Shown piece after piece: positions 1-64,000 of a DNA stretch of 64,000 nt; positions within the stretch are counted from its first letter, which is position 1, and every line of letters begins with the position of its first letter. This DNA is from Actinomycetota bacterium (GTDB lineage: Bacteria > Actinomycetota > Thermoleophilia > Gaiellales > Gaiellaceae). The DNA lies in contig JACDEU010000003.1 in the NCBI GenBank assembly GCA_013816245.1, positions 1 through 64,000 on the forward strand, given 5' to 3'. Under the pieces are notes generated by a model. It was not told where the DNA came from. It saw only the letters and a list, made by a program, of their open reading frames with translations, and did no database searches. Position numbers and translations under genes: made by a program.

Positions 1-474
1 GCAGGCGGCACGCTCGCGGATCGGTCGGGCGAGCTGCCGGCCGGGTTGGAGCCGCTGACGACGAAGCCGTTGCTCGCCGTCGAGAACGGCCCGAAGGGGA
101 TCGACCTCAAACTGGAGGCCGAGCTCGCCGAGATGTCCGAGGCGGACGCTGCGGACTTCCGCGAGGGGGCCTCGGCCCTCGAGGAAGTCGTGCGCCGGCT
201 GAGCGACGAACTGGGGCTGATCAGCTTCTTCACGGCCGGCGAGAAGGAGACGCGCGCGTGGTCGCTGCGGCGTGGACGGACTGCTCTCGAGGCTGCGGAG
301 ACGATCCACACCGACATCGCCCGCGGCTTCATCCGCGCCGAGGTGATCCGGTGGGAAGACCTCGTCGAGGCCGGCTCGCACGCGGAGGCCGCAAGACGCG
401 GCCTCCAGCGGCTCGAAGGCAAGACGTACGTCGTCGAGGACGGCGACGTCTTGAACATTCGCTTCAACGTCTAG
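1..474 (+). CDS. ychF: Ribosome-associated ATPase YchF/OLA1, C-terminal part (5' end outside window)
   Basis: Last 157 codons of the conserved Obg-family ATPase YchF. The reading frame is open from base 1, so the G domain lies to the left. What remains is the helical region and the TGS domain: GEKETRAWSL, ARGFIRAEVIRW, VEAGS and the typical end VVEDGDVLNIRFNV are visible. Family knowledge: YchF binds ribosomes and hydrolyses ATP, with a role in stress and translation. The TAG stop lies in a CTAG that also ends the facing cysteine-rich micro-ORF on the other strand. Identity is secure; only the fragment can be judged. Confidence 0.95.
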   Translation, partial: AGGTLADRSGELPAGLEPLTTKPLLAVENGPKGIDLKLEAELAEMSEADAADFREGASALEEVVRRLSDELGLISFFTAGEKETRAWSLRRGRTALEAAETIHTDIARGFIRAEVIRWEDLVEAGSHAEAARRGLQRLEGKTYVVEDGDVLNIRFNV

Positions 475-521
475 CAGCAGCCTGCGGGACAGCAGTCCGG
501 CGGGCAATCGCACTCGGCCAT
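471..521 (-). CDS. Cysteine-rich micro-ORF, 16 aa (MAECDCPPDCCPAGCC)
   Basis: Not a recognised gene. ATG at 521 reads MAECDCPPDCCPAGCC and stops at 471-473. Six of 16 residues are cysteine (positions 4, 6, 10, 11, 15, 16). It is preceded by a near-perfect ribosome-binding site, AAAGGAGG, four to five bases before ATG. It is divergent from arsR, and the shared 50-bp spacer contains the palindrome proposed as the ArsR operator, so the two may be co-regulated. Its stop overlaps the ychF stop in CTAG, a junction type repeated through the window. Inference: a tiny thiol peptide that could bind arsenic or metal. It is not an obvious leader peptide, because the next gene leftward (ychF) is on the other strand. 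Too short to be tested by composition. Confidence 0.6.
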   Translation of the reverse strand: MAECDCPPDCCPAGCC

Positions 522-531
522 CGTTCCTCCT

Positions 532-576
532 TTCATCGATGCCTGTCGATATTATATATTGACGGTTGTCGATGAA
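532..576. promoter_or_regulatory. Candidate ArsR operator and divergent promoter
   Basis: The arsR/micro-ORF spacer has two nested inverted repeats: outer TTCATCGA (532-539) with TCGATGAA (569-576), and an inner imperfect pair GTCGATAT / ATATTGAC around 545-562. The AT-rich core TATTATATATT stands out from the GC-rich surroundings and offers several -10 boxes just before arsR. ArsR-family repressors usually bind such dyads over their own promoter. Assignment is by position and symmetry only. Confidence 0.5.
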
Positions 577-898
577 GTCAATCGCCGTCCTTCCCACCAT
601 CTGCTGCAGCCCCCAGACCGAGCCGCTCACCGTGCCGGAGCGCGACGAGCTCGCGGCGCGCTTCAAGGCGCTCGCCGATCCGACGCGGGTGGCGATCATC
701 AACTCCCTCTCCGCCGCGGACGAGGTCTGTGTCTGCAACCTCACCGAGACGTTCGAGCTCTCGCAGCCGACAATTTCCCACCACCTGAAAGTCCTTCGCG
801 AGGCCGGGCTCGTCGAGTCGTCGCGGCGCGGCACCTGGGCGTACTACCGGTTGGTGCCAGACGCCATCGCCGCCCTCCGTGGCGCTCTCGGCCCTTGA
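572..898 (+). CDS. arsR: ArsR/SmtB-family metalloregulator
   Basis: 108-aa winged-helix repressor. Residues about 26-95 hold the ArsR fold: ALADPTRVAII, then the recognition helix LSQPTISHHLKVLREAGL and the wing SRRGTWAYYRL. Cys53 and Cys55 in EVCVCNL match the classical alpha-3 arsenite site of ArsR (ELCVCDL type). Two further cysteines (11, 12) near the N-terminus could complete a metal site. I prefer ATG 572; TTG 566 two codons upstream is also possible. It overlaps arsC by four bases (TTGA), so they form one operon. Expected role: arsenite-responsive repressor of arsRC and possibly of the divergent micro-ORF. Confidence 0.85.
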   Translation: MKSIAVLPTICCSPQTEPLTVPERDELAARFKALADPTRVAIINSLSAADEVCVCNLTETFELSQPTISHHLKVLREAGLVESSRRGTWAYYRLVPDAIAALRGALGP

Positions 899-1251
899 AC
901 GTCCTCTTCGTCTGCCGGCAGAACGCCGGGCGCTCACAGATCGCGCAGGCGCTCTACACGCAGCGGGGGGGAAACGGCCGCTCTGCCGGAACGACTCCCG
1001 CTGACCACGTCCATCCGGAAGTCGCCGCGGTGATGCCCGAGCTGGCGGGCCGGGTGCCGAAGAAGCTCGAGACGGCCGACGCCGAGCGGGCGGACCTCGT
1101 CGTCACGATGGGCTGCGGCGACACGTGTCCGGTGCTCCCCGGTAAGCGGTACGTCGATTGGGATCTCCCTGACCCGGCGGGTCGGGATCGCGAAGCGGTT
1201 CGAGAGATCCGGGACGAGATCGAGCGCCGCGTCGCCGACCTGCCGCTCTAG
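895..1251 (+). CDS. arsC: Arsenate reductase, LMW-phosphatase type (ArsC)
   Basis: 118 aa, start TTG 895 overlapping the arsR stop. The P-loop CRQNAGRS (Cys7, Arg13), the redox cysteines in TMGCGDTCP (Cys74, Cys78) and the general-acid DPDP-like segment LPDPA (Asp93) are all present, as in thioredoxin-coupled ArsC of the low-molecular-weight tyrosine phosphatase fold. It would reduce arsenate to arsenite. It is slightly shorter than the usual 130 aa, mainly between the P-loop and the SAGT motif. The TAG stop shares CTAG with the convergent transporter gene. No arsenite efflux pump gene is adjacent; the neighbouring DMT exporter is on the other strand. Confidence 0.85.
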   Translation: MNVLFVCRQNAGRSQIAQALYTQRGGNGRSAGTTPADHVHPEVAAVMPELAGRVPKKLETADAERADLVVTMGCGDTCPVLPGKRYVDWDLPDPAGRDREAVREIRDEIERRVADLPL

Positions 1252-2075
1252 CCGGCAGAGATCAGCGCGACGCCGGCGAGGGTCAGCACGATGCCTGCCT
1301 CTTGCGAGCGCGCGACGCGCTCTCTCAAGACGAAGCGCGCGAGGATCACCGTCACGATCGGATAGAGCGAGGCCAGGACCGACGTGATGCTGACCAGACC
1401 GCTCGTCGAAGCGGCTGCGAACAGCAGATTGCCGAGCATGTCGCCGATTCCGATCAGCGCGAGCAATGGGACCTGGAGCGGTTGGACCCCGAGTGACGGA
1501 CGGCGAATCGCGACCGTCGCGAGGATCACGGACGTGGACGTCATCCGGAAGATGAGCGAGGCCCACCAGAAGTCCGCCTCGCCGGCGGCGTGCATCGGCG
1601 GGAAGTACCCGCCGAAGCCGACCGCAGCGAGCAGGGCCAAGCCGACGCCGGCGGCGACCTTACCCCCGCGTCCAGGTTCCCGCGAGGCCAGAAAGACGCC
1701 TCCGAGTGCAGCTGCGATCCCCAGCCATTGCCAGGTCGAGGGTCTGTCCCCCGTCGCGATTCCGAACGCAACAGGGACTACCGCCGAGATGCCCGCGATC
1801 GGCGCCACGATGCTCATGGCGCCAATCGCCATGCCGCGGTAATACGCGTACAGCCCGAGAGTGCCGGAGATCGCGGCCGGGACCGCAAAGAGCGCAGCGG
1901 AATCGGCCGGCCCTTTGCCTCGAATCGCGACGATGAGCGCGATCCCGGCGAGCCCACCGACCTGTACGTAGAACAGGACGCGCAGCGCCCCGAGCGTCCG
2001 GCCCTTGAGCGGCCCGAAGAAGTCGGCGAATCCCCACGTCAGGCTTGCGCCCAGCGCCAGTCCGATCGACTTCAT
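1248..2075 (-). CDS. EamA/DMT-superfamily transporter
   Basis: 275-aa integral membrane protein with about ten hydrophobic helices in two five-helix halves, the EamA (DMT) layout. It starts MKSIGLALGASLTWGFADFF, and the second half carries the repeated LASLYPIVTVILARFVLRER segment typical of this family. Substrate cannot be told. The ATG is probably leaderless: TAGCGT lies six bases upstream, and the YhaM-like gene ends only nine bases before. Convergent with arsC over a shared CTAG. A link to arsenic export is possible but not supported by sequence. Confidence 0.8.
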   Translation of the reverse strand: MKSIGLALGASLTWGFADFFGPLKGRTLGALRVLFYVQVGGLAGIALIVAIRGKGPADSAALFAVPAAISGTLGLYAYYRGMAIGAMSIVAPIAGISAVVPVAFGIATGDRPSTWQWLGIAAALGGVFLASREPGRGGKVAAGVGLALLAAVGFGGYFPPMHAAGEADFWWASLIFRMTSTSVILATVAIRRPSLGVQPLQVPLLALIGIGDMLGNLLFAAASTSGLVSITSVLASLYPIVTVILARFVLRERVARSQEAGIVLTLAGVALISAG

Positions 2076-2084
2076 CAGACGACG

Positions 2085-2918
2085 CTAGCTGTGAGGAACA
2101 GGACGCGTCGCAGCGACCGCGTCGAGTTGATTCGCGTGGTACAGAACCGACGCTTCAGCGGTCCGGGCGGAGCGCGCATCGTGGTGGCACGCGATCGCGT
2201 GCAGGAGCTCGGACCTGGCGTCGGCCTCGAGTGAACCGCCCCGGTCCTCGACGAGGCGAAGGCCGAGATGGACGTGGCCGAGGAGACGGCCCTCGTCGGT
2301 CTGACGGAACGTCGGGCCGGAGGTGAGCTCCGCAACGCGGCCGATGTCATGCAGCAGCGCTGCTGCTAGCAAGAGGTCCGAGCGAAGACGCGGGTGCAAC
2401 TGCGCCGTCTCGCGGCAGAGGGTCGCAACGCCGACCGTGTGCTCGAGCAGCCCGCCGGCGTACGAGTGGTGCGTCTCGGCCGCGGGCAAACGTCGTAGCG
2501 ACGCGCGTATCGCGTTGTCCGCGAAGAAGCGCTTCACGACACCCGCGAGACCGGGATGAACGATTTCGGCGGCGAGGAACTCGAGAAAGCCGTCGAGCTC
2601 GTCCGCGTCGCGCCGCATCGCAGGTGCGAAGTCCGCAGGGTCCGCTTCGGGCGCGGCCTCCAGCGTGCGCACGTCGACCTGAAGCCGGTCGCGGAACTTC
2701 TCCACCCGCCCGAGCACCCGAACGGCATCGCCCTCGGTGAAACGGGCGTCCAGGAGCTCGACGTCGTGCCACACGCGGGCGTCGATCCGCCCGCTCGGAT
2801 CGACGAGCTCGAGCACGAGATAGGGAGCGCCGCCTTTCGTCCGCATTCGCTGCTTGCGCGCGACGGCGTAGACGCCTTCGACGACGCGCTCCTCGGCTAG
2901 CTCTGCGATGACGCTCAC
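2085..2918 (-). CDS. YhaM-like 3'-5' exoribonuclease (OB fold + HD domain)
   Basis: 277 aa. The N-terminal 90 residues resemble an OB nucleic-acid-binding domain (RTKGGAPYLVLELVDPSGRIDARVW, split here as RTKGGAPYLVLE and DARVWHDVELLD). The rest is an HD phosphohydrolase domain: HHSYAGGLLEHT, LLHDIGR, GHVHLG and HAIACHHD supply the metal ligands. This order is that of YhaM/CbF1 exonucleases. GTG start at 2918 is probably leaderless (TAGACT six bases upstream). Divergent from the DUF1015 operon. Family assignment is good; the RNA substrate is unknown. Confidence 0.8.
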   Translation of the reverse strand: MSVIAELAEERVVEGVYAVARKQRMRTKGGAPYLVLELVDPSGRIDARVWHDVELLDARFTEGDAVRVLGRVEKFRDRLQVDVRTLEAAPEADPADFAPAMRRDADELDGFLEFLAAEIVHPGLAGVVKRFFADNAIRASLRRLPAAETHHSYAGGLLEHTVGVATLCRETAQLHPRLRSDLLLAAALLHDIGRVAELTSGPTFRQTDEGRLLGHVHLGLRLVEDRGGSLEADARSELLHAIACHHDARSARTAEASVLYHANQLDAVAATRPVPHS

Positions 2919-2961
2919 GGCGCAAGTCTAGGTCCGGCGACGGATGCTAGGGTCGCCCAAG
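2919..2961. promoter_or_regulatory. Divergent leaderless promoters for YhaM-like and DUF1015 genes
   Basis: Minus-strand -10 TAGACT (2925-2930) lies six bases before the YhaM-like GTG. Plus-strand -10 TAGGGT (2948-2953) lies eight bases before the DUF1015 ATG at 2962. No Shine-Dalgarno is visible for either gene. The spacing fits leaderless transcripts. Here the two -10 boxes are separate rather than overlapping. Confidence 0.5.
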
Positions 2962-3981
2962 ATGGCCGTGGTGAAGCCGTTCAGGGCGGAGCGTTACGAC
3001 GAGGGAAGCGCGGGCCCGCTCGAGCAGCTCGTGGCCCCTCCGTATGACGTCATCTCGCCCGAAGAACGTTTGGCGTTCCTCGCCCGTAGCCCGTACAACG
3101 TCGTCCATCTGACCCTTCCGGACACCGAAGAGGAGGCCGGCGAAGCGATCGAGGAATGGCGGCAGCGCGGCGTCCTTGCCCGAGACGCGGAGCCGGGCTA
3201 CTGGTTCCTCTCACAGGACTACGTCGGCCCCGACGGCGTCGCCCGCACCCGCTTCGGCCTCGTGGCGTCGCTCCGGGCCGAGCCGTACGAGAACCGCGTC
3301 GTGCTCCCGCACGAGCGCACGCACAGCGGGCCGAAGGAAGGACGTTTGCGGTTGCTGCGTGCGACGCAGACGCAGCTCGAGCCGATCTTCCTCCTCTACG
3401 AAGGCGACCCGCTCGGGCAGCCGGCGCGGGAGCCCGACCTGCAAAGCGGCGGCGACAAGCTCTGGCGTATCAGCGAAGCACCGAGCTTCGAGAGCACCGA
3501 GCTGTTGATCGCAGACGGACATCACCGCTACGAGACGGCGCTCGCCTACGCCGAGGAAGGCGGGTCGCCGTATCTCACGGTCGTGCTCGTGCCGACGCGG
3601 CAGGAAGGGCTCACGATCTTTCCGACCCATCGCGTTGCCGAGCATGTCAACGGTGCGGGCGGAGCGCCGATCCACGAGCCCGGAGAGGAACTTCCGGGCC
3701 CTATCCTCTACCGCGGCGGCAGGTACGAGCTCCTCGCCGGCGACGGCCTCGACGTCGACATCGTCGGGCAGTTTGCGCCGCAGGGCGTGACGTACACATC
3801 GCAGCGAAAGGATGCGGTCGCAACCGTCGACCGCGGCGAGGCGGAAGCCGCCTTCCTGCTTCGGCCGACGCGCATCGAGGACGTATGGGAGATCGCACGA
3901 CGCGGCGACACGATGCCGCAGAAGAGCACCTACTTCTTTCCGAAGCTGACGTCGGGCCTCCTCTTCCACCCGCTTGACTGA
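2962..3981 (+). CDS. DUF1015 family protein
   Basis: 339 aa. Opens MAVVKPFRAERYDEG, as DUF1015 proteins do, followed by VAPPYDVIS and NVVHLTLP. The motif ADGHHRYETALAY (about residue 185) recalls the ParB/sulfiredoxin-like GHHR signature of this superfamily. PHERTHSGPKEGRL is also conserved. Biochemical role is not established for this family. I chose ATG 2962 over ATG 2944 because it matches the family N-terminus and has TAGGGT eight bases upstream. First gene of an operon: it overlaps the phosphatase gene by eight bases. Confidence 0.85.
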   Translation: MAVVKPFRAERYDEGSAGPLEQLVAPPYDVISPEERLAFLARSPYNVVHLTLPDTEEEAGEAIEEWRQRGVLARDAEPGYWFLSQDYVGPDGVARTRFGLVASLRAEPYENRVVLPHERTHSGPKEGRLRLLRATQTQLEPIFLLYEGDPLGQPAREPDLQSGGDKLWRISEAPSFESTELLIADGHHRYETALAYAEEGGSPYLTVVLVPTRQEGLTIFPTHRVAEHVNGAGGAPIHEPGEELPGPILYRGGRYELLAGDGLDVDIVGQFAPQGVTYTSQRKDAVATVDRGEAEAAFLLRPTRIEDVWEIARRGDTMPQKSTYFFPKLTSGLLFHPLD

Positions 3982-4759
3982 CTGGCTCGCGCTCTGCCGA
4001 GCCGCGGTCGACGACGTGCGTGGCGTGCTGCTCGAGTTGCCGGGCCGCTCGGAGCGAGAGCCGGTGGTCGGCAGGGGAATGGGCGGGGACGAGACGACGG
4101 CGATCGACGCGGCGGCGGAGCGGGTCATCCTCGCGCGGTTCGACGGGCTCGACGTGACGATCGTCTCCGAGGAGGCCGGCGTCAGGGGAGACGGGAAGAC
4201 ATACGTCGTCGTCGACCCGATCGACGGGTCACTGAATGCGAAGCGCGGCATCGGCTTCTTCTCGCTCTCGATCGCGGTCGCCTCGGGGCCGGCGATGGGC
4301 GACGTCGACTTCGGCTTCGTGCACGACTTCGGGACCGGTGAGGAGTGGACTGCGACTCGCGGCGAAGGAGCGCGGCTGAACGGAGCCTTACTCGAAGGTC
4401 AGTTGCCGAAGGACGAGATCGAGATCCTCTCTTTCGAAGCGACCCGGACGGCGGCCGTGGCAGAAAAAGCCGCGGCGGTCGTCGACCTCGCTTACCGTCT
4501 CCGCATCATGGGCTCGCTCGCCCTCTCACTCTGCCACCTGGCCGCAGGCCGGGTCGACGCGGTCTGTTCGCTCAAGCCTGCCCGCGCGGTCGACATCGCG
4601 GCCGCACAGCTCCTCGTCCTCGAGCGCGGGCTCGCGATCGACCTCTTCGAGGCGCAGCCGTTCGAAACCGCGCCGCTCGACCTCGAAGGACGTTCACGCG
4701 TCGTCGCAGCGGGAACGCCTGAGCTGTGCCGAAAACTGGCCAGCGCCCTGTCCGCATAG
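3974..4759 (+). CDS. Inositol-monophosphatase-family phosphatase
   Basis: 261 aa, TTG start 3974 overlapping the DUF1015 stop. Metal-site motifs are present: IVSEEAG (Glu66, Glu67) and DPIDGSLN (Asp81, Asp84), plus ARAVDIAAAQLLVLE for the third ligand region. FBPase/IMPase superfamily members dephosphorylate inositol phosphate, fructose bisphosphate, PAP or similar. Substrate cannot be decided from the sequence. The gene sits in a tightly overlapping chain with DUF1015, DUF72, LigD-type polymerase and mrp. Confidence 0.85.
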   Translation: MTDWLALCRAAVDDVRGVLLELPGRSEREPVVGRGMGGDETTAIDAAAERVILARFDGLDVTIVSEEAGVRGDGKTYVVVDPIDGSLNAKRGIGFFSLSIAVASGPAMGDVDFGFVHDFGTGEEWTATRGEGARLNGALLEGQLPKDEIEILSFEATRTAAVAEKAAAVVDLAYRLRIMGSLALSLCHLAAGRVDAVCSLKPARAVDIAAAQLLVLERGLAIDLFEAQPFETAPLDLEGRSRVVAAGTPELCRKLASALSA

Positions 4760-5449
4760 GTTGCTCCGGCTGGAACTACGCATCGTGGAAGGACGAGTTC
4801 TACGATGGAAAGCTGCCGAGGCTTTGGTTGCAGCACTACGCGCGGTCCTTCGACACCGTCGAGGTCAACAACACGTTCTACCGGCTCCCGCTCGAGACCT
4901 CCGTGGCGCGGTGGGTCGAGGAGACGCCGCCCGGTTTCGTTCTCGCCGTCAAGGCCAGCCGGTATCTCACGCATGTCAAGCGGCTCGCGGATCTCGACGC
5001 TGGCGACGAGCGCTACTACGAGCGGCTGCGGCCGCTCGTCTGGTCGCCGAAGCTCGGTCCCGTGCTGTGGCCGCTACCGGCGAACTTCCGGCGCGACGAC
5101 GAACGGCTCGCCGCAGTTTCTCGCCGCGTTGCCGCCGGGCCGTCACTGCTTCGAGTTTCGGCACGCGAGCTGGTTCGCCGAGCCGGTGTACGAGCTTCTG
5201 CGCGCGCACGACGTTGCGCTCGTGATCGGCGATCGCCCGGAAGTGAAAGAGTTCCAGACGTCCGAACTCACGACCCACTGGACCTACGTCCGCTTCCACT
5301 ACGGATCACGTGGCCGGGACGGCAACTACAGCGAGCGCGAGCTGGAGGAGTGGGCTCGGCGCTTCGAGGAGTGGCGTCGTGACGTCGAGATCTACGCATA
5401 CTTCAACAACGACTGGGAAGCCTCGCCGTCAGGAATGCCCAATGGCTGA
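4726..5449 (+). pseudogene. DUF72 (YecE-like) protein, split by a +1 frameshift
   Basis: The first part (GTG 4726 to about 5115) reads VRIGCSGWNYASWK, TVEVNNTFYRLP, FVLAVKASRYLTH and LPANFRRDDERLAA: a clear DUF72 TIM-barrel start. The expected continuation FLAALPPGRHCFEFRHASWF appears in the next frame from 5117 and runs to TGA at 5447. One extra base near 5116 (in GCAGTTTCTC) breaks the frame. No slippery heptamer is visible, so programmed shifting is unlikely. Either a real mutation or a sequencing error. Flanking genes overlap it at both ends (34 and 8 bases), so the operon is otherwise intact. Confidence 0.85.
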
Positions 5450-6356
5450 AACGAAGACTGTCAAGCTGAGCTCTGCGGACCGGGTCCTCTATCCCGAGGA
5501 CGGGGTCACGAAGGGCGATCTGTTCGAGTACTACGGGAAGGTCGGGCCGACGATCGTTCCCCATCTCGAGAATCGCCCGTTCACGATGAAGCGCTACCCG
5601 CACGGCATCTACGGCGAGGCGTTCTTCCAGAAGCAGGCGCCCAAGCATCTACCAAGCTGGATCCCGACCCGCCAGTTCCGCACGTGGCCGCGGGATGGCA
5701 AGGGCGCCTCGCGGCTCGTCGACTTCGCGCTCGTAAATTCGACGGAAGCAGTGCTGTTCATGGTGCAGAACAACTGCATCGACATGAACGCGTGGTACTC
5801 GCGCGTCGACAAGCCCGACCGGCCGGACTTCGTCCTCTTCGACCTCGACCCGCCCGACGACGGCTTCGAGCTCGCGATCGAGGTGGCGCACCTCATCCGC
5901 GAGCTGCTCGACGAGCTCGAGCTGCCGGGTTACGTCAAGACGAGCGGTGCCGACGGCATTCACGTCGTAGCCCCGATCACCAGGCGCTCGACGTTCCAGC
6001 AGACCTACGCGTTCGCGGAGCAGGCGTCTCGGCTGCTCGAAGCCCGGCATACGGGCAAGGTCACCACCGAGTGGCTGAAGAAGAAGCGTGAGGGAGTTCT
6101 CGTCGACCACCGGCAGAACGGCCACGGTAAGACGATCGCCTCGGTGTACTCGGTGCGCCCGAAGCCCGGCGCGCCGGTGTCGACGCCGCTGCGCTGGGAG
6201 GAGCTGAAGCCGGGCCTGCGGCCGCGCGACTTCGGCGTGGCAGAGGCGCTGCAAAGGATCGAGGAACACGGTGACCTCTTCGATTCCGTGCTCCAGGAGC
6301 CGCGGCCGCTCGCACCCGCGGCGAAGAAGCTGGAGCGGCTAGGCTCAAACGGATGA
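5442..6356 (+). CDS. LigD-type polymerase/primase domain protein (AEP superfamily)
   Basis: 304 aa, stand-alone version of the LigD polymerase domain used in bacterial non-homologous end joining. Visible: YPEDGVTKGDLFEYY, NRPFTMKRYPHG, FFQKQAPKH, the catalytic aspartates in FVLFDLDPP (Asp134, Asp136), SGADGIHVVAPI and the late RPKPGAPVSTPLRW. ATG 5442 overlaps the DUF72 stop by eight bases and its TGA overlaps the mrp ATG (ATGA). No Ku or ATP-dependent ligase gene is in the window. It could serve end joining with distant partners or act as an independent repair primase-polymerase. Confidence 0.9.
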   Translation: MAETKTVKLSSADRVLYPEDGVTKGDLFEYYGKVGPTIVPHLENRPFTMKRYPHGIYGEAFFQKQAPKHLPSWIPTRQFRTWPRDGKGASRLVDFALVNSTEAVLFMVQNNCIDMNAWYSRVDKPDRPDFVLFDLDPPDDGFELAIEVAHLIRELLDELELPGYVKTSGADGIHVVAPITRRSTFQQTYAFAEQASRLLEARHTGKVTTEWLKKKREGVLVDHRQNGHGKTIASVYSVRPKPGAPVSTPLRWEELKPGLRPRDFGVAEALQRIEEHGDLFDSVLQEPRPLAPAAKKLERLGSNG

Positions 6357-7429
6357 GCGCACCGAACCGCGACCTGATTCTGAAGGCGCTCGAACGGGTC
6401 ATCGATCCCGAGCTCAAGCGGCCCGTCACCGAGCTCGACATGGTGCGCGACGTCGAGATCGACGGAGGGGACGTGCGCGTCACGATCGCCCTGACGATCG
6501 CAGGGTGTCCGCTTCGCGACTCCTTCGAGACGCAGGTCGCAGACGTTTTGCGTGACGTCCCCGGAGTCGAGCGCGTTGCACTCGGGTTCGACGTGATGAC
6601 GGCCGAGGAACGGCAGGCGCTGACGACAAAGTTGCGCGGCGGCCTGCAGGAACGGTCGAAGGGAATCTCCCTCGATGCCTCCACTCGCGTGCTCGCCGTC
6701 TGCAGCGGCAAGGGCGGCGTCGGCAAGTCGACGTTGACAGCAAACCTCGCAGTCGCGCTCGCACAGAGCGGCAAGCAGGTGGGCGTCCTCGACGCCGACG
6801 TCTACGGACATTCGATCCCGCACGTGCTCGGCATCCACCAGAAGCCGGTCCTCGTCGACAAGATGATCGTCCCGCCGGTCAAGCACGACTTGAAGCTGAT
6901 GTCGATCGGCTTCTTCCTCGACGACAACCAGCCGGTGATGTGGCGCGGCCCGATGCTGCACCGTGCGCTCGAGCAGTTCTTGACCGACGTGCACTGGGGT
7001 CAGCTCGACGTGCTCGTGGTCGACATGCCGCCGGGAACTGGCGACGTCGCGATCTCTCTGGGCCAGCTCCTGCCACGTGCAGAGACGATCGTCGTCACTA
7101 CGCCGCAGCCCGCGGCGCAGGAAGTCGCTTCGAGGGCGGGCGTGATGGCGCAAAAGACGGGCATGCGGCTCGTCGGCGTCGTCGAGAACATGACCGGCGA
7201 CGTCTTCGGCACGGGAGGCGGTGACCGCCTCGCCGCCGAGCTCGGCATTCCGATGCTCGGCCGCGTGTCGCTCGATCCCTTGCTGCGCGAGTGCGGCGAC
7301 GCGGGTGAGCCGCTGATGGCTGCCGCGCCGGAGTCGACGAGCGCGCAGGAGCTTCGTCGGATTGCGGACAAGATCCTCTCGTTCGATCGCGGGACGATCG
7401 TCAAGCCGCTGACGCTCGTCTCGCGCTAG
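6353..7429 (+). CDS. mrp: Mrp/NBP35-family Fe-S cluster carrier ATPase
   Basis: 358 aa. Residues 1-85 form the MIP18 (DUF59) domain with AGCPLRDSF. Residues 112-345 are the P-loop ATPase with the deviant Walker A GKGGVGKST (119-127), DADVYGHSIP, and VVDMPPGTGDVAI. Family role: ATP-dependent delivery of [4Fe-4S] clusters. The C-terminal CxxC pair of many Mrp proteins is not seen; the segment VVENMTGDVFGTGGGDRL is in its place. ATGA-coupled to the polymerase gene. Its TAG shares CTAG with the convergent cupin gene. Confidence 0.92.
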   Translation: MSAPNRDLILKALERVIDPELKRPVTELDMVRDVEIDGGDVRVTIALTIAGCPLRDSFETQVADVLRDVPGVERVALGFDVMTAEERQALTTKLRGGLQERSKGISLDASTRVLAVCSGKGGVGKSTLTANLAVALAQSGKQVGVLDADVYGHSIPHVLGIHQKPVLVDKMIVPPVKHDLKLMSIGFFLDDNQPVMWRGPMLHRALEQFLTDVHWGQLDVLVVDMPPGTGDVAISLGQLLPRAETIVVTTPQPAAQEVASRAGVMAQKTGMRLVGVVENMTGDVFGTGGGDRLAAELGIPMLGRVSLDPLLRECGDAGEPLMAAAPESTSAQELRRIADKILSFDRGTIVKPLTLVSR

Positions 7430-7932
7430 AGCTCGGGCGCGGGACCCTCCTCCATCGGCCCGAATTTCGCGTACGCCTCTTTGGGTGACGCGGTCTTCTG
7501 CTCGACACCGGCACCGTGGCGGATCGCCGCCTCGTCGACGGGATAGCTCGCCTGCCCCTTCCGCGCTCCGACCGCGAGGACGAGCGCCGGCTCTTGGCCG
7601 GCGCCGAGGATGACGTGCTTCGTGTACGGCGGGCAGTGGACGAAGTCCCAGGCCCTGAGCGGACGTTCCTGTCCCTCGACGATCAGGAGGCACTCACCGC
7701 GCAGCACGAGGAAGTCCTCCTGTCCCGGCTCCTCGTGGTACATCGCCATCGGTATTCCGGGTGGCAACACGTTCAGGTTGATGCCGAGCTGTTCGAAGGC
7801 CGCGTCATCTTTGCCCTCGAAGTTGCAATAGCCGCCCATCTCGTTGTGCAGCCAGCGTGCTTCGCGCGCATTGAGGACGAACCAGCCCCCGCTCTGCGGG
7901 ACGCCTCTGTCGAGCTTCGCCTCCTGGACCAC
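7426..7932 (-). CDS. Cupin-domain protein
   Basis: 168 aa from GTG 7932. Contains the cupin beta-barrel: NVLPPGIPMAMYHEE, EDFLVLRGECLLIVEGQERP, AWDFVHCPPYTKHVILGAG. The histidine and glutamates fit a metal-binding cupin. Substrate unknown. The frame is open further to an ATG at 8094, but that would run 140 bp into the divergent dehydrogenase gene. GTG 7932 has CATACT six bases upstream and gives a start shared with the bidirectional promoter, so I prefer it. Confidence 0.75.
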   Translation of the reverse strand: MVQEAKLDRGVPQSGGWFVLNAREARWLHNEMGGYCNFEGKDDAAFEQLGINLNVLPPGIPMAMYHEEPGQEDFLVLRGECLLIVEGQERPLRAWDFVHCPPYTKHVILGAGQEPALVLAVGARKGQASYPVDEAAIRHGAGVEQKTASPKEAYAKFGPMEEGPAPEL

Positions 7933-7953
7933 GCCGTAAGTATGCTCGCCGCC
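7933..7953. promoter_or_regulatory. Bidirectional leaderless promoter (cupin / dehydrogenase)
   Basis: Only 21 bp separate the two start codons. Plus strand: TATGCT (7941-7946), seven bases, GTG 7954. Minus strand: CATACT (7939-7944 complement), six bases, GTG 7932. The -10 boxes overlap as AGTATGCT. No ribosome-binding site on either side. Confidence 0.5.
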
Positions 7954-8682
7954 GTGCAGGTCGAGGAGCGGATCAGTGCGCTCGGTTTCTCGGAGGAGGA
8001 CACGCGCACACTTGCCGATCACTTCCTCGACGCGGAGCGGCGCGGGAAGCGAGGGCACGGTTTCGCACGTGTGGACTGGCTCGAGACCCTCCATGGCCTC
8101 GACCCCTCTGCCGAGCCCGAGTGTGTCGAGGCCGAGGCCTGCTACGAGCGCTGGGAGGGTCGCGGAGCGCTCGGCTACCTAACGCTGGCCGCGATCTGCG
8201 CGGGCCAGCTCGAGGATCCGCCCGAGGCTGCAAGGTTGATCGTCGCGCACGACTGCTTTCCCACGGGGATGCTCGGCTACTGGGCCCGGCGTGTCGCGGA
8301 GGGCGGGCTCCTGGCCGTACTGACCGCGACGTCGCCCCCGCGCCTCGGTCATCCCGAAGGAGGGCCGAAGCTCGCCGGGACGAACCCCCTTGCGATTGCC
8401 ATTCCGAGCTCCGACGGCAAACCGATCGTCAGTGACGTGTCGATGGGACGCGTGACCTACGGCGACGTGATCGCCGGTGCAGCGTCCGAGGACGAGCTCG
8501 TGCCTTTCGGCGGCGAGCACGCGCACAAGGCCTTCGCGCTTGCGCTCGGATTGCAGCTCCTCGTCGACTCGCTCATCGGCGACGGCTACGGCGCTGTGCT
8601 GCTCGCCGCGCAGCCGTATGCGGATCCCGTGCCCGCGCTACGCGCTCGCGCGAGTGGGATCCGCCTGCCGGGGGACACGTGA
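7954..8682 (+). CDS. Short malate/L-lactate dehydrogenase (Ldh2/YlbC)-like protein
   Basis: 242 aa, against the usual 330-350 for this NAD-dependent oxidoreductase family. Recognisable: GFSEEDTRTLADHFLDAERR, RGHGFARV (the conserved His after the helix), LAGTNPLAIAIPSSDGKPIVSDVSM, and GGEHAHKAFALALGLQLLVDSL near the end. The central region is much compressed, and the long C-terminal loop of the family is missing. It may be a minimal, diverged enzyme. Start GTG 7954 is supported by TATGCT seven bases upstream; ATG 7942 is an alternative. It overlaps the deacetylase gene by GTGA. Confidence 0.7.
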   Translation: MQVEERISALGFSEEDTRTLADHFLDAERRGKRGHGFARVDWLETLHGLDPSAEPECVEAEACYERWEGRGALGYLTLAAICAGQLEDPPEAARLIVAHDCFPTGMLGYWARRVAEGGLLAVLTATSPPRLGHPEGGPKLAGTNPLAIAIPSSDGKPIVSDVSMGRVTYGDVIAGAASEDELVPFGGEHAHKAFALALGLQLLVDSLIGDGYGAVLLAAQPYADPVPALRARASGIRLPGDT

Positions 8683-9326
8683 TCCAGGCGCTACCGCCGG
8701 CGCTCGTCGCGGGAGAGCTCGTGCGGCTGCAAACCCGACAGCACGTCGTGGCGCTCACGTTCGACGGCGGGGGCAACGCCGACGCGGCGCAGGCCGTCCT
8801 CGCGATCCTGAGACGTGAGCAGGTGCCCGGCACGTTTTTCCTGACGGGCCACTTCGTGAAGATCTACCCGTTGCTCGCGCGTGCGATCGGTCGCCGCTAT
8901 CCGGTCGCGAACCACACGGTCGACCATCTCGACCTGAGGCGGCTGTCGACTCCCGCCGCGACCCGCCAAATTTCGCGCGCGCAGACCATGATCGAACGCG
9001 CCACGGGACGCGACCCACGCCCGCTCTTTCGCTTCCCCTACGGCGCGCGCGACTTGCGCACGCTTAGCATCGCCCGTGAGCTGGGCTACGTGTCGGTCCG
9101 CTGGACGGTCGACACGTGGGGCTGGATGGGCTTGCGGTCGCAGACGGTTGCCGGCGCCGGCCGGCGGGTGCTCGACCACCTCGTGCCCGGCGAGATCGTG
9201 CTCATGCACCTGGGCTCGTCGCGCGACCACAGCACGATCGACTCGAAGGCGTTGCCGGGAGTGATCAGGGCGGTGCGCTCGCGCGGCTACCGCTTCGTCA
9301 CGCTCTCCGGAGTCCGAGCGCCCTAG
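8679..9326 (+). CDS. Polysaccharide deacetylase (NodB homology domain)
   Basis: 215 aa, GTG start overlapping the previous stop. NodB motifs: LTFDGGGNAD (Asp29; the usual second Asp is Gly), NHTVDH (His79, His83 zinc ligands), RFPYGARD, VDTWGW and VLMHLGS. Members remove N- or O-acetyl groups from peptidoglycan, chitin-like or exopolysaccharides. No clear signal peptide is seen, although the N-terminal 25 residues are moderately hydrophobic, so its location is uncertain. TAG shares CTAG with the convergent DUF1028 gene. Confidence 0.85.
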   Translation: MIQALPPALVAGELVRLQTRQHVVALTFDGGGNADAAQAVLAILRREQVPGTFFLTGHFVKIYPLLARAIGRRYPVANHTVDHLDLRRLSTPAATRQISRAQTMIERATGRDPRPLFRFPYGARDLRTLSIARELGYVSVRWTVDTWGWMGLRSQTVAGAGRRVLDHLVPGEIVLMHLGSSRDHSTIDSKALPGVIRAVRSRGYRFVTLSGVRAP

Positions 9327-10174
9327 GACTGGTTCCGCAAGGCGCCGAGAACAACCGGGTCGATGCGCGCGACGCCGTCGACTCGTTCCTCGAGATTCGC
9401 CGCACCCGCCCAGTTCGCGAAGGCCTTTCCGAGCTCTCCCTCATATCCGAGCGTCGCGAGGCGGTCGCGCAACTCGTCCGCGAGCGCGTCGTCGACCGAA
9501 ATCCAGTCCTCCGGCGGCGTCACGCCGAAGATCTCGTTGTGCAGGCCGTGGAGGCGCTGCAGCTCGGCGATCGGGCGCGCGTGGTCGTCGACCCGCAGAT
9601 CGACGACGACGTCGGTGAGGCCGGCGTAGCCGGCGTCCTTCTCCACCACGAGGAGTGACGCGGACTGCTGGCCGCGCCGGTCTCCTCCCGCGGCCTGTGC
9701 TGCGGTGAGGCATTCGATCAGCCGCTCGGCGAGCGACAGGTGGCCATTCCGCTCGAAGGTCACAGCGAGTGCGTCGACCGTTTCCTGCGAGACGAGGATG
9801 TTCCCCTGCGCGGCATACCCGGCGCCTGTTCTGCCGCCGGCCCACTCGTGGCACTCGTCACCCGTGAAGGTTGCCCCGCGGCCGGCGCCGTCCACGACTC
9901 CGACCTGCCGCTCCGCACGACCCTCGTCTGCTGCGGTCAGCGCCTCGACGACCTCGTCTGCGCTGCGGCCCGCCCTGAGGAGAGCAAGCCCGTCCGGCCC
10001 GTAGCGGGGATTCGCATATGACTGCGTCGCGATCGCGCCGACGTGTGGCTCGGCCCACGGGACGACGGAACCGACCGCGAGGAACCTCGACTGCACGCCC
10101 ACTCCCCACTGTCCGGTCTCGAGGTCGCAGGCGACGATCGAGTACGTCGCGACGACCGGCGGCCTAGGGCCCAT
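9323..10174 (-). CDS. DUF1028 family protein (Ntn-hydrolase-like)
   Basis: 283 aa. The N-terminus ATYSIVACDLETGQWGVGVQ, then AVGSVVPWA, ATQSYANPRYGPDGLALL and GYAAQGNIL are the DUF1028 pattern. DUF1028 is predicted to have an Ntn-hydrolase fold, and its substrate is not known. A C-terminal tail of about 70 residues (residues 200-283) resembles the helical putative peptidoglycan-binding extension found on some members. ATG 10174 overlaps the small upstream gene by 11 bases; probably one operon with the metallo-hydrolase. Confidence 0.8.
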   Translation of the reverse strand: MGPRPPVVATYSIVACDLETGQWGVGVQSRFLAVGSVVPWAEPHVGAIATQSYANPRYGPDGLALLRAGRSADEVVEALTAADEGRAERQVGVVDGAGRGATFTGDECHEWAGGRTGAGYAAQGNILVSQETVDALAVTFERNGHLSLAERLIECLTAAQAAGGDRRGQQSASLLVVEKDAGYAGLTDVVVDLRVDDHARPIAELQRLHGLHNEIFGVTPPEDWISVDDALADELRDRLATLGYEGELGKAFANWAGAANLEERVDGVARIDPVVLGALRNQS

Positions 10175-10442
10175 AGGTCAGCTCGCGTAAATCGAGCTCG
10201 AGCAGCTCCCGTCGTTCAGGTGGGACGAGCGCCACCGCAACCTCCGGATGTGCGAGCGCCGCCTTCACCTCGTCCGCGGAGGCGGTCCGTATGACGATCG
10301 GGCGTCCGGACTCGTGCGCCTCTCGCAGCGTCTCGCCGTCAGATGCGTCGTCGAGCACGAGCGCATCACCGACGTCGAGCTCGCCCTCGACCGCGATCTC
10401 CGGGACGCGTCGCCCTGTTGCTCCGAACCAGCGCTCCCTCAC
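10164..10442 (-). CDS. Small hypothetical protein in hydrolase operon
   Basis: 92 aa, GTG 10442 overlapping the metallo-hydrolase stop (GTGA) and running 11 bases into the DUF1028 gene. I do not recognise it. The sequence is acidic and mixed alpha/beta: VPEIAVEGELDVGDALVL, then RPIVIRTASADEVKAALA and ALVPPERRELLELDLREL. The strong codon bias and double coupling support a real gene. No cysteines, no signal or membrane segment. Function unknown. Confidence 0.65.
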   Translation of the reverse strand: MRERWFGATGRRVPEIAVEGELDVGDALVLDDASDGETLREAHESGRPIVIRTASADEVKAALAHPEVAVALVPPERRELLELDLRELTYGP

Positions 10443-11134
10443 AGCTCGACCGAGCCGCCCGGGTCGACCGCGACGACCTCGACACCTTTTGCGAGCTGTC
10501 TCAACTCGTCCGGAGTTCCGGCCAGCAGAGGGAACGTTCCGTAATGACAGGGGACGACGCGCTTCGCACCGATCAGCTCGCACGCGACGGCCGCCTCGCG
10601 GGGGTCCATCGTGAAGTGTCCGCCGATCGGAAGTACGGCGACGTCGGGCGCATAGATCTTCCGGATCAGCTGCATGTCTCCGAAGACGCACGTGTCGCCG
10701 GCGAAGTAGACCTTCGTCCCGTTCTCGAGCTCCACCACGATCCCCGCGGCCTCGCCGCCGTAGGAGCCGTCCGGCGTGCCGCCCGAATGGAACGCGTGCG
10801 TCAGCGTGAACTTGACGCCGGCCGCCTCGACCGTGCCGCCCTTGTTCGAGCCGGGGATGTCGTCGGTCTGCGCGCCGTTCTCCTTCAGCCAGGCTTTGAG
10901 CTCGACCATCGCCACGATCGGCAGCGGGCCGAACTTCTTCGAGAGCTCGATCGTCGCGCCGACGTGGTCGTCGTGGCCGTGCGTGAGCGCGATCACGTCG
11001 CAGTGCTCCGGCTCCTTCTCCGCGTCTGGGCACTTCGGGTTCTCGAGCCAGGGATCGATGTAGATGCGTTTTCCGCCGGGCGAGTCCAGCCGGAACGAGG
11101 CGTGTCCGAGCCAGGTCAGCGACGCGTCAGCCAT
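10439..11134 (-). CDS. UPF0173 metal-dependent hydrolase (metallo-beta-lactamase fold)
   Basis: 231 aa from ATG 11134, preceded by AAAGGAG. Visible: LTWLGHASFRLDSPGG, the zinc motif THGHDDHVG, AGDTCVFGDM, LPIGGHFTMDPREA and PCHYGTFPLL. This is the UPF0173 (YtkL-like) group of the metallo-beta-lactamase superfamily; the natural substrate is not established. First gene of a three-gene operon with the 92-aa protein and DUF1028. Confidence 0.88.
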   Translation of the reverse strand: MADASLTWLGHASFRLDSPGGKRIYIDPWLENPKCPDAEKEPEHCDVIALTHGHDDHVGATIELSKKFGPLPIVAMVELKAWLKENGAQTDDIPGSNKGGTVEAAGVKFTLTHAFHSGGTPDGSYGGEAAGIVVELENGTKVYFAGDTCVFGDMQLIRKIYAPDVAVLPIGGHFTMDPREAAVACELIGAKRVVPCHYGTFPLLAGTPDELRQLAKGVEVVAVDPGGSVEL

Positions 11135-11209
11135 GAGTCTCCTTTCGTCTGGGCAACGGTGGCGCGGAGCGTAAAGGAACGTCCGGGGCGAAGGCGAAGC
11201 TTGGGCAGG

Positions 11210-11563
11210 ATGTCCCGTCGCCTCCTTCCGGCCCTGCTCGTGGTGTCGGCACTCCTCTCGGATCTCGGCGGCGATCACGGCCTCGCGCTGGCGATTCTCC
11301 TCTGCGCGATTCCAGCCGCGTGCGTCCTCGCGCTCGACTGCTACGCCGACGCCCTCGGGTCGAGCTGTAGCCGGGCACGGCCGGTCCTGGCCGGCGTGGC
11401 CGTGGCCGTCCTCGTGATCAGCGCCGCCCTCCGGAGCCCGGCCGTGGTCGGTGGCGTTCCGCACGTTGCGGTCTCGTCGCTTGTCCTCGCCCTTCTGCTC
11501 TACGCGGGGGTCGCCGCGGGCGCTCTGCTTCCCGTCTGGCGCACGGCTCCCGAATCGGCCTGA
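11210..11563 (+). CDS. Small hypothetical membrane protein
   Basis: 117 aa from ATG 11210. Three to four hydrophobic segments: LLPALLVVSALL, LALAILLCAIPAACVLALDC, AGVAVAVLVISAAL and SSLVLALLLYAGVAAGALL. No family recognised. It precedes the MmpL gene by 46 bases and may be co-transcribed. Start supported only by frame and hydrophobic pattern. Confidence 0.6.
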   Translation: MSRRLLPALLVVSALLSDLGGDHGLALAILLCAIPAACVLALDCYADALGSSCSRARPVLAGVAVAVLVISAALRSPAVVGGVPHVAVSSLVLALLLYAGVAAGALLPVWRTAPESA

Positions 11564-11609
11564 CCGTTCACAGTTGCGCAATGCGTCCCCCGGCAGGTAG
11601 AAGCGGTCC

Positions 11610-13751
11610 ATGCTCGCGCGCCTAGCCCATCTGGTGCACCGCCGCCGCGGTCGCTTCGTCGGCCTCTGGGTGGTGTTGACCATCTTCGGCGTGTTCGCCA
11701 CTTCGCAGGTCTCGAATCGCTGGTTCGAATCGTTCTCGATTCCCGGCTATTCGGCCTATGAGACAAACCAGAAGGCGCTGAAGACCTTCGGGACCGGGGA
11801 GCAGGCGCCACTCGTCGCGGTGTTCCAGTCGAGTGGAGACGTGACCAAGGAAGACCTGGAGCCGGCGATCGAGAAGGCGGCGGCCGTCAATCCCGGCTCG
11901 CGCGTCAGCTCGTACTTCGACACTCATAACAATGACATCTACGTCTCGAAGGATCGCCACACGACCTTCGCCGAGATCTATCCGCCCGGCCAGAACACGT
12001 TCTCGACCACGCCGCATATCGACACCGTGCGCAAGACGCTCGAGGCGAACGCGCCGGCGGGGGTTCAGACGCATCTCACCGGTCTACTGCCGATCTACGA
12101 CGCGACGAGCGGAGGCGGCACCGGTCCGAGCGTGCTCACGGAGGCGTTGATCGGCGGCGTCGGCGCGCTCGTGATTCTCATGTTCGTCTTCGGGACGCTC
12201 CCCGCTGTCGCGATTCCACTGGCGATCGCGGTGACCGCGATCCTCAACACGTTCACGCTCGTCTGGTTGCTGACTTACGTGACCGACGTCTCGATCATCG
12301 TCCAGTTCCTGATCGCACTCGTCGGTCTCGGCGTCGCTATCGACTACGCCCTGCTGATGATCTTCCGCTTCCGCGAGGAGCTGGCGTCCGGAGAGGACGT
12401 CGAGACGGCTCTGGTCGAGACGATGACCCACGCGGGCAGATCGGTGATCGTCTCGGGGTCGACCGTGGCGGTTGGATTGCTGAGCATGGTGCTGCTGCCG
12501 CTGCCGTTCATCAGGTCGATCGGAATCGGAGGCATGCTGATCCCGGCAGTCTCGGTGCTCGTCTCGATCACCCTGCTCCCCGCGTTGCTCTCGCTGCTCG
12601 GGCATCGCATCAACAAGCTCCGCGTCATGCCAAAGCGCTTCGTCACGGTGTCCGACCCCGATTCCGGCTGGTGGGGCAAGTGGGCCCGTCTCGTGATTCG
12701 CAGGCCGCTTCCGGTTGGGATCGTCGGCGCGGTGATCGTCGCGGTGCTCCTCGCTCTCGGCTCCCAGCTGAATCCCAGTGAGGCTCAGGCCAAGGACTTT
12801 CCGGGCGCAGGGGATGCGATCACCGGGCGCGATGCGCTGACGCGAGCAGGCATCACCGCGGGAGCGTTCAAGCCGTTCATCGTTCTGACGCCTACGGGCG
12901 AGGTGAGCCAGGTCGTCGAGCGGCTGCGGGGTGTCGACGGCGTTGCCGGGGTGACGGCGCCGGAGAGCTGGCGCAAGGACGGGCTCGCTCTCGTGGAAGC
13001 CATTCCGAGCTCTGACGGCTCGAGCAAGGCGGTGCGAGGGACGATCTCCCGGGTGAAGGACGCGCTCCCGGCCGGCGCGAGTCTCGGCGGGGTCGCGCCG
13101 GAGGACCGAGACTTCGTCCACGCGGTGTACGGCAACTTCCCGTACGTCCTCCTGTTCGTCGTCCTCCTCACCTACGTCCTGCTCGCGCGTGCATTTCGCT
13201 CGCTGCTGCTGCCGCTCAAGGCCGTGATCCTCAACCTGGTGTCGCTCGGAGCGGCGTTCGGGATCATCGTCTTCATCTTCCAGCAGGGACATGGCTCCGA
13301 CGCGATCTGGGGCGTGCCTGCGACGCAATCGATCATCCCGTGGATACCGCTGATGATCTTCGCCTTCTTGTTCGGGCTCTCGATGGACTACGAGGTCTTC
13401 ATGCTGACGCGTATGCGCGAGGCCTACGACGAGACGAAGAGCACCCGGCAGGCCGTTTCACTCGGATTGGCACGAACGGGAAAGCTCGTCACGAGCGCCG
13501 GGCTCGTGCTGATGTTCGCCTTCTTCGTGCTGTCGACGGGCCCGGGGACGGACATCAAGCAGTTCGGCATCGGGTTGGCGGCCGGAATCATCTTCGACGC
13601 CACCGTGATCCGGGCGCTGCTCGTTCCGGCGATCGTGGTGCTGATGGGCCGGTGGAACTGGTGGCTGCCGGACTGGGCAGCCCGAGGGTTGCGCACACAG
13701 CCGAGCGAGCTGGTGCAGGAAGCCAGGCCAGCGGCGACCGAATCCGCCTGA
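11610..13751 (+). CDS. MMPL-family (RND superfamily) transporter
   Basis: 713 aa. Two RND halves: N-terminal helix, an extracytoplasmic loop, then GLGVAIDYALLMIFRFREEL in the first half and FGLSMDYEVFMLTRMREAY in the second. The Asp-Tyr pairs are the proton-relay residues of MmpL proteins. Members export lipids, siderophores or drugs using the proton gradient. No lipid-synthesis gene is nearby, so the cargo is unknown. ATG 11610 has TAGAAG six bases upstream, a weak -10. Confidence 0.9.
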   Translation: MLARLAHLVHRRRGRFVGLWVVLTIFGVFATSQVSNRWFESFSIPGYSAYETNQKALKTFGTGEQAPLVAVFQSSGDVTKEDLEPAIEKAAAVNPGSRVSSYFDTHNNDIYVSKDRHTTFAEIYPPGQNTFSTTPHIDTVRKTLEANAPAGVQTHLTGLLPIYDATSGGGTGPSVLTEALIGGVGALVILMFVFGTLPAVAIPLAIAVTAILNTFTLVWLLTYVTDVSIIVQFLIALVGLGVAIDYALLMIFRFREELASGEDVETALVETMTHAGRSVIVSGSTVAVGLLSMVLLPLPFIRSIGIGGMLIPAVSVLVSITLLPALLSLLGHRINKLRVMPKRFVTVSDPDSGWWGKWARLVIRRPLPVGIVGAVIVAVLLALGSQLNPSEAQAKDFPGAGDAITGRDALTRAGITAGAFKPFIVLTPTGEVSQVVERLRGVDGVAGVTAPESWRKDGLALVEAIPSSDGSSKAVRGTISRVKDALPAGASLGGVAPEDRDFVHAVYGNFPYVLLFVVLLTYVLLARAFRSLLLPLKAVILNLVSLGAAFGIIVFIFQQGHGSDAIWGVPATQSIIPWIPLMIFAFLFGLSMDYEVFMLTRMREAYDETKSTRQAVSLGLARTGKLVTSAGLVLMFAFFVLSTGPGTDIKQFGIGLAAGIIFDATVIRALLVPAIVVLMGRWNWWLPDWAARGLRTQPSELVQEARPAATESA

Positions 13752-13768
13752 CCGGAAGGGGCCGGCCC

Positions 13769-14042
13769 TCAGTCCAGCCGGACGACGGCGAAGGCTTCCA
13801 CGGAGGCCTCTCGGCCCTTCACTTCGACCATCTCGAGCGATTCGAGCACAACCCCCTCGCCGAGCCAGAGGCGCCGGGACGTACGGCTTGTAGAGCCGGT
13901 CGATGTCGCGGAGCTGAGCAGCGGCGCGCTCGAGGAGGGCGGCCTGATCGGCGGCTAAGCCGAATTGCGCCGCAACCTTCCGCGCGCGTGCAGAGATGTC
14001 ACCGGTCCGCTCGGACTCCGCGGAAAGAGCCCAGCGGGCCAT
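13769..14042 (-). pseudogene. Broken gene with a cyclase-like C-terminal tail
   Basis: From ATG 14042, 13 bases after nuoN, the frame reads ARARKVAAQFGLAADQAALL and IDRLYKPYVPAPL. It then loses sense, while the next frame gives GEGVVLESLEMVEVKGREAS and ends VEAFAVVRLD at TGA 13769. The VEVKGR..VEAF tail and LYKPYVPA resemble the two ends flanking a class III adenylate cyclase catalytic domain, which is absent. I infer an internally deleted and frameshifted remnant, less likely a small intact gene with a sequencing error. Confidence 0.45.
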
Positions 14043-14055
14043 GGGAGAGGTTAAC

Positions 14056-15519
14056 TCAGAACGACAGGCTGTTTGCGGCGTGCCGGGCCAGGTCGATCAT
14101 CGGCTGAACCGCGAAGAACGAGCCGACCGTGACGACGAGACACGTCACGACCGCAGCCTGCAGCAACGCGTCCCGAGGAGGCGAGCCGCCGATCGGCGCA
14201 AGCTGCAGGTCTTCGGCGCGCCGCATAAACATGGCGCGCACGAGGCCGAGGTAGTAGTAGAGGCTCACGAGCGTCGCGAGCACACCGACGATCACGAGCC
14301 AGGTCCAGCCGTGCTCGTACGCAGCGGCGAATGCATAGAACTTGCCGACGAAGCCGCCCGTCAGCGGGAAGCCTGCGAAGCCGAGCAGAAACGCCCACAT
14401 CGAGACTCCGAGCAGCGGCCGCTCCCAGCCGAAGCCGGCCATGTTCTCGAAAGTCACCGGGACGCCGAGCTCCCGTTCGCGCGCGGCCACGACCGCGAAC
14501 GAGCCGAGCGACATCGCCGCGTACGGGACGAGGTAGTAGAGAAGGGCCCGCGCGCCGAGATTCGAATTCGCGGACACCGCGATCAGCATGAAGCCGGCGT
14601 GTGAGATCGACGAGTACGCCAGCATTCGCTTCACGCCCTTCTGCACGAGCGCCGCGAGGTTGCCGACGACGAGTGAGCAGACCGCAATCGCTGCGAGCGC
14701 GACCGTCCACAGGCGAGCGTCGCCCGGGAATGCGGTGACGAGCAGGCGCAGCGTGACGACGAGCGCAGCCGTCTTCGTCGCGGCGGCCATGAACGCCGTC
14801 ACCGGCGTCGGTGCGCCCTCGTAGACGTCGGGCGTCCACATGTGGAACGGTGCGGCGGAAGCCTTGAAGGCGAGGCCGGCGATGATCAGCGCGAGACCTA
14901 GGACGAGCAGCGAGTCGTGTGCGTTGCCTGCCGCCCCGATTGCGGCGAAGTCCAGCCGGCCGGTGGCGCCGTAGACGAGCGCCGAGCCGAACAGCAGGAC
15001 AGCGGAGCCGAAGCCGCCGATGACGAGGTACTTCAGGGCCGCCTCCAGCCCGCCGAGCCGGTCGCGATCGATCGCGCAAAGTATGTAGAGGCAGATCGAG
15101 AACCACTCGAGCCCGAGGAAGAGAGTCATCAGATTGTTGGCGCCGACGAAGAACAGCATCCCGCCGCCGGCCGCGGCGAGGAGTGCGTAGTACTCGCCGT
15201 GGTGCTCGCGCATGCGCTCCCGATAGGAGAGTGCCGTGGCGAGTAGGCCCGAGCCCGCGATGATGATCCCCGTCAGCTCGGTGAGACGGTCGCGGCGGAA
15301 CGCATCCACGACGACGCCGTGCCCGTGTGGCGACTTGACATAGAGCGCGACCGCGAAGCCCAGTGCCGTCGCATATCCCAGCGCGCAGAGCGAGGCTGCC
15401 ACCGGCCTGCGCCATCGACCCGGGACGAGGACTGCGGAGAGGAGGGACAGCGCGGAGGCGGCGAGCAACGAGTTGACCGCAGCGAGCGCGAACCAGTCGA
15501 TGTGCGGCCCGTGGATCAC
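14056..15519 (-). CDS. nuoN: NADH-quinone oxidoreductase subunit N
   Basis: 487-aa antiporter-like membrane subunit of complex I with about 14 helices. The conserved core is clear: LEWFSICLYILCAID, LKYLVIGGFGSAVLLFG, FKASAAPFHMWTPDVYEGAP (lysine and histidine of the proton path), MAAATKTAALV and MLAYSSISHAGFMLIA. It pumps protons with NuoM and NuoL. Last gene of the nuo operon; ATG overlaps the nuoM stop (ATGA). Confidence 0.95.
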   Translation of the reverse strand: MIHGPHIDWFALAAVNSLLAASALSLLSAVLVPGRWRRPVAASLCALGYATALGFAVALYVKSPHGHGVVVDAFRRDRLTELTGIIIAGSGLLATALSYRERMREHHGEYYALLAAAGGGMLFFVGANNLMTLFLGLEWFSICLYILCAIDRDRLGGLEAALKYLVIGGFGSAVLLFGSALVYGATGRLDFAAIGAAGNAHDSLLVLGLALIIAGLAFKASAAPFHMWTPDVYEGAPTPVTAFMAAATKTAALVVTLRLLVTAFPGDARLWTVALAAIAVCSLVVGNLAALVQKGVKRMLAYSSISHAGFMLIAVSANSNLGARALLYYLVPYAAMSLGSFAVVAARERELGVPVTFENMAGFGWERPLLGVSMWAFLLGFAGFPLTGGFVGKFYAFAAAYEHGWTWLVIVGVLATLVSLYYYLGLVRAMFMRRAEDLQLAPIGGSPPRDALLQAAVVTCLVVTVGSFFAVQPMIDLARHAANSLSF

Positions 15520-16955
15520 TTGAAGCCCTGGGTCACATCGGTCTGGCCGCGGTCATGGCGGAAGGAGTGCTCCGTGATCGCGGCGGGCCACGCCGAGAGG
15601 GCGAGCAGGCACGCCACGAGCGGCACGACGACTCCGAGCTCCGCGGGCCGAAGGTCGAGTGCGGAATCGGAGACCGCGGGCCCGACTTCGCGATGGAGCA
15701 AGGCCGAGATCAGGCGCAGGATATAGGCCGCAGCCAGCACGATCGCGACCGCGCCGACGACCGACCACCCCCAGCCCTGACGGAAGACGGCGGCCAGGAT
15801 CAGAAACTCGCCGGCGAACGCCGACGACAGCGGTACCGCAAGTGCGATCACTCCGGTTGTCATCAGCACGGTCGCGAGTGCGGGCCGCCCGCGCGCCATG
15901 CCGCCGAGTCGCGAGAGCTCACCGGTGAGCGTTCGCCGCTCCACCATTCCGGCGAGCAGGAATAGCGTCGTCGACACGAGCCCGTGGTTCACCATCTGTA
16001 GGACTGCGCCGTCGAAGCCGAGGTCGTTGACCGCAAAGAGGCCCATCGTGATCAGCCCCATCTGCGCGAGCGACGAGTACGCGATCACACCGCGGATGTC
16101 CGGCGCGCGAAATGCGAGCAGCGAGCCGTAGATCAATCCGATCGCCGCGAGAGCCAGGATCGGAACGCGGTAATGCTGTACGGGGTCGGGGAACTTCGCG
16201 ATCGCGATCCGCAAGAAGCCGTAGGCGGCCGCTTTCGAAACGACGCCGGAGAGAATCGCTGCGACCTCGGGAGACGACTCGCGATACGCGTCGGGCAACC
16301 AGCCGTGCAACGGAAAGAGCGGCGCCTTGATCGCGAACGCCGCTACGAATCCCAGGAAGACCCAGTCGCTCGAGCTCTGGCCGATCTCGGTGAGGTCGAA
16401 GGTGTTCTGCGAAAGGCCGTAGACGATGATCGAGGCGAGCATCAGCAGCGAGCCCGCCATCGTGTAGAGGACGAATTTGAGGGTGGCTCCCATCCTGCCC
16501 GGGCCGCCCCAGACGCCGACGAGGACGTACAGCGGGATCATCATCGCCTCGAAGAAGGCGTAGAAGAGCAGCAGGTCCTGCGCGGTGAAGACTCCTACCA
16601 CCGCGCCGGTCAGGAAGAGCATCAGACCCATGTAGGCGCGGACGCGGTCGCGGCCGACCCAGAACCCGTAGGCGATCGCCGCGGCCATCGCGACAACGGT
16701 GAGCCCGACGAGCCAGACCGAGAATCCGTAGACGCCGACGTGGTACGAGACATGCAGGTCGCTGAACCAGCTCTGCTGCTGCGAGAACTGCAGACCGCCC
16801 TGCGCGAAGTCGTAGCGCACCACCAGCTGGATCCAGAGCCCGACCTCCACGAGAGCAGCGAGCAGGGCCAGGGCTCCCGCAGAGATGTCGTTCAGCGGCA
16901 GGACCCAGATGACGAGCGCCGCAGCGAGAGGAAGCAGGATGAGCAGAGTCGTCAT
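15516..16955 (-). CDS. nuoM: NADH-quinone oxidoreductase subunit M
   Basis: 479-aa proton-pumping subunit. Motifs: YAFFEAMMIPLYVLVGVWGG with the key Glu, KAPLFPLHGWLPDAYRESSP, ILSGVVSKAAAYGFLRI, and VIAYSSLAQMGLITMGLFA. Embedded in the membrane arm next to NuoN and NuoL. ATGA-coupled to both neighbours. Confidence 0.96.
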   Translation of the reverse strand: MTTLLILLPLAAALVIWVLPLNDISAGALALLAALVEVGLWIQLVVRYDFAQGGLQFSQQQSWFSDLHVSYHVGVYGFSVWLVGLTVVAMAAAIAYGFWVGRDRVRAYMGLMLFLTGAVVGVFTAQDLLLFYAFFEAMMIPLYVLVGVWGGPGRMGATLKFVLYTMAGSLLMLASIIVYGLSQNTFDLTEIGQSSSDWVFLGFVAAFAIKAPLFPLHGWLPDAYRESSPEVAAILSGVVSKAAAYGFLRIAIAKFPDPVQHYRVPILALAAIGLIYGSLLAFRAPDIRGVIAYSSLAQMGLITMGLFAVNDLGFDGAVLQMVNHGLVSTTLFLLAGMVERRTLTGELSRLGGMARGRPALATVLMTTGVIALAVPLSSAFAGEFLILAAVFRQGWGWSVVGAVAIVLAAAYILRLISALLHREVGPAVSDSALDLRPAELGVVVPLVACLLALSAWPAAITEHSFRHDRGQTDVTQGFK

Positions 16956-18829
16956 TTGACCGTGATGAAGACGATGGCGAGGACGGCAGCACTCGAAGCG
17001 ATCGCGAGCACGTAGGTGCGTAGCAGCCCGGTCTGGAGACGTGCGACGAATCGGCCGAGGTCACGCGTGTCGTGTCCGAGAGACGCCGACGACTCCGCGA
17101 TCAACGGGTCCTCGACTCCCCGGTAGAGACCCTTGGTCATCCAGACGGCCGGCCGGTAGAACAGCGTGTCGTACAGCTCGTCGAAATAGAACTTGTGCTC
17201 GAGCAGGCGCTGTGCAAAGGCGAGGCGTGGAACGCTGAACGTCTTGACCGCGTAGAGGGCCCAGGCGACGTAGATCCCGAGGAGCCCGAGCACCACGGCG
17301 AGCGCGCTCGAGATTCCCTCCTGCCAGTTCGTGGGCGTGACCACCGGCTCCGCCACGCTCTGCAGCCACGTCTCCACCGGATGCCAGAGCGGCGCGAACT
17401 GGATCCACCCGCCGATGACCGAGAGGACGGCGAGCACCGCGACGGGAACTCCCATGGTCATTCCGCTCAGGTCGGGCTTGAGCGCGTGGAAGTGCTCGTG
17501 TACGAACGCGCTCGGCTCGCCCCAGAAAACGAGGAAGACGAGCCTGAAGGTGTAGAGGCCAGTCAGGAATGTCCCGGCGAGACCGACGACCCAGAGGACG
17601 TAGCCGTAGGCCCCGTGGTCCATCGCGGCGGCGAGGATGGAGTCCTTCGAGAAGAAGCCCGCGAAGGGCGGCAACCCGACCAGGGCCACCGCGCCGATCA
17701 GAAACGCAATGAACGTGCGCGGCATCAGACGGCGCAGGCCGCCCATCTTGCGAATGTCCTGTTCGTCAGTGAGCGAGTGGATGACGATGCCCGCCGCCAT
17801 GAAGAGCAGCGCCTTGAAGAAGGCGTGCGTCATCAGATGGAACATGCCGTTCGCGTACGCGCCGAGGCCAACGCCCAGGAACATGTAACCGATCTGCGAC
17901 ATGGTCGAGTACGCGATCACACGCTTGATGTCGACCTGCACGAGCGCGACCAAGCCGGCGATGAGCAGCGTTCCCGCACCAAGGCCCGCGGCAAGGTCTG
18001 CGACCTTCGGCGCCTGCTCGAAGATCGCATGCGTGCGGACGATCAGATAGACGCCGGCTGTGACCATCGTCGCCGCATGGATCAGGGCGCTGACCGGCGT
18101 CGGTCCTTCCATCGCGTCCGGCAACCACGTCTGCAGCGGCAGCTGCGCCGACTTCGCGACCGCGCCGCCCAGCAGGCCCAGCGCGACGAGATTCGCGACC
18201 GTGGAGGTGTATTCGCCGCCGAGAATCCCGAACTCGACCGAACCGGCCTTCTGGATCAGTAGGAAGAGCGCGAGCGCCATCGCGGCGTCGCCGAGAGCGT
18301 TCATGATGAAAGCCTTCTTCGCAGCGGCGATCGCGCTCGGCCGCTCGTGCCAGAAGCCGATCAGCAGGTACGACGAGAGCCCCACCATTCCCCAGCCGGC
18401 GAGCAGGATCAGCAGGTTTCCGCCCTGGACGAGCAACAGCATCGAGAAGACGAAGAGCGCCATGTAGGCGAAGTAGCGGCGCTCTTCCTTGTCGCCGTCC
18501 ATGTAACCGATCGAGTAGAGGACGATCAGCGCGCCCACTCCAGAGACGATCAGCATCATCATCACGCTCAACGGGTCGATCAGCACTTCGAAGCCCGAGC
18601 GGTACGACCCACCGGTGATCCAGAGCCATGCGGTCGAGACGACGCTGCGCTGTTCCGAGCTTCGCCCGAGCAGCGAAATGAACGCCGCGATTGCGCCGCC
18701 GAAGGAGACAAAGCAGGAGAGCGTCGCGAGATAACCGGCACCGCGACGCGTGATGCGCTTGCCGGCGAGCGTGATCAACCCGGCCGCGGCGAGCGGCGAG
18801 AGCAGGCAGATCCAGGCGCCGTAGATCAC
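16952..18829 (-). CDS. nuoL: NADH-quinone oxidoreductase subunit L
   Basis: 625-aa distal antiporter-like subunit, with the long C-terminal lateral helix region beyond residue 480 that spans the membrane arm. Motifs: GWGMVGLSSYLLIGFWHERP, QLPLQTWLPDAMEGPTPVSA, LIHAATMVTAGVYLIVR, VIAYSTMSQIGYMFLGVG and LTHAFFKALLFMAAG. Its ATG overlaps the nuoK stop (ATGA). Confidence 0.96.
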   Translation of the reverse strand: MIYGAWICLLSPLAAAGLITLAGKRITRRGAGYLATLSCFVSFGGAIAAFISLLGRSSEQRSVVSTAWLWITGGSYRSGFEVLIDPLSVMMMLIVSGVGALIVLYSIGYMDGDKEERRYFAYMALFVFSMLLLVQGGNLLILLAGWGMVGLSSYLLIGFWHERPSAIAAAKKAFIMNALGDAAMALALFLLIQKAGSVEFGILGGEYTSTVANLVALGLLGGAVAKSAQLPLQTWLPDAMEGPTPVSALIHAATMVTAGVYLIVRTHAIFEQAPKVADLAAGLGAGTLLIAGLVALVQVDIKRVIAYSTMSQIGYMFLGVGLGAYANGMFHLMTHAFFKALLFMAAGIVIHSLTDEQDIRKMGGLRRLMPRTFIAFLIGAVALVGLPPFAGFFSKDSILAAAMDHGAYGYVLWVVGLAGTFLTGLYTFRLVFLVFWGEPSAFVHEHFHALKPDLSGMTMGVPVAVLAVLSVIGGWIQFAPLWHPVETWLQSVAEPVVTPTNWQEGISSALAVVLGLLGIYVAWALYAVKTFSVPRLAFAQRLLEHKFYFDELYDTLFYRPAVWMTKGLYRGVEDPLIAESSASLGHDTRDLGRFVARLQTGLLRTYVLAIASSAAVLAIVFITVK

Positions 18830-19134
18830 CCGCGGAGTGAGCTCAGCCGGTCGACGTCGAGGGGCACGCGCTTGCGGTTGAGCGCGACGATCAACCCAAG
18901 GCCGACGACGACCTCCGACGCAGCGACCGCCATCACTGCGAGCGCGAAGATCTGCCCGTCGCCGTTGTCGAGGTGGCGCGCGAAGGCGATCAGCGCGAGG
19001 TTCGCGCCGTTCAACATGATCTCGAGCGACAGCAGGACGATCAGCGGGTTCCGGCGGAGCAGCACGCCGAGTGCCCCGACTCCGAAGAGAAAGCCGGCGA
19101 CGCCGAGGTACCAGGTGATGCTAGGGCCGTTCAG
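18826..19134 (-). CDS. nuoK: NADH-quinone oxidoreductase subunit K (CTG start)
   Basis: 102 aa, three helices. Matches the family start to end: ITWYLGVAGFLFGVGALGV, LLRRNPLIVLLSLEIMLNGA (membrane Glu36/Glu72 equivalents), AASEVVVGLGLIVAL. No ATG, GTG or TTG exists where the family begins. The frame there is CTG AAC GGC CCT AGC ATC ACC TGG, so I place the start at CTG 19134. It overlaps the nuoJ TGA as CTGA, paralleling the ATGA and GTGA junctions elsewhere in the operon, and AGAGGGGG lies upstream as a ribosome-binding site. Confidence 0.88.
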   Translation of the reverse strand: MNGPSITWYLGVAGFLFGVGALGVLLRRNPLIVLLSLEIMLNGANLALIAFARHLDNGDGQIFALAVMAVAASEVVVGLGLIVALNRKRVPLDVDRLSSLRG

Positions 19135-19691
19135 AGCGGCGCCACCCCCTCTTCCGACCGGCGGGAGTGCGAGCCGAGGATGACGCCGCCGATCGCGGCG
19201 ACGAGGAGGACGATCGACGTGATCTCGAACGCCAGGAGGTGGTCCGTGAGGAAGAGCCGACCGATGTAGCCGGGGCTGCCGAATGTGCCGCCCACGTCGT
19301 GTGAGTGCGCGAGGCTGCCGTCGGCGTTCAGGCCGATGACGACGATGATCTCCACCAGGAGAGCCGCGGCCGCAAGGACGGCACCGATCGCCTGCCAGCC
19401 CGGGCCGCCGGCCCACGGCGACTCGAGACGCGGGTCGACGTAGGCGATCACGAACAGGAACATGACCATCACCGCGCCCGCGTAGACGAGCACCTGGGCG
19501 GCGGCGACGAACTCGGACGAGAGCAGCAGGTAGAGGACCGCGAGCGAGCCGAGGTTGCCGATCAGCGCGAGCGCCGAGTAGAACGGGTTCGAGAACGAGA
19601 CGACGGCGACGCCCGAGCCGAGGCAGGCGAACGCGGCGAGGACCCACACCGCCCAGACGAGGACGTTGCCGACCGTCGCGACGACCGTCAT
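19131..19691 (-). CDS. nuoJ: NADH-quinone oxidoreductase subunit J
   Basis: 186 aa, five helices. The NuoJ signatures SNPFYSALALIGNLGSLAVLYLLL (in part) and EFVAAAQVLVYAGAVMVMFLFVI are present. The pi-bulge helix region of NuoJ couples quinone chemistry to proton pumping. ATG overlaps the nuoI TAA by one base (TAATG). Confidence 0.95.
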   Translation of the reverse strand: MTVVATVGNVLVWAVWVLAAFACLGSGVAVVSFSNPFYSALALIGNLGSLAVLYLLLSSEFVAAAQVLVYAGAVMVMFLFVIAYVDPRLESPWAGGPGWQAIGAVLAAAALLVEIIVVIGLNADGSLAHSHDVGGTFGSPGYIGRLFLTDHLLAFEITSIVLLVAAIGGVILGSHSRRSEEGVAPL

Positions 19692-20188
19692 TAAGAGTGT
19701 TCCTTGTAGTACGGGATCGGCGTGTCGTACAGCTCGCGGTCGGCGACCGGGATCTTCTTCATCGGTTCGGCGAGCAGCATGTCCTTCGTGTAGATCAAGT
19801 CGTCGCGCGAGTACTCCGAGATCTCGTATTCGTTGCCGAGCGTGATCGCATCGAACGGACACGCGAGCTCGCAATACCCGCAGAAGATGCAGCGGCTCAT
19901 GTTGATCTCGTAGATCCGCGCGTACCGCTCGCCCGGGGAGACCCGGTTCTCCGGCGTGTTCTCCTCGGCGACGACCCGGATGCAGTCGGCCGGACAGGCA
20001 GCGGCACAGAGCGAGCAGCCGACGCACTTCTCGAGTCCGTTCTCGTGCACGTGCAGGCGATGCCGGCCGCGGAAGCGTGGGTAGACCGGGCGCTTGTATT
20101 CCGGGTACTGCTGCGTCACGGGCTTCTTGAACAGCTGCCGAAATGTGACGGCGAAGCCCTTGAGGCTGTCGAGCGGCTGGGGGCTCAT
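19691..20188 (-). CDS. nuoI: NADH-quinone oxidoreductase subunit I
   Basis: 165-aa ferredoxin-like subunit with two [4Fe-4S] motifs, CVGCSLCAAACPADC and CIFCGYCELACPFDAI, carrying clusters N6a and N6b toward NuoB. An N-terminal amphipathic segment (LKGFAVTFRQLFKKPVTQQY) precedes them. ATG overlaps the nuoH stop. Confidence 0.96.
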   Translation of the reverse strand: MSPQPLDSLKGFAVTFRQLFKKPVTQQYPEYKRPVYPRFRGRHRLHVHENGLEKCVGCSLCAAACPADCIRVVAEENTPENRVSPGERYARIYEINMSRCIFCGYCELACPFDAITLGNEYEISEYSRDDLIYTKDMLLAEPMKKIPVADRELYDTPIPYYKEHS

Positions 20189-21174
20189 GAAACCCAGACC
20201 ACCAGGAGGGCGGTGATCACTGCGTTGATGGTCGCGACCGGAAGCAGCACCTTCCAGCCGAAGCGCATCAGCTGGTCGTAGCGGAGCCGCGGCACCGACG
20301 CTCTGATCCAGATGAACACGGAGACGAACGCGAACACCTTGAGCAGAAACCAGATCGGCCCGAGCGGCGCGTACGGGCCGTGCCAGCCGCCGAAGAACAG
20401 CGTCACGGCGAGACCGGAGAGCGTGATCATGTTGACGTACTCCGCCGTCTGGAAGAGACCCCAGCGCATACCGCCGTACTCGGTGTGGTAGCCCGCGACG
20501 AGCTCGGTGTCTGCTTCGGGGAGGTCGAACGGCGGCCGGCTCGTCTCGGCGATCATCGCGAACACGAACACGAGCAGGCCCGCGAGCTGCGGGATGAAGA
20601 ACCAGATCGTCGCGCCCTGCTTGTTGACGATGTCGACGAGGTTGAGCGACTGTCCCATCAGGACGACGCCGAGCACAGACAGCGCGAGCGACACCTCATA
20701 GGACACGAGCTGCGCACACGTGCGCATCGCGCCGAGGAGCGAATACTTCGAGTGCGACGCCCATCCGCCGATGATCGCGCCGTAGACACCGACCGAGCCG
20801 AGCGCGAAGATCAGGATCAGGGCGATCGAGACGTTCGCGATCTCACCGTTGACGTGGTAGTGCCAGATCTGCCAGCCCGCGCCGAACGGAATCACCGCGA
20901 AAGCGGCGAGCGCCGTGAACATCGAGACGATCGGTGCGGCGATGTAGAGCGGGTGTTGCGCTGCGACCGGGAAAAAGCTCTCCTTGCGCACGAGCTTGAT
21001 CAGATCGGCGAACGGCTGCAGCAGTCCGTACGGGCCTGCCCGGTTCGGCCCGTAACGGTTCTGCATGCGGGCGAGCAGCTTGCGCTCGAGCCATGTGGTG
21101 TACGCGAATGCGACCATGATCAGGTTCACGATCACGCCTGCTTTGATCAGTGAGATCCACCAGGGCTCGGTCAT
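20185..21174 (-). CDS. nuoH: NADH-quinone oxidoreductase subunit H
   Basis: 329-aa membrane subunit forming the quinone entry chamber with NuoB and NuoD. Motifs: WLERKLLARMQNRYGPNRAG, LLQPFADLIKLVRKE, AETSRPPFDLPEADTELVAG and the helix pattern to the end. ATG 21174 overlaps nuoG TGA (ATGA), which fixes the start. Confidence 0.96.
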   Translation of the reverse strand: MTEPWWISLIKAGVIVNLIMVAFAYTTWLERKLLARMQNRYGPNRAGPYGLLQPFADLIKLVRKESFFPVAAQHPLYIAAPIVSMFTALAAFAVIPFGAGWQIWHYHVNGEIANVSIALILIFALGSVGVYGAIIGGWASHSKYSLLGAMRTCAQLVSYEVSLALSVLGVVLMGQSLNLVDIVNKQGATIWFFIPQLAGLLVFVFAMIAETSRPPFDLPEADTELVAGYHTEYGGMRWGLFQTAEYVNMITLSGLAVTLFFGGWHGPYAPLGPIWFLLKVFAFVSVFIWIRASVPRLRYDQLMRFGWKVLLPVATINAVITALLVVWVS

Positions 21175-23300
21175 TTCGAGACCTCCACCTGGGGCTGCAG
21201 ATCTCCTGCGTGAGCGTCCGCCACGCGTACGACACCGGGTCGCATCTCCCTGCTGAGGCGTGCGCGCAGGCGCACGGAAGTGCCGTTCGAGCGCACTGTG
21301 ATCTCGTCCCCGTTGCGGATCCCGAGCGCGCGGCCGTCCTGCTCGGAGAGCTCGGCTTCCGGCTCGGGCCGCTGGAACTCGAGCTCGGGCACCCGCTCGA
21401 CTGCAGGGCCCGAGAAGAGCGGGCGATAGCGGACGAGGCGTAGGCCGCTGCCCGGACTTCTCGGGGGACCCGTGGGTGCGTCGATCGGCGCATTCGCTAC
21501 GGCCGCAGGCGGAAGCGGTGCCCGCTCGCCGATCTCGCCGTACGGGATGCCGCCGAACGCAATCGCGGAGACCTCTTCGAAGACGAGTGACGGATAGGGA
21601 GAGACCTCGACGCCGAAGCGCTCGGCCAGCTTCGAGATCCACGCGAGCTCGTCCGGGGCGGGCGGGATCACCGTCCGGCGCAGGCGCTGCACCCGTCCTT
21701 CGAGGTTCACGTAGGTGCCGTCGCGCTCGAGGTAGCTCGTACCGGGGAGGACGAGGTCCGCCCACCCGGCCGCGAGCCCGTGGAACATCGAGATCACGAG
21801 CACTCGTTCCGCCTTCTCGGCGAGCGCGCGGACACCCGGGTTCGCGGCGGCCTCGTCACCGGACACGACCAGCAGGCCGACCGGATCCGGGTTGGACGGC
21901 TCCATGTCGGCTGCGCAGGCCCACGCGTCGCAGACGCCGCGTCCGTTCGCGGTCTCGGGAATGTAGAAGGCGCCGCTCGCGCCAAGGCGCTGGGCGTGCG
22001 CCGCAACGGTTGCACCGCCGTGGCCACCGGGCCCGCACCAGACGAGGATCGCGTTCTTCGCGCCGCGTACCGCTTCCTCGTCGAGCTCGTAGAGCACACG
22101 TGCACCGCGACGGCGAGCCTCCCTGATCCAGAGGTCGACGATCGGGGCCCGCTCGACGATCGGTGCGTCACCGAGCACTGCGACGACGTCGGCATCGCGG
22201 ATCGACGACAGCGGCATTCGGAACGCGTCGAGCGCATCCGACAGCTCCTCCGCGAACACCGCGGTGTGTGAGTCGAGGCCCTGCCGCAGCAGCTTGCCGA
22301 GTGCGTACGCGTGCTCGACCGTCTCGGAGCCGGAGAGCGCCGTGACGATGCGGCCATTCGCCTCGCGCAGCAGGCGCTCGGCCTCGTCGAGCGCGCGTTC
22401 CCAGGACACCTCCTCGAAGCCGCGGCGGCGAACTCGCAGCAGCGGGTCGCGCAGGCGGTCCTCTGCGTGCAGATGGCTGTACGCGAAGCGGCCTTTGTCG
22501 CAGAGCCAGCCGTTGTCGAGCTCGGCGTGGTTCCGCGAGAGGATCCGTTTGACTTTGCCCTCGCGCGTCGTCGCGCTGACGTTGCAGCCGACCGGGCAGA
22601 GGCCGCAGACGGTCGGCACGTCCTGGATCTCCCACGGCCGCGCCTCGAAGCGATACTTCGTCGAGGTCAGCGCGCCCACCGGGCAGAGCTCGATGACGTT
22701 CCCGCTGAAAGGCGCTCGGTAGGGCTCGTCGCCGAAGGTCGCGATCATCGAGCCGGCGCCGCGGTTGACTGCGACGAGCTGTCCGTCCTCGGCCACGCCC
22801 TCGCTGAACCGTGTGCAGCGGTAGCAGAGAATGCAGCGCTCCCGGTCGAGCGCGATCAGCGGCGATACGGGGATCGGCTTCTCGAATGTGCGCTTCGGGA
22901 ACGTCATGCGCGTGTTCCCTGGCCCGTAACGGAACGTCAGGTCCTGGAGCGGGCACTCGCCGCCCTTGTCGCAGACCGGACAGTCGAGCGGATGGTTGAC
23001 GAGAATGAACTCGAGTGTGGCGTTTTGCGCATCCGCCGCGACAGGCGAGGTGAGTGCCGTGCGCACGACCATCCCGTCCTGCGCCGTCAGCGTGCAGGCC
23101 GCCTGGGCCTTCGGCGGCCCGGGCTCCACCTGGCAGAGGCACATGCGGCACGCGCCGACGGGCGGGCCGAGGCGGGGCTCGTAGCAGAAGACGGGAATCT
23201 CGATGCCGGCGGCGAGCGCGGCCTCGACGAGCCCCGTCCCCTTGGGCACCTCGACCTGCGTGCCGTCGATCGTGAGCCTGACAATCTCGGTCGCGCTCAT
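21171..23300 (-). CDS. nuoG: NADH-quinone oxidoreductase subunit G
   Basis: 709 aa. N-terminal [2Fe-2S] domain (CYEPRLGPPVGACRMC), the His-Cys cluster (HPLDCPVCDKGGECPLQD), a [4Fe-4S] site (CILCYRCTRFSEG) and a further CGLCPVGCNVSATTREGK site at the start of the molybdopterin-oxidoreductase-like domain. Electron conduit from NuoF to NuoI in the peripheral arm. ATG at 23300. It is separated from nuoF by 52 bp holding a palindromic repeat, one of only two gaps in the operon. Confidence 0.95.
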   Translation of the reverse strand: MSATEIVRLTIDGTQVEVPKGTGLVEAALAAGIEIPVFCYEPRLGPPVGACRMCLCQVEPGPPKAQAACTLTAQDGMVVRTALTSPVAADAQNATLEFILVNHPLDCPVCDKGGECPLQDLTFRYGPGNTRMTFPKRTFEKPIPVSPLIALDRERCILCYRCTRFSEGVAEDGQLVAVNRGAGSMIATFGDEPYRAPFSGNVIELCPVGALTSTKYRFEARPWEIQDVPTVCGLCPVGCNVSATTREGKVKRILSRNHAELDNGWLCDKGRFAYSHLHAEDRLRDPLLRVRRRGFEEVSWERALDEAERLLREANGRIVTALSGSETVEHAYALGKLLRQGLDSHTAVFAEELSDALDAFRMPLSSIRDADVVAVLGDAPIVERAPIVDLWIREARRRGARVLYELDEEAVRGAKNAILVWCGPGGHGGATVAAHAQRLGASGAFYIPETANGRGVCDAWACAADMEPSNPDPVGLLVVSGDEAAANPGVRALAEKAERVLVISMFHGLAAGWADLVLPGTSYLERDGTYVNLEGRVQRLRRTVIPPAPDELAWISKLAERFGVEVSPYPSLVFEEVSAIAFGGIPYGEIGERAPLPPAAVANAPIDAPTGPPRSPGSGLRLVRYRPLFSGPAVERVPELEFQRPEPEAELSEQDGRALGIRNGDEITVRSNGTSVRLRARLSREMRPGVVRVADAHAGDLQPQVEVSK

Positions 23301-23352
23301 CGGGACGTGACCTCAAGAGCCAGGGTCTGACCCCAGCTGTTCGGGGCGTGGC
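23301..23352. repeat. REP-like palindrome between nuoF and nuoG
   Basis: The 52-bp gap contains the perfect palindrome GGGTCTGACCC (23323-23333, centre T). Very similar 11-15 bp palindromes occur at 43805-43815 (GGGTCAGACCC) and 61843-61857 (CGGTGTCTGACACCG). All three lie between coding sequences. I interpret them as members of a dispersed REP-type family, tentatively. Confidence 0.45.
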
Positions 23353-24684
23353 TCATGCCGGCACCGCCGCGCTCGCGCTGTGGGTGTGCACTGCTACCGG
23401 GGCAAGGACGTCGTGCAGCGGTGACGAGTCGCCGAACGGGCAACCGGCCCGGTCGACGTGCGCGATGAATTCCGCCCGGAACTTGTCGACGTAGCTCGCG
23501 ACCGCGATCGCTGCGGTCTCTCCGAGCGGACACAGGCACTTGCCATTGATGCGATCGCACACGTCGAGCAGCAGGTCGAGCTCGGACTGCAGCGCCTCGC
23601 CGGACTCGAGGCGGCGCAGGATCTGTGTCATCCAGCGCGTGCCCTCCCGGCACGGCGTGCATTTGCCGCACGACTCGTGCTCGTAGAACTCGGAGATCCG
23701 GATCCCGAGCTGCACCATGCAGCAGCGGTCGTCGAGCGCGACCACTCCCGCCGATCCCATCGCCGTGTTCAGCGTCAGGAGGGAGTTGAAGTCGTACCCG
23801 ACGTCGATCTCGTCCGCCTTCAGGATCACCGTGGACGATCCTCCGGGAATGACGGCCTTGAGCTCGCGCCCGCCGGGGATCCCGCCGGCCAGGCCGTAGA
23901 TCAACTCGTGCATGCTCGTGCCGTTCTCGATCTCGTAGTTTCCGGGCCGCTCGACGTGACCCGAAAGCGAAACGACGCGGGTGCCGCGGGAGTCCGGCAC
24001 GCCGAGCTTCGCGTACTCCGTGCCGCCCATCTGCATGATCGGCGGCAGCGTCGCCATCGTCTCGACGTTGTTCACGACCGTCGGTGACGCGTCGAGGCCC
24101 TGTACGGCCGGGAACGGCGGCTTTGTCCGTGGCTGGCCGCGTTTTCCTTCAAGCGACTCCAGGAGAGCGGTCTCCTCGCCGCAGATGTAGGCGCCCGCGC
24201 CTCGGTGCAGGACGATCGTCACGTCGCCGCGGATCTCCGAACGGGTCTGGAGCTCCTCGAGCGCGGAGCGCAAGATCTCGTACGGACCGGTGTATTCGCC
24301 GCGGATGTACACGAAAACGCTTTTCGATTCGACCGCGTGCGCGGCGATCAGGCAGCCCTCGATGAACCGGTGCGGGACTCGCGACATGATCTCGTTGTCC
24401 TTGAAGCTTCCCGGTTCCGACTCGTCGGCATTGACGACGAGGTAATGCGGGTTCGGGTTCTGATTCGGCTTGGGGACGAACGACCACTTTCGTCCCGTCG
24501 GAAAGAACGCGCCGCCGCGGCCGCGGAGCTCGGAGGCAATCACCTCGTCGATCACCGCGCCCGGGGACATCGCCCGCGTCTTCTGCAACGCCTGGTAGCC
24601 ACCGACGGCCTCGTACTCCGCGAGCTTCGTGAGATCGCGCGAGTCCGCGTCGGCCATGACGATCATGCGTCCGTCAGCCGCCAC
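23353..24684 (-). CDS. nuoF: NADH-quinone oxidoreductase subunit F
   Basis: 443 aa, the NADH- and FMN-binding subunit. Motifs: GRGGAFFPTGRKW (NADH), ADESEPGSFKDNEIM (FMN), GAYICGEETALLESLEG and the N3 cluster ligands in ESCGKCTPCREGT plus the later Cys in GKCLCPLGE. GTG 24684 overlaps nuoE by 11 bases; in-frame ATGs at codons 7 and 10 are alternatives. The Ala/Val-rich tail after the cluster domain is short. Confidence 0.95.
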   Translation of the reverse strand: MAADGRMIVMADADSRDLTKLAEYEAVGGYQALQKTRAMSPGAVIDEVIASELRGRGGAFFPTGRKWSFVPKPNQNPNPHYLVVNADESEPGSFKDNEIMSRVPHRFIEGCLIAAHAVESKSVFVYIRGEYTGPYEILRSALEELQTRSEIRGDVTIVLHRGAGAYICGEETALLESLEGKRGQPRTKPPFPAVQGLDASPTVVNNVETMATLPPIMQMGGTEYAKLGVPDSRGTRVVSLSGHVERPGNYEIENGTSMHELIYGLAGGIPGGRELKAVIPGGSSTVILKADEIDVGYDFNSLLTLNTAMGSAGVVALDDRCCMVQLGIRISEFYEHESCGKCTPCREGTRWMTQILRRLESGEALQSELDLLLDVCDRINGKCLCPLGETAAIAVASYVDKFRAEFIAHVDRAGCPFGDSSPLHDVLAPVAVHTHSASAAVPA

Positions 24685-25141
24685 TTCGCAGCTCCTGCAC
24701 GATCGCCGGAACGTCCTCGGGCTTCACGTGCGTGCGGTAGTGATGGTCGACCGAGACGACCGTCGCCCACCCGCAGCCGCCGAGACACTCGATCGGCCGG
24801 AGCGTCACCTCGCCGTCGCCGGAGGTCTCGCCTGCACGAATGCCGAGCTCCTCCTCGAAGCGCTCCAGAACCTGCTGTGCTCCGACGAGAGCGCACGACA
24901 CGTTCGTGCAGACCTCGACCATGTGCCGCCCCACGGGTGCGAGGTGCAGCATGTCGTAGAACGAGGCGACGGCCTCGCAGAACGCGGGCGTGGCTCCGAG
25001 TGCCTCGGCACACTCGCGCAGCGCGTCGGGAGACAGGTAGCCGTGGTGCTCCTGGGCGAGGCGTAATGCCGGCAGCGTCGCGGAGCGCCAGTTCGGGTAC
25101 CGCGCCTTGATCTCCTGCACTTCGTCGTAGTAGGTGCTCAC
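24674..25141 (-). CDS. nuoE: NADH-quinone oxidoreductase subunit E
   Basis: 155-aa thioredoxin-like [2Fe-2S] subunit (cluster N1a). Cysteines lie in VCTNVSCAL and ECLGGCGWA, the C-x4-C and C-x3-C pairs of the family. GTG 25141 overlaps nuoD TGA (GTGA), which sets the start; the N-terminus VSTYYDEVQEIKARYP matches relatives. Confidence 0.95.
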   Translation of the reverse strand: MSTYYDEVQEIKARYPNWRSATLPALRLAQEHHGYLSPDALRECAEALGATPAFCEAVASFYDMLHLAPVGRHMVEVCTNVSCALVGAQQVLERFEEELGIRAGETSGDGEVTLRPIECLGGCGWATVVSVDHHYRTHVKPEDVPAIVQELRSGG

Positions 25142-26400
25142 CGATCCACCTCGCCCATGACCGTGTCCAGGGAGCCGACGATCGCGATCATGTCCGCGAT
25201 CAGCGCGTTGCTCATCGCGGTCGCGGTCGCCTGAAGAGCGACGAAAGAGGGCGCCCGGAACTTGACCCGCCACGGCTTCGGCCCGCCGTCCGAGACGGCG
25301 TAGCAGCCGAGCTCACCGCGCGGTGACTCGACCGCGACGTAGACCTCGCCTTCCGGGACGCGGAAGCCCTCGGTGACGATCTTGAAGTGGTGGATCAGCG
25401 ACTCCATCGAGGTGTGGAGCTCCTCACGCGGCGGCAGCACGACCTTGCGGTCGTCGGCGATCCATGGGCCGCCGGGCATACGGCGCAGCGCCTGGTCGAC
25501 GATCTTGACGGACTCGCGCATCTCCTCCATCCGCACGCGGTAGCGCGCGTACACGTCGCCTTCCTGGTAAACGGGAACACGGAAGTCGACCTGGTCGTAG
25601 GCCAGATACGGCTGGGCGCGGCGGAGGTCCCAGTCGACGCCGGACCCACGCAAAACCGGCCCGGACTGTCCGAGGGCGATCGCGTCGTCGGCGGAGAGCA
25701 GGCCGAGCCCCTGCGTGCGCTCGAGCCAGATCTCGCTGCGGTCGACGAGGGACTCGTAGTCGTCGACCGCCTTCGGCATCAACTCGACGAACTTTGCGCA
25801 CTCGTCCCAGAAGCCGGGCGGAACGTCCTCCGCAAGACCACCGACCTGGAAGTAACGCGTGTGCATCCGGAAGCCGGCGACGAGCTCGAAGAGATCGAGG
25901 ATGCGGTCGCGCTCGCGGAAGCAGTACCAGAACATCGAGATCGCCCCGAGCTCGAGAGCGGCGGTCCCGAGCCACACGAGGTGCGAGTGGATCCTGTTGA
26001 GCTCTGCGAGCAACATGCGCATCCAGGTAGCGCGCACGGGCACCTCGAGACCGAGCATCTTCTCGACCGCGAGCACGAAGACGAGCTCGTTGTTCTGAAA
26101 GGAGACGTAGTCGATCCGCGGCGCGTACGTGATCGCCTTCCACCAGCTCTTCTGTTCCATGTTCTTCTCGAAGCCGGTGTGCAGGTAGCCCACCACCGCA
26201 GCGAGGCCGAGCACCTCCTCGCCGTGCAGGTCGACTACGAGCCTGAGCACCCCGTGCGTCGATGGATGGTTCGGCCCGAAGTTGACCGTGAGGACGTCTT
26301 CGGACGACTTCAGATCGGCGGGAACCTGCAGGACCGTTGGTGTCGGCGACGGGATGCGCGTGCCCTCATAGATCCGGGGCCGTTCCGGAGCGAGAGCCAC
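25138..26400 (-). CDS. nuoD: NADH-quinone oxidoreductase subunit D
   Basis: 420 aa, the 49-kDa-like subunit lining the quinone site. Motifs: LTVNFGPNHPSTHGVLR (quinone-site His), GYLHTGFEKNMEQK, ELNRIHSHLVWLG, SPRGELGCYAVSDG and DMIAIVGSLDTVMGEVDR (in part) at the end. GTG 26400 follows the nuoC TAG directly. C and D are separate genes here, not fused. Confidence 0.96.
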   Translation of the reverse strand: MALAPERPRIYEGTRIPSPTPTVLQVPADLKSSEDVLTVNFGPNHPSTHGVLRLVVDLHGEEVLGLAAVVGYLHTGFEKNMEQKSWWKAITYAPRIDYVSFQNNELVFVLAVEKMLGLEVPVRATWMRMLLAELNRIHSHLVWLGTAALELGAISMFWYCFRERDRILDLFELVAGFRMHTRYFQVGGLAEDVPPGFWDECAKFVELMPKAVDDYESLVDRSEIWLERTQGLGLLSADDAIALGQSGPVLRGSGVDWDLRRAQPYLAYDQVDFRVPVYQEGDVYARYRVRMEEMRESVKIVDQALRRMPGGPWIADDRKVVLPPREELHTSMESLIHHFKIVTEGFRVPEGEVYVAVESPRGELGCYAVSDGGPKPWRVKFRAPSFVALQATATAMSNALIADMIAIVGSLDTVMGEVDR

Positions 26401-26949
26401 CTACTCGTCTCCCGAGAAGCGGACCGGCTCGCCGCCGATCGGGTAGTCCTTGCGCAGGGGATGTCCTTCCCAGTCGTCGTCCATGAGGATGCGGCTGAGA
26501 TTCGGATGGCCGTCGAACGCGATGCCGAACAGGTCCCACGCCTCGCGCTCGAACCAGTCGGCGGTGGGCCAGACGCTCACGACGCTCGGTACGGACTGGC
26601 CGTCGTCGACCCAGACCTGCAGCCGCACCCGCGGGGCTCCTTCGCGGAGCGCGAGCAGGTGGTAGCTGATCGAGAAGCGCTGCGGCTTCGCGCCCGGTAG
26701 GCGCTGATAGCCCTGGGTGGACGGTTCGTTCAGGTCTCGGCCGGCCGGCGTTCCGATGTAGCCCGAGACGCCGGCCTTGCCCCACCCCAGGTAGTCGGTC
26801 GCGGCGAGGTCGGAGAGAAAATTGAAGCCGAGCTCGTCACGCAGGTGCAGCGCAGAATCGACGACGCGCGGCGCGTCGACGACGAGCGTTGTCTCGCCGT
26901 GTCTGTCCTGAACCTCGACTAGCCCGGGAACTCTGTTGAAGTTCAACAC
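26401..26949 (-). CDS. nuoC: NADH-quinone oxidoreductase subunit C
   Basis: 182-aa 30-kDa-type subunit. Signature WFEREAWDLFGIAFDGHPNL followed by RILMDDDWEGHPLRKDYP. GTG 26949; a TTG follows immediately. It is separated from nuoB by 67 bp with a hairpin. Structural subunit of the peripheral arm. Confidence 0.95.
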   Translation of the reverse strand: MLNFNRVPGLVEVQDRHGETTLVVDAPRVVDSALHLRDELGFNFLSDLAATDYLGWGKAGVSGYIGTPAGRDLNEPSTQGYQRLPGAKPQRFSISYHLLALREGAPRVRLQVWVDDGQSVPSVVSVWPTADWFEREAWDLFGIAFDGHPNLSRILMDDDWEGHPLRKDYPIGGEPVRFSGDE

Positions 26950-27016
26950 GGTTTCCCGAGCGAAGCGAAAGGACTAACCCCCACCCGGGAAAAATGCGAA
27001 TGCATTTTTACCGGCA
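26950..27016. repeat. Hairpin in the nuoB-nuoC gap
   Basis: Directly after the nuoB stop (minus direction) stands a perfect stem AAAAATGC / GCATTTTT with loop GAAT (26989-27008). It is followed by TTTCGCTTCGCTCGGG-type sequence toward nuoC. It could be an attenuator, a processing site or a REP-type insertion. It is one of only two non-coding gaps in the 14-gene operon. Confidence 0.45.
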
Positions 27017-27601
27017 CTAGGACGCGACTCCACGGATCTCGTAGGCGGGCGGGACGCCGGCCATGACCTTCTCGTGCAACCGCACGATTCCCTCCATCAG
27101 TGCCTCGGGCCGCGGCGGGCACCCCGGGACGTGCACGTCGACCGCGACGATCTTGTCGACGCCCTGCAAGGTCGTGTAGTTGTTGAACATCCCGCCCGAG
27201 CTCGCGCACGCGCCCATGGCGATCACCCACTTCGGCTCGAGCATCTGGTCGTAGACCTGGCGCAGCGGGGCGGCCATCTTGTGCACCACGCGGCCGGAGA
27301 CGATCAGGAGGTCGGCCTGGCGCGGTGACGAGCGAAAGGCCTCCATCCCGAAGCGTGCGATGTCGTAGCGCGACGAGACGATCGACATCATCTCGATCGC
27401 GCAGCAGGCGAGGCCGAAGGTGTCGGGCCACATCGACTTGGTCTGCGCCCAGGCGACCGCCTTCTCGAGCGTCGTCAGGCCGACCGCGTGTTCGATCGAG
27501 GCGACCTCCTGCTCGAAGACCCCGGGCCCCTTGGTCGGCCAGAGCAGCCGTTCGGTCTGCAGCCCGTAGTCGCGCAGCTTCTTGCCGTCTTCTATTGCCA
27601 A
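27017..27601 (-). CDS. nuoB: NADH-quinone oxidoreductase subunit B
   Basis: 194 aa, carries the terminal cluster N2. Ligands: adjacent cysteines in [24 protein letters not shown] and [12 protein letters not shown] 27601 overlaps the nuoA stop by ten bases; the frame has no better start and the N-terminus fits the family length (160-200). Motif [15 protein letters not shown] is intact. Confidence 0.95.
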
Positions 27602-27954
27602 TCGAGCGCACCCTTCCGCCACACGTAGACGTAGGCGATCACGAGGATCGCGATGAAGAAGAGGAACTCGAGGAAGCCGAACCACGCAAGCTGATGCAGG
27701 ATCACCGCAAGCGGATACAGGAACACGATCTCGATGTCGAAGACGATGAAGAGCATCGCCGTCAAGTAGAAGCTGACGGTGAAGCGCTGCACCCTGGGTG
27801 CTCCCGTGGAGACGCCCGACTCGAAGGGGAGCTCGCGCCACCTCGTCCGCTTGTGGGGACGCGTCGCGAACGCGAAGGAGAACCACATCATGGATGCCGG
27901 GATGAGTAGCGCGAAGATCGCGTAGATCAGGAACGGCAGCCAGTTGTCGAGCAC
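27592..27954 (-). CDS. nuoA: NADH-quinone oxidoreductase subunit A
   Basis: 120 aa, three helices. Motifs [20 protein letters not shown] and [17 protein letters not shown] are diagnostic (Glu51 and Asp-Glu of the TMH1-2 loop region). GTG 27954 is preceded by AAGGGAG, so this operon start has a normal ribosome-binding site, unlike many neighbours. First gene of nuoA-N. Confidence 0.95.
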
Positions 27955-28108
27955 GGTTTCTCCCTTGGAGCGCCGGGGAACCTAACAGGTTCACACTAGC
28001 CGCACGAATTCAGCCAGAAACCGCTCAACCGTGCCTGAGACGTGTGTTACAAACTCGGGCTTCGGCGGGTGCCCTGAGGGGCGGACCGATTGCTACGATC
28101 AGTAGACG

Positions 28109-28510
28109 ATGGAACTCCAGGAGCGGGTCATCCCGCTGATGACGGTCACCGAGCCGGCGGCCGCCAAGATCAAGCAGCTGATGGCTGAGGAGGAAGACGT
28201 CAACGTCCTCCGCGTCGCCATTCAGGGCGGCGGCTGCTCGGGGTTCCAGTACGGGCTCGGCTTCGACCGCGGTGCCGCCGAAGGCGACCTCGAGTTCGAG
28301 ATGCACGGCGTCCAGGTCGTCGTGGATCCGTTCAGTGCGCCGTACCTCAAGGGCGCCGAGGTCGACTACGTCGATTCCATCCAGGCGGCCGGCTTCGCGA
28401 TCAACAATCCGAATGCCAGCTCGTCCTGCGGCTGTGGCCACTCCTTCCAGGTGGAAGAGGGTGAAGCCGACGCAGCCGTCGGCGGCTGCGGCTCCGGTTG
28501 TTCTGCCTGA
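28109..28510 (+). CDS. erpA: A-type Fe-S cluster carrier (ErpA/IscA/HesB family)
   Basis: 133 aa. Core: MTVTEPAAAKIKQLMAEE, LRVAIQGGGCSGFQYGL, and the paired CGCG cysteines in SSSCGCGHSF; these three cysteines bind the cluster. A tail of about 20 residues after CGCG ends GGCGSGCSA, adding two cysteines not usual in the family. ATG 28109 has TACGAT nine bases upstream and no ribosome-binding site; ATG 28139 is an alternative. Next to complex I it may supply its clusters. Confidence 0.88.
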   Translation: MELQERVIPLMTVTEPAAAKIKQLMAEEEDVNVLRVAIQGGGCSGFQYGLGFDRGAAEGDLEFEMHGVQVVVDPFSAPYLKGAEVDYVDSIQAAGFAINNPNASSSCGCGHSFQVEEGEADAAVGGCGSGCSA

Positions 28511-28590
28511 GCAAAAGCTTCGCTCTTGCTCAGATGATGTGAGGTTGGGCGCTGCGCGCGAAAACGTGCGCAGGCGAAGCCCGCACACTC
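28509..28590 (+). repeat. Composite REP-like element after erpA
   Basis: It starts inside the erpA stop: stem GAGCAAAAGC / GCTCTTGCTC (28509-28531, one mismatch, loop TTC). About 17 bases later comes a GC-rich block with GCGCTGCGCGCGAAAACGTG and GCGAAGCCCGCAC. The same two-part unit follows the E2 acyltransferase gene (39020-39093, opposite strand) in the same orientation relative to the gene. Likely a 3'-end or terminator-type repeat. Confidence 0.6.
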
Positions 28591-28615
28591 CAGGGGCCGC
28601 ATTACGATCGGGGTC

Positions 28616-30007
28616 ATGAAGGAGAACGGCCGAACCCCTCTTCGCGTGGCTGTGGTCGGGTCTGGGCCGGCCGGGTTCTACGCTGCGGGCGCCCTTCTCG
28701 ACGCTGAGGTGGCCGTGGAGGTCGACATGCTCGAGCGCCTGCCGACGCCCTGGGGGCTCGTTCGGCTCGGTGTCGCTCCCGACCATCCGAAGTTGAAGAC
28801 GGTCTCGCGCGCCTTCGAACGGATCGCGCTCAAGCCCGGCTTTCGGTTCTTCGGCAACGTCGAGGTGGGTCGTGACCTCACCCATGCCGACCTCGCACGT
28901 CTCTACGACGCAATCCTCTACGCCTTCGGCGCGCAGAGCGATCGCCGGCTGGACATTCTGGGCGAAGACCTGCCCGGGTCCTGGTCGGCTACCGAGTTCG
29001 TCGCCTGGTACAACGGCCACCCGGATTTCCAGGAACTGGAGTTCGACCTGAACGTCGATCGCGCGGTCGTCGTCGGCAACGGCAATGTGGCTCTCGACGT
29101 CGCCCGCATGCTGGCGCTAACGCCCGAAGAGCTCGAGCCCACGGACACGACCGATCTGGCGATCGAGGCGATCGGAAGCTCGATGATCCGCGAGATCGTC
29201 GTCGTCGGCCGTCGCGGCCCTGCCCAGGCGTCGTGGACGACCCAGGAGTTGAAGGAGCTCGGGGAGCTCGCCGGAGCCGACGTCGTCGTCGATCCCGCCG
29301 AGCTCGAGCTCGATCCCGCGAGCGAGGCTTCGCTCGAGAGCGACACGAACGCCCGCCGAAACATGGAGGTACTGCGCGACTTCGCCGCGCGTGAGCCCGC
29401 GGGCAAGCCCGTGACTGTCAAGCTTCGCTTTCTCGCGTCGCCTGTCGCAATCGGCGGCGAACAGAAGGTCGAGTCGATCGAGCTCGTGCGGAACCGCCTC
29501 GAGGAGCGCGACGGACGTCTGGTCGCCGTGCCCACCGACGAGCGAGAGACGATCGAGTGCGGGCTCGTCTTCCGCAGTGTCGGCTATCGCGGCGTCGGCC
29601 TACCGGAGCTTCCTTTCGACGAGCGCCGCGGCACGATCCGAAACGATCGGGGCCGGGTGGTCGGCGACGACGGCGAGCCCGTCGGCCTTACGTATTGCGC
29701 CGGGTGGATCAAGCGGGGCCCGACGGGGATCATCGGGACGAACAAGAAGGACGCCACCGAGACGGTCGCCCAGCTGCTCGAGGACGTCCGGCAGGGGAAG
29801 GTGAGTCACCGCGAAGAGGTCACGGCCGGGGCGGTGGAGGATCTGTTGGCCGAACGCGAAGCCCGGGCAGTCATGTATCCGGGCTGGACCTCCATCGACG
29901 AGCTCGAGCGGGCGGCCGGGGCGAAGCTCGGCCGCCCGCGGGTGAAGCTCCGTACCTGGGAGGAATTGCTCGACGCCGCAGAGCGTGTCGCGGCCGAGAC
30001 CGCCTAG
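28616..30007 (+). CDS. Ferredoxin/adrenodoxin-type NADP+ reductase (FprA-like)
   Basis: 463-aa flavoprotein. FAD-binding VAVVGSGPAGFYAAGALL at the N-terminus, then PTPWGLVRLGVAPDHPKLK, the NADP fold VVGNGNVALDVARML, VVGRRGPAQASWT and the C-terminal CAGWIKRGPTGIIGTNKKDA. This is the FprA/adrenodoxin reductase pattern. It transfers electrons between NADPH and ferredoxin. ATG 28616 is probably leaderless: TACGAT (28603-28608) lies seven bases upstream. Confidence 0.92.
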   Translation: MKENGRTPLRVAVVGSGPAGFYAAGALLDAEVAVEVDMLERLPTPWGLVRLGVAPDHPKLKTVSRAFERIALKPGFRFFGNVEVGRDLTHADLARLYDAILYAFGAQSDRRLDILGEDLPGSWSATEFVAWYNGHPDFQELEFDLNVDRAVVVGNGNVALDVARMLALTPEELEPTDTTDLAIEAIGSSMIREIVVVGRRGPAQASWTTQELKELGELAGADVVVDPAELELDPASEASLESDTNARRNMEVLRDFAAREPAGKPVTVKLRFLASPVAIGGEQKVESIELVRNRLEERDGRLVAVPTDERETIECGLVFRSVGYRGVGLPELPFDERRGTIRNDRGRVVGDDGEPVGLTYCAGWIKRGPTGIIGTNKKDATETVAQLLEDVRQGKVSHREEVTAGAVEDLLAEREARAVMYPGWTSIDELERAAGAKLGRPRVKLRTWEELLDAAERVAAETA

Positions 30008-30063
30008 GCCGCACTCCCCCGGTCGGGGGACGCCGATCTCCGAGCCACGACGAAGATGAGGGC

Positions 30064-30258
30064 ATGGAGTCACTTGTAGTCGAGTGCCTTCGCTGCGGAA
30101 GCCATAGAAAGCTGTCACCTGATCCGCTGCGGCTGGCCAACCCCGATTGCTCGCGCTGCGGGTACGTCGGCTGGGCTCCGGTCAACGTCCTCAGCGATGA
30201 CGAGCGCCGCGTGATGCGCGGTCGCCCACTAGAACGACGCAGGCTCAGGCTTGCCTAG
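30064..30258 (+). CDS. Small zinc-ribbon protein
   Basis: 64 aa from ATG 30064. Two CxxC knuckles, VECLRCGSHRKL and PDCSRCGYVGW, fit a single zinc ribbon; the rest is basic (ERRRLRLA end). Function unknown; it may bind nucleic acid or be a rubredoxin-like mini-domain. The 3' end overlaps the convergent P1 peptidase gene by 14 bases. Confidence 0.7.
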   Translation: MESLVVECLRCGSHRKLSPDPLRLANPDCSRCGYVGWAPVNVLSDDERRVMRGRPLERRRLRLA

Positions 30259-31252
30259 CCAGGGCCTTCAGCAGCAGTTCCGGCTCGAGCGCGTGCACGG
30301 TGTTGCCGTCTCGGCCGGTCATGGTCTTCGAGGCGAGCAGCGCGTTGAGAATCGCTTCTTCGGTCGCCTCGATCACAGCGTCGTAGAAGGGCGTGATGTC
30401 GGCATCGCCGAGCATGCGGAGGGGAATCTCACCCGCTCGATCGAGCCCGGTATTGCCGGTCGCGAAGGCGAAGAAGAGGTCTCCGCTCGAATGAGCGGCC
30501 GTACCACCCATCCTGCCGACGCCTAGGCCTGCGCGCTGCGCGAGCCGGTCGCACTGTTGCGGCAGCAGCGGCGCGTCCGTCGCGACGATCCCGATGATCG
30601 AGCCCGACTCGTCCCCGTCACGCGGTAGCGGGATCCGGTCGCCGATGAGCCGGCCGACAGGAACTCCGTCGACGCGGAAACGTTCCCGCCGCCCGTAGTT
30701 CGCCTGGACGAGGACGCCGACGGCGTAGTCCGCGATCTTGCGTGAAGCGGTACCGATCCCGCCCTTGAACTCGTGGCAGATCATGCCGGTGCCGCCGCCC
30801 ACGCTTCCCTCTTCGACGGCTCCGCCGTGGGCTGCTGCCAGCGCGGTGTGTGCGTGCTCAGCGGTGACGTGCTGGCCGCGGATCTCGTTGAGGAAGCCGT
30901 CGAAGGTTTCTCCCACCACCGGAAGTGACCACGCGTCCTCGTCGGCAGAGGCGGCGGCGATCGCGTCCCGCACAATGCCGACGCTGAAGGTGTTCGTGAT
31001 CCCGATCGGCGTCGTGAGCAGGCCGGACTCCCGCACCCACTCGAGCCCGGTGAGCTCGCCGTTGCCGTTCAGGCGGTGGCACCCTGCGAACAGCGGCGTC
31101 TCGGGTGGCACGACCATCGTCACGCCGGTCCGAATGGCGTCGCCCTCGATCAGCGTTGTGTGACCGACACGGACGCCGGTGATGTCCGTGATCGCGTTCT
31201 CCGGCCCGGGAATGCCGTCGCCGATTGCGATGCCGAGATCTCGGGCCCGCAT
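30245..31252 (-). CDS. P1 family peptidase (DmpA / S58 aminopeptidase type)
   Basis: 335 aa. Opens IAIGDGIPGPENAITDITGV, RVGHTTL, then TPIGITNTFSVG and the self-cleavage region GSVGGGTGMICHEFKGGIGT, followed by ATDAPLLPQQCDRLAQRAG and FAFATGN. S58 enzymes are Ntn-type aminopeptidases that process themselves at an internal Gly-Ser/Thr. Substrate could be D- or L-amino-acid amides or peptides. Start ATG 31252 has TTTACT six bases upstream, shared with the fumC promoter. Confidence 0.9.
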   Translation of the reverse strand: MRARDLGIAIGDGIPGPENAITDITGVRVGHTTLIEGDAIRTGVTMVVPPETPLFAGCHRLNGNGELTGLEWVRESGLLTTPIGITNTFSVGIVRDAIAAASADEDAWSLPVVGETFDGFLNEIRGQHVTAEHAHTALAAAHGGAVEEGSVGGGTGMICHEFKGGIGTASRKIADYAVGVLVQANYGRRERFRVDGVPVGRLIGDRIPLPRDGDESGSIIGIVATDAPLLPQQCDRLAQRAGLGVGRMGGTAAHSSGDLFFAFATGNTGLDRAGEIPLRMLGDADITPFYDAVIEATEEAILNALLASKTMTGRDGNTVHALEPELLLKALARQA

Positions 31253-31273
31253 TGCCTCAGTAAACTCGATTCA
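31253..31273. promoter_or_regulatory. Bidirectional leaderless promoter (P1 peptidase / fumC)
   Basis: 21 bp between the two ATGs. Plus: TAAACT (31261-31266), seven bases, ATG 31274. Minus: TTTACT (complement of 31259-31264), six bases, ATG 31252. The boxes overlap in AGTAAACT, a palindrome-like core. No ribosome-binding site on either side. Confidence 0.55.
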
Positions 31274-32602
31274 ATGGCCAAGACGGAGACGAAGCGAGAG
31301 CTCTGGGGTGACGAGACGCGCAAAGCAGTGAGGAACTTTCCGGTCTCCGGTGAGCCGATTCCGCCTCCAGTTGCGCGCTGGCTCGGCCGGATCAAGGCCG
31401 CGGCCGCACGAGTCAACGCTGAGCTTGGGCTCCTCGAGAACGAAAAGGCGCGGCGGATTGCCGAGGCCGGCGATCGCATCGCGTCGGGTGAGCTCGACGA
31501 CCAGTTTCCGATCGACGTTTTCCAGACCGGCTCGGGAACCTCGTCGAATATGAACGCGAACGAGGTGATCGCCGCGCTCGCGGGCGACGACGTTCACGCG
31601 AACGACGACGTGAACATGGGGCAGTCGTCGAACGACGTCTTCCCGTCGGCGGTTCACCTCGCGGCGCTGGACGAGATCACGAACGACCTGCTGCCTGCGT
31701 TGCAACGCCTCGCCGAGTCGCTGCAAGGGAAGGCAGCCGAGTTCGGCGACGTCGTCAAGTCCGGACGCACGCATCTGATGGACGCGGTCCCGGTCACGCT
31801 CGGGCAGGAGTTCTCGGGCTATGCAGCGCAGGTACGCCAGGGCTACGACCGCGTCGGCTCGACCCTCGAGCGCCTCGGGCAGGTTCCACTCGGCGGCACG
31901 GCCGTCGGCACGGGCCTGAACACACACCCGGAGTTCGCCGCCAAGGTCAGGCGGCGCCTTTCCGACGACACCGGTCTGCAGATCTCTGCGGCGGCGGACC
32001 CATTCGAGGCGCAGGCGGCGCGGGATTCGCTCGTGGAGACGTCCGGCGCGCTGAAGACGGTCGCCGTCTCGCTGACGAAGATCGCGAACGATTTGCGCCT
32101 GATGGGCTCCGGCCCGCGGGCCGGCCTCGCGGAGATCCGGCTCCCCGAGCTGCAGAAGGGAAGCTCGATCATGCCGGGCAAGGTCAATCCCGTCATTCCG
32201 GAGGTCGTGACGCAGGTGGCCGCGCAGGTGATCGGCAACGACGCCGCCATCACGGTCGGCGGCATGCAGGGTCATTTCGAGCTCAACGTCTTCGTGCCGA
32301 TGCTGGCACGGAACCTCTTCGACTCCGTGAAGCTGCTCGCCGCCGCCTCGAGGCTGCTCGTAGAGAAATGCGTCAACGGGATCGAGGCGAACCGCGAGCA
32401 GTGCGAGCACTACGCGGAGCTGACGTTGTCGGCAGCGACCGCCCTGAATCCCTACATCGGCTACGACGCGGCGAGCGAGATCGTCAAGGAAGCGGCCGCA
32501 TCCGGTCGCTCGCTACGCGAGATCGCCCGCGAGCGCGGCGTTGCGGATGACGTGCTGAACAAGGCCCTGGACTATCGGGCCATGGCCAAGCCGAACGATT
32601 AG
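31274..32602 (+). CDS. fumC: Class II fumarate hydratase
   Basis: 442 aa. Fumarase/aspartase superfamily signatures: FQTGSGTSSNMNANEVIA, MGQSSNDVFPSAVH, SGRTHLMDAVPVTLGQEFSG and the loop GSSIMPGKVNPVIPEV. Near the end NPYIGYDAASEIVKEA is the usual fumarase C tail. It converts fumarate to malate in the TCA cycle, oxygen-stable, no cluster. Leaderless start at ATG 31274. The stop codon region overlaps the remnant peptide gene on the other strand. Confidence 0.95.
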   Translation: MAKTETKRELWGDETRKAVRNFPVSGEPIPPPVARWLGRIKAAAARVNAELGLLENEKARRIAEAGDRIASGELDDQFPIDVFQTGSGTSSNMNANEVIAALAGDDVHANDDVNMGQSSNDVFPSAVHLAALDEITNDLLPALQRLAESLQGKAAEFGDVVKSGRTHLMDAVPVTLGQEFSGYAAQVRQGYDRVGSTLERLGQVPLGGTAVGTGLNTHPEFAAKVRRRLSDDTGLQISAAADPFEAQAARDSLVETSGALKTVAVSLTKIANDLRLMGSGPRAGLAEIRLPELQKGSSIMPGKVNPVIPEVVTQVAAQVIGNDAAITVGGMQGHFELNVFVPMLARNLFDSVKLLAAASRLLVEKCVNGIEANREQCEHYAELTLSAATALNPYIGYDAASEIVKEAAASGRSLREIARERGVADDVLNKALDYRAMAKPND

Positions 32603-32758
32603 GTCTCCAAGGAAGGTTCGACCGGCGCGATCGTTCCGATCCCGTCGACGCCGACTGGCGGGGTGATCAACGACATCGCCTCGCGACCGGCAACGGCTCG
32701 CCGTTTTGCTCCTTGAGCTCTCCTCGGTCAGTGCCTGCTCGTGCTCTTGATCCGTCAT
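32599..32758 (-). pseudogene. Broken small peptide gene (LPxxREAMSLI-type)
   Basis: ATG 32758 has a strong ribosome-binding site, AAAGGAGGAGACCC. It reads MTDQEHEQALTEE, after which sense jumps to a second frame (ELKEQNGEPLPVAR) and then a third (EAMSLITPPVGVDGIG...VEPSLET, TAA at 32599-32601). A two-base gain near 32718 and a one-base loss near 32674 would restore one peptide of about 53 aa. I do not recognise it with certainty. The charged N-terminal half and a Gly/Pro/Val-rich C-terminal half look like leader and core of a small secreted or modified peptide. Confidence 0.45.
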
Positions 32759-32931
32759 GGGTCTCCTCCTTTCGCTCCTCACTTGCATACCGCCTTCGCC
32801 TTCTGCCAGCGACAGATTTGCGGGTCGATCTTGGCAAAAATCCTGGTAGGCTCTTGGTAGACAAGGGCATATCTGTCCTGACTGGGCGGCTGGCCACGGA
32901 TTCGGCCGCCCCATCCGAGCAAGGGGAGAGA
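32603..32931. other. Intergenic region fumC - secreted protein
   Basis: The left 155 bases carry the broken peptide gene on the minus strand and its ribosome-binding site (about 32763-32770). The right 170 bases are the leader of the secreted-protein gene, somewhat less GC-rich (GATCTTGGCAAAAATCCTGG) and ending in AGGGGAG before ATG 32932. No tRNA or hairpin terminator was found. Confidence 0.5.
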
Positions 32932-35031
32932 ATGAGACTACGAGGGAGGACCAAGCTCGCGCTTGGGGCGGTTCTAGTTGCCGCAGCGTGCGCAGTCACA
33001 GCATCCGCCGCCGTGGGGTCACCCGCAGCAGCGAGCAGACAGATTCTGCGCGCCGGAACCGGCTCGCCTCAGACGGGCGCCTTTACTCCGTCCGGGGCCG
33101 GAGACGTGACCCAGGCGGAGTTCCCTGGGGAGCTGGACAGTGACGCCGGCCCCAGCCCATTCGGCGGCACGATCGTCAACCGGAGCCTATCGAAGGGGAA
33201 CGGCAAGGGTGCGTCGGCAACCAGCACCGGCAAAGCCAAGTCAAATCCGCAATTCAACACCGGCTTCGAAGGCCTGAACTTCTACCAGCAGCGCTATGCG
33301 CGCGCCGGGAACCAGTTCTCGCTTGAGCCGCCCGACCAGGCACTCTGCGTCGGCAACGGCTACGAGCTCGAAGCCGTCAACGACGTCCTGAACATCTACT
33401 CCGGGTCCGGAGCCTCCGTGCTCCCGGACAATACGAGTGCCAACATCGTCGCCGGCTTTCCAAGGAACGTGAACCACGCCGTCGACCTGAACTCGTTCTA
33501 CGGCTACGCGCCGGCGATCAACCGCTCGAACGGCGTGCGTGGCCCGTTCGTGACCGATCCCACGTGTCTCTACGACGCGGCCACCCAGCGGTTCTTCGTG
33601 GTGGTGTTGACCCTCGAGACGTTCCCGAGCGGCGGCTTCACGACGGTGAACCATCTCGACATCGCCGTCAGCAAGACGTCGAACCCGACGGGTGACTGGA
33701 ACATCTACCCCATTGAGGTAACGGGCGATGGTTCGAATCCCAGCGCGTCCAATGCCTGCCCATGCATCGGTGACTATCCGCACATCGGGGCCGACGCGAA
33801 TGGGTTCTACATCACGACGAACTCGTACCCGTGGGGCGGCAACGGCTTCGACGGTGCGCAGATCTACGCCTTCTCGAAGGCGCAGCTCGCAGCGGGGGCG
33901 GCAAGCGTCACGATGACGCACATCGACACCTCGGGCACGGTCAACGTGCCGAGCGATGCGGGCTCGACTCAGCCGGGTTTCACGGTCTGGCCGGCACAGT
34001 CACCCGGCACCGGTTCGTTCAACACGGACGCAGGCGGCACCGAGTACTTGCTGAGCTCGAATGCAGCCGACGAGGCCACGCATCCGGTCGCAGGCACTGG
34101 CGGGAATTACATGTCCAGCCAGCTCGTCTCGTGGAAGCTGACGAACACGTCGTCGCTGAACAGTGCGACGCCCGCGCTCAGTCTCAGCAACGAGGTTCTG
34201 AGTGTCAACCCGTACGCGATCCCGCCGAAAGCAAAGCAGGTGGGTTCCGGCACACTCGCGACAGTGGCTACGCCGCAGGGTTACTGCCTCAATGACACGA
34301 CGACAGTGCTGTTCAATGGTCAGCCGGGCTGTTGGCGGCTCCTGCTCCGCGCTGAGCCGGCGCACGACGAGGTCATCTCGCGTCCGGACTCGAACGACAC
34401 GCGGATGCAGCAGGTCATGTACGCGAACGGCAAGCTGTGGGGAGCGCTCGACACGGCGCTGACCGTTGGAGGCGTCAACCGTGCCGGAATCGCGTACTAC
34501 GTCCTGAATCCGTCCGCGGGCACGGTCGTGGTGCAGGGCTACCTCGGCGCCGAAGGCCAGGACTTCACGTACCCGGCCATCGGCGTTACCGCGAGTGGGC
34601 GCGGCATCATGGCGTTCACCCATAGCGGCGACGCGGCCAACCCGAGCGCGGCGTTCGCCCCGATTGACGCGAAGGTCGGTGCGGGCCTGTGGAGTGACGT
34701 CCCCGGAGGCACTGGGGCGGCGCAGACCGACGGCTTCACCAGCTACAAGTCGCAGGTCGGTAACCCACCGCGCACCCGCTGGGGTGACTACGGCGCGGCA
34801 GCCGTGGACGGCAACTCGATCTGGATCGCCAGCGAGTACATCGCCCACGCGTGCGACTACACAGCGTGGGGCGGCCCGTTCTTCGCAGGAGGGGTTGGCG
34901 ACAACCTGCTGGGCACCTGCGCGGGTGGCACGTTCACGTTTGGGCCGCCAGCCTCCGGGACACCCGGAACGCCTGGCACGCGGGCCGCGCTTGGAAACTG
35001 GTCGACACGGATCAGCAAGTTCACGCCGTAA
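32932..35031 (+). CDS. Large secreted protein of unknown function
   Basis: 699 aa from ATG 32932 with AGGGGAG upstream. Signal peptide: MRLRGRTKLALGAVLVAAAC then an Ala-rich stretch to about residue 35. The body is rich in Asn, Thr, Ser and Gly with repeated Tyr/Trp patches: EPPDQALCVGNGYELEAVND, DPTCLYDAATQRFFVVVLT, ISKTSNPTGDWNIY-like VSKTSNPTGDWNIYPIEV, CPCIGDYPHIGADANGFYIT, RTRWGDYGAAAVDG. This resembles a secreted beta-propeller. Family not recognised. It ends with a strong terminator and lies beside other secreted genes. Confidence 0.75.
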   Translation: MRLRGRTKLALGAVLVAAACAVTASAAVGSPAAASRQILRAGTGSPQTGAFTPSGAGDVTQAEFPGELDSDAGPSPFGGTIVNRSLSKGNGKGASATSTGKAKSNPQFNTGFEGLNFYQQRYARAGNQFSLEPPDQALCVGNGYELEAVNDVLNIYSGSGASVLPDNTSANIVAGFPRNVNHAVDLNSFYGYAPAINRSNGVRGPFVTDPTCLYDAATQRFFVVVLTLETFPSGGFTTVNHLDIAVSKTSNPTGDWNIYPIEVTGDGSNPSASNACPCIGDYPHIGADANGFYITTNSYPWGGNGFDGAQIYAFSKAQLAAGAASVTMTHIDTSGTVNVPSDAGSTQPGFTVWPAQSPGTGSFNTDAGGTEYLLSSNAADEATHPVAGTGGNYMSSQLVSWKLTNTSSLNSATPALSLSNEVLSVNPYAIPPKAKQVGSGTLATVATPQGYCLNDTTTVLFNGQPGCWRLLLRAEPAHDEVISRPDSNDTRMQQVMYANGKLWGALDTALTVGGVNRAGIAYYVLNPSAGTVVVQGYLGAEGQDFTYPAIGVTASGRGIMAFTHSGDAANPSAAFAPIDAKVGAGLWSDVPGGTGAAQTDGFTSYKSQVGNPPRTRWGDYGAAAVDGNSIWIASEYIAHACDYTAWGGPFFAGGVGDNLLGTCAGGTFTFGPPASGTPGTPGTRAALGNWSTRISKFTP

Positions 35032-35054
35032 CTCCGTAAGCGTCCAGGACGGCG

Positions 35055-35087
35055 AGAGGGCCGGCCGCAAGGCCGGCCCTCTTTTTT
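35055..35087 (+). terminator. Rho-independent terminator of the secreted-protein gene
   Basis: Perfect 12-bp stem AGAGGGCCGGCC / GGCCGGCCCTCT with loop GCAA, followed by six T residues, 24 bases after the TAA stop. Confidence 0.92.
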
Positions 35088-35106
35088 GCGTCTACCATGT
35101 AGGGCG

Positions 35107-35475
35107 ATGAGAAAAGTGAGCCTAGCCCTAGCCGCGGCGCTGTTCCTGGTGAGCGGCGCGCAGGCGACTCCGGTCGCGAGCGGGCTGCACGGCATCGTCA
35201 CCCGAGGCCCGATCGTGCCCGTCTGCGTGGCCGAGCAGCCCTGCACCGCGCCAGCCAAGAACACCACGCTGCTCTTTTCCCGAAACGGCCAGGTGATCGC
35301 CCGGACCAAGACCGATCTGGCCGGTCGCTACCACCTGCGGCTGCGGCCCGGGACCTACGGCGTAAGTCTGACGACCAGGCTCCGGATCGGACGTGGCCTC
35401 GAGCCTGACCATGTGGGCGTGCGGGCCGGTCACTACGCTCGGTTCGATTTCTCAATCGACACCGGTATCCGGTAG
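35107..35475 (+). CDS. Small secreted protein, paralog A
   Basis: 122 aa from ATG 35107. Signal peptide MRKVSLALAAALFLVSGAQA. The mature part begins with GLHGIVTRGPIVPVCVAEQP and holds a cysteine pair (CVAEQPC), then ARTKTDLAGRYHLRLRPGTY, a carboxypeptidase-regulatory-like (transthyretin-type) beta-sandwich pattern, ending IDTGIR. A frameshifted paralog with the same motifs lies at 36489. Together they flank a secreted trypsin-like protease; a role as inhibitor, chaperone or substrate is only a guess. Confidence 0.7.
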   Translation: MRKVSLALAAALFLVSGAQATPVASGLHGIVTRGPIVPVCVAEQPCTAPAKNTTLLFSRNGQVIARTKTDLAGRYHLRLRPGTYGVSLTTRLRIGRGLEPDHVGVRAGHYARFDFSIDTGIR

Positions 35476-35565
35476 ACCGATCATCCGAGGCCTGAAGTAG
35501 AATCCTCTATTAAGGCTGGATCGCCGTATCCGGCGGACCGAGGTCGATTGAGAGGGGAAAACACG

Positions 35566-36420
35566 TTGCGCAAGCTTCTGACTGCGCTCGCAGCCGCTGG
35601 GGCTGTGGTCGCAATCCTGGTCACTCCGGCCGGCGCCATTCAGGGCGGCACGCCGGACGGCAACGGACATCCGAACGTCGGGCTGTCCGTGTTCCTCTAC
35701 AACGACGTCCCGCTCTGGCGCTGCTCCGGGACGATGGTCGCAGAGACGGTGTACGTCACTGCCGGCCACTGCACCGGAATCGATCCTTCGCTCGGCGTCG
35801 CTCCGAACCGCGCCGAGGTGTGGTTCGGCTCGGGACCAATTCCGCGCGGGAACTATGCGGGCGGACAGTGCGCCGGCGCCACGGGCTATCCGTGCAAGGG
35901 AGACTTCACGGGCACACCTGTGCCGCATCCGGGCTGGAACGGTTTCCTCACAGTTCCGAACACGCATGACATGGGCCTTGTCAAGCTCACGGCTGCTCCG
36001 AACGTCGGACTGTCGAAGATCGCACCATTGGGTTATCTCGACAGGCTGGCCACGAAGCGCGGCCTGCAGGACGTCAACTTCACACCTGTCGGTTACGGCG
36101 TGCAGTTCGAGCGCCCGAATCTGGAGATCGCAGTCAGGACTCGCTACGTCGGGACGAACCAGCTGCAGAATCTCCGCAGCCACATCGCTGGCGGCTACAA
36201 CCTGATGATGACCGACTCGAGCGGTGGCGGTACGGGTGGCGGCGGAACCTGCTTCGGCGATTCCGGCGGCCCGATCTTCCACACCGATGGAGGCCAGACC
36301 TGGCTCGTCGCAGTGATCTCCTTCGGGACGAAGTACTGCAAGGGCACATCCGGTGCCTTCAGGCTCGACAACGATCAAGCACGGAAGTTCCTCGGCGACA
36401 ACGGCGTCCCGCTCAACTAG
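35566..36420 (+). CDS. Secreted trypsin-like serine protease (S1 family)
   Basis: 284 aa. Signal peptide to about residue 24 (VVAILVTPAGA), then mature IQGGTPDGNGHPNVGL without a long propeptide. Catalytic triad visible: VTAGHC (His68), NTHDMGLVKL (Asp135), CFGDSGGP (Ser233). Six cysteines can form the usual disulfides. I chose TTG 35566, which has AGAGGGGA seven bases upstream; TTG 35548 is further. A UUCG-loop terminator follows. Extracellular protein breakdown is the likely role. Confidence 0.88.
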   Translation: MRKLLTALAAAGAVVAILVTPAGAIQGGTPDGNGHPNVGLSVFLYNDVPLWRCSGTMVAETVYVTAGHCTGIDPSLGVAPNRAEVWFGSGPIPRGNYAGGQCAGATGYPCKGDFTGTPVPHPGWNGFLTVPNTHDMGLVKLTAAPNVGLSKIAPLGYLDRLATKRGLQDVNFTPVGYGVQFERPNLEIAVRTRYVGTNQLQNLRSHIAGGYNLMMTDSSGGGTGGGGTCFGDSGGPIFHTDGGQTWLVAVISFGTKYCKGTSGAFRLDNDQARKFLGDNGVPLN

Positions 36421-36438
36421 GACGATCGCGTTTAGGTT

Positions 36439-36467
36439 GAGAAGGGCCGCCTTCGGGCGGCTTTTCT
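36439..36467 (+). terminator. Rho-independent terminator of the protease gene
   Basis: Stem GCCGCC / GGCGGC (36446-36461) closed by a TTCG tetraloop and followed by TTTTC, 20 bases after the protease stop. Confidence 0.85.
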
Positions 36468-36488
36468 CGTTTCGGGCACGATGTGCAG

Positions 36489-36856
36489 ATGAGGAAACCC
36501 GTGCTTGTCTTGCTGCTGACGCTCTTCGTCGTGGCACCGGCCGAAGCCGCGACTGGCCAGGGCCTCTACGGGCTCGTGACCAGGAGCCCCACCAAGCCTG
36601 TGTGCTCGATGATTCACCGTGCAGCGAGCCTGCCACTTACGTGAAGTTGCGCTTTCTTCGCGGTACGACGCTCGTCGCCACCATCCGCACGGATGTGCAC
36701 GACCGCTATCGCATTCGCTTGCCGCGCGGGAGCTACACGGTGCGTGTTGCCGGCGCACCCGCGGGCGGGCCGGACGGGCGCATCGATCCCGCGGCCGTTC
36801 GAGTGCGCACAGTGTGGCGGGACCAGAACTTCGACATCGATACGGGAATCCGCTAG
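36489..36856 (+). pseudogene. Small secreted protein, paralog B, frameshifted
   Basis: ATG 36489 starts a signal peptide (MRKPVLVLLLTLFVVAPAEA) and GLYGLVTRSPTKPVC, closely matching paralog A at 35107. At the TGTG run near 36600 the frame breaks. The next frame supplies VLDDSPCSEPATYVKLRF, HDRYRIRLPRGSYTVRV and the shared end DIDTGIR. Loss of one GT unit from a short (GT)n run would explain it. Either slipped-strand mutation, phase variation or a read error. The stop TAG shares CTAG with the convergent lipA gene. Confidence 0.8.
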
Positions 36857-37773
36857 TAGGCCACGGCGCCGCGGCCGGTTGCGGCCGCATGGCGCTGCTC
36901 GTCTGCTCGATATGAAGAGCGCACGAGCGGGCCCGAGAACACCGAACCGAAGCCGAGTGCTTCACCCTGCTCGCGGAACCAGCGGAACTCGTCGGGGTGT
37001 ACCCACCGGTCGATCTGCGCGTGCTTCGAGCTCGGCTGCAGGTACTGTCCGATCGTGACGACGTCGACGTCGTGCGCGCGCAGGTCGCGCATCGTCTCGA
37101 CCACCTCGTTGTTGGTCTCGCCGAGCCCGACGATGATGCCGGATTTCGTCAGCACCGGATAGTCGGCGATCTCCTTCGCTCGCTGTAGCAGCCCGAGCGC
37201 CTTGTCGTAGCTCGCCTTGGCGCCGCGCATGCGGGGGTGCAAACGTCGGACCGTCTCGATGTTGTGGTTGAAGACGTCGGGCCTCGAGGCCATGACGGTT
37301 TGAAGCGCTTCTTCCTCCACACCCAGGAAATCAGGCGTCAGCACCTCGACCGAGGCGTCCGGAAGCTTCCTCTTGAGCGCGCGGATCGTGGCCGCGTAAT
37401 GGCCGGCGCCGCGGTCGGGAACGTCGTCGCGGTCGACCGACGTGACGACCACGTGCTTCAGCTCCATCTGCGCCGCGACGTTCGCCAGCCGCAGGGGCTC
37501 GAGTGGGTCCGGCGGACTGTCGGGCCTGCCGCTGTGCACGTAGCAGTAGCGGCAAGCGCGGGTGCACGTGTCGCCCAGGATCTGGAAGGTCGCCGTCCCC
37601 CGGCCCCAACACTCGCCGATGTTCGGGCAACGCGCCTCTTCGCAGATCGTGTGGAGGCTCTGCCCGTGGATGAGCTTCTTGACGTCGTAGTAGCGGGAAT
37701 CCGCGGTCGGCGCTCGGACCTTCATCCAGTCCGGGCGGCGAGGACGCTCGGCGACGGGCAGCGAGGTCTCCAT
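36853..37773 (-). CDS. lipA: Lipoyl synthase
   Basis: 306-aa radical SAM enzyme that inserts two sulfurs into octanoyl groups. The auxiliary cluster motif CEEARCPNIGECW and the SAM cluster CTRACRYCYV are both present, plus VVTSVDRDDVPDRGAGHYA and the conserved FNHNIETVRRLHPRMRG. ATG 37773 has TAAACT six bases upstream, so it is probably leaderless with its own promoter. Same strand as lipB and the 2-oxoacid dehydrogenase genes whose E2 it modifies. Confidence 0.97.
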   Translation of the reverse strand: METSLPVAERPRRPDWMKVRAPTADSRYYDVKKLIHGQSLHTICEEARCPNIGECWGRGTATFQILGDTCTRACRYCYVHSGRPDSPPDPLEPLRLANVAAQMELKHVVVTSVDRDDVPDRGAGHYAATIRALKRKLPDASVEVLTPDFLGVEEEALQTVMASRPDVFNHNIETVRRLHPRMRGAKASYDKALGLLQRAKEIADYPVLTKSGIIVGLGETNNEVVETMRDLRAHDVDVVTIGQYLQPSSKHAQIDRWVHPDEFRWFREQGEALGFGSVFSGPLVRSSYRADEQRHAAATGRGAVAY

Positions 37774-37848
37774 TCGACCAGTTTAGTGGCAGGGTCGCGG
37801 TCTACCGGACGCTCTGCCGCTCGTCTTAACCCGTAGGATCGGTGAGTC

Positions 37849-37876
37849 GGTGCGGGGCCCTCGCCGGCCCCGCACC
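37849..37876 (-). terminator. Hairpin after lipB
   Basis: 11-bp perfect stem GGTGCGGGGCC / GGCCCCGCACC with a six-base loop, one base after the lipB stop. No T run follows, so it may be an attenuator or RNA-stability element rather than a classical terminator. Confidence 0.55.
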
Positions 37877-37877
37877 G

Positions 37878-38591
37878 TCATCTCTTCGCCGCGAGCCGGC
37901 CGTGGATCGGCTGGCCCCAGAGGCCATGACCGTCTTCGGCGGGAATCTGCTCGAGTGTCAGGTCGAACACCCCGGCGAGCGCCTCGTGCGCCAGAGGCCT
38001 GATCTCGTCCACCGTGACCGTTCGGTCGAGCTCACGCGCGATCGTCGTGAAAGCTGCGTCCTCGAGGCCGCACGCCGTGATCCACTCGGTGAAAGGTGCA
38101 GGATCGAGGTCGACGTTCAACGCGTAGCCGTGCGTCGTGACCCACCGCGAGATGTGCACGCCGATCGAGGCGATCTTTCGGTGAGGCCGCTCGAGCCAGA
38201 CTCCGGTCAGATCTTCGATGCGCGTCGCCTCGAGGCCGAGCGGGGCCAGTGTGCGAATGAGCGCCTCCTCGAGGTCGCGCACGTACTTCTTCACGTCCTT
38301 GCCGTGCCGGCGTAAGTCGAGGATCGGGTAGCAGACGAGTTGGCCCGGTCCGTGGAACGTCGATTTTCCGCCGCGGTTGGTCTCGACGACGTCCACCGCG
38401 GCCCCTTCGGGAACGTGCAGCTCTTCCGATTCGCTGCGCCGTCCGAGTGTGACGACCGGCGGGTGCTCGAGGAAGACGACCGCGTCGGGGATCGCGCCCT
38501 GCGAGACGGCGCCTGCGAGTGAGCGCTGGAGATCCCATGCCTCCTGGTAGGGAACGAGGCCGAGATCGAGCAGGTAGGCGCCGCGGCTCAT
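37878..38591 (-). CDS. lipB: Octanoyl-[ACP]:protein N-octanoyltransferase
   Basis: 237 aa. Motifs: HPPVVTLGRRSESEEL, VVETNRGGKSTFHGPGQLVC, YPILDLRRHGKDVKKYV, RKIASIGVHISRWVTTHGYA with the catalytic Lys, and the Cys in ITACGLED. It transfers octanoate from ACP to lipoyl domains, upstream of LipA. ATG 38591 has TAGGCT seven bases upstream. The pair lipB-lipA and the adjacent dehydrogenase make a functional set. Confidence 0.95.
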   Translation of the reverse strand: MSRGAYLLDLGLVPYQEAWDLQRSLAGAVSQGAIPDAVVFLEHPPVVTLGRRSESEELHVPEGAAVDVVETNRGGKSTFHGPGQLVCYPILDLRRHGKDVKKYVRDLEEALIRTLAPLGLEATRIEDLTGVWLERPHRKIASIGVHISRWVTTHGYALNVDLDPAPFTEWITACGLEDAAFTTIARELDRTVTVDEIRPLAHEALAGVFDLTLEQIPAEDGHGLWGQPIHGRLAAKR

Positions 38592-38631
38592 CGTTTCCAG
38601 CCTAGCGGCGACCTGCAAAGCTGCCAGGCCG

Positions 38632-38930
38632 ATGAAGGCCACGTTGATGATCGCCGACTTCGCCCGGGTGGCGAACGGAAAGCTCGATGTGATCGGCGGC
38701 GGCTGGTCGATGATGAACGCGCAGGGGCCGTTCGGCTTCTTCGTCGCAGCCCTCTTCCAGATCCCGTTGGCCTCAGGCCCGGAACACCGGTCGACGCTTC
38801 GCTCGTCGTTCCTTTCGGTCCCCTGATGCTCGACGAAGGTCGCTACGAGCTTCGGCTGACGATCAACGAGGAGACGAAGGAAGACTGGTTCGTCGCCTTC
38901 ACGGTTCGACACGCAGTGGCCTCTAATTGA
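38632..38930 (+). pseudogene. Truncated DUF6941-like gene
   Basis: ATG 38632 reads MKATLMIADFARVANGKLDV, IGGGWSMMNAQGPFG and FFVAALFQIP, the usual start of DUF6941 proteins. The expected end, GTPVDASLVVPFGPLMLDEG then RYELRLTI, is present but in another frame (38781-38930). About 40 central residues are missing. I infer an internal deletion plus frame change. The first frame stops at 38824. Function of the family is unknown. Confidence 0.65.
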
Positions 38931-39019
38931 AGCGGTGAACTCTTTGGCTTGCCGTCAAGAAGCACAAAAGCCGGAGGCGCACGGAAGGGGACAGTCGCCC
39001 CAACGAGATCACCATAGGA

Positions 39020-39095
39020 GTGCGTGGGCTCCGCCCGCGCACGTTTCGCGCGAAGCGCCGTACCCACCCAAGAGCGAAAGCGAGCTTTCGCTCTT
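39020..39095 (-). repeat. Composite REP-like element after the E2 gene
   Basis: Read on the minus strand from the E2 stop: perfect stem GAGCGAAAG / CTTTCGCTC (39072-39093, loop CTCG), about 17 bases, then GCGCTTCGCGCGAAACGTGC and GGGCGGAGCCCACGCAC, itself a 10-bp hairpin (39020-39042). It matches the element after erpA in both order and sequence. Confidence 0.65.
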
Positions 39096-40478
39096 CTAGT
39101 AAGCCGACTCGTCCCAGGTCTCGAGCTTCTCGCGCAGGTCGCGCAGGAAGCGTCCGGCGAGAGCGCCGTCGACGAGGCGATGGTCGTACGTAAGCGTCAG
39201 GTTCATGATCGGCCTGACGGCGATCACGTCTTCGCCCAATTCGTCCTGTACGACCCACGGGCGCTTCACCACTGCGTAGGTGCCGAGGATGGCCGCCTGC
39301 GGCTGGCTGATGACGGGCGTGCCGTGGAACGTGCCGTAGCCGCCGGGGTTCGTGATCGTGAACGTCCCACCCTGAACTTCGTCCGGCAGCAGCTTCTTGT
39401 CCCGGGCGCGCTGCGCGATGTCCGTCACGGCCTTTGCCATGCCGAGGAGGTTCAGGGTCTCGGCGTTCTTGACGACCGGAACGATCAACCCCTTGCCGTC
39501 CTGTAGCTCGACGGCGAAGCCGAGGTTGATGTAGCTGCGCGTGACGATCTGGTCGCCGCGGATCTCGCCGTTGATCCACGGGTATTCGCGCAGCGTCTCG
39601 GCCGCCGCGCGCGCGACGAAGATCAGATACGTGGGATTGACTCCGTAGCTCTGCTGGTACTCCTTCTTCAGCTTCGCCCGAATTGCGCTGACTCTCGACA
39701 TGTCGACCTCGATCGCGCTCGTGACGTGCGCGGAGGTGTCGAGCGAGCCCCGCATGTGCTCGGCGATTCCCTTTCGCATCGCAGTCATGGGCTCGAAGCT
39801 CTCGCCGGGCTGCGACGGTGCCGGGGCGGCGGCCGGTGTGGGCGCTTCCTTTGCGGCTGGGGCGGGCGCGCTCGGCGCTTGAGTCTGAGGCTCGGGTTGC
39901 GCAGGCGCTGCAGTCTTGCCGCCCGACTCGATGAAGTTCAGGATGTCCTTCTTCGTCACGCGGCCCCCGCGGCCGGTCCCCTGGACCTGGCTCGGGTCGA
40001 CGCCGTGTTCGGACGCGATCTTTGCGACGACCGGCGAGACGAACGTCTTTCCGTTCGTGGAGGAGGGCTCCGTGGTCTCACTTGCTGCCGCCGGTGCAGG
40101 CGTCGCTTCTTCGACCGTGTCGGTGGTCGGCGGAGTCGCCGCAGCGTCGGAGACTGCCGCTGACTCGGCCGCGGCCTGCGCGGTCGCGGGCTCAGGCACG
40201 TCGTCCGTCGACGAGGCGCCGTCTGCGCCCTCGCCGCCGATGACCGCGAGCTTCGTTCCGACGTCGACCGTCGCGCCTTCCTGCACGAAAATCTGCGTCA
40301 GCGTGCCGGAGCCGGGACTCGGCACCTCGGTGTCGACCTTGTCGGTCGAGATCTCGAGCAGCGGCTCGTCGGCCTCGACCTGCTCACCCTCCTGCTTCAG
40401 CCACTTCGTGATCGTGCCCTCGGAAACGGACACGCCCATCTGCGGCATGACGACGTCGACTGTCTCGGTGGTGGCCAT
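39096..40478 (-). CDS. Dihydrolipoamide acyltransferase (E2) of a 2-oxoacid dehydrogenase
   Basis: 460 aa. Residues 1-80: lipoyl domain with the modified lysine in EISTDKVDTEVPSP (Lys47). An Ala/Pro/Thr-rich linker follows (95-140), then a subunit-binding domain VSPVVAKIASEHGVDPSQVQ with GTGRGGRVTKKDIL. A second linker and the catalytic domain end in LTLTYDHRLVDGALAGRFL (active His-Asp). Only one lipoyl domain. Branched-chain or pyruvate specificity cannot be fixed from sequence. Ten bases separate it from the E1beta gene. Confidence 0.93.
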   Translation of the reverse strand: MATTETVDVVMPQMGVSVSEGTITKWLKQEGEQVEADEPLLEISTDKVDTEVPSPGSGTLTQIFVQEGATVDVGTKLAVIGGEGADGASSTDDVPEPATAQAAAESAAVSDAAATPPTTDTVEEATPAPAAASETTEPSSTNGKTFVSPVVAKIASEHGVDPSQVQGTGRGGRVTKKDILNFIESGGKTAAPAQPEPQTQAPSAPAPAAKEAPTPAAAPAPSQPGESFEPMTAMRKGIAEHMRGSLDTSAHVTSAIEVDMSRVSAIRAKLKKEYQQSYGVNPTYLIFVARAAAETLREYPWINGEIRGDQIVTRSYINLGFAVELQDGKGLIVPVVKNAETLNLLGMAKAVTDIAQRARDKKLLPDEVQGGTFTITNPGGYGTFHGTPVISQPQAAILGTYAVVKRPWVVQDELGEDVIAVRPIMNLTLTYDHRLVDGALAGRFLRDLREKLETWDESAY

Positions 40479-40487
40479 CGGTTCTCC

Positions 40488-41462
40488 TTAGTACTCCGCG
40501 AGCTCGCGCAGGCCTTTCGTGACGTCCTCGACCTGCGGGATGAAGGCCTTCTCGAGCGGCGGCGAGAACGGCACCGGGGTGTCCGGCGCCGCGATCCGCC
40601 TCACGGGCGCGTCGAGGTCCTCGAACGCCTCCTCGGCGACGGTCGCCGCGATCTCCGCACCGAAGCCGCCCGTTCGCGTGTCTTCGTGCAGCACCAGGAC
40701 CTTGGAGGTCTTGCGCGCCGACTCGAGAACGGCCGTCTTGTCCCAGGGCATCACGGTGCGGAGGTCGATGATCTCCACCGACACGCCGTCGTCGTCGAGC
40801 TGCTTCGCCGCCTCTTCGGCGGTGTAGACCATCGCACCCCACGTGATCAGCGAGATGTCGCTCCCCTCGCGGTGCGTCCGCGCCTTGCCGAGCGGGACCG
40901 TGTAGCGCTCCTCGGGAACCTCACCCTTGATGCGGCGGTAGAGATGCTTGTGCTCGAAGTAGAGGACGGGGTTCGGGTCCTCGATCGCGCTGATCAGAAG
41001 CCCTTTTGCGTCCTCGGGCGTCGCCGGGCAGACGCACTTGAGACCGGGGATGTGCGCGAAGGACGACTCGGGGTTCTGCGAGTGGAACGGCCCGCCCGAG
41101 AAGCCGCCACCCGACGGAAGTCGGACGGTGATCGGAACCGGCGTGCCGGCGCGGTAGCGCTGCTTCGCCGCGACGGTGACGAGGTGGTCCCAGGCGCAGG
41201 ATATGAAGTCCGCGAACTGCATCTCGGCCACGGGCCGCAGGCCCATCATCGCGGCGCCGGTGCACGCGCCGACGATCGCCGTTTCGGCCAGCGGAGCGTC
41301 CATGACGCGCCAGTGCCCGAACTCCTCCTGGAACCCGAGCGTCACCTTGAACGCACCGCCGTACACGCCGACGTCCTCTCCGATCACGAAGACGCGCTTG
41401 TCGCGCCGCATCTCGGTGCGGAGCCCGTCGGAGATCGCCTGGAGGTAGGTCAGCTCGGCCAT
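40488..41462 (-). CDS. 2-oxoacid dehydrogenase E1 beta subunit
   Basis: 324 aa. Transketolase-like pyrimidine domain: MAELTYLQAISDGLRTEMRR, FVIGEDVGVYGGAFKVTLGF, DAPLAETAIVGACTGAAMMG, RPVAEMQFADFI, RLPSGGGFSGGPFHSQNPES. It then has the C-terminal domain with VLVLHEDTRTGGFGAEIAA. It pairs with the E1alpha gene. ATG overlaps the E1alpha TAA (TAATG). Confidence 0.94.
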   Translation of the reverse strand: MAELTYLQAISDGLRTEMRRDKRVFVIGEDVGVYGGAFKVTLGFQEEFGHWRVMDAPLAETAIVGACTGAAMMGLRPVAEMQFADFISCAWDHLVTVAAKQRYRAGTPVPITVRLPSGGGFSGGPFHSQNPESSFAHIPGLKCVCPATPEDAKGLLISAIEDPNPVLYFEHKHLYRRIKGEVPEERYTVPLGKARTHREGSDISLITWGAMVYTAEEAAKQLDDDGVSVEIIDLRTVMPWDKTAVLESARKTSKVLVLHEDTRTGGFGAEIAATVAEEAFEDLDAPVRRIAAPDTPVPFSPPLEKAFIPQVEDVTKGLRELAEY

Positions 41463-42508
41463 TACTTGTGATGTGGCGTGTCTAGATCTTCGGGTGTTGC
41501 GTAGACGCCTTCGGTCAGCGTCGACGGATCGGGTAGCGGCGACTCCTCGGCGCGCTTGAGCCCGTCGTTCAGCGCCTTCTTGATCCCCGCCGAGATCTCG
41601 TCCTCCTCGTCGTCGGAGAGGTCGGCGTTCTCGCGCAACCAGGTGCGGAAGCGCTCGATCGGATCGTTCTCGGCCCACTTCTCGAACATCTCCTTGGGGA
41701 CGTAGAACGCGTCGTCGTGCACGGCGTGCCCTTCCATCCGTAGCGTCACCGACTCGATCAGCGTCGGCCCGCCGCCGGCGCGCGCCTTCTCGATCGCGCG
41801 GCTCGCCTCGCGGTAGACGGCGAGCACGTCGGTGCCGTCGACGACGACTCCCTCGAAGCCGTAGGAATCCGCGCGGTCGGCGACGTGGCCGGTCGCGAAC
41901 TCCAGGTGCGTCGGCGTCGAGTACGCCCACTGGTTGTTGTCGCAGACGAAGACCATCGGCAGCTTTCGGACACCCGCGAGCGTCATCGCCTCGTGGCAGT
42001 CGCCGCGCGCAGACGCGCCCTCGCCGAACCAGCCGACCGCGACGCGCTTCTCCTCTCTGATCCGGAAGGCGAGCGCGCAGCCCACCGCCACGGGGAGCAT
42101 CGCCGGCAGGTGGCTGACCATCGCGATCAGCCCGAGCTTCGAGTCGGCCATGTGGACGTTCCCGTCCCTGCCCTTCGTGGGGCCGTCGGCCCGTCCCATG
42201 TACTGGGCGAAGATCCGCCACGGCTCGACACCGCGCACGATGTGCACACCCATGTCGCGGTGGAGCGGCGTGCCGACGTCGTCGGCGCCCATCGCGGTCG
42301 CCACGCCGACGGAACCGGCCTCGTTTCCTCGCCCCGTATAGAAGGAGCCCGGGATCTTGCCCTGGCGATAGAGGATGTGGCCGCGCTCCTCGATCCCGCG
42401 CGTCATCAGCATGTTCCGATAGACGCCGAGGAGGTCCTCGCGGTCGAGTCCCGCCTCTCGAACCTCTTTCAGCGAGCCAAGCGGCTCGGCTTCCCGGGCG
42501 ATGGCCAT
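41462..42508 (-). CDS. 2-oxoacid dehydrogenase E1 alpha subunit
   Basis: 348 aa, thiamine-diphosphate-binding. Motifs: SFYTGRGNEAGSVGVATAMG, PLHRDMGVHIVRG, and the ThDP/Mg loop GWFGEGASARGDCHEAM...CDNNQWAYSTP (Gly-Glu-Gly start, Asn end), then RMEGHAVHDDAFYVP. This resembles branched-chain or acetoin-type E1alpha more than homodimeric E1. ATG 42508 has TAGAGT nine bases upstream; divergent from the LOR gene. No E3 gene is adjacent. Confidence 0.93.
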   Translation of the reverse strand: MAIAREAEPLGSLKEVREAGLDREDLLGVYRNMLMTRGIEERGHILYRQGKIPGSFYTGRGNEAGSVGVATAMGADDVGTPLHRDMGVHIVRGVEPWRIFAQYMGRADGPTKGRDGNVHMADSKLGLIAMVSHLPAMLPVAVGCALAFRIREEKRVAVGWFGEGASARGDCHEAMTLAGVRKLPMVFVCDNNQWAYSTPTHLEFATGHVADRADSYGFEGVVVDGTDVLAVYREASRAIEKARAGGGPTLIESVTLRMEGHAVHDDAFYVPKEMFEKWAENDPIERFRTWLRENADLSDDEEDEISAGIKKALNDGLKRAEESPLPDPSTLTEGVYATPEDLDTPHHK

Positions 42509-42549
42509 GACCGTCGCACTCTAACGACTGGGGTTACCATCGCTCCCGC

Positions 42550-43155
42550 ATGGATGAACGCTTCAACCACGACCGCTTCCTCGTCGACCAGCTGGTTCGC
42601 CCGATCGTCAACCTGTACCGGGTGACGCCGCTGGCCGCTGGTGAGACGCCGGCGGGTGGGCCGATCGCCTACGTGCGCCAGAAGAAGATGGCGATCAAGG
42701 AGGACATCCGTTTCTTCGCCGACGAGCAGGAGGCGCAGGAGCTCTTCCGGATCAAGGCCCGCTCGATGTTCGACATCGGCGGTGCCCGCTACGACGTGAC
42801 GGAGCCCGACGGGGCGCCGATCGGGGTGCTCGAGCACTCCTTCCGCAAGTCGCTCCTTCGCTCGACCTGGAACATCACGGACTCGGGCGGCGGCGAGGTC
42901 GCGATTGCCCAGGAGCGGAGCCTGCCGATGGCGATCGCACGCAGGGTCGTCGACTTCGTCCCGTACGGCGAATGGATCCCGATCCCCTACAACTTCGACA
43001 TCGTCATGGACGAGAAGGTGATCGGCCACCTGAACCGCAAGTTCCAGATTCGCGACACCTACGTGCTCGACCTGGCGGGCGACCACGAGCGCTCACTCGA
43101 CCGGCGCCTCGGCATCGCCCTCGCGATCGGCCTCGACGCGCTGCAAAACCGCTAA
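42550..43155 (+). CDS. LURP-one-related (LOR / tubby-like) family protein
   Basis: 201 aa. Beta-rich with IAYVRQKKMAIKEDIRFFAD, LFRIKARSMFDIGGARYDV, GVLEHSFRKSLLRSTWNI, IPYNFDIVMDEKVIGHLNRK and FQIRDTYVLDLAGD, the LOR pattern. The related scramblase/tubby fold binds membranes or lipids; the bacterial role is unclear. ATG 42550 is probably leaderless (TACCAT at 42535-42540). Confidence 0.72.
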   Translation: MDERFNHDRFLVDQLVRPIVNLYRVTPLAAGETPAGGPIAYVRQKKMAIKEDIRFFADEQEAQELFRIKARSMFDIGGARYDVTEPDGAPIGVLEHSFRKSLLRSTWNITDSGGGEVAIAQERSLPMAIARRVVDFVPYGEWIPIPYNFDIVMDEKVIGHLNRKFQIRDTYVLDLAGDHERSLDRRLGIALAIGLDALQNR

Positions 43156-43156
43156 G

Positions 43157-43217
43157 TGGGCGCAAGGCCTCCGACTGGCTGCCCGAGGAACGCCGCAAGG
43201 TGCTCGGCGATCCCCTC
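43157..43217 (+). pseudogene. N-terminal fragment of a zinc-ribbon gene copy
   Basis: Starts right after the LOR stop. It encodes KASDWLPEERRKVLGD, a near copy of KASDWLREERRKVLGD at the start of the intact gene at 43378. Two extra bases before this (GTGGGCGCAAGG against GTGGGAAAGG) put it out of frame with its GTG. Homology stops near 43217. A remnant of a tandem duplication. Confidence 0.7.
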
Positions 43218-43258
43218 TTCCTATTCGCGCGCCAAGGCATCTCGAACGTAGCGCTCCC

Positions 43259-43286
43259 GGCGGGACGCAGTCCCGCCTCCGCGCGC
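43259..43286 (+). repeat. REP-like inverted repeat, left copy
   Basis: Palindrome GGCGGGAC-GCA-GTCCCGCC (43259-43277) followed by TCCGCGCGC. It is repeated in inverted orientation at 43953-43981 with one gap and one mismatch over 29 bases. The two copies bracket the intact zinc-ribbon gene and the C-terminal fragment. Confidence 0.65.
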
Positions 43287-43377
43287 CGAGGGCACTTGCC
43301 CGAGAATGTTCCGTTCGATCTCGTTCTAAAGCCGCCCCTTAACATCCGTCCGCGCTCCGGCAGTTACAGTCGGGGCT

Positions 43378-43653
43378 GTGGGAAAGGCCTCCGACTGGCT
43401 GCGTGAGGAGCGCCGGAAGGTGCTCGGGGACTGGGTCGCCTTCTGCCTTGACTGCGGCGCGGCTCGCCGCTGGTTCGACGACTTCGAGGCCGACGTTCCG
43501 GAGGAGTGCGCTCAGTGCGGAGGCGTGATGCTCCGCCGCTGCCCCTCCTGCAGTGCGCCGTTCAGCTCGATCTTCGCGGTCGACTGCGAGTCCTGCGGCA
43601 CACAATTGCGAAGTGCCGAGCTTTTCGGGACGAAGATTCGCCGCCGCTCGTAG
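43378..43653 (+). CDS. Double zinc-ribbon protein
   Basis: 91 aa from GTG 43378, with TACAGT (43365-43370) seven bases upstream and no ribosome-binding site. Four CxxC pairs: CLDCGAARRW, CAQCGG, CPSCSAPF and CESCGTQL, enough for two zinc ribbons. N-terminal helix KASDWLREERRKVLGD. It ends LFGTKIRRRS. Function unknown; related to short cysteine-rich bacterial proteins of the DUF2321 type by pattern only. It is flanked by partial copies of its own ends. Confidence 0.7.
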   Translation: MGKASDWLREERRKVLGDWVAFCLDCGAARRWFDDFEADVPEECAQCGGVMLRRCPSCSAPFSSIFAVDCESCGTQLRSAELFGTKIRRRS

Positions 43654-43832
43654 CGGATTGGTGCGGACTTCAGCGGGGGCCGGGGCACCGCTCGAGAGCG
43701 CAGCCGGGTGCGAGGTCGCGAGAGGAACGAGAGTTGGCCGCATGACGGCACACACCGGTGCGGAACTGCGGTTTCCACAGGCGTCCGCTTCGGCCACTGC
43801 CTTCGGGTCAGACCCTCTAGCACGCCCGTACG

Positions 43833-43915
43833 CGATCTTCGCGGTCGACTGCGAGTCCTGCGGCGTGCGGTTGCGGGATCCCGAGCTCTTCGGGACGAAG
43901 ATTCGCCGCCGCTAA
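43833..43915 (+). pseudogene. C-terminal fragment of a zinc-ribbon gene copy
   Basis: It encodes AIFAVDCESCGVRLRDPELF then GTKIRRR and a stop, almost identical to the end of the intact gene (43568-43646). The first 32 bases are identical, so the duplication is recent. No start codon or ribosome-binding site for a separate product. Confidence 0.75.
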
Positions 43916-43952
43916 TTCGTCAGCTGCGCCGCAACTCGGGCGACTTACATCC

Positions 43953-43981
43953 GCGCGCGGAGGCGGGACCGCGCTCCCGCC
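43953..43981 (-). repeat. REP-like inverted repeat, right copy
   Basis: Reverse complement of the left copy at 43259: GGCGGGA...TCCCGCC stem (43962-43981) with CGCGCGCGGA on its outer side. It also lies about 48 bases beyond the ASCH stop, where the GC-rich half of the composite repeat is found after erpA and E2. Confidence 0.6.
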
Positions 43982-44028
43982 GCAGCGCTAGCCGACGCCA
44001 AAGGATCGCCGAAACCAGAGCAAAAGCG

Positions 44029-44376
44029 TCAGCTTTTGATCTGCGAAAAGCGGATCACGGTCACCGTGTCGTCGGGAGTGACCTCGCGGTTGTAGAGCTG
44101 GCTGAGGAAGGACGCCATGTCCTCCGTCCGCCGGATCTCCGGGTTGTCGTGCTCGACTTCGCGAGGTGAAAGGTCGGCGAGGAGCTTCACCTCGACCTTG
44201 TCGATCACCGCGCTGAAGACTCGCTCGCGCGGGCTGAACCGCGCGCCCGCCAGCACCTGGACGATCATCCCCTTCCGGTACTTCGCGGACTTGTCGCCGA
44301 GCCGGATCGTCGCCGTCTTGCGGCCGCTCTTCAGCTGTTCCGCCACGATCGGGGAGTAGAAGTTGAGCGCATACAT
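44029..44376 (-). CDS. ASCH-domain protein
   Basis: 115 aa from ATG 44376. Typical ASCH start YALNFYSPIVAEQLKSGRKT, then ATIRLGDKSAKYRKGMIVQV, VFSAVIDKVEVKLLADL, ending VTVIRFSQIKS. ASCH domains bind RNA or modified nucleosides; some hydrolyse acetylcytidine. The stop codon sits in the loop of a hairpin GATCAAAAGC / GCTTTTGCTC, matching the 3' elements of erpA and E2. Confidence 0.82.
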   Translation of the reverse strand: MYALNFYSPIVAEQLKSGRKTATIRLGDKSAKYRKGMIVQVLAGARFSPRERVFSAVIDKVEVKLLADLSPREVEHDNPEIRRTEDMASFLSQLYNREVTPDDTVTVIRFSQIKS

Positions 44377-44384
44377 AGCCTCGT

Positions 44385-44693
44385 TCACCCGGGTTGGCGC
44401 CAGCGAGTGCGGCGCCGGACGAGGAAGCCGGTCACGATCCCGAGCACCCAGCCGGTGATCGCGCTGATGATGACGAGCCAGACCAGTCGCGCCTGCGTGT
44501 TGCCGAGGACGTAGTCGACCTTGACCCGCGTCGTATTTCGGGCGATCAACAGGATCAGGAAGACGAGCGTCGCGAGTGCGATCGCGAGTGAAAGGTAGAG
44601 GCCGGTCCGGTGCGAGTAGCGAACCCCGCGGTGCAGCCGGGATTCCGGCACGTACGCGGGGGTCGTCTGCTCCGGCTGCTCCGGCTCGCTCAC
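44385..44693 (-). CDS. LapA-domain (DUF1049) membrane protein
   Basis: 102 aa. Acidic N-terminus, then two transmembrane helices (LYLSLAIALATLVFLILLIA and LVWLVIISAITGWVLGIVTG) separated by the conserved RNTTRVKVDYVLGNTQARL, and a basic end RRRTRW. LapA-type proteins act in envelope (lipid) assembly. Directly follows the Nudix gene on the same strand. Confidence 0.8.
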   Translation of the reverse strand: MSEPEQPEQTTPAYVPESRLHRGVRYSHRTGLYLSLAIALATLVFLILLIARNTTRVKVDYVLGNTQARLVWLVIISAITGWVLGIVTGFLVRRRTRWRQPG

Positions 44694-44702
44694 GGGGGGA
44701 GC

Positions 44703-45134
44703 CTAACGCGAGAGGCGCTCGAGCGCCTTCGCCGCCATCTCCCGCTCGCCCTTGTAGGCGAGCAGCTCGGGCGCCTCCTCGAGCGGGAGCCAGCGGGTCT
44801 CCGCAACCTCGTGGACGTGCTCGGGCGGGATGTCGCCTAGACGGCCCGCGCGGTAGCGAAAGAGGAAGAAGCTGACCACCTTGAAGACCCGTTCGCCGGC
44901 CCAGGTGTAGACGTAGCGGACGTCGCCGAGCTTCTCCACCGGGGTGGCTTCGACGCCGGTCTCCTCTTTCACCTCGCGGAGCGCCGTGACCTCGGCCCGC
45001 TCTCCGGGGCCGATCAGGCCCTTCGGCAGTGCCCATGTGCCCTCCGGCTTCCCCGCCGGTCTGATCACGGCCACGACCGCACGGCCACGGAGGTTCCGGA
45101 CGACGACGCCTCCAGCGGAGAACTCCCGTTGCAT
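44703..45134 (-). CDS. Nudix hydrolase
   Basis: 143 aa from ATG 45134. Full Nudix box [23 protein letters not shown], split here as [18 protein letters not shown] and EETGV (G-x5-E-x7-REUxEExGU). Flanked by [12 protein letters not shown] and VVSFFLFRY. Hydrolyses a nucleoside diphosphate linked to some moiety. TTACAA lies seven bases upstream, suggesting a leaderless start; an upstream in-frame ATG at 45176 is less likely. Divergent from groES. Confidence 0.86.
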
Positions 45135-45165
45135 CGGGACTTTGTAACACAGAGCCCTTTCTGCC

Positions 45166-45224
45166 TTGCAGTGCACGGTCGAGCCACGCTAGTATGCCCT
45201 GGCACTCTCACCGTGAGAGTGCCA
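45166..45224 (+). promoter_or_regulatory. groES-groEL promoter with CIRCE (HrcA) operator
   Basis: -35 TTGCAG (45166-45171), 18 bases, -10 TAGTAT (45190-45195), then the CIRCE inverted repeat TGGCACTC - TCACCGTGA - GAGTGCCA (45200-45224) with the canonical nine-base spacer, overlapping the likely transcription start. HrcA binding here would repress the operon until heat shock. Confidence 0.88.
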
Positions 45225-45260
45225 ATGGTTGTCACAAAGTCGTCTGAAGGAGGAGTGTGG

Positions 45261-45578
45261 ATGAACCTGCAGCCGCTTGGTGACCGTCTGATCGTCGAAG
45301 TCCTCGATGAAGAGGAGCAGACCGTCAGCGGCATCGTGCTGCCCGACACGGCGAAGGAGAAGCCGCAGCGTGGCCGAGTCCTCGCTGTTGGTCCCGGAGG
45401 CCGGGACGAAGACGGGAAGCACATCCCAATGGACGTTGCCGAGGATGACGAGATCATCTTCAGCAAGTACGGCGGAACGGAGATCAAGGTCGGTACCGAC
45501 GAGGTTCTGATCCTCCGCGAGTCGGACGTCCTGGCAAAAGTCATCGGCGACCGCGAGCTCGCGGGCGCGAAGTCCTAA
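45261..45578 (+). CDS. groES: Co-chaperonin GroES
   Basis: 105 aa; ATG 45261 with AAGGAGGAG upstream. [40 protein letters not shown] and [17 protein letters not shown] are the standard GroES sequence, with the mobile loop intact. Caps GroEL. 18 bases before groEL, whose own AACGGAGG follows the stop. Controlled by the CIRCE element. Confidence 0.97.
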
Positions 45579-47225
<1,647 letters not shown>

Positions 47226-47273
47226 GACCTTTCGCCGAAAGGCTCACGCCTTTCGTCGAGAGTTTGGTACGGC

Positions 47274-47302
47274 AGAGAGGCCGGGCAAAGCCCGGCCTCT
47301 CT
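47274..47302 (+). terminator. groEL terminator hairpin
   Basis: 12-bp perfect stem GAGAGGCCGGGC / GCCCGGCCTCTC with loop AAA, 49 bases after the groEL stop, followed by only a weak T content. Confidence 0.75.
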
Positions 47303-47533
47303 CCGTCAGTAGGGGTGGGGCGAATGAAACGGCCCGCGGGCGGTGGGGCTTCGCCTCCCCACCCGCGTGAGTCCGGCCTCCGGCCTCGGGTGTGGACTGG
47401 GTGCGCGCGCAAGATCTTGTAAAGCAAAACGGCCCTGGGGAGGGCCGCTTTGCGAGGGGAAATTAGGGGGAGGTGGTTCGCATGATTTATCGGTTTCCTG
47501 CGGCTCCGCCTTCTCCCTCGAATGGGGGAACGA

Positions 47534-47558
47534 GAGAGGCGGCCGTTGGCCGCCTCTC
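47534..47558 (-). terminator. Hairpin after the first BNR protein gene
   Basis: 11-bp perfect stem GAGAGGCGGCC / GGCCGCCTCTC, loop GTT, 23 bases beyond the stop of the minus-strand gene at 47581. It can act on either strand. Confidence 0.65.
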
Positions 47559-47580
47559 CCTGCTTCCGTGTGAGCTGGAT

Positions 47581-49521
47581 CTAGGGCCCGAGGATCGAGC
47601 CGAAGATGTTCTCGTCGAGCCCACCCGCGTTCGGGCAGGTGTCGCCGCTCCAGGCTCCGGTGCTCGGATCCTGCGTTCGGCACTGCAGGACGTCGAACCC
47701 GTCCATGCCGTCGCCGTTCGTGTAGCGCGGGTCGTTCCCAGGCTTCACCTCGACGGGATCGCGCATGTCGGTCCAGTCCATCAGGACCGTGTTGCCGACT
47801 GCCGAGATCGAGTTGTAGTCGCCGAAGAACGGAATGTTCCGGCTGCCGAACTGCTCGTACTGCGGCATCTGCCCGGCTGAGGACACCAGGTCTTCGGTGA
47901 AGGAGCCGCCCCGGTTCGTCGAGACAGCGTGGTACGACTCGACTCCCACTCCCGGTCCCGTCGAGACGCTACCGGGCGGGTTGCTCGAGACCCACTTGTT
48001 CGAGATCGGCACGGTCCGGTAGTCGCCGCCGCTCGGAGTGCTCGGCGGCCCGGAGGCCGTGTCGTGTCGGCTGTCCTGCCAGACCACGTGGATCTTCCCT
48101 GCGTTCGCGTCGATGTCCGGGAAGAACTGATGTCCCTTTGCCTGCGCCGGCGTCACACGCGTCGGCGACATCCAGGAACCGCCGTCCGTTCGGGTGAAGT
48201 ACAGCTGACCCTGGCTTCCGATTCCGGGCTCGACCGTCCCGTAGCTGGTGCCGGTCGGTGTCTCCGATCCCGGAACTGTTGCGTTGTAGACGATGTACGC
48301 CGCGTTTGGATTCGCCGTGTCGGTCGCGTCCGCTGCGATCCGCGGCTCGCTGTCTTCCCGGAAGAAGACGTAGCCGGACTCGCAGACGAACGGGCCGTCA
48401 CCGCAGGCGCGGGTCGGGGTCTGCTCGCGGGTGGCGCCGCTCTCCGACTCGCGGTCTGCGCAGTCGATGCCATCGCCCTGCTCGCAGGCTTGCTCCATCG
48501 CTCCCTCACGCACATCCTTCGGCGCGCCGGCAAGGTCGCCGACATCCCAGTGGATGAAGGGCGTGACGACCTCGGGCTTCCCGAAGGAGGCACCGCCGTT
48601 CGTCGACTTGTTCACGACGACCGCATCGATCTGATGACCGCGACTGTTCTCGAATTGACGCCAGGCGACATAGACCGTCCCGTTCGACGTCACGGCGATG
48701 TCGCAGAATTGACTGCCCTTGACACCTTCCGAGATCTTTTGCGGGTGCGAGTACGTTCGCCCGCCGTCGGTCGAGCGTGCAAAAAACACGCCGTTGTTGC
48801 CGTTACCGCCGACGAACTGTGCATAACAGAGGTAGACGTTTCCCCACGGCCGTGCGGCGCTGCCCGCATACGGGCTGTTCACCCCACGGTCGGCCTCGAT
48901 CTGCACCTTGTCCTCGAACTTGCCGGTGGCGCCGGTCGGAGTTCCGCGGGCGACGAGCGCCGTCCAGCGGTAGTCCGGGTCGGTCATCAGCGACCAGTCG
49001 TAGCGGGCCGCGAAGATCGAGCCGTTCGACGGCTTCGACCGATTGAAGCCGATGACGCCGTAGAACACATGGCCCCAGCGGTCGAACGCCTGGACGGGAT
49101 CTCCCGTGTTGATGACCAGGCAGTGCTGAGGAGTGATGTTGCAGTTGCTGCCCTCCGCCGAAGTATCGGTCGGGTAGCCGGGAAGCAGGCTGTTCTTCCA
49201 ACTCGCGCCGCGGCTGTCGCTCCAGTAGAAGCCCGCGTATGCGTCGGTCGTAGTCGGAACGGAGCAGTAGTCGTTCGAGCCGGCCGTCATGCGGTTGTTC
49301 GCATTCGGGTCGACTGCCGCAGCCGGTTCGTTCTGCTGCCGCTCACCGCCGGCCGTCGTTCCGGGCGCGTCGTTGCTGCAGGACGCGATCGTCACGTCGG
49401 TGCCGCCGTCGTGTCGCTGGTACGGACGATCCGTGATCTTCACGTCCGCGGCGGAAGCGGTGAACGCAATCGTTGCGGCCACCGACAAGCATCCTGCGAA
49501 AACGCAGGCAAGTCGCCTCAT
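47581..49521 (-). CDS. Secreted BNR/sialidase-like repeat protein (copy 1)
   Basis: 646 aa. Signal peptide MRRLACVFAGCLSVAATIAF to about residue 25. The mature part is a beta-propeller with BNR-type blades: FYWSDSRGASWKNSLLPGYP, FARSTDGGRTYSHPQKIS, NKSTNGGASFGKPEVVT, VSTNRGGSFTEDLV. QNEPAAAVDPNANNRMTAGS near the start is shared with the paralog at 49675. No catalytic sialidase residues can be claimed. Exported carbohydrate- or surface-binding role is possible. Preceded on the same strand by the remnant of a sulfite-oxidase-like gene. Confidence 0.78.
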   Translation of the reverse strand: MRRLACVFAGCLSVAATIAFTASAADVKITDRPYQRHDGGTDVTIASCSNDAPGTTAGGERQQNEPAAAVDPNANNRMTAGSNDYCSVPTTTDAYAGFYWSDSRGASWKNSLLPGYPTDTSAEGSNCNITPQHCLVINTGDPVQAFDRWGHVFYGVIGFNRSKPSNGSIFAARYDWSLMTDPDYRWTALVARGTPTGATGKFEDKVQIEADRGVNSPYAGSAARPWGNVYLCYAQFVGGNGNNGVFFARSTDGGRTYSHPQKISEGVKGSQFCDIAVTSNGTVYVAWRQFENSRGHQIDAVVVNKSTNGGASFGKPEVVTPFIHWDVGDLAGAPKDVREGAMEQACEQGDGIDCADRESESGATREQTPTRACGDGPFVCESGYVFFREDSEPRIAADATDTANPNAAYIVYNATVPGSETPTGTSYGTVEPGIGSQGQLYFTRTDGGSWMSPTRVTPAQAKGHQFFPDIDANAGKIHVVWQDSRHDTASGPPSTPSGGDYRTVPISNKWVSSNPPGSVSTGPGVGVESYHAVSTNRGGSFTEDLVSSAGQMPQYEQFGSRNIPFFGDYNSISAVGNTVLMDWTDMRDPVEVKPGNDPRYTNGDGMDGFDVLQCRTQDPSTGAWSGDTCPNAGGLDENIFGSILGP

Positions 49522-49571
49522 GTCTCTCCCCCTTTTGTGTTGCCCCTCGTAAGCCCTAAAAGCTTACTAGG

Positions 49572-49619
49572 TCAGAATCCGTAGCGCTGTTCTTGCCACG
49601 CTCCCAGAAACCAGGCTGA
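49572..49619 (-). pseudogene. C-terminal remnant of a second sulfite-oxidase-like gene
   Basis: On the minus strand the sequence encodes QPGFWER then, after a deletion of about nine codons, WQEQRYGF and a stop. The intact gene at 51553 ends QPGFWERYGYHNEADYWQEQ-RYGF. The remnant lies upstream of BNR copy 1, just as the intact gene lies upstream of BNR copy 2. This points to a tandem duplication of a two-gene unit followed by loss of one gene. Confidence 0.7.
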
Positions 49620-49654
49620 TGCGAAGGGCGGCCCGTGGGCCGCCCTTCGCATCA
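49618..49654 (-). terminator. Long hairpin after BNR copy 2
   Basis: Perfect 17-bp arms GATGCGAAGGGCGGCCC / GGGCCGCCCTTCGCATC with almost no loop (the inner bases form the turn), about 20 bases past the stop of the gene at 49675. No T run, but the stem is the strongest in the window. Confidence 0.75.
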
Positions 49655-49674
49655 GCTCGCTCTCTGCCGCAGAC

Positions 49675-51459
49675 CTACGGGGTGGGATCGGGGGTGGGAT
49701 CGGCCAAGGACCCTCCGAAGATGTCCGAGTTGCCGAAGTTCAGCGGGCAGAGGATCTCGGGAGCCGGCTTTGCGGTCGGGCTGCCGTCCGCGATCGACTG
49801 GCGGTAGTCGTCGACTGCCTGGCAGTCGCCCGCGTTGCGGACGTCGTTTGCGACCGTGATGCCCAGATCCCTGGTCGCGACGGCGTAGTTGTAGTCGCCC
49901 AGGAACTCGGCTGTCAGGCCGTTCTGGCTCGAACCGCGGGCGTCACCGGTGACGTCCCGCTCCAGGTCCGGGATGTCGAAAACGATCACGCCGCTGTCCG
50001 GCGTGACCTCCGCATGGCGGACGACGACGTTCGCGTCCCGCCGGTCAGCGGTCGTCGGCTGCCACGGCTGCAGGAAGTTCGTGTACGTGACGTAGACGTC
50101 CCTGCCGTCGGGCGAGATCGCGATCGCCGGGAAGTCGGGGCGGTCCCCCGCCGGCGAAGCGCTGCCCGCGAACGTGAAGCTCTGGCCGCCGTTCGCGGAG
50201 TACTTCACCGTCGCCCGCTCGTTCGGCCCCGGGGTCGTGGCGGACGGCGTCGGGCCCTCGCAGTAGGTGAGGACGATTTCGTTCGACGCGTCCGCTCCCG
50301 AAGGCGCGCCGTTCGCGATGTCGACGCTCGGGAAGCTGTCCGTCCGGGCACCGCCGACGCCGTCGAAGCTGAGGCGTCCCGTGTTCGGATCGGGGAGCCC
50401 GCATTCGGTCAGGGTCGTGACCTCATGCGGACGCTCGAAGCTGACTCCGCCGTCGAACGAGCGCACCTGGAAGATCGCGTTCGCGTTCGCCTGCCGGTCA
50501 AAGCCTTCGTAGTAGACGTAGACGACGCCATTGCTGTTCGTCCGCACGGCGCAGCCCTGGCGTCCGCCTGACTGGTTGTTGTTCGTGGCCGCGGTGAGCT
50601 GCTTGGGATTGCTCCAGGTGTCTCCCGCGTCGGTCGACCGGACGAAGAGCACCGGCTCGGGTGCGGCATTCCCCTGTCCGTTTCCGCGGAAGGCGACGTT
50701 GCAGATGTAGACGTTCCCGAAGAAGGGGCTCGACTGCGCGTTGTCGGCCCAGACCTGCTCCTTGTCCGAGAACAGCGCCGAGTTCTGCTTCGTGACGATC
50801 ACGGGCGCCTTCCAGGCGTTGTTGATGCCCGCGATCGCGTCGTCGAAGTCCTGCGTGTCGAGCCGCGAGACCGCGACCGCCTCGAAGCCCTTGAAGGTCT
50901 GCTCGTCTCGTGCGGACGAGAAGTTGGACGTCAGGTTGACGTAGTAGAGCCGAGAGCCGCTGGCATACGAGAAGCTGCCGTTTGCGGTCCGCTGCGGCCC
51001 GAAGGCGAGCGCCGGGTCGCCGTCGGAGGCGAGGTTGTTCTCGAAGTAGCGCGGCAGCGTCCCGATCGGGCCCGGGCGGGGCGTGCAGGTCGAGCCCGGC
51101 AGGTCGAAGTTGCACTGGCGGGCCGTGTACCCCTGGTAGGTCGGCTGCGTGTACGAGTTGCCGGAGTCAGTCGAAAGGTAGACGCCGGAGACGCCCACGC
51201 CGTCGGTAAACGGACAGGTCGTCGGATTCCCCGGGTTGCAGTCCTCGATGTCGATCTCGTCGTTCGAGCCGGCCGCGACGTACTGTGTATGTGCCTGGTC
51301 GACCGCGACTGCGGGCTCGTTCTGCTTGTTATGCGAGAAGTAGCCGGCTGGACTCCCGTTCGTGACCAGGACGTTCGCCGCGGCGGCTGTGCTGACGATG
51401 ACCGCGGCGACGACGACAAGCGCCCCAGCGAGCCACGCCTTCTGAGTGAATCTTTTCAC
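49675..51459 (-). CDS. Secreted BNR/sialidase-like repeat protein (copy 2)
   Basis: 594 aa. GTG 51459 is preceded by GGGGGAG; a longer frame to 51510 is less likely. Signal peptide VKRFTQKAWLAGALVVVAAV to about residue 30. QNEPAVAVDQAHTQYVAAGS is the same segment as in copy 1. BNR-like blades: VYLSTDSGNSYTQPTYQGYT, FVRSTDAGDTWSNPKQLTA, RSFDGGVSFERPHEVT. It ends in a Pro/Thr repeat (DPTPDPTP). Likely exported beta-propeller. Overall similarity to copy 1 is moderate, so any duplication is old. Confidence 0.78.
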   Translation of the reverse strand: MKRFTQKAWLAGALVVVAAVIVSTAAAANVLVTNGSPAGYFSHNKQNEPAVAVDQAHTQYVAAGSNDEIDIEDCNPGNPTTCPFTDGVGVSGVYLSTDSGNSYTQPTYQGYTARQCNFDLPGSTCTPRPGPIGTLPRYFENNLASDGDPALAFGPQRTANGSFSYASGSRLYYVNLTSNFSSARDEQTFKGFEAVAVSRLDTQDFDDAIAGINNAWKAPVIVTKQNSALFSDKEQVWADNAQSSPFFGNVYICNVAFRGNGQGNAAPEPVLFVRSTDAGDTWSNPKQLTAATNNNQSGGRQGCAVRTNSNGVVYVYYEGFDRQANANAIFQVRSFDGGVSFERPHEVTTLTECGLPDPNTGRLSFDGVGGARTDSFPSVDIANGAPSGADASNEIVLTYCEGPTPSATTPGPNERATVKYSANGGQSFTFAGSASPAGDRPDFPAIAISPDGRDVYVTYTNFLQPWQPTTADRRDANVVVRHAEVTPDSGVIVFDIPDLERDVTGDARGSSQNGLTAEFLGDYNYAVATRDLGITVANDVRNAGDCQAVDDYRQSIADGSPTAKPAPEILCPLNFGNSDIFGGSLADPTPDPTP

Positions 51460-51552
51460 GCTCTCCCCCTCCTCGATTGACCGAAAATCGGGAGGAGCAT
51501 GCCAGATCACGTCGACCGGCCGCCCGTTGTCGGGGGAGCCGCGTATCCCGAT

Positions 51553-52164
51553 CTAGAAGCCGTAGCGCTGCTCCTGCCAGTAATCGGCCTCGTTGTGGTA
51601 GCCGTAGCGCTCCCAGAACCCCGGCTGATCCGCGGACAGAAGCTCGATCCCGCGCAGCCACTTGGCGCTCTTCCAGAAGTAGCGGGACGGGACGACCAGG
51701 CGAAGTGGCCAGCCGTGGTCGGGCTCGAGCGGGTCGCCGTTCGCTCCCCACGCGATCAGCGAGTTGTCGTCCTCGAGCGCGGCGAGCGGGACGTTTGCTG
51801 TGAAGCCCTGCTCGGCGTGTGCGAGCACGAAGTGCGCGCTCGGCTTCGGACGGACGAGCTTCGCGAGCTCGCGCCAGTGCACGCCGCGAAACGAGGTGTC
51901 GAAGCGGCTCCAGCGCGTGACGCAGTGGATGTCGGTTGTGAGCTCCGTCGTCGGCAGCGCCTGGAGCTCGTCGTAACTCAGAGTGACTGGCTTTTCGACC
52001 TCGCCGAAGACCTTGAAGTCCCATGTGGCGAGGTCGGTGTGCGGAACGGTGCCCGCATGGAGGACCGGCCACTTCTCCGTCAGGTACTGGCCGGGCGGCA
52101 GGCGGGCCGGATCGAGGCCCTTGTCGATCAGCTTCTTTTCCGCTTTGGATCGGAAGAGGCTCAT
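51553..52164 (-). CDS. Molybdopterin oxidoreductase, sulfite oxidase-like
   Basis: 203-aa minimal SUOX/YedY-type domain without haem or Ig-like extension. The molybdenum-ligand cysteine lies in TDIHCVTRWSRFDTSFRGV (Cys81), followed by NSLIAWGANGDPLEPDHGWP and LRLVVPSRYFWKSAKWLRGI. No twin-arginine signal is seen, so it may be cytoplasmic. Substrate unknown. ATG 52164 has TAGTCT eight bases upstream within the promoter shared with ygfZ. Confidence 0.88.
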   Translation of the reverse strand: MSLFRSKAEKKLIDKGLDPARLPPGQYLTEKWPVLHAGTVPHTDLATWDFKVFGEVEKPVTLSYDELQALPTTELTTDIHCVTRWSRFDTSFRGVHWRELAKLVRPKPSAHFVLAHAEQGFTANVPLAALEDDNSLIAWGANGDPLEPDHGWPLRLVVPSRYFWKSAKWLRGIELLSADQPGFWERYGYHNEADYWQEQRYGF

Positions 52165-52184
52165 CCGAACCTAGACTAGATGCC
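52165..52184. promoter_or_regulatory. Bidirectional leaderless promoter (sulfite-oxidase-like / ygfZ)
   Basis: 20 bp between start codons. Plus: TAGACT (52172-52177), seven bases, GTG 52185. Minus: TAGTCT (complement of 52173-52178), eight bases, ATG 52164. The core CTAGACTAG is nearly palindromic, so one duplex serves as -10 in both directions. Confidence 0.6.
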
Positions 52185-52922
52185 GTGCAGATCGTCACGT
52201 CACCGGCTGTGGCAAAGCGCCCCCGCGCGTTCGTCCGGGTGGCCGGTCCTGACGCTGCGGACTACCTGCAGCGGATGGTCTCGAACGACGTCGAGGCTCT
52301 CGCGGCCGGCGAGGCCTGCGACGCGCTGCTCCTGACCGCGAAGGCCCGCGTGATCGCGCCGGTGCGTGTCCTGCGCCGCGGCGAAGAAGACTTCCTCGTC
52401 CTGACCGAGCCGGAGCTCGGAGACACGGTGCGCGCGCAGCTGCTGCGCACGCGTTTCGCGGCGAAGGCCGAGATCGAGCCGGAGCAGCACGAGTCCTGGT
52501 TGATCCTCGGCGGCGAGGAGGTGCTGGACGACCGACCGGCGGGCGAGGAGGTCGGCGAAGAGGCGCTCGAGCGTTGGCGGATCGAAGCAGGCATCCCACG
52601 CTGGGGCCAAGAGATCGACGACAAAATCCTCCCAGCCGAAGCAGGCCTCGACGAAACACACATCAGCTTCAGCAAAGGCTGCTATCCGGGCCAAGAGCCA
52701 ATAGCAAGGCAGCGCTACCGAGGCAAAGTGAATCGCAAGCTGCGCGTCCTCGACGTGGAAGGGGAAGCCGAGCCCGGAACGGAACTAATCCTCGACGGGA
52801 AGACGGTAGGACGAATAACGAGCGCAGTCCCAGGCGTAGCCCTGGCGTACGTCCGAGTAGAGGTCCCGGACGAAGCGCAACTGAACCTCGCCGCGAAGAC
52901 GGGCTCCGCCCGGCTTCGCTAA
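52185..52922 (+). CDS. ygfZ: YgfZ/GcvT-like folate-binding Fe-S protein
   Basis: 245 aa. The YgfZ signature KGCYPGQE (Lys164-Cys166 region) in SFSKGCYPGQEPIARQRYRG is complete. N-terminal DYLQRMVSNDVEAL is also typical. Family role: tetrahydrofolate-dependent protein helping repair or assembly of Fe-S enzymes. GTG 52185 is set by the overlapping promoter. A shorter C-terminal domain than E. coli YgfZ, as in actinobacteria. A strong inverted repeat follows. Confidence 0.9.
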   Translation: MQIVTSPAVAKRPRAFVRVAGPDAADYLQRMVSNDVEALAAGEACDALLLTAKARVIAPVRVLRRGEEDFLVLTEPELGDTVRAQLLRTRFAAKAEIEPEQHESWLILGGEEVLDDRPAGEEVGEEALERWRIEAGIPRWGQEIDDKILPAEAGLDETHISFSKGCYPGQEPIARQRYRGKVNRKLRVLDVEGEAEPGTELILDGKTVGRITSAVPGVALAYVRVEVPDEAQLNLAAKTGSARLR

Positions 52923-52943
52923 CGGACGCCGTCGGAGGAGCAC

Positions 52944-52990
52944 CCGCGCGAGAACATCATGGCCCGCGCAGCGGGCCGGTTCTCGCGCGG
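52944..52990. terminator. Nested inverted repeat between ygfZ and tRNA-Arg
   Basis: Outer arms CCGCGCGAGAAC / GTTCTCGCGCGG (12 bp perfect) enclosing a second stem GGCCCGC / GCGGGCC. It lies 22 bases after ygfZ and four bases past the 3' end of the convergent tRNA, so it may terminate both. Confidence 0.7.
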
Positions 52991-52993
52991 CCA

Positions 52994-53066
52994 TGCGCCC
53001 GGCATGATTCGAACATGCGACCTCTGCCTCCGCAGGGCAGCGCTCTATCCCCTGAGCTACGGGCGC
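52994..53066 (-). tRNA. tRNA-Arg (anticodon GCG)
   Basis: 73-nt cloverleaf: acceptor GCGCCCG / CGGGCGC, D stem GCTC/GAGC, anticodon stem CTGCC/GGCAG with loop CTGCGGA, T stem GCATG/CATGC with TTCGAAT, discriminator A, no encoded CCA. Loop bases 34-36 are GCG, decoding CGC (and CGU). Bacteria usually read these codons with ACG (inosine), so a GCG anticodon is unusual. A TAGACT -10 (53081-53086 complement) lies upstream. Confidence 0.92.
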
Positions 53067-53126
53067 CCCGAAGCCGCACCAGTCTAGCGAGGTAGGGATC
53101 GAACTGCGGCCCGCGAACGGTTTGGC

Positions 53127-53648
53127 ATGGCGGATCTGCCGGACTTCCTGACGCTGCGCCACAACCGCGACCGGGTCGGACGGTACGACCTGCCGTTCCG
53201 GCGTATCGCTACGGCACTCGTCACGCTGTTTTGTCTCGCCGGCCTGCTGAACGTCTTTGGGCAGCGCCCGCAAAGCTCGACGGCGGCTGTCTCCACCGCT
53301 TCCATCAAGGTGTACGCGCCGCGACGTGTGCGCCTCGGCCTCTACTTCGAGGCGCGATTCACCATCGACGCGCACCGTGACCTCAAGAAGGCAACGCTCG
53401 TGCTCGACTCTGGCTGGGCGGAGGGGATCACGATCAACACGATCGAGCCGAGCCCGATCGGCGAAGCGAGCCGTGACGGGAAGCTCGTCCTCGAGCTCGG
53501 TCACATTCCGGCGGGCAAGACCTACCTTCTGTTCGTCCAGATGCAGGTCAACCCGACGAACATCGGCAGGCGCTCCCAGGATGTCGCCCTCTACGACGGC
53601 GACACGTTCCTGACGTCCATCGACCGCTCGATCACGATCTTTCCCTGA
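53127..53648 (+). CDS. Membrane-anchored hypothetical protein
   Basis: 173 aa. Basic N-terminus, one transmembrane helix (RIATALVTLFCLAGLLNVFG, residues 26-45), then an extracytoplasmic beta-rich domain: VYAPRRVRLGLYFEARFTID, KKATLVLDSGWAEG, GKLVLELGHIPAGKTYLLFV. No family recognised. It overlaps the DUF421 gene by one base (TGATG), and DUF421 partners of this shape suggest a two-component membrane complex. Confidence 0.72.
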   Translation: MADLPDFLTLRHNRDRVGRYDLPFRRIATALVTLFCLAGLLNVFGQRPQSSTAAVSTASIKVYAPRRVRLGLYFEARFTIDAHRDLKKATLVLDSGWAEGITINTIEPSPIGEASRDGKLVLELGHIPAGKTYLLFVQMQVNPTNIGRRSQDVALYDGDTFLTSIDRSITIFP

Positions 53649-54088
53649 TGGACATCGTCGCACGAGCATTTGTCGCGTTCGTCGTCATCCTCTTCCTGAC
53701 GCGCATGGTCGGGCGCCGCGAGCTCAGCTCGCTGGAGCCATTCGACCTCATCCTGCTGGTCACGATCGGGGATCTCGTACAGCAGGGTGTGACGCAGAAC
53801 GACTTCTCGCTGACCGGGATGGTTCTGGCGCTCGGGACGATCGCCGTATTGACCGTCTTCTTCTCGTACCTGCCCTGGCGTTTCCAGGTCTTGCGGCCGG
53901 TATTGGAAGGCGTTCCCGCGATCCTCGTGGAGGACGGCAAGGTGGTCGAGAAGAACCTCAAGCGTAACCGGGTGACACAGGAAGAAGTCGCATCAGCGGC
54001 ACGCCTGCAGAACATCCCCTCGATGTCCGATGTGCGCTTCGCCGTGCTCGAGACGAACGGCCAGATCAGCTTCGTCAAGAAGGGCTAG
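53648..54088 (+). CDS. DUF421 (YetF-like) membrane protein
   Basis: 146 aa, shorter than Bacillus YetF. Three N-terminal helices, with FLTRMVGRRELSSLEPFDLI and LLVTIGDLVQQGVT, then the YetF domain with PAILVEDGKVVEKNLKRNRV and MSDVRFAVLETNGQISFVKK. Function in spores or envelope is known only loosely. Follows the membrane-anchored protein as an operon. Confidence 0.85.
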   Translation: MDIVARAFVAFVVILFLTRMVGRRELSSLEPFDLILLVTIGDLVQQGVTQNDFSLTGMVLALGTIAVLTVFFSYLPWRFQVLRPVLEGVPAILVEDGKVVEKNLKRNRVTQEEVASAARLQNIPSMSDVRFAVLETNGQISFVKKG

Positions 54089-54092
54089 CGCC

Positions 54093-54764
54093 CTAGGCGG
54101 AGACCCCCGAGGCGTCGTGCGGTGCCCCGACCGGCTTTGATTCCGGGGAGCCACGCTGGCGAAGGTAGACAGTGAACACCGCCATCGAGCCGATCGCCAG
54201 GAACTCGGACTGCCAGTTCTGCAGGCTTCGGTCCCAGAAGTCGGCGTTCGCCCAGTACTCGCCCCACGTGATCGCCGATTCCTTATGCGCGACCTGCTGG
54301 TGGTTGTACGCACGCCAGCCGTTCACGGACTGACAGAGCCAGCTGCCGAAGAAGCAAAACGTCATCACGAGCAGGAGCGAGTTCCCGTAGAGGAAGCGGG
54401 GTAGCCCATCTGCCTTTGCCCACGCGGGTGAGTTCGGCTTCGCGTAGCTGCCGACAAGCTGGCTCCGGTCGCTCATCGTTCCCATGTCGTCCGGGCTCTT
54501 CGACTCGCTCGAGCCCCGTTGGAACAGCCAGATTGTTGCAAGGATGTAGAGCGTGAACTGCAGGAACTCCGATTGCCAGTTCTCCATCACGTCGCCCCCG
54601 AACTCGGACGAGGTCACGTAGCGCAGCCACGTATAGGTCGGCTGGTGATGGGTCACTGCGTCGGCGTTGAGCTGGTGGAGGCCTGCAAAGGACTGGCCGA
54701 TCAGCGAAGCGATCAGAACGAAGCCGAAGAAAAGGGAAAGACCGTTCTCGCGGAGAAAGCGCAT
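54093..54764 (-). CDS. DUF6766 family membrane protein
   Basis: 223 aa from ATG 54764. Four hydrophobic helices; internal repeat of ENWQSEFLQFTLYILATIWL and LQNWQSEFLAIGSMAVFTVY, each followed by QRGS(S/P)ESK. This doubled layout is that of DUF6766. Function unknown. ATG overlaps the stop of a 27-codon upstream ORF by one base (TGATG), suggesting translational coupling. Confidence 0.8.
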   Translation of the reverse strand: MRFLRENGLSLFFGFVLIASLIGQSFAGLHQLNADAVTHHQPTYTWLRYVTSSEFGGDVMENWQSEFLQFTLYILATIWLFQRGSSESKSPDDMGTMSDRSQLVGSYAKPNSPAWAKADGLPRFLYGNSLLLVMTFCFFGSWLCQSVNGWRAYNHQQVAHKESAITWGEYWANADFWDRSLQNWQSEFLAIGSMAVFTVYLRQRGSPESKPVGAPHDASGVSA

Positions 54765-54847
54765 CAGCGATTCGCGATCCCGACGTAGAAGTAGAACGCG
54801 AAGCCCGTGAGGATGAGTACCGAGTAGGCGATGAACGTCGCTCGCAT
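54764..54847 (-). CDS. 27-aa single-helix micro-ORF upstream of DUF6766
   Basis: ATG 54847, TGA overlapping the DUF6766 ATG (TGATG). It encodes MRATFIAYSVLILTGFAFYF followed by YVGIANR: a positively charged start and one transmembrane helix. CATTGT lies seven bases upstream of the ATG and is shared with the divergent ornithine-cyclodeaminase promoter. Not recognised; could be a small subunit or a translational leader for DUF6766. Confidence 0.6.
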   Translation of the reverse strand: MRATFIAYSVLILTGFAFYFYVGIANR

Positions 54848-54865
54848 CAAGGCCACAATGATCTG
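54848..54865. promoter_or_regulatory. Bidirectional leaderless promoter (micro-ORF / OCD-like)
   Basis: 18 bp between start codons. Minus: CATTGT (complement of 54855-54860), seven bases, ATG 54847. Plus: CACAAT (54854-54859), six bases, ATG 54866. Same duplex read both ways. Confidence 0.45.
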
Positions 54866-55795
54866 ATGCCGCTGTTCTTAAACGAACAAGAGGTCCTGGG
54901 ACTGCTCGAGCCAAGGGCGGCGGTCGAGGCCGTCGAGGGATCGTTCCTGCGCATGGCCGCGGGATCGATCGAACTGGCGCCGCGGCGACGGCTGAAACTT
55001 CAGGACGGGCGACTTGCGGACATGGCCGCCACGGACCTGCAGCTGGGCTACGCCTGTGTCAAGTGCTATGCGGGGTTCGCGGCCGGTGCGGCATTTCTCG
55101 TTGCCCTCTTTGCCGTCGATCGACCTGAGCTCGTCGCGCTGATCGAGGCCGACCACCTCGGCCGCCTGCGAACGGGCGCGGCGAGCGCGGTGGCCGCGAA
55201 GTACCTCGCGCGCGATGGCGCGACTTCACTGGGAGTGATCGGCTGTGGCACGCAGGCGGAGACGCAGGTGACATGCATCCGGGCAGCAGTTCCCTCGATC
55301 GAGCGCGTCGTCGCCTATTGCCGTACGGATCACAACCTGCGCGCATTCTGCGAGCGGGTCAGCGCGCAGCCCGCGGAGAGCAACCGCGAGGCGGCAGAAC
55401 AGGACATCGTCGTCACGATCACGACCTCTCGCGACCCGGTGCTCCGGGGTGAGTGGCTCCAGCCCGGCTCCTTGGTCTGTGCCGCCGGTGCGAACAACCC
55501 TGCGTCGCGCGAGCTGGACAACGTCGTCCTCGACCGTGCGGCCTTCGTCTGCTGCGACTGGAAGGAACAGGCGAAGATCGAGTCGGCAGATCTGATCGAG
55601 CCGATCCAGCACCGCGTGCTCGACTGGCTCGAGGTGCACGAGCTCCACGAGGTCGTGTCGGGAGAGCTGCCTGGGCGGCAGTCGCCCGACGACATCGTCG
55701 TCTTCAAGTCGAACGGAATCGCCGCGTGGGACGTGGCGATCGCAGCCGCCACAGTCGATCGTGCGCGCGAGCGCGGCGTCGGGCTCGAGCTCTAG
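54866..55795 (+). CDS. Ornithine cyclodeaminase/mu-crystallin family protein
   Basis: 309 aa. AAVEAVEGSFLRMAAG, GYACVKCYAG (substrate-binding Lys66), HLGRLRTGAASAVAAKYLAR, then the NAD fold SLGVIGCGTQAETQ and CAAGANNPASRELD. Members act as ornithine cyclodeaminase, alanine dehydrogenase or imine reductases; specificity cannot be told. TAG shares CTAG with the small convergent gene. Confidence 0.88.
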   Translation: MPLFLNEQEVLGLLEPRAAVEAVEGSFLRMAAGSIELAPRRRLKLQDGRLADMAATDLQLGYACVKCYAGFAAGAAFLVALFAVDRPELVALIEADHLGRLRTGAASAVAAKYLARDGATSLGVIGCGTQAETQVTCIRAAVPSIERVVAYCRTDHNLRAFCERVSAQPAESNREAAEQDIVVTITTSRDPVLRGEWLQPGSLVCAAGANNPASRELDNVVLDRAAFVCCDWKEQAKIESADLIEPIQHRVLDWLEVHELHEVVSGELPGRQSPDDIVVFKSNGIAAWDVAIAAATVDRARERGVGLEL

Positions 55796-56055
55796 CTTCG
55801 CGCGGCTTCGAGGTCGCGGCGAGTGTCGTCGACGGTCTCGTCGCCAAGGGCCTGGATCAACTCGGGGCGGTCGAGCATCCGTAGCCGCTGCCTTTCGTTG
55901 AGCCGATTCTGCACGTACCGGTCCTCGAGGATCTCGCCGAGGCTGCGCCCCCGGCCGTGCTCGCGAATGACGTACGCGGCGACGCGCTCCTCGGTGCTGC
56001 TTCCGGCGAAGAGAAACGAGAACGGCGAGCGCAGCAGGGTCGCGAGTCGCTGCAT
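55792..56055 (-). CDS. Small hypothetical protein
   Basis: 87 aa, charged and mostly helical: SSTEERVAAYVIREHGRGRS, LGEILEDRYVQNRLNERQRL, ELIQALGDETVDDTRRDLEA. ATG 56055 with TACAAT seven bases upstream in a shared promoter. No family recognised. Convergent with the OCD-like gene through CTAG. Confidence 0.65.
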   Translation of the reverse strand: MQRLATLLRSPFSFLFAGSSTEERVAAYVIREHGRGRSLGEILEDRYVQNRLNERQRLRMLDRPELIQALGDETVDDTRRDLEAARS

Positions 56056-56079
56056 CGAGACGATTGTATCCTTGCCACC
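56056..56079. promoter_or_regulatory. Bidirectional leaderless promoter (two small hypothetical genes)
   Basis: 24 bp between starts. Minus: TACAAT (complement of 56063-56068), seven bases, ATG 56055. Plus: TATCCT (56067-56072), seven bases, GTG 56080. The -10 boxes overlap by the dinucleotide TA. Confidence 0.6.
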
Positions 56080-56424
56080 GTGAGGCGGAAATCGACGGAG
56101 GGCCGCTTCGCCGAGCGGGTCGTCCACTGGGTCGACGATGCCGGCGCCGCAGAGACGATCGTGATCTGGATCGAGCGCAAGCAGGGCGCGGTCTGGGCCG
56201 TCGGCCGGGCGGTCAACCTGGAGCAACGCTCCACCGACGAGCCGCGGCAGGGCGACTACCTCTTCGAGGGCTTCGAGCTCGACGACGCGCTCGAAGCTGC
56301 CAACGAAGCGTTGGAGGACGACCTGAGCGTCTCCGAGAGCGACGGCCACCCGGAGAAGATGAGGCCGTTCACCCGCGCCGAGTTACTGAAGCCCTTGGAA
56401 CGTTGGTTCTTCGGACGCCGTTAG
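56080..56424 (+). CDS. Small hypothetical protein
   Basis: 114 aa, GTG 56080. HWVDDAGAAETIVIWIERKQ, GAVWAVGRAVNLEQRSTDEP, GDYLFEGFELDDALEAANEA: an alpha/beta single domain with no motif I recognise. Its 3' end overlaps the convergent DtxR-type gene by 56 bases. Start is supported by TATCCT seven bases upstream. Confidence 0.65.
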   Translation: MRRKSTEGRFAERVVHWVDDAGAAETIVIWIERKQGAVWAVGRAVNLEQRSTDEPRQGDYLFEGFELDDALEAANEALEDDLSVSESDGHPEKMRPFTRAELLKPLERWFFGRR

Positions 56425-56848
56425 GCCATTCGAGGTTCGCGTCCGGAATGGGGTCGCCGTGGGGATCGTGCGTCGGGAAACCGAGCGCCCTGTCGATTCG
56501 CTCCTCGAGCTCTTCCGAGAGCGCGTGCTCGAGACGCTCCGCCTCGTTGTGCACCTTGTCCACATCCACACCGAGCGTCTCCGCGAGGTAGAGCTCGAGC
56601 AGCCGGTGGTGGCGGATCACCTCCAGCGCGACCTTCTCGCCTGCGGTCGTCAGCTCGATTCCGTGATACGGCTGGTGCGCCGCGAGCTCGAGCGCAGCGA
56701 GCTTCTTGACCATCGCACTCGCCGACGCAGGAGAAACGCCCAGTCGCTTCGCAAGTGCGGTCACCGACACACGCCCACCTTCGAGACCCAGCTTGTAGAT
56801 CTCACGGAGGTAGTCCTGGATTGCGTCGGTCAGTGCCGGCTTAGCCAC
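56369..56848 (-). CDS. DtxR/MntR-family metal-dependent regulator
   Basis: 159 aa, GTG 56848. N-terminal winged helix: LTDAIQDYLREIYKLGLEGG, RVSVTALAKRLGVSPASASA, then the dimerisation domain VIRHHRLLELYLAETLGVDV and VHNEAERLEHALSEELEERI with the His/Glu metal ligands, and LGFPTHDPHGDPIP. No third SH3 domain, as in MntR. It should repress metal uptake or storage genes in response to Mn or Fe. Its targets are not adjacent; mqnD is divergent. Confidence 0.85.
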   Translation of the reverse strand: MAKPALTDAIQDYLREIYKLGLEGGRVSVTALAKRLGVSPASASAMVKKLAALELAAHQPYHGIELTTAGEKVALEVIRHHRLLELYLAETLGVDVDKVHNEAERLEHALSEELEERIDRALGFPTHDPHGDPIPDANLEWPNGVRRTNVPRASVTRRG

Positions 56849-56873
56849 TACCTCACAGTCTAGGCTCCGTCCC
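56849..56873. promoter_or_regulatory. Bidirectional leaderless promoter (DtxR-type / mqnD)
   Basis: 25 bp between starts. Plus: TAGGCT (56861-56866), seven bases, GTG 56874. Minus: TAGACT (complement of 56857-56862), eight bases, GTG 56848. Overlap AGTCTAGGCT. Autoregulation by the metal regulator would also touch mqnD. Confidence 0.6.
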
Positions 56874-57701
56874 GTGCGCATCCGCATCGGCCATTCGGCA
56901 GATCCCGACGACGCGTTCATGGCCTGGGGGCTCGTCTCGGGCCGCCTCGACCCGCGCGGTTTCGAGTTCGAGTTCGTCCCGGAAGACATCCAGGTGCTGA
57001 ACGAGTGGGCCCTCGACGGGAAGCTCGAGGTCACCGCGCTGTCGCTCGCGACCTATCCGCTCGTGCAGGACGCATACGCGCTGTTGCCACACGGGGCCTC
57101 GATCGGCTCCGGCTACGGACCGATCGTCGTCGCACGGCGAGAGCTGTCGCTCGACGAGTTGCGAGAGGTCGAGGTCGTTGTTCCCGGTCGGCTGACGACC
57201 GCGTTTCTCGTTCTCGGCATGGCGCTCGGCGGGCCATTCGCGCACCGGGCTCTGCCGTTCGACCGCATCCTGGAAGAGGTCAAGTCCGGCGGCGCCGACG
57301 CGGGTCTTCTGATCCACGAAGGCCAGCTGACATACAAGGACGAAGGGCTGGTCAAGGTGCTCGATCTCGGCGAATGGTGGTTGCTCGAGACCGGCTTGCC
57401 GTTGCCGCTTGGCGTCAACGTGGTGCGGCGTGACGTGCCGCGCCTTTCCGAACTGTCGGCGGTGCTTCGCGAATCGATTGAGGCGGGACTCGCGAACCGC
57501 GAAGAAGCCACGACTTACGCGCTTGGCTTTGCGCGCGACCTTGCGCCCGACACGGCCGACCGGTTCATCGCGATGTACGTCAACGAGCTCACCTGTGACT
57601 ACGGCGACGAGGGCCGGCAAGCGGTCGAAGAGTTGCTCCGGCGCGCAGAGGAGACGGGCACGTATGAAAGGCCCGTGCGCGTCGAGTTCGTCGAGTCGTG
57701 A
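56874..57701 (+). CDS. mqnD: 1,4-dihydroxy-6-naphthoate synthase (MqnD)
   Basis: 275 aa, the expected length. [78 protein letters not shown], and [18 protein letters not shown] are typical of MqnD. It converts cyclic de-hypoxanthine futalosine to dihydroxynaphthoate in the alternative menaquinone pathway; menaquinone would be the complex I acceptor. Its stop overlaps the thiolase start (GTGA). Leaderless GTG 56874. Confidence 0.9.
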
Positions 57702-58861
57702 GTCGCGCCGTCATCATCTCCGGCGTGCGCACGCCGATCGGGCGCCGGGGTGGCGCGCTGGCCGGCGTCAGGCCGGACGATCTCGCGGCGACCGTGATCG
57801 CCGAGGTGGTCGCACGCGCGGGAGTGAATCCAGAAGAGATCGAGGACGTCTACTTCGGCGCTGCGAACCAGGCAGGCGAGGACAACCGAAACGTCGCGCG
57901 CATGGCGGTTCTCCTCGCAGGGCTGCCGGAGACGGTCGCCGGCGTCACGGTGAATCGTCTCTGCGCCTCCGGCCTGTCTGCCGTGATCGCGGCAGCGCAT
58001 GCAATCGCGGCCGGTGACGGCGATCTCTTCGTCGCCGGCGGGGTCGAGTCGATGAGCCGCGCGCCGCTCGTCCGAGCGAGGCCCGACTTGGGCGACGAGA
58101 CCGAGTACGACACGCAGCTCGGCTGGCGCTTCCCGAATCCACGACTCGCCGAGCTCTTCCCGCTCGAGTCGATGGGCGAGACGGGGGAGAACGTCGCCGA
58201 GCGCTGGAGCGTGTCGCGTGAGGACCAGGACGCTTTTGCCTTGCGCTCGCAGCAGCGCTGGGCGGCGGCGGCGGAGTCGGGCCGCTTCGACGAAGAGCTC
58301 GTCGCGGTCAACGGCCTCGCGCGGGACGAGCATCCACGTCCCGACACGAGTGCGGAAAAGCTCTCGGCGCTAAAACCCGTGTTCCGGGAGGGAGGCTCGG
58401 TCACCGCCGGCAACGCGAGCGGCGTCAATGACGGAGCGGCCGCGCTCGTGATCGCGAGTGAGGAACGCGCTGCCGCTCTTGGCGTCGAACCGCTCGGCCG
58501 CTTCGTCGGCAGTGCGGTCGCTGGCGTCGATCCCCGCGTCATGGGAATCGGTCCCGTCCCGGCCGTGCGGAAGCTGCTGGAACGCGCGGGCCTGGCTGTC
58601 GGTGACCTCGACCTGGTGGAGCTGAACGAGGCCTTCGCCTCCCAGAGCGTCGCCGTCATCCGCGAGCTCGGCCTCGACGACGAGAAGGTCAACGTCAACG
58701 GTGGTGCAATCGCCTTGGGCCATCCGCTCGGAATGAGCGGCGCTCGTCTGGTCGTCTCGCTCCTGCACGAGCTGCGCCGCCGGAAGGGCCGGTACGGGCT
58801 CGCCACGCTCTGCGTCGGCGTCGGCCAGGGCCAGTCGGCCTTGTTCGAGCGCTCGGCCTGA
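57698..58861 (+). CDS. Acetyl-CoA acetyltransferase / thiolase
   Basis: 387 aa. Thiolase signatures: [20 protein letters not shown] with active Cys89, [64 protein letters not shown] (His) and [13 protein letters not shown] (second Cys). Degradative (FadA/PcaF-like) or biosynthetic use cannot be told apart here. GTG 57698 overlaps mqnD, suggesting one transcript. Confidence 0.92.
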
Positions 58862-58897
58862 CTACAGCCCGGCCCACTCGAGGCCGATGCCTCCTGC

Positions 58898-60259
58898 ATG
58901 GGGCGCAGGCCGCAAAGCTCCAGGCTTACCTGGCTTGCCGTCGCTCTTGCGGCGGGCATCTGCTCGATCTTCGGGAGCGTCGGAGCGGACGCTCACTGGC
59001 TCGCCGCAATGGGCCGGACGATCGTTGCTCAGGGCGCAATTCCCACTGGCATTCCTTACGCAGCTGCGCCCTCGGCGGGCTGGGTCAACGTGCCTGTCGT
59101 CGGGGAGCTCGTCTTTCACGCCTTCCAGGCGCTTGGCGGGGACAAGGCGCTGGTGGTGTTTCAACTGCTGGCCGTGATCGCCGCATTGACGCTGCTCGTG
59201 CTCGGCATGCGCGCGCGCGGCGGTTCCGACGCTTCGCGTGCAGCTGTGCTCCTGACGGTGTTCTTCGCTGCGGTACCGAGCTTCGTGATCCTGCGGGCGC
59301 AGGTCTTCTCACTTGTACTCTTCTGCGCGCTGCTCCTGCTGCTGCGTTCCGAGGCGAGTCGGCCATCGCGCCGGATCTGGCTGCTCGTTCCACTCATAGC
59401 GCTCTGGGCGAACCTGCACGGCGCTGTCCTGGTCGGGCTCACGATCTCGGTCGCCTATCTTGCGTTCGAGCGCTTTCGCCGGCAGCCGGCAACCAGCGGC
59501 GTGCTCGCAGCAGCCCTGGTGGCGGCGCTCTTTCTCACGCCTGCACTCGCGCACTCCGTCGACTACTACCTCGGAGTCCTGCGCAGTGAGGCGGCGGTGC
59601 GGGGCGAAGGTCTCTGGGCGCCGCTGTCCCTGCACGACCCGTTCGACGTCATCTTCGTCACGCTCATCGTCCCGCTGCTCGTCTTCGCCTATCGAGGTCG
59701 TCTGCGGCCCTGGGAACTGGTCTGCTCCGCGGCTCTCGCCGCCATGACGGTGCACGCCGGCCGCAACGGCATCTGGCTCGCTTGCTTCGTCGCCGCCCCT
59801 GCGGCCTGTGGGTTGGCCGGACGCTCGCTGCTCGAGTTCACCGTCTCTCGCCGCACGCTGACCCTGTGCGCTTGGGTCCCCGCGTTGTTCCTGCTGCTGG
59901 GAGTCATTCAGCCTCCCCACCACCGCGGTGCGAGCGAACGGGTGCGAGAGCAGGCCGCGCGCCTTGCTGCCGGCCAGCCCATCCTCGCCGACGGTGTCGA
60001 CGCGGAGCAGTTTGCGCTCGACGGTCAACGCGTGTGGATTGCGAACCCGCTCGATGCGTTCTCGCGGCGTGACCAGCGCCTGTACCTCGACTGGCTCGAT
60101 GCGAATCCTGCGGGAGATGCACTGCTTCGCCGCGGCTCCCCCGTCGTCGTCGTGATGCGGGGTAGCCCTCCTCAGGAACGGCTCGCGCGCGATCCGTCTT
60201 TCAAGCGCGTTGCTCTAGACCAGCAGGCGGCCGTGTACGTTCGCGCTTTCCCGAACTGA
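58898..60259 (+). CDS. Polytopic membrane protein, GT-C-like
   Basis: 453 aa. About ten transmembrane helices up to residue 350, then a soluble C-terminal tail of about 100 residues with [20 protein letters not shown] and [16 protein letters not shown]. The first loop [18 protein letters not shown] holds an acidic residue after helix 1, as in GT-C-type glycosyltransferases, but no firm family motif is seen. Possibly an envelope glycosyltransferase. Start ATG 58898 is the first in frame. Confidence 0.65.
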
Positions 60260-60347
60260 GCGGCGGGCGGATGTAGATCACTCCTTCGTGCTCATCGGCA
60301 CGAATGGGGCGCCTGCGACGCGGCCAAACCCGTATCCTGCGCGACCA

Positions 60348-61820
60348 ATGGCCGTCGCGACAGACCGCGAATACGGGCTCTTCATCAACGGAGAGCTCGT
60401 CGAACCGGCGTCAGGGGAGCTGCGTGACCTGACCGAGCCGGCCACCGGCAATCCCCTGGGGCGTGCCGCGATGGCAGGCGAGGCCGACATCGACCGCGCA
60501 GTCGAGGCAGCGCGCGCGGCACTGGACGGGCCGTGGGGGAAGACGCCACCGACAGAGCGTTCACGGCTTCTGCACGCGCTCGCCGATGCGATCGTCGCAA
60601 ACCGCAAGGAGCTCGCAGACCTGGAGGTGCGCAACGTCGGCAAGGCGCTCTCGTCCGTCAAGGCCGAGGTGAACCAGGCCGTCGAGAACTTTCGCTTCTA
60701 CGCATCCGCGATCGCGTCGATTGCAGGTCGCTCGAACCAGCTCGGCGGGTCCCTCCTCTTCTACTCGCTGAAGGAGCCGGTCGGCGTCGCGGGCCAGATC
60801 GTCCCCTGGAACTACCCGCTGATGATGACGACCTGGAAGCTCGCGCCCGCGTTGGCCGCTGGTTGCCCCGTCGTGCTGAAGCCCGATTCGGCGACGCCGC
60901 TCACTGCACTTCGGCTCGGGGAGCTCGCGAGCGAAGTCGGCTTCCCTCCCGGCGCCGTCAACATCGTTCCCGGCCCGGGAAAGACGACCGGCGCCTATCT
61001 CGTGAAGCACCCGGGCGTCGACAAGATCGCCTTCACCGGATCGACCGAGACCGGCGGCGAGATCATGCGGCTCGCGTCCGGCCCGATCAAGCGCCTTACG
61101 CTCGAGCTCGGCGGGAAGAGCCCGAGCCTCGTGTTCGCCGACGCAAACCTGGACGACGCGATTCCGAGCTCGGTGTGGTCGATCTACTACTCAGCGGGAC
61201 AGAGTTGTGAGGCGCGCTCGCGTGTTCTCGTGGAACGCTCGATCTACGACGAGTTCGTGAAGAAGTTCTCGGAGCTGGCTGACCGCTTGCGTGTCGGGGA
61301 TCCGCTCGACCCGGAGACGCAAGTCGGCTCGCTCATCTCCGCCGCCCACCGCGACAAGGTGCACGGCCATGTCGAGCAGGGACGCGGCGAGGGAGCAGAG
61401 GTGGTCACCGGCGGTGCGATCGGGGAGGGGAAAGGCGCTTTTTATCCGCCGACCGTGCTCGCAGGCGTGGAGAGCTCGATGTCGGTCGCGCAAGAGGAGA
61501 TCTTCGGGCCCGTCGTCACGTTGATCCCGTTCGAAGACGAAAAGGACGCGATCCGGATCGCGAACGACGTGCAGTACGGGCTGATGGCGACGGTGTGGAC
61601 GGGCGATCCCGCGCGCGGTCACCGCGTTGCGAGTCGCATCAAGGCGGGCACGGTCGGCATCAACATGCCGTACACGGCCTTCCCCGGCATCCCGTTCGGG
61701 GGCTACAAGCAGTCCGGCTTCGGCCGCGAGCTCGGCCTCGAGACGCTCGACCTGTACCTCGAGACGAAGAGCGTCCTCGTCTCCACGAGCCCGAAGCCGT
61801 TCAACCCGTTCGGCCTCTAG
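60348..61820 (+). CDS. NAD(P)-dependent aldehyde dehydrogenase
   Basis: 490 aa. VPWNYPLMM (Asn155), KPDSATPL, FTGSTETGG, LELGGKSPSLVF (Glu253), SAGQSCEARSR (catalytic Cys287), EEIFGPVVTLIPFEDEKDAI and the end FGGYKQSGFGRELGLETLDL. Full-length ALDH superfamily member. Substrate could be betaine aldehyde, gamma-aminobutyraldehyde or similar; not resolved. ATG 60348 has TATCCT ten bases upstream; a longer frame from 60288 is less likely. Confidence 0.92.
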   Translation: MAVATDREYGLFINGELVEPASGELRDLTEPATGNPLGRAAMAGEADIDRAVEAARAALDGPWGKTPPTERSRLLHALADAIVANRKELADLEVRNVGKALSSVKAEVNQAVENFRFYASAIASIAGRSNQLGGSLLFYSLKEPVGVAGQIVPWNYPLMMTTWKLAPALAAGCPVVLKPDSATPLTALRLGELASEVGFPPGAVNIVPGPGKTTGAYLVKHPGVDKIAFTGSTETGGEIMRLASGPIKRLTLELGGKSPSLVFADANLDDAIPSSVWSIYYSAGQSCEARSRVLVERSIYDEFVKKFSELADRLRVGDPLDPETQVGSLISAAHRDKVHGHVEQGRGEGAEVVTGGAIGEGKGAFYPPTVLAGVESSMSVAQEEIFGPVVTLIPFEDEKDAIRIANDVQYGLMATVWTGDPARGHRVASRIKAGTVGINMPYTAFPGIPFGGYKQSGFGRELGLETLDLYLETKSVLVSTSPKPFNPFGL

Positions 61821-61842
61821 CCCCGGCGTCACACCTTCGGCA

Positions 61843-61857
61843 CGGTGTCTGACACCG
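61843..61857. repeat. REP-like palindrome
   Basis: CGGTGTCTGACACCG, perfect around the central T, in the 80-bp gap between the aldehyde dehydrogenase and amidohydrolase genes. Same G(G/T)GTCwGAC(A/C)C core as the elements at 23323 and 43805. Confidence 0.45.
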
Positions 61858-61900
61858 GGCTTTGGCGGCGGGCGTCACGTCGAGGAGGGATGATCGCGCG

Positions 61901-62914
61901 ATGAGGATCCATGACCGGCTCGACGAGCTTTACGCGATCGGCGGCGGCGTCGGCGCGAACCGAGTCGCCGGTACCTCCGGGGAGGATCGCGCGCACGAGC
62001 TCGCTGCGCAGTGGCTGGAGGAGGCCGGCCTCGCGGTCGAGGTGGACAGCGCCGGAAACCTCATCGGGCGCAGCGCCGAAACGAGCGTCTGGACCGGCTC
62101 CCATCTCGACTCCGTCCCCTTCGGCGGGAAGTTCGACGGCGCCCTCGGCGTGGTCGCGGCGATCGAGGCGGTGGAGCGAGTAGGCCGAGGCGTCGTGGTC
62201 GTCTTCCGAGACGAGGAGCGTGGCTGTGTCGGGAGCACTGCCTTCGCCGACCGCGAGCTACTGCCCGAATGCTTCCTGGAGGTGCACATCGAGCAGGGAC
62301 CGGTTCTGGAGCGGGCCTCTGCACCGCTCGGTCTCGCGATGGGGATCGTCGGGATCGTGCGCGGCGAGCGGACGTTCGAGGGGCGGGCAGGCCACGCGGG
62401 CACGGTCCCCATGCTGGGCCGCGAGGACGCCCTCGTCGCTGCCGCCGAGTACGTCCTCCGCGCTCGTGCCGCGGCGATCCCGATCGAGGGCGCGGTCGCG
62501 ACCGTCGGCCAGCTCGACGTCGAGCCCGGCGCCGTGAACGTGATCCCCGGCCGGGTTCGGGTCTCCGTCGACGCACGCGCGCCGGACCGCGAACGACTCG
62601 ACCGCCTGGTCGCCGAGCTCGAGCTCGAGGCCGACTTCCGCATGGAGCCGGTCCCGATGGCGGAGCGGCCGATGGCCGCCTTCCGCGCAGAGCTGCAAGA
62701 GCGCGGCCTCCCGGTGGTCGAGCTTCCGTCCGGAGCCGGTCACGACGCCTCGGTCCTGGCCGCTGCAGGGGTCCCGACGGCCATGCTTTTCGTGCGCAGC
62801 CTGAACGGCGGGATCAGCCATTCGCCTCAGGAGGAGTCGGCGCCCGAGGACGTCGAGCTGGCCCTCGAGGTGCTCGCCGGCGCGATCGGCAGGCTCGCCG
62901 AGGGGGCGGGCTAG
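61901..62914 (+). CDS. M20-family amidohydrolase (hydantoinase/carbamoylase type)
   Basis: 337 aa, somewhat shorter than the usual 400. Zinc-site motifs: TGSHLDSVPFGGKFDGALGV, FRDEERGCVGSTAFADREL (DEER for the E-E pair), FLEVHIEQGPVLE, GRAGHAGTVPMLGREDAL, and the late LPSGAGHDASVLAAAGVPTA plus NGGISHSPQEES. N-carbamoyl-amino-acid or allantoate/ureidoglycolate hydrolase activity is likely. GAGGAGGG lies about 11 bases before ATG 61901. The next gene is a BMP-type binding protein, consistent with nucleoside or purine salvage. Confidence 0.87.
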   Translation: MRIHDRLDELYAIGGGVGANRVAGTSGEDRAHELAAQWLEEAGLAVEVDSAGNLIGRSAETSVWTGSHLDSVPFGGKFDGALGVVAAIEAVERVGRGVVVVFRDEERGCVGSTAFADRELLPECFLEVHIEQGPVLERASAPLGLAMGIVGIVRGERTFEGRAGHAGTVPMLGREDALVAAAEYVLRARAAAIPIEGAVATVGQLDVEPGAVNVIPGRVRVSVDARAPDRERLDRLVAELELEADFRMEPVPMAERPMAAFRAELQERGLPVVELPSGAGHDASVLAAAGVPTAMLFVRSLNGGISHSPQEESAPEDVELALEVLAGAIGRLAEGAG

Positions 62915-62979
62915 GCATCGCCCGCCGGTGGGACTAGAGTCGCCAGCGCACGGTCGTTCGGCACAGGAGAGAGGAGAAC

Positions 62980-64000
62980 ATGAAAAAACGCAGGTTCGCC
63001 CTCGGGCTGCCGTTCGTGCTCGCCGCAGCGTTGATTCTCGCGCTCGGCGTCTCGAACGGCTCGGCGAGGACGCAGAAGCACTCTGCGGCGATCAAGGCCG
63101 CGTGGATCTACGTCGGCCCGCACAACGACGGCGGGTGGTCGCAGTCTCACGACAAGGGACGTCTGTACGTCCAGAGCAAACTCGGCTCTGACGTCCAGAC
63201 GACGTTCAAGGAAAACGTTCCGGAAGGACCGCAGGTGGCGCAGGTCATCGAGGGTCTCATCCGAGATGGCAACAAGATCATCTTCGCGACATCGTTCGGG
63301 TTCCAGGGCGCGATGGTTGCAGCCGCGAAGAAACATCCGGACGTAAAGTTCGAAATGGCGACCGGCACGGCGCAGTCGAAGAACATGGCGGAGTATTTCG
63401 GGGCCGGCGAGGACGCCATCTACCTCTCGGGCATGGCGGCGGGTGCCGCGACGAAGAAGGGCGTGATCGGTTACGTCGTCCCCTTCGCGATCCCCGAGGT
63501 CATCCGGCACGCGAACGCTTTCGCACTCGGCGCGCAGGCGATGCATCCCGGGGTCAAGGTGAGACTGATCTGGACGAACTCGTGGTTCTCACCCGACAAG
63601 GAGACGCAGGCGGCTCAGAGTCTCCACACGGCCGGCTCGGACGTGCTGGGGCAGAACGTCGACAGCCCGGCGGCAGGTCAGTACGCCGAGAAGAAGGGCA
63701 TTCCGTGGGTCGGCTACGACTCGGACGCGCGCAAGTTCGCGCCCAAGCAGTGGCTCACTGCGGCGATCTACAACTGGGGCCCGTACTACCTGCGGAAGAC
63801 GAAGGCCGCGATGGGCGGGACCTGGAAGACCAACTTCTATTACGGCAACCTCAAGGACAAGATGGTCGGTCTGGCGCCGTACGGGCCGAAGGTGACGGCG
63901 AAGACGAAGAAGGCGATCGCGACGAAGCGGGCTGCTCTGATCAAGGGTACGTTCTATGAATTCGCGGGACCGCTGTACGACCAGAAGGGCAAGCTGAGAG
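62980..64000 (+). CDS. BMP-family ABC transporter substrate-binding protein (3' end outside window)
   Basis: First 340 codons; the frame is open to the window end. ATG 62980 with GAGGAGAAC upstream. Signal peptide MKKRRFALGLPFVLAAALIL without a lipobox cysteine, unlike PnrA-type lipoproteins. Mature motifs: AAWIYVGPHNDGGWSQSHDK, GLIRDGNKIIFATSFGFQGA, MAEYFGAGEDAIYLSGMAAG, GVIGYVVPFAIPEVIRHANA, and GYDSDARKFAPKQWLTAAIY. BMP proteins bind nucleosides or similar for an ABC importer; the permease genes would lie to the right. Confidence 0.88.
   Translation, partial: MKKRRFALGLPFVLAAALILALGVSNGSARTQKHSAAIKAAWIYVGPHNDGGWSQSHDKGRLYVQSKLGSDVQTTFKENVPEGPQVAQVIEGLIRDGNKIIFATSFGFQGAMVAAAKKHPDVKFEMATGTAQSKNMAEYFGAGEDAIYLSGMAAGAATKKGVIGYVVPFAIPEVIRHANAFALGAQAMHPGVKVRLIWTNSWFSPDKETQAAQSLHTAGSDVLGQNVDSPAAGQYAEKKGIPWVGYDSDARKFAPKQWLTAAIYNWGPYYLRKTKAAMGGTWKTNFYYGNLKDKMVGLAPYGPKVTAKTKKAIATKRAALIKGTFYEFAGPLYDQKGKLR

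Follow-up and report, generated by a model that had tools for sequence, protein, structure and literature searches.

We describe a 16-codon open reading frame, with the product MAECDCPPDCCPAGCC, that lies divergent to an arsR gene and that, judged by its sequence and by that of its relatives, is very likely a genuine gene. The reading that we favor, and that we consider probable, is that this micro-ORF is the gene for an arsenic-induced, As(III)-binding thiol micropeptide acting as a ribosomal chelator. The computed properties that bear on this reading are the conservation of the micro-ORF, the constraint on its Cys residues, its Shine-Dalgarno sequence, an operator-like repeat, its association with ars operons, and its near-exclusion, in one family, with other arsenic genes. 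By the window we mean the whole stretch of 64,000 nucleotides that was analysed, and the features of its first part are the following.

1..474, plus strand: 3′ end of ychF (Pfam YchF-GTPase_C), convergent with the micro-ORF, with CTAG in common.
471..521, minus strand: the micro-ORF, MAECDCPPDCCPAGCC-stop, 16 aa with 6 Cys, conserved in 37 genomes.
526..533, minus strand: Shine-Dalgarno sequence AAAGGAGG of the micro-ORF, read from the sequence and conserved across loci.
535..550: inverted repeat O2, ATCGATGCCTGTCGAT, between the -10 region and the Shine-Dalgarno sequence of the micro-ORF; putative ArsR operator for the divergent gene.
551..556, minus strand: candidate -10 (TATAAT) of the micro-ORF promoter, identified by eye.
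558..573: inverted repeat O1, ATTGACGGTTGTCGAT, spanning the start of arsR; putative operator of that gene.
572..898, plus strand: arsR metalloregulator with N-terminal Cys11-Cys12 and Cys53-x-Cys55 (Pfam HTH_5, NCBIfam HTH_metalloreg).
576-581: candidate -35 (TTGACT) of the micro-ORF promoter, 19 nt from the -10, identified by eye.
895..1251, plus strand: arsC-like gene for an arsenate reductase of the LMW phosphatase type (Pfam LMWPc), its start overlapping the arsR stop.

The micro-ORF reads ATG GCC GAG TGC ... TGC TGC TAG, and more than a third of its residues are Cys. The original prediction gave it a near-perfect Shine-Dalgarno sequence; we find a perfect one (AAAGGAGG), 4 bases ahead of the ATG. 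The predicted divergence from arsR is confirmed, with the arsR ATG at 572 on the plus strand and the micro-ORF on the minus strand, and so is the predicted stop within a CTAG common to ychF: in the CTAG at 471-474, the TAG of ychF occupies 472-474 on the plus strand and that of the micro-ORF 473-471 on the minus strand. A second in-frame ATG at 536, upstream of the start (MKGGTMAECD...), comes without a Shine-Dalgarno sequence of its own. No other ORF in the 64 kb window combines a GGAGG with a length of at most 30 aa and at least 30% Cys, and 60 Markov-simulated sequences of 64 kb contain zero such ORFs. Loci of the window's family totalling 250 kb contain no strong-SD Cys-rich micro-ORFs other than those divergent to arsR, with the exception of one, MTPVSECDCGGACC, found after arsM in genome G032 by a slightly different scan. 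A pattern search for paralogues elsewhere in the genus returned only arsR-linked copies and matches without the Cys pattern.

To assess conservation we used 103 genomes of the window's GTDB family, mostly MAGs and many of them incomplete, from which arsR orthologues were fetched. A divergent micro-ORF with a Shine-Dalgarno sequence is found at the same place in 37 of the 48 genomes with a close arsR orthologue (the window and 36 relatives). The original prediction had named as its refutation test the conservation of the ORF and its ribosome-binding site in relatives that keep the arsR context, and in these 37 genomes the ORF passed it. The 37 peptides (as examples, MAGCCDCPPDCCPDGCC, MSCCDDCCGGGPCC, MKKDDCCGSDCCGDDCC, MSCCDCDCDCCSGCC, and MARCECGCGCDCDCSGGCCC) are 13-24 aa long with 5-9 Cys each. 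Their composition is 41% Cys, 17% Gly, 16% Asp, and 0.5% His, and 33 of them end in Cys-Cys-stop.

The signal is that of a coding sequence. Cys makes up 41% of the coding frame, 0% of the other sense frames, and 0.4-4.9% of the antisense frames. In close pairs, 14 of the 95 aligned Cys-Cys codons carry a silent TGC/TGT difference, and Cys is opposite another residue at only 4 positions. The differences between close pairs fall 25/30/55 on codon positions 1/2/3, so that the third position has about twice as many as the first or the second. Across the family, Cys is kept while the flanking residues turn over.

The gene order in the family is ychF, micro-ORF, arsR, often arsC, then EamA and an HD-domain protein, with ychF convergent on the micro-ORF in most loci. 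Because the ORF persists where ychF is not a neighbor, it goes with arsR and not with ychF. At least ten family loci have no arsC behind arsR, so the micro-ORF is the only evident partner of arsR there. The EamA-type transporter (1248-2075, minus strand, in the window) adjoins arsR/arsC by synteny across the family, and its role in arsenic handling is putative. In two loci (L142 and L124) there are two copies of arsR that face each other, the second lying on the other strand and followed by arsC, and in L142 also by an aquaporin-like gene. A tree of ArsR, with a midpoint root that serves for drawing only, has carriers of the peptide on either side of the root and requires about five changes to account for their distribution; this pattern suggests that the peptide is old and has been lost several times. 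One genus (g10) accounts for 5 of the 11 arsR carriers without the peptide. Farther away, 30 ArsR loci from another family of the class and 80 from other Actinobacteria have no Cys-rich micro-ORF with a good Shine-Dalgarno sequence.

The regulator is of the arsenic type. An N-terminal CC plus a CxC is present in the ArsR of 36 of the 37 micro-ORF genomes, resembling the site of CgArsR with its Cys15, Cys16, and Cys55 (PMC11868830). The micro-ORF had been predicted to diverge from arsR across a putative ArsR operator, and there are indeed operator-like repeats at motif level: O1 has the form ATTGA-N6-TCGAT, and O2, just upstream of the Shine-Dalgarno sequence, has the form ATCGA-N6-TCGAT. Using a rule on both pattern and position, O2, at motif level an ArsR-like operator at the promoter, is found in 27 of the 37 micro-ORF loci (ten are without it under this rule) and in 0 of 9 arsR loci without a recognised divergent gene. 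It is also found in two genomes in which another gene occupies the micro-ORF site, an ArsM-like gene in G006 (L008/L199) and ArsI/CadI in G016 (L017/L200). Among 399 genomes of the class, the combination of Shine-Dalgarno sequence and O2 has 15 matches, every one at an arsR micro-ORF locus, and the reversed-pattern control has 0. We rejected MDEERAATCCSGAEAHACC in L017 as a separate peptide gene, as it is the tail of the ArsI/CadI protein; the G016 product ends in CCSGAEAHACC.

A scan of the window for consensus sigma-70 promoters, with its spacing limited to 16-18 nt, reported no promoter, and a terminator scan of the window reported no terminator. In L112, L113, L114, L117, L119, L136, L007, L009, and L022, strong G+C hairpins, terminator-like and without a T run, either separate the stop of the micro-ORF from that of the convergent ychF or stand directly behind the micro-ORF. 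The NCBIfam matches of arsC are to arsenate reductases only, all below cut-off. Its TTG start overlaps the arsR stop (TTGA, 895-898), which suggests translational coupling.

The peptide is not restricted to one family and one site, an idea that we had to reject. A search for the pattern CC..CC-stop led to two more peptides in arsenic loci, whose neighboring genes we named from translation and tblastn, not by family search. One, MQLDCCDECGGDDCC in G085, comes directly after arsC-aquaporin in the same family next to a different type of arsR. The other, MSTGCCDDECCEDGQDCC, belongs to G425, a genome of a different family within the phylum, where the genes run arsR, aquaporin, peptide, FAD oxidoreductase, arsC. 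Moreover, five Arthrobacter/Paenarthrobacter plasmids have a peptide between trxB and the FAD oxidoreductase of an ars operon, either MDTGCCTDTGCCDEDDLDCC or its kin MDTGCCTDTGCCDEDDPDCC, MTNGCCGDSGCCDDDQDCC, MTNGCCGDSGCCGEDCC, and a 12-residue form. The plasmid peptides are unannotated in all five records, according to the PLSDB gene table, which is incomplete. The Arthrobacter plasmid operons also hold an aquaporin and in some cases genes of the bile-acid-symporter type that may be ACR3-like, so that on these plasmids the peptide cannot be regarded as a mere replacement for export. Plasmid and window peptides are alike in kind, and they are too short to tell homology from separate origin. 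We did not see the peptide in the ars loci that we sampled on plasmids of Streptomyces, Rhodococcus, Dietzia, Rathayibacter, Clavibacter, Mycolicibacterium, and Sinorhizobium. A tblastn search with a 20-aa peptide had no matches and missed even its own source plasmid, queries this short being uninformative. In Nonomuraea gerenzanensis L345, at about 3660-3762 on the minus strand, there is a 34-aa Cys-rich ORF, MELCCTPEQLATCCAPEAKPACCDAAATEDACGC, which lies near an FAD oxidoreductase on the other strand and is itself followed by a sigma-factor-like gene.

What other arsenic genes do the carriers have? ArsM or ACR3 is found in 2 of the 37 micro-ORF carriers versus 45 of the 66 other genomes of the family, counts that ignore kinship and are confounded by lineage and by MAG completeness. 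ArsB-like matches (PF02040, weak, 43-84 bits) never coincide with the peptide in the family, and a pump-type match is present in 9 of the 11 genomes that have the arsR orthologue and lack the peptide. This near-exclusion of the peptide with pumps and ArsM is striking, and it is seen in one family only. As for other thiols, the match of the window genome to the MshC model is CysRS, which passes the cut-off of the CysRS model, so mycothiol is probably absent. Taken together, the type of ArsR, the operator-like repeats, the ArsM and ArsI genes that take the micro-ORF's place, and the recurrence in other ars operons support the arsenic link that the original prediction proposed.

In the mechanism that we propose, ArsR would repress the micro-ORF via the micro-ORF's own operator, and would release it once As(III) appears in the cell, whether by entry from outside or as a product of ArsC. 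Once translated, the peptide would tie up As(III) with its Cys-Cys and Cys-x-Cys motifs as three-coordinate As-S complexes, and six Cys could hold two As. It would be a micro-metallothionein, or an encoded phytochelatin, in cells mostly without ACR3/ArsB pumps and ArsM. We infer the expression of the peptide, its control by ArsR, As(III) as its ligand, and sequestration or protection as its effect. A 16-residue peptide may be short-lived, and no defined fold is to be expected of it.

The trxB on the plasmids suggests the main rival to this chelator, which we judge rather unlikely: a thiol redox partner that either passes electrons to arsenate reductase, as a minimal stand-in for thioredoxin or mycothiol, or takes As(III) over from ArsC and delivers it to the next enzyme. 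Its position between trxB and the FAD oxidoreductase of an arsC operon on five plasmids would fit such a partner, as would the apparent lack of mycothiol in the window genome and an arsC next door in many loci. However, the window-type loci that have arsR and the micro-ORF with no arsC alongside number at least ten, no CxxC redox motif is kept across the members, and 5-9 Cys exceed the need of a redox pair.

Runs of Cys codons after a strong Shine-Dalgarno sequence are also typical of leader peptides, and the micro-ORF could be a regulatory one, whose translation through Cys codons controls a transcript by tRNA-Cys attenuation or by interference with ychF transcription. Several loci have G+C-rich hairpins behind the stop, and a same-strand gene follows in G019, G425, and the Arthrobacter plasmids. 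But a Cys attenuation leader should have a regulated gene downstream on its strand, and the window and most of its relatives have the convergent ychF there instead, an arrangement that disfavors a leader peptide. In G085 the peptide comes after the aquaporin gene, not ahead of the operon, and peptides in widely differing contexts have retained both their Cys content and the Cys-Cys end. We give this explanation a low probability; the original prediction had called a leader role unlikely as well, which holds for the window lineage.

It is quite improbable that the target of the peptide is a different soft metal or metalloid (Sb, Cu, Hg, Cd, or Zn) and that the arsenic genes are mere neighbors. 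Thiolate peptides bind many soft metals, and arsenic-type ArsRs can also respond to Sb(III), but the partners are all of the arsenic type: an ArsR with CC/CxC, ArsC, ArsM, ArsI/CadI, and the aquaporin and FAD oxidoreductase of ars operons. Finally, a chance ORF in a low-complexity GCAGCA stretch adjoining arsR, as its mere 16 codons and a region rich in CAG/GCA might suggest, can be dismissed, since frame, Shine-Dalgarno sequence, and composition are conserved, Cys is specific to one frame, changes are silent, the operator-SD pattern is specific, and the peptide recurs in other ars operons.

Beyond the favored reading of the window's micro-ORF, we tentatively propose, at somewhat less than even chances, a class of actinobacterial ars components: ribosomal thiol micropeptides of ~12-24 residues, on chromosomes and plasmids, that would serve as stoichiometric traps for As(III) and that in one family would be the main output of ArsR, replacing efflux and methylation. 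We found no description of a thiol micropeptide of ars operons in open-licence papers. ORFs of this size are passed over by gene callers, and the annotated records of the Arthrobacter plasmids omit the peptide inside their ars operons. If the peptides bind arsenite, they would count among the smallest metallothionein-like products known to be encoded by a gene, and would offer both an alternative to arsenic export by pumps and a chemical scaffold for arsenic capture. With the micro-ORF one could also test the minimum size at which a gene product still works as a regulated resistance factor.

How does the locus compare with known systems? It resembles actinobacterial ars operons of the CgArsR type in having an ArsR with an N-terminal CC and a further Cys, and an adjoining ArsC. 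In the CgArsR-type operons that we sampled, ArsR comes with ACR3, ArsC, aquaporin, TrxB, or FAD oxidoreductase, no micropeptide is annotated, and none is described in the open-licence papers searched. Bacterial metallothioneins of the SmtA type are about 55 residues long. They bind Zn/Cd, with a Cys9His cluster in the Pseudomonas member, whereas the micropeptides have 13-24 aa, almost no His (0.5%, with 5-9 Cys), and an arsenic-type ArsR. A Pfam search at E<=10 gave no match for six members that are 20-24 aa long, one of them the window peptide read from its upstream start, at a sensitivity that is low for short queries, and a PDB search with the peptide gave none either, short queries being uninformative. 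By size, and as far as testable by sequence, the peptide is not a member of the bacterial metallothionein family (SmtA/BmtA). The arrangement is another matter: in smtA-smtB and nmtA-AzuR, a cyanobacterial metallothionein is repressed by a regulator of the SmtB/ArsR family (PMC8790569). Our locus shares with smtA/smtB a small Cys-rich product, a repressor of the ArsR/SmtB type, and inverted-repeat operators, here putative, near the promoter.

In the loose sense of a short and very Cys-rich peptide with CxC and CC, the 37 members, with 41% Cys, have the makeup of metallothioneins. The copper metallothionein of Neurospora crassa is dominated by Cys, with Gly and Ser. This 26-residue protein was once considered among the shortest metallothioneins (PMC4755600). 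The window peptide is likewise tiny and Cys-dominated, and we claim no homology; it has ten residues fewer than the fungal, copper-binding protein and is linked to arsR. Phytochelatins, (gamma-Glu-Cys)n-Gly, are short thiol peptides that bind As(III), and the micropeptide, for which we infer such binding, resembles them in being a short thiol peptide that contains an acidic residue besides Cys and Gly. But phytochelatins are made enzymatically with gamma bonds, whereas the window peptide is encoded and would be made by the ribosome.
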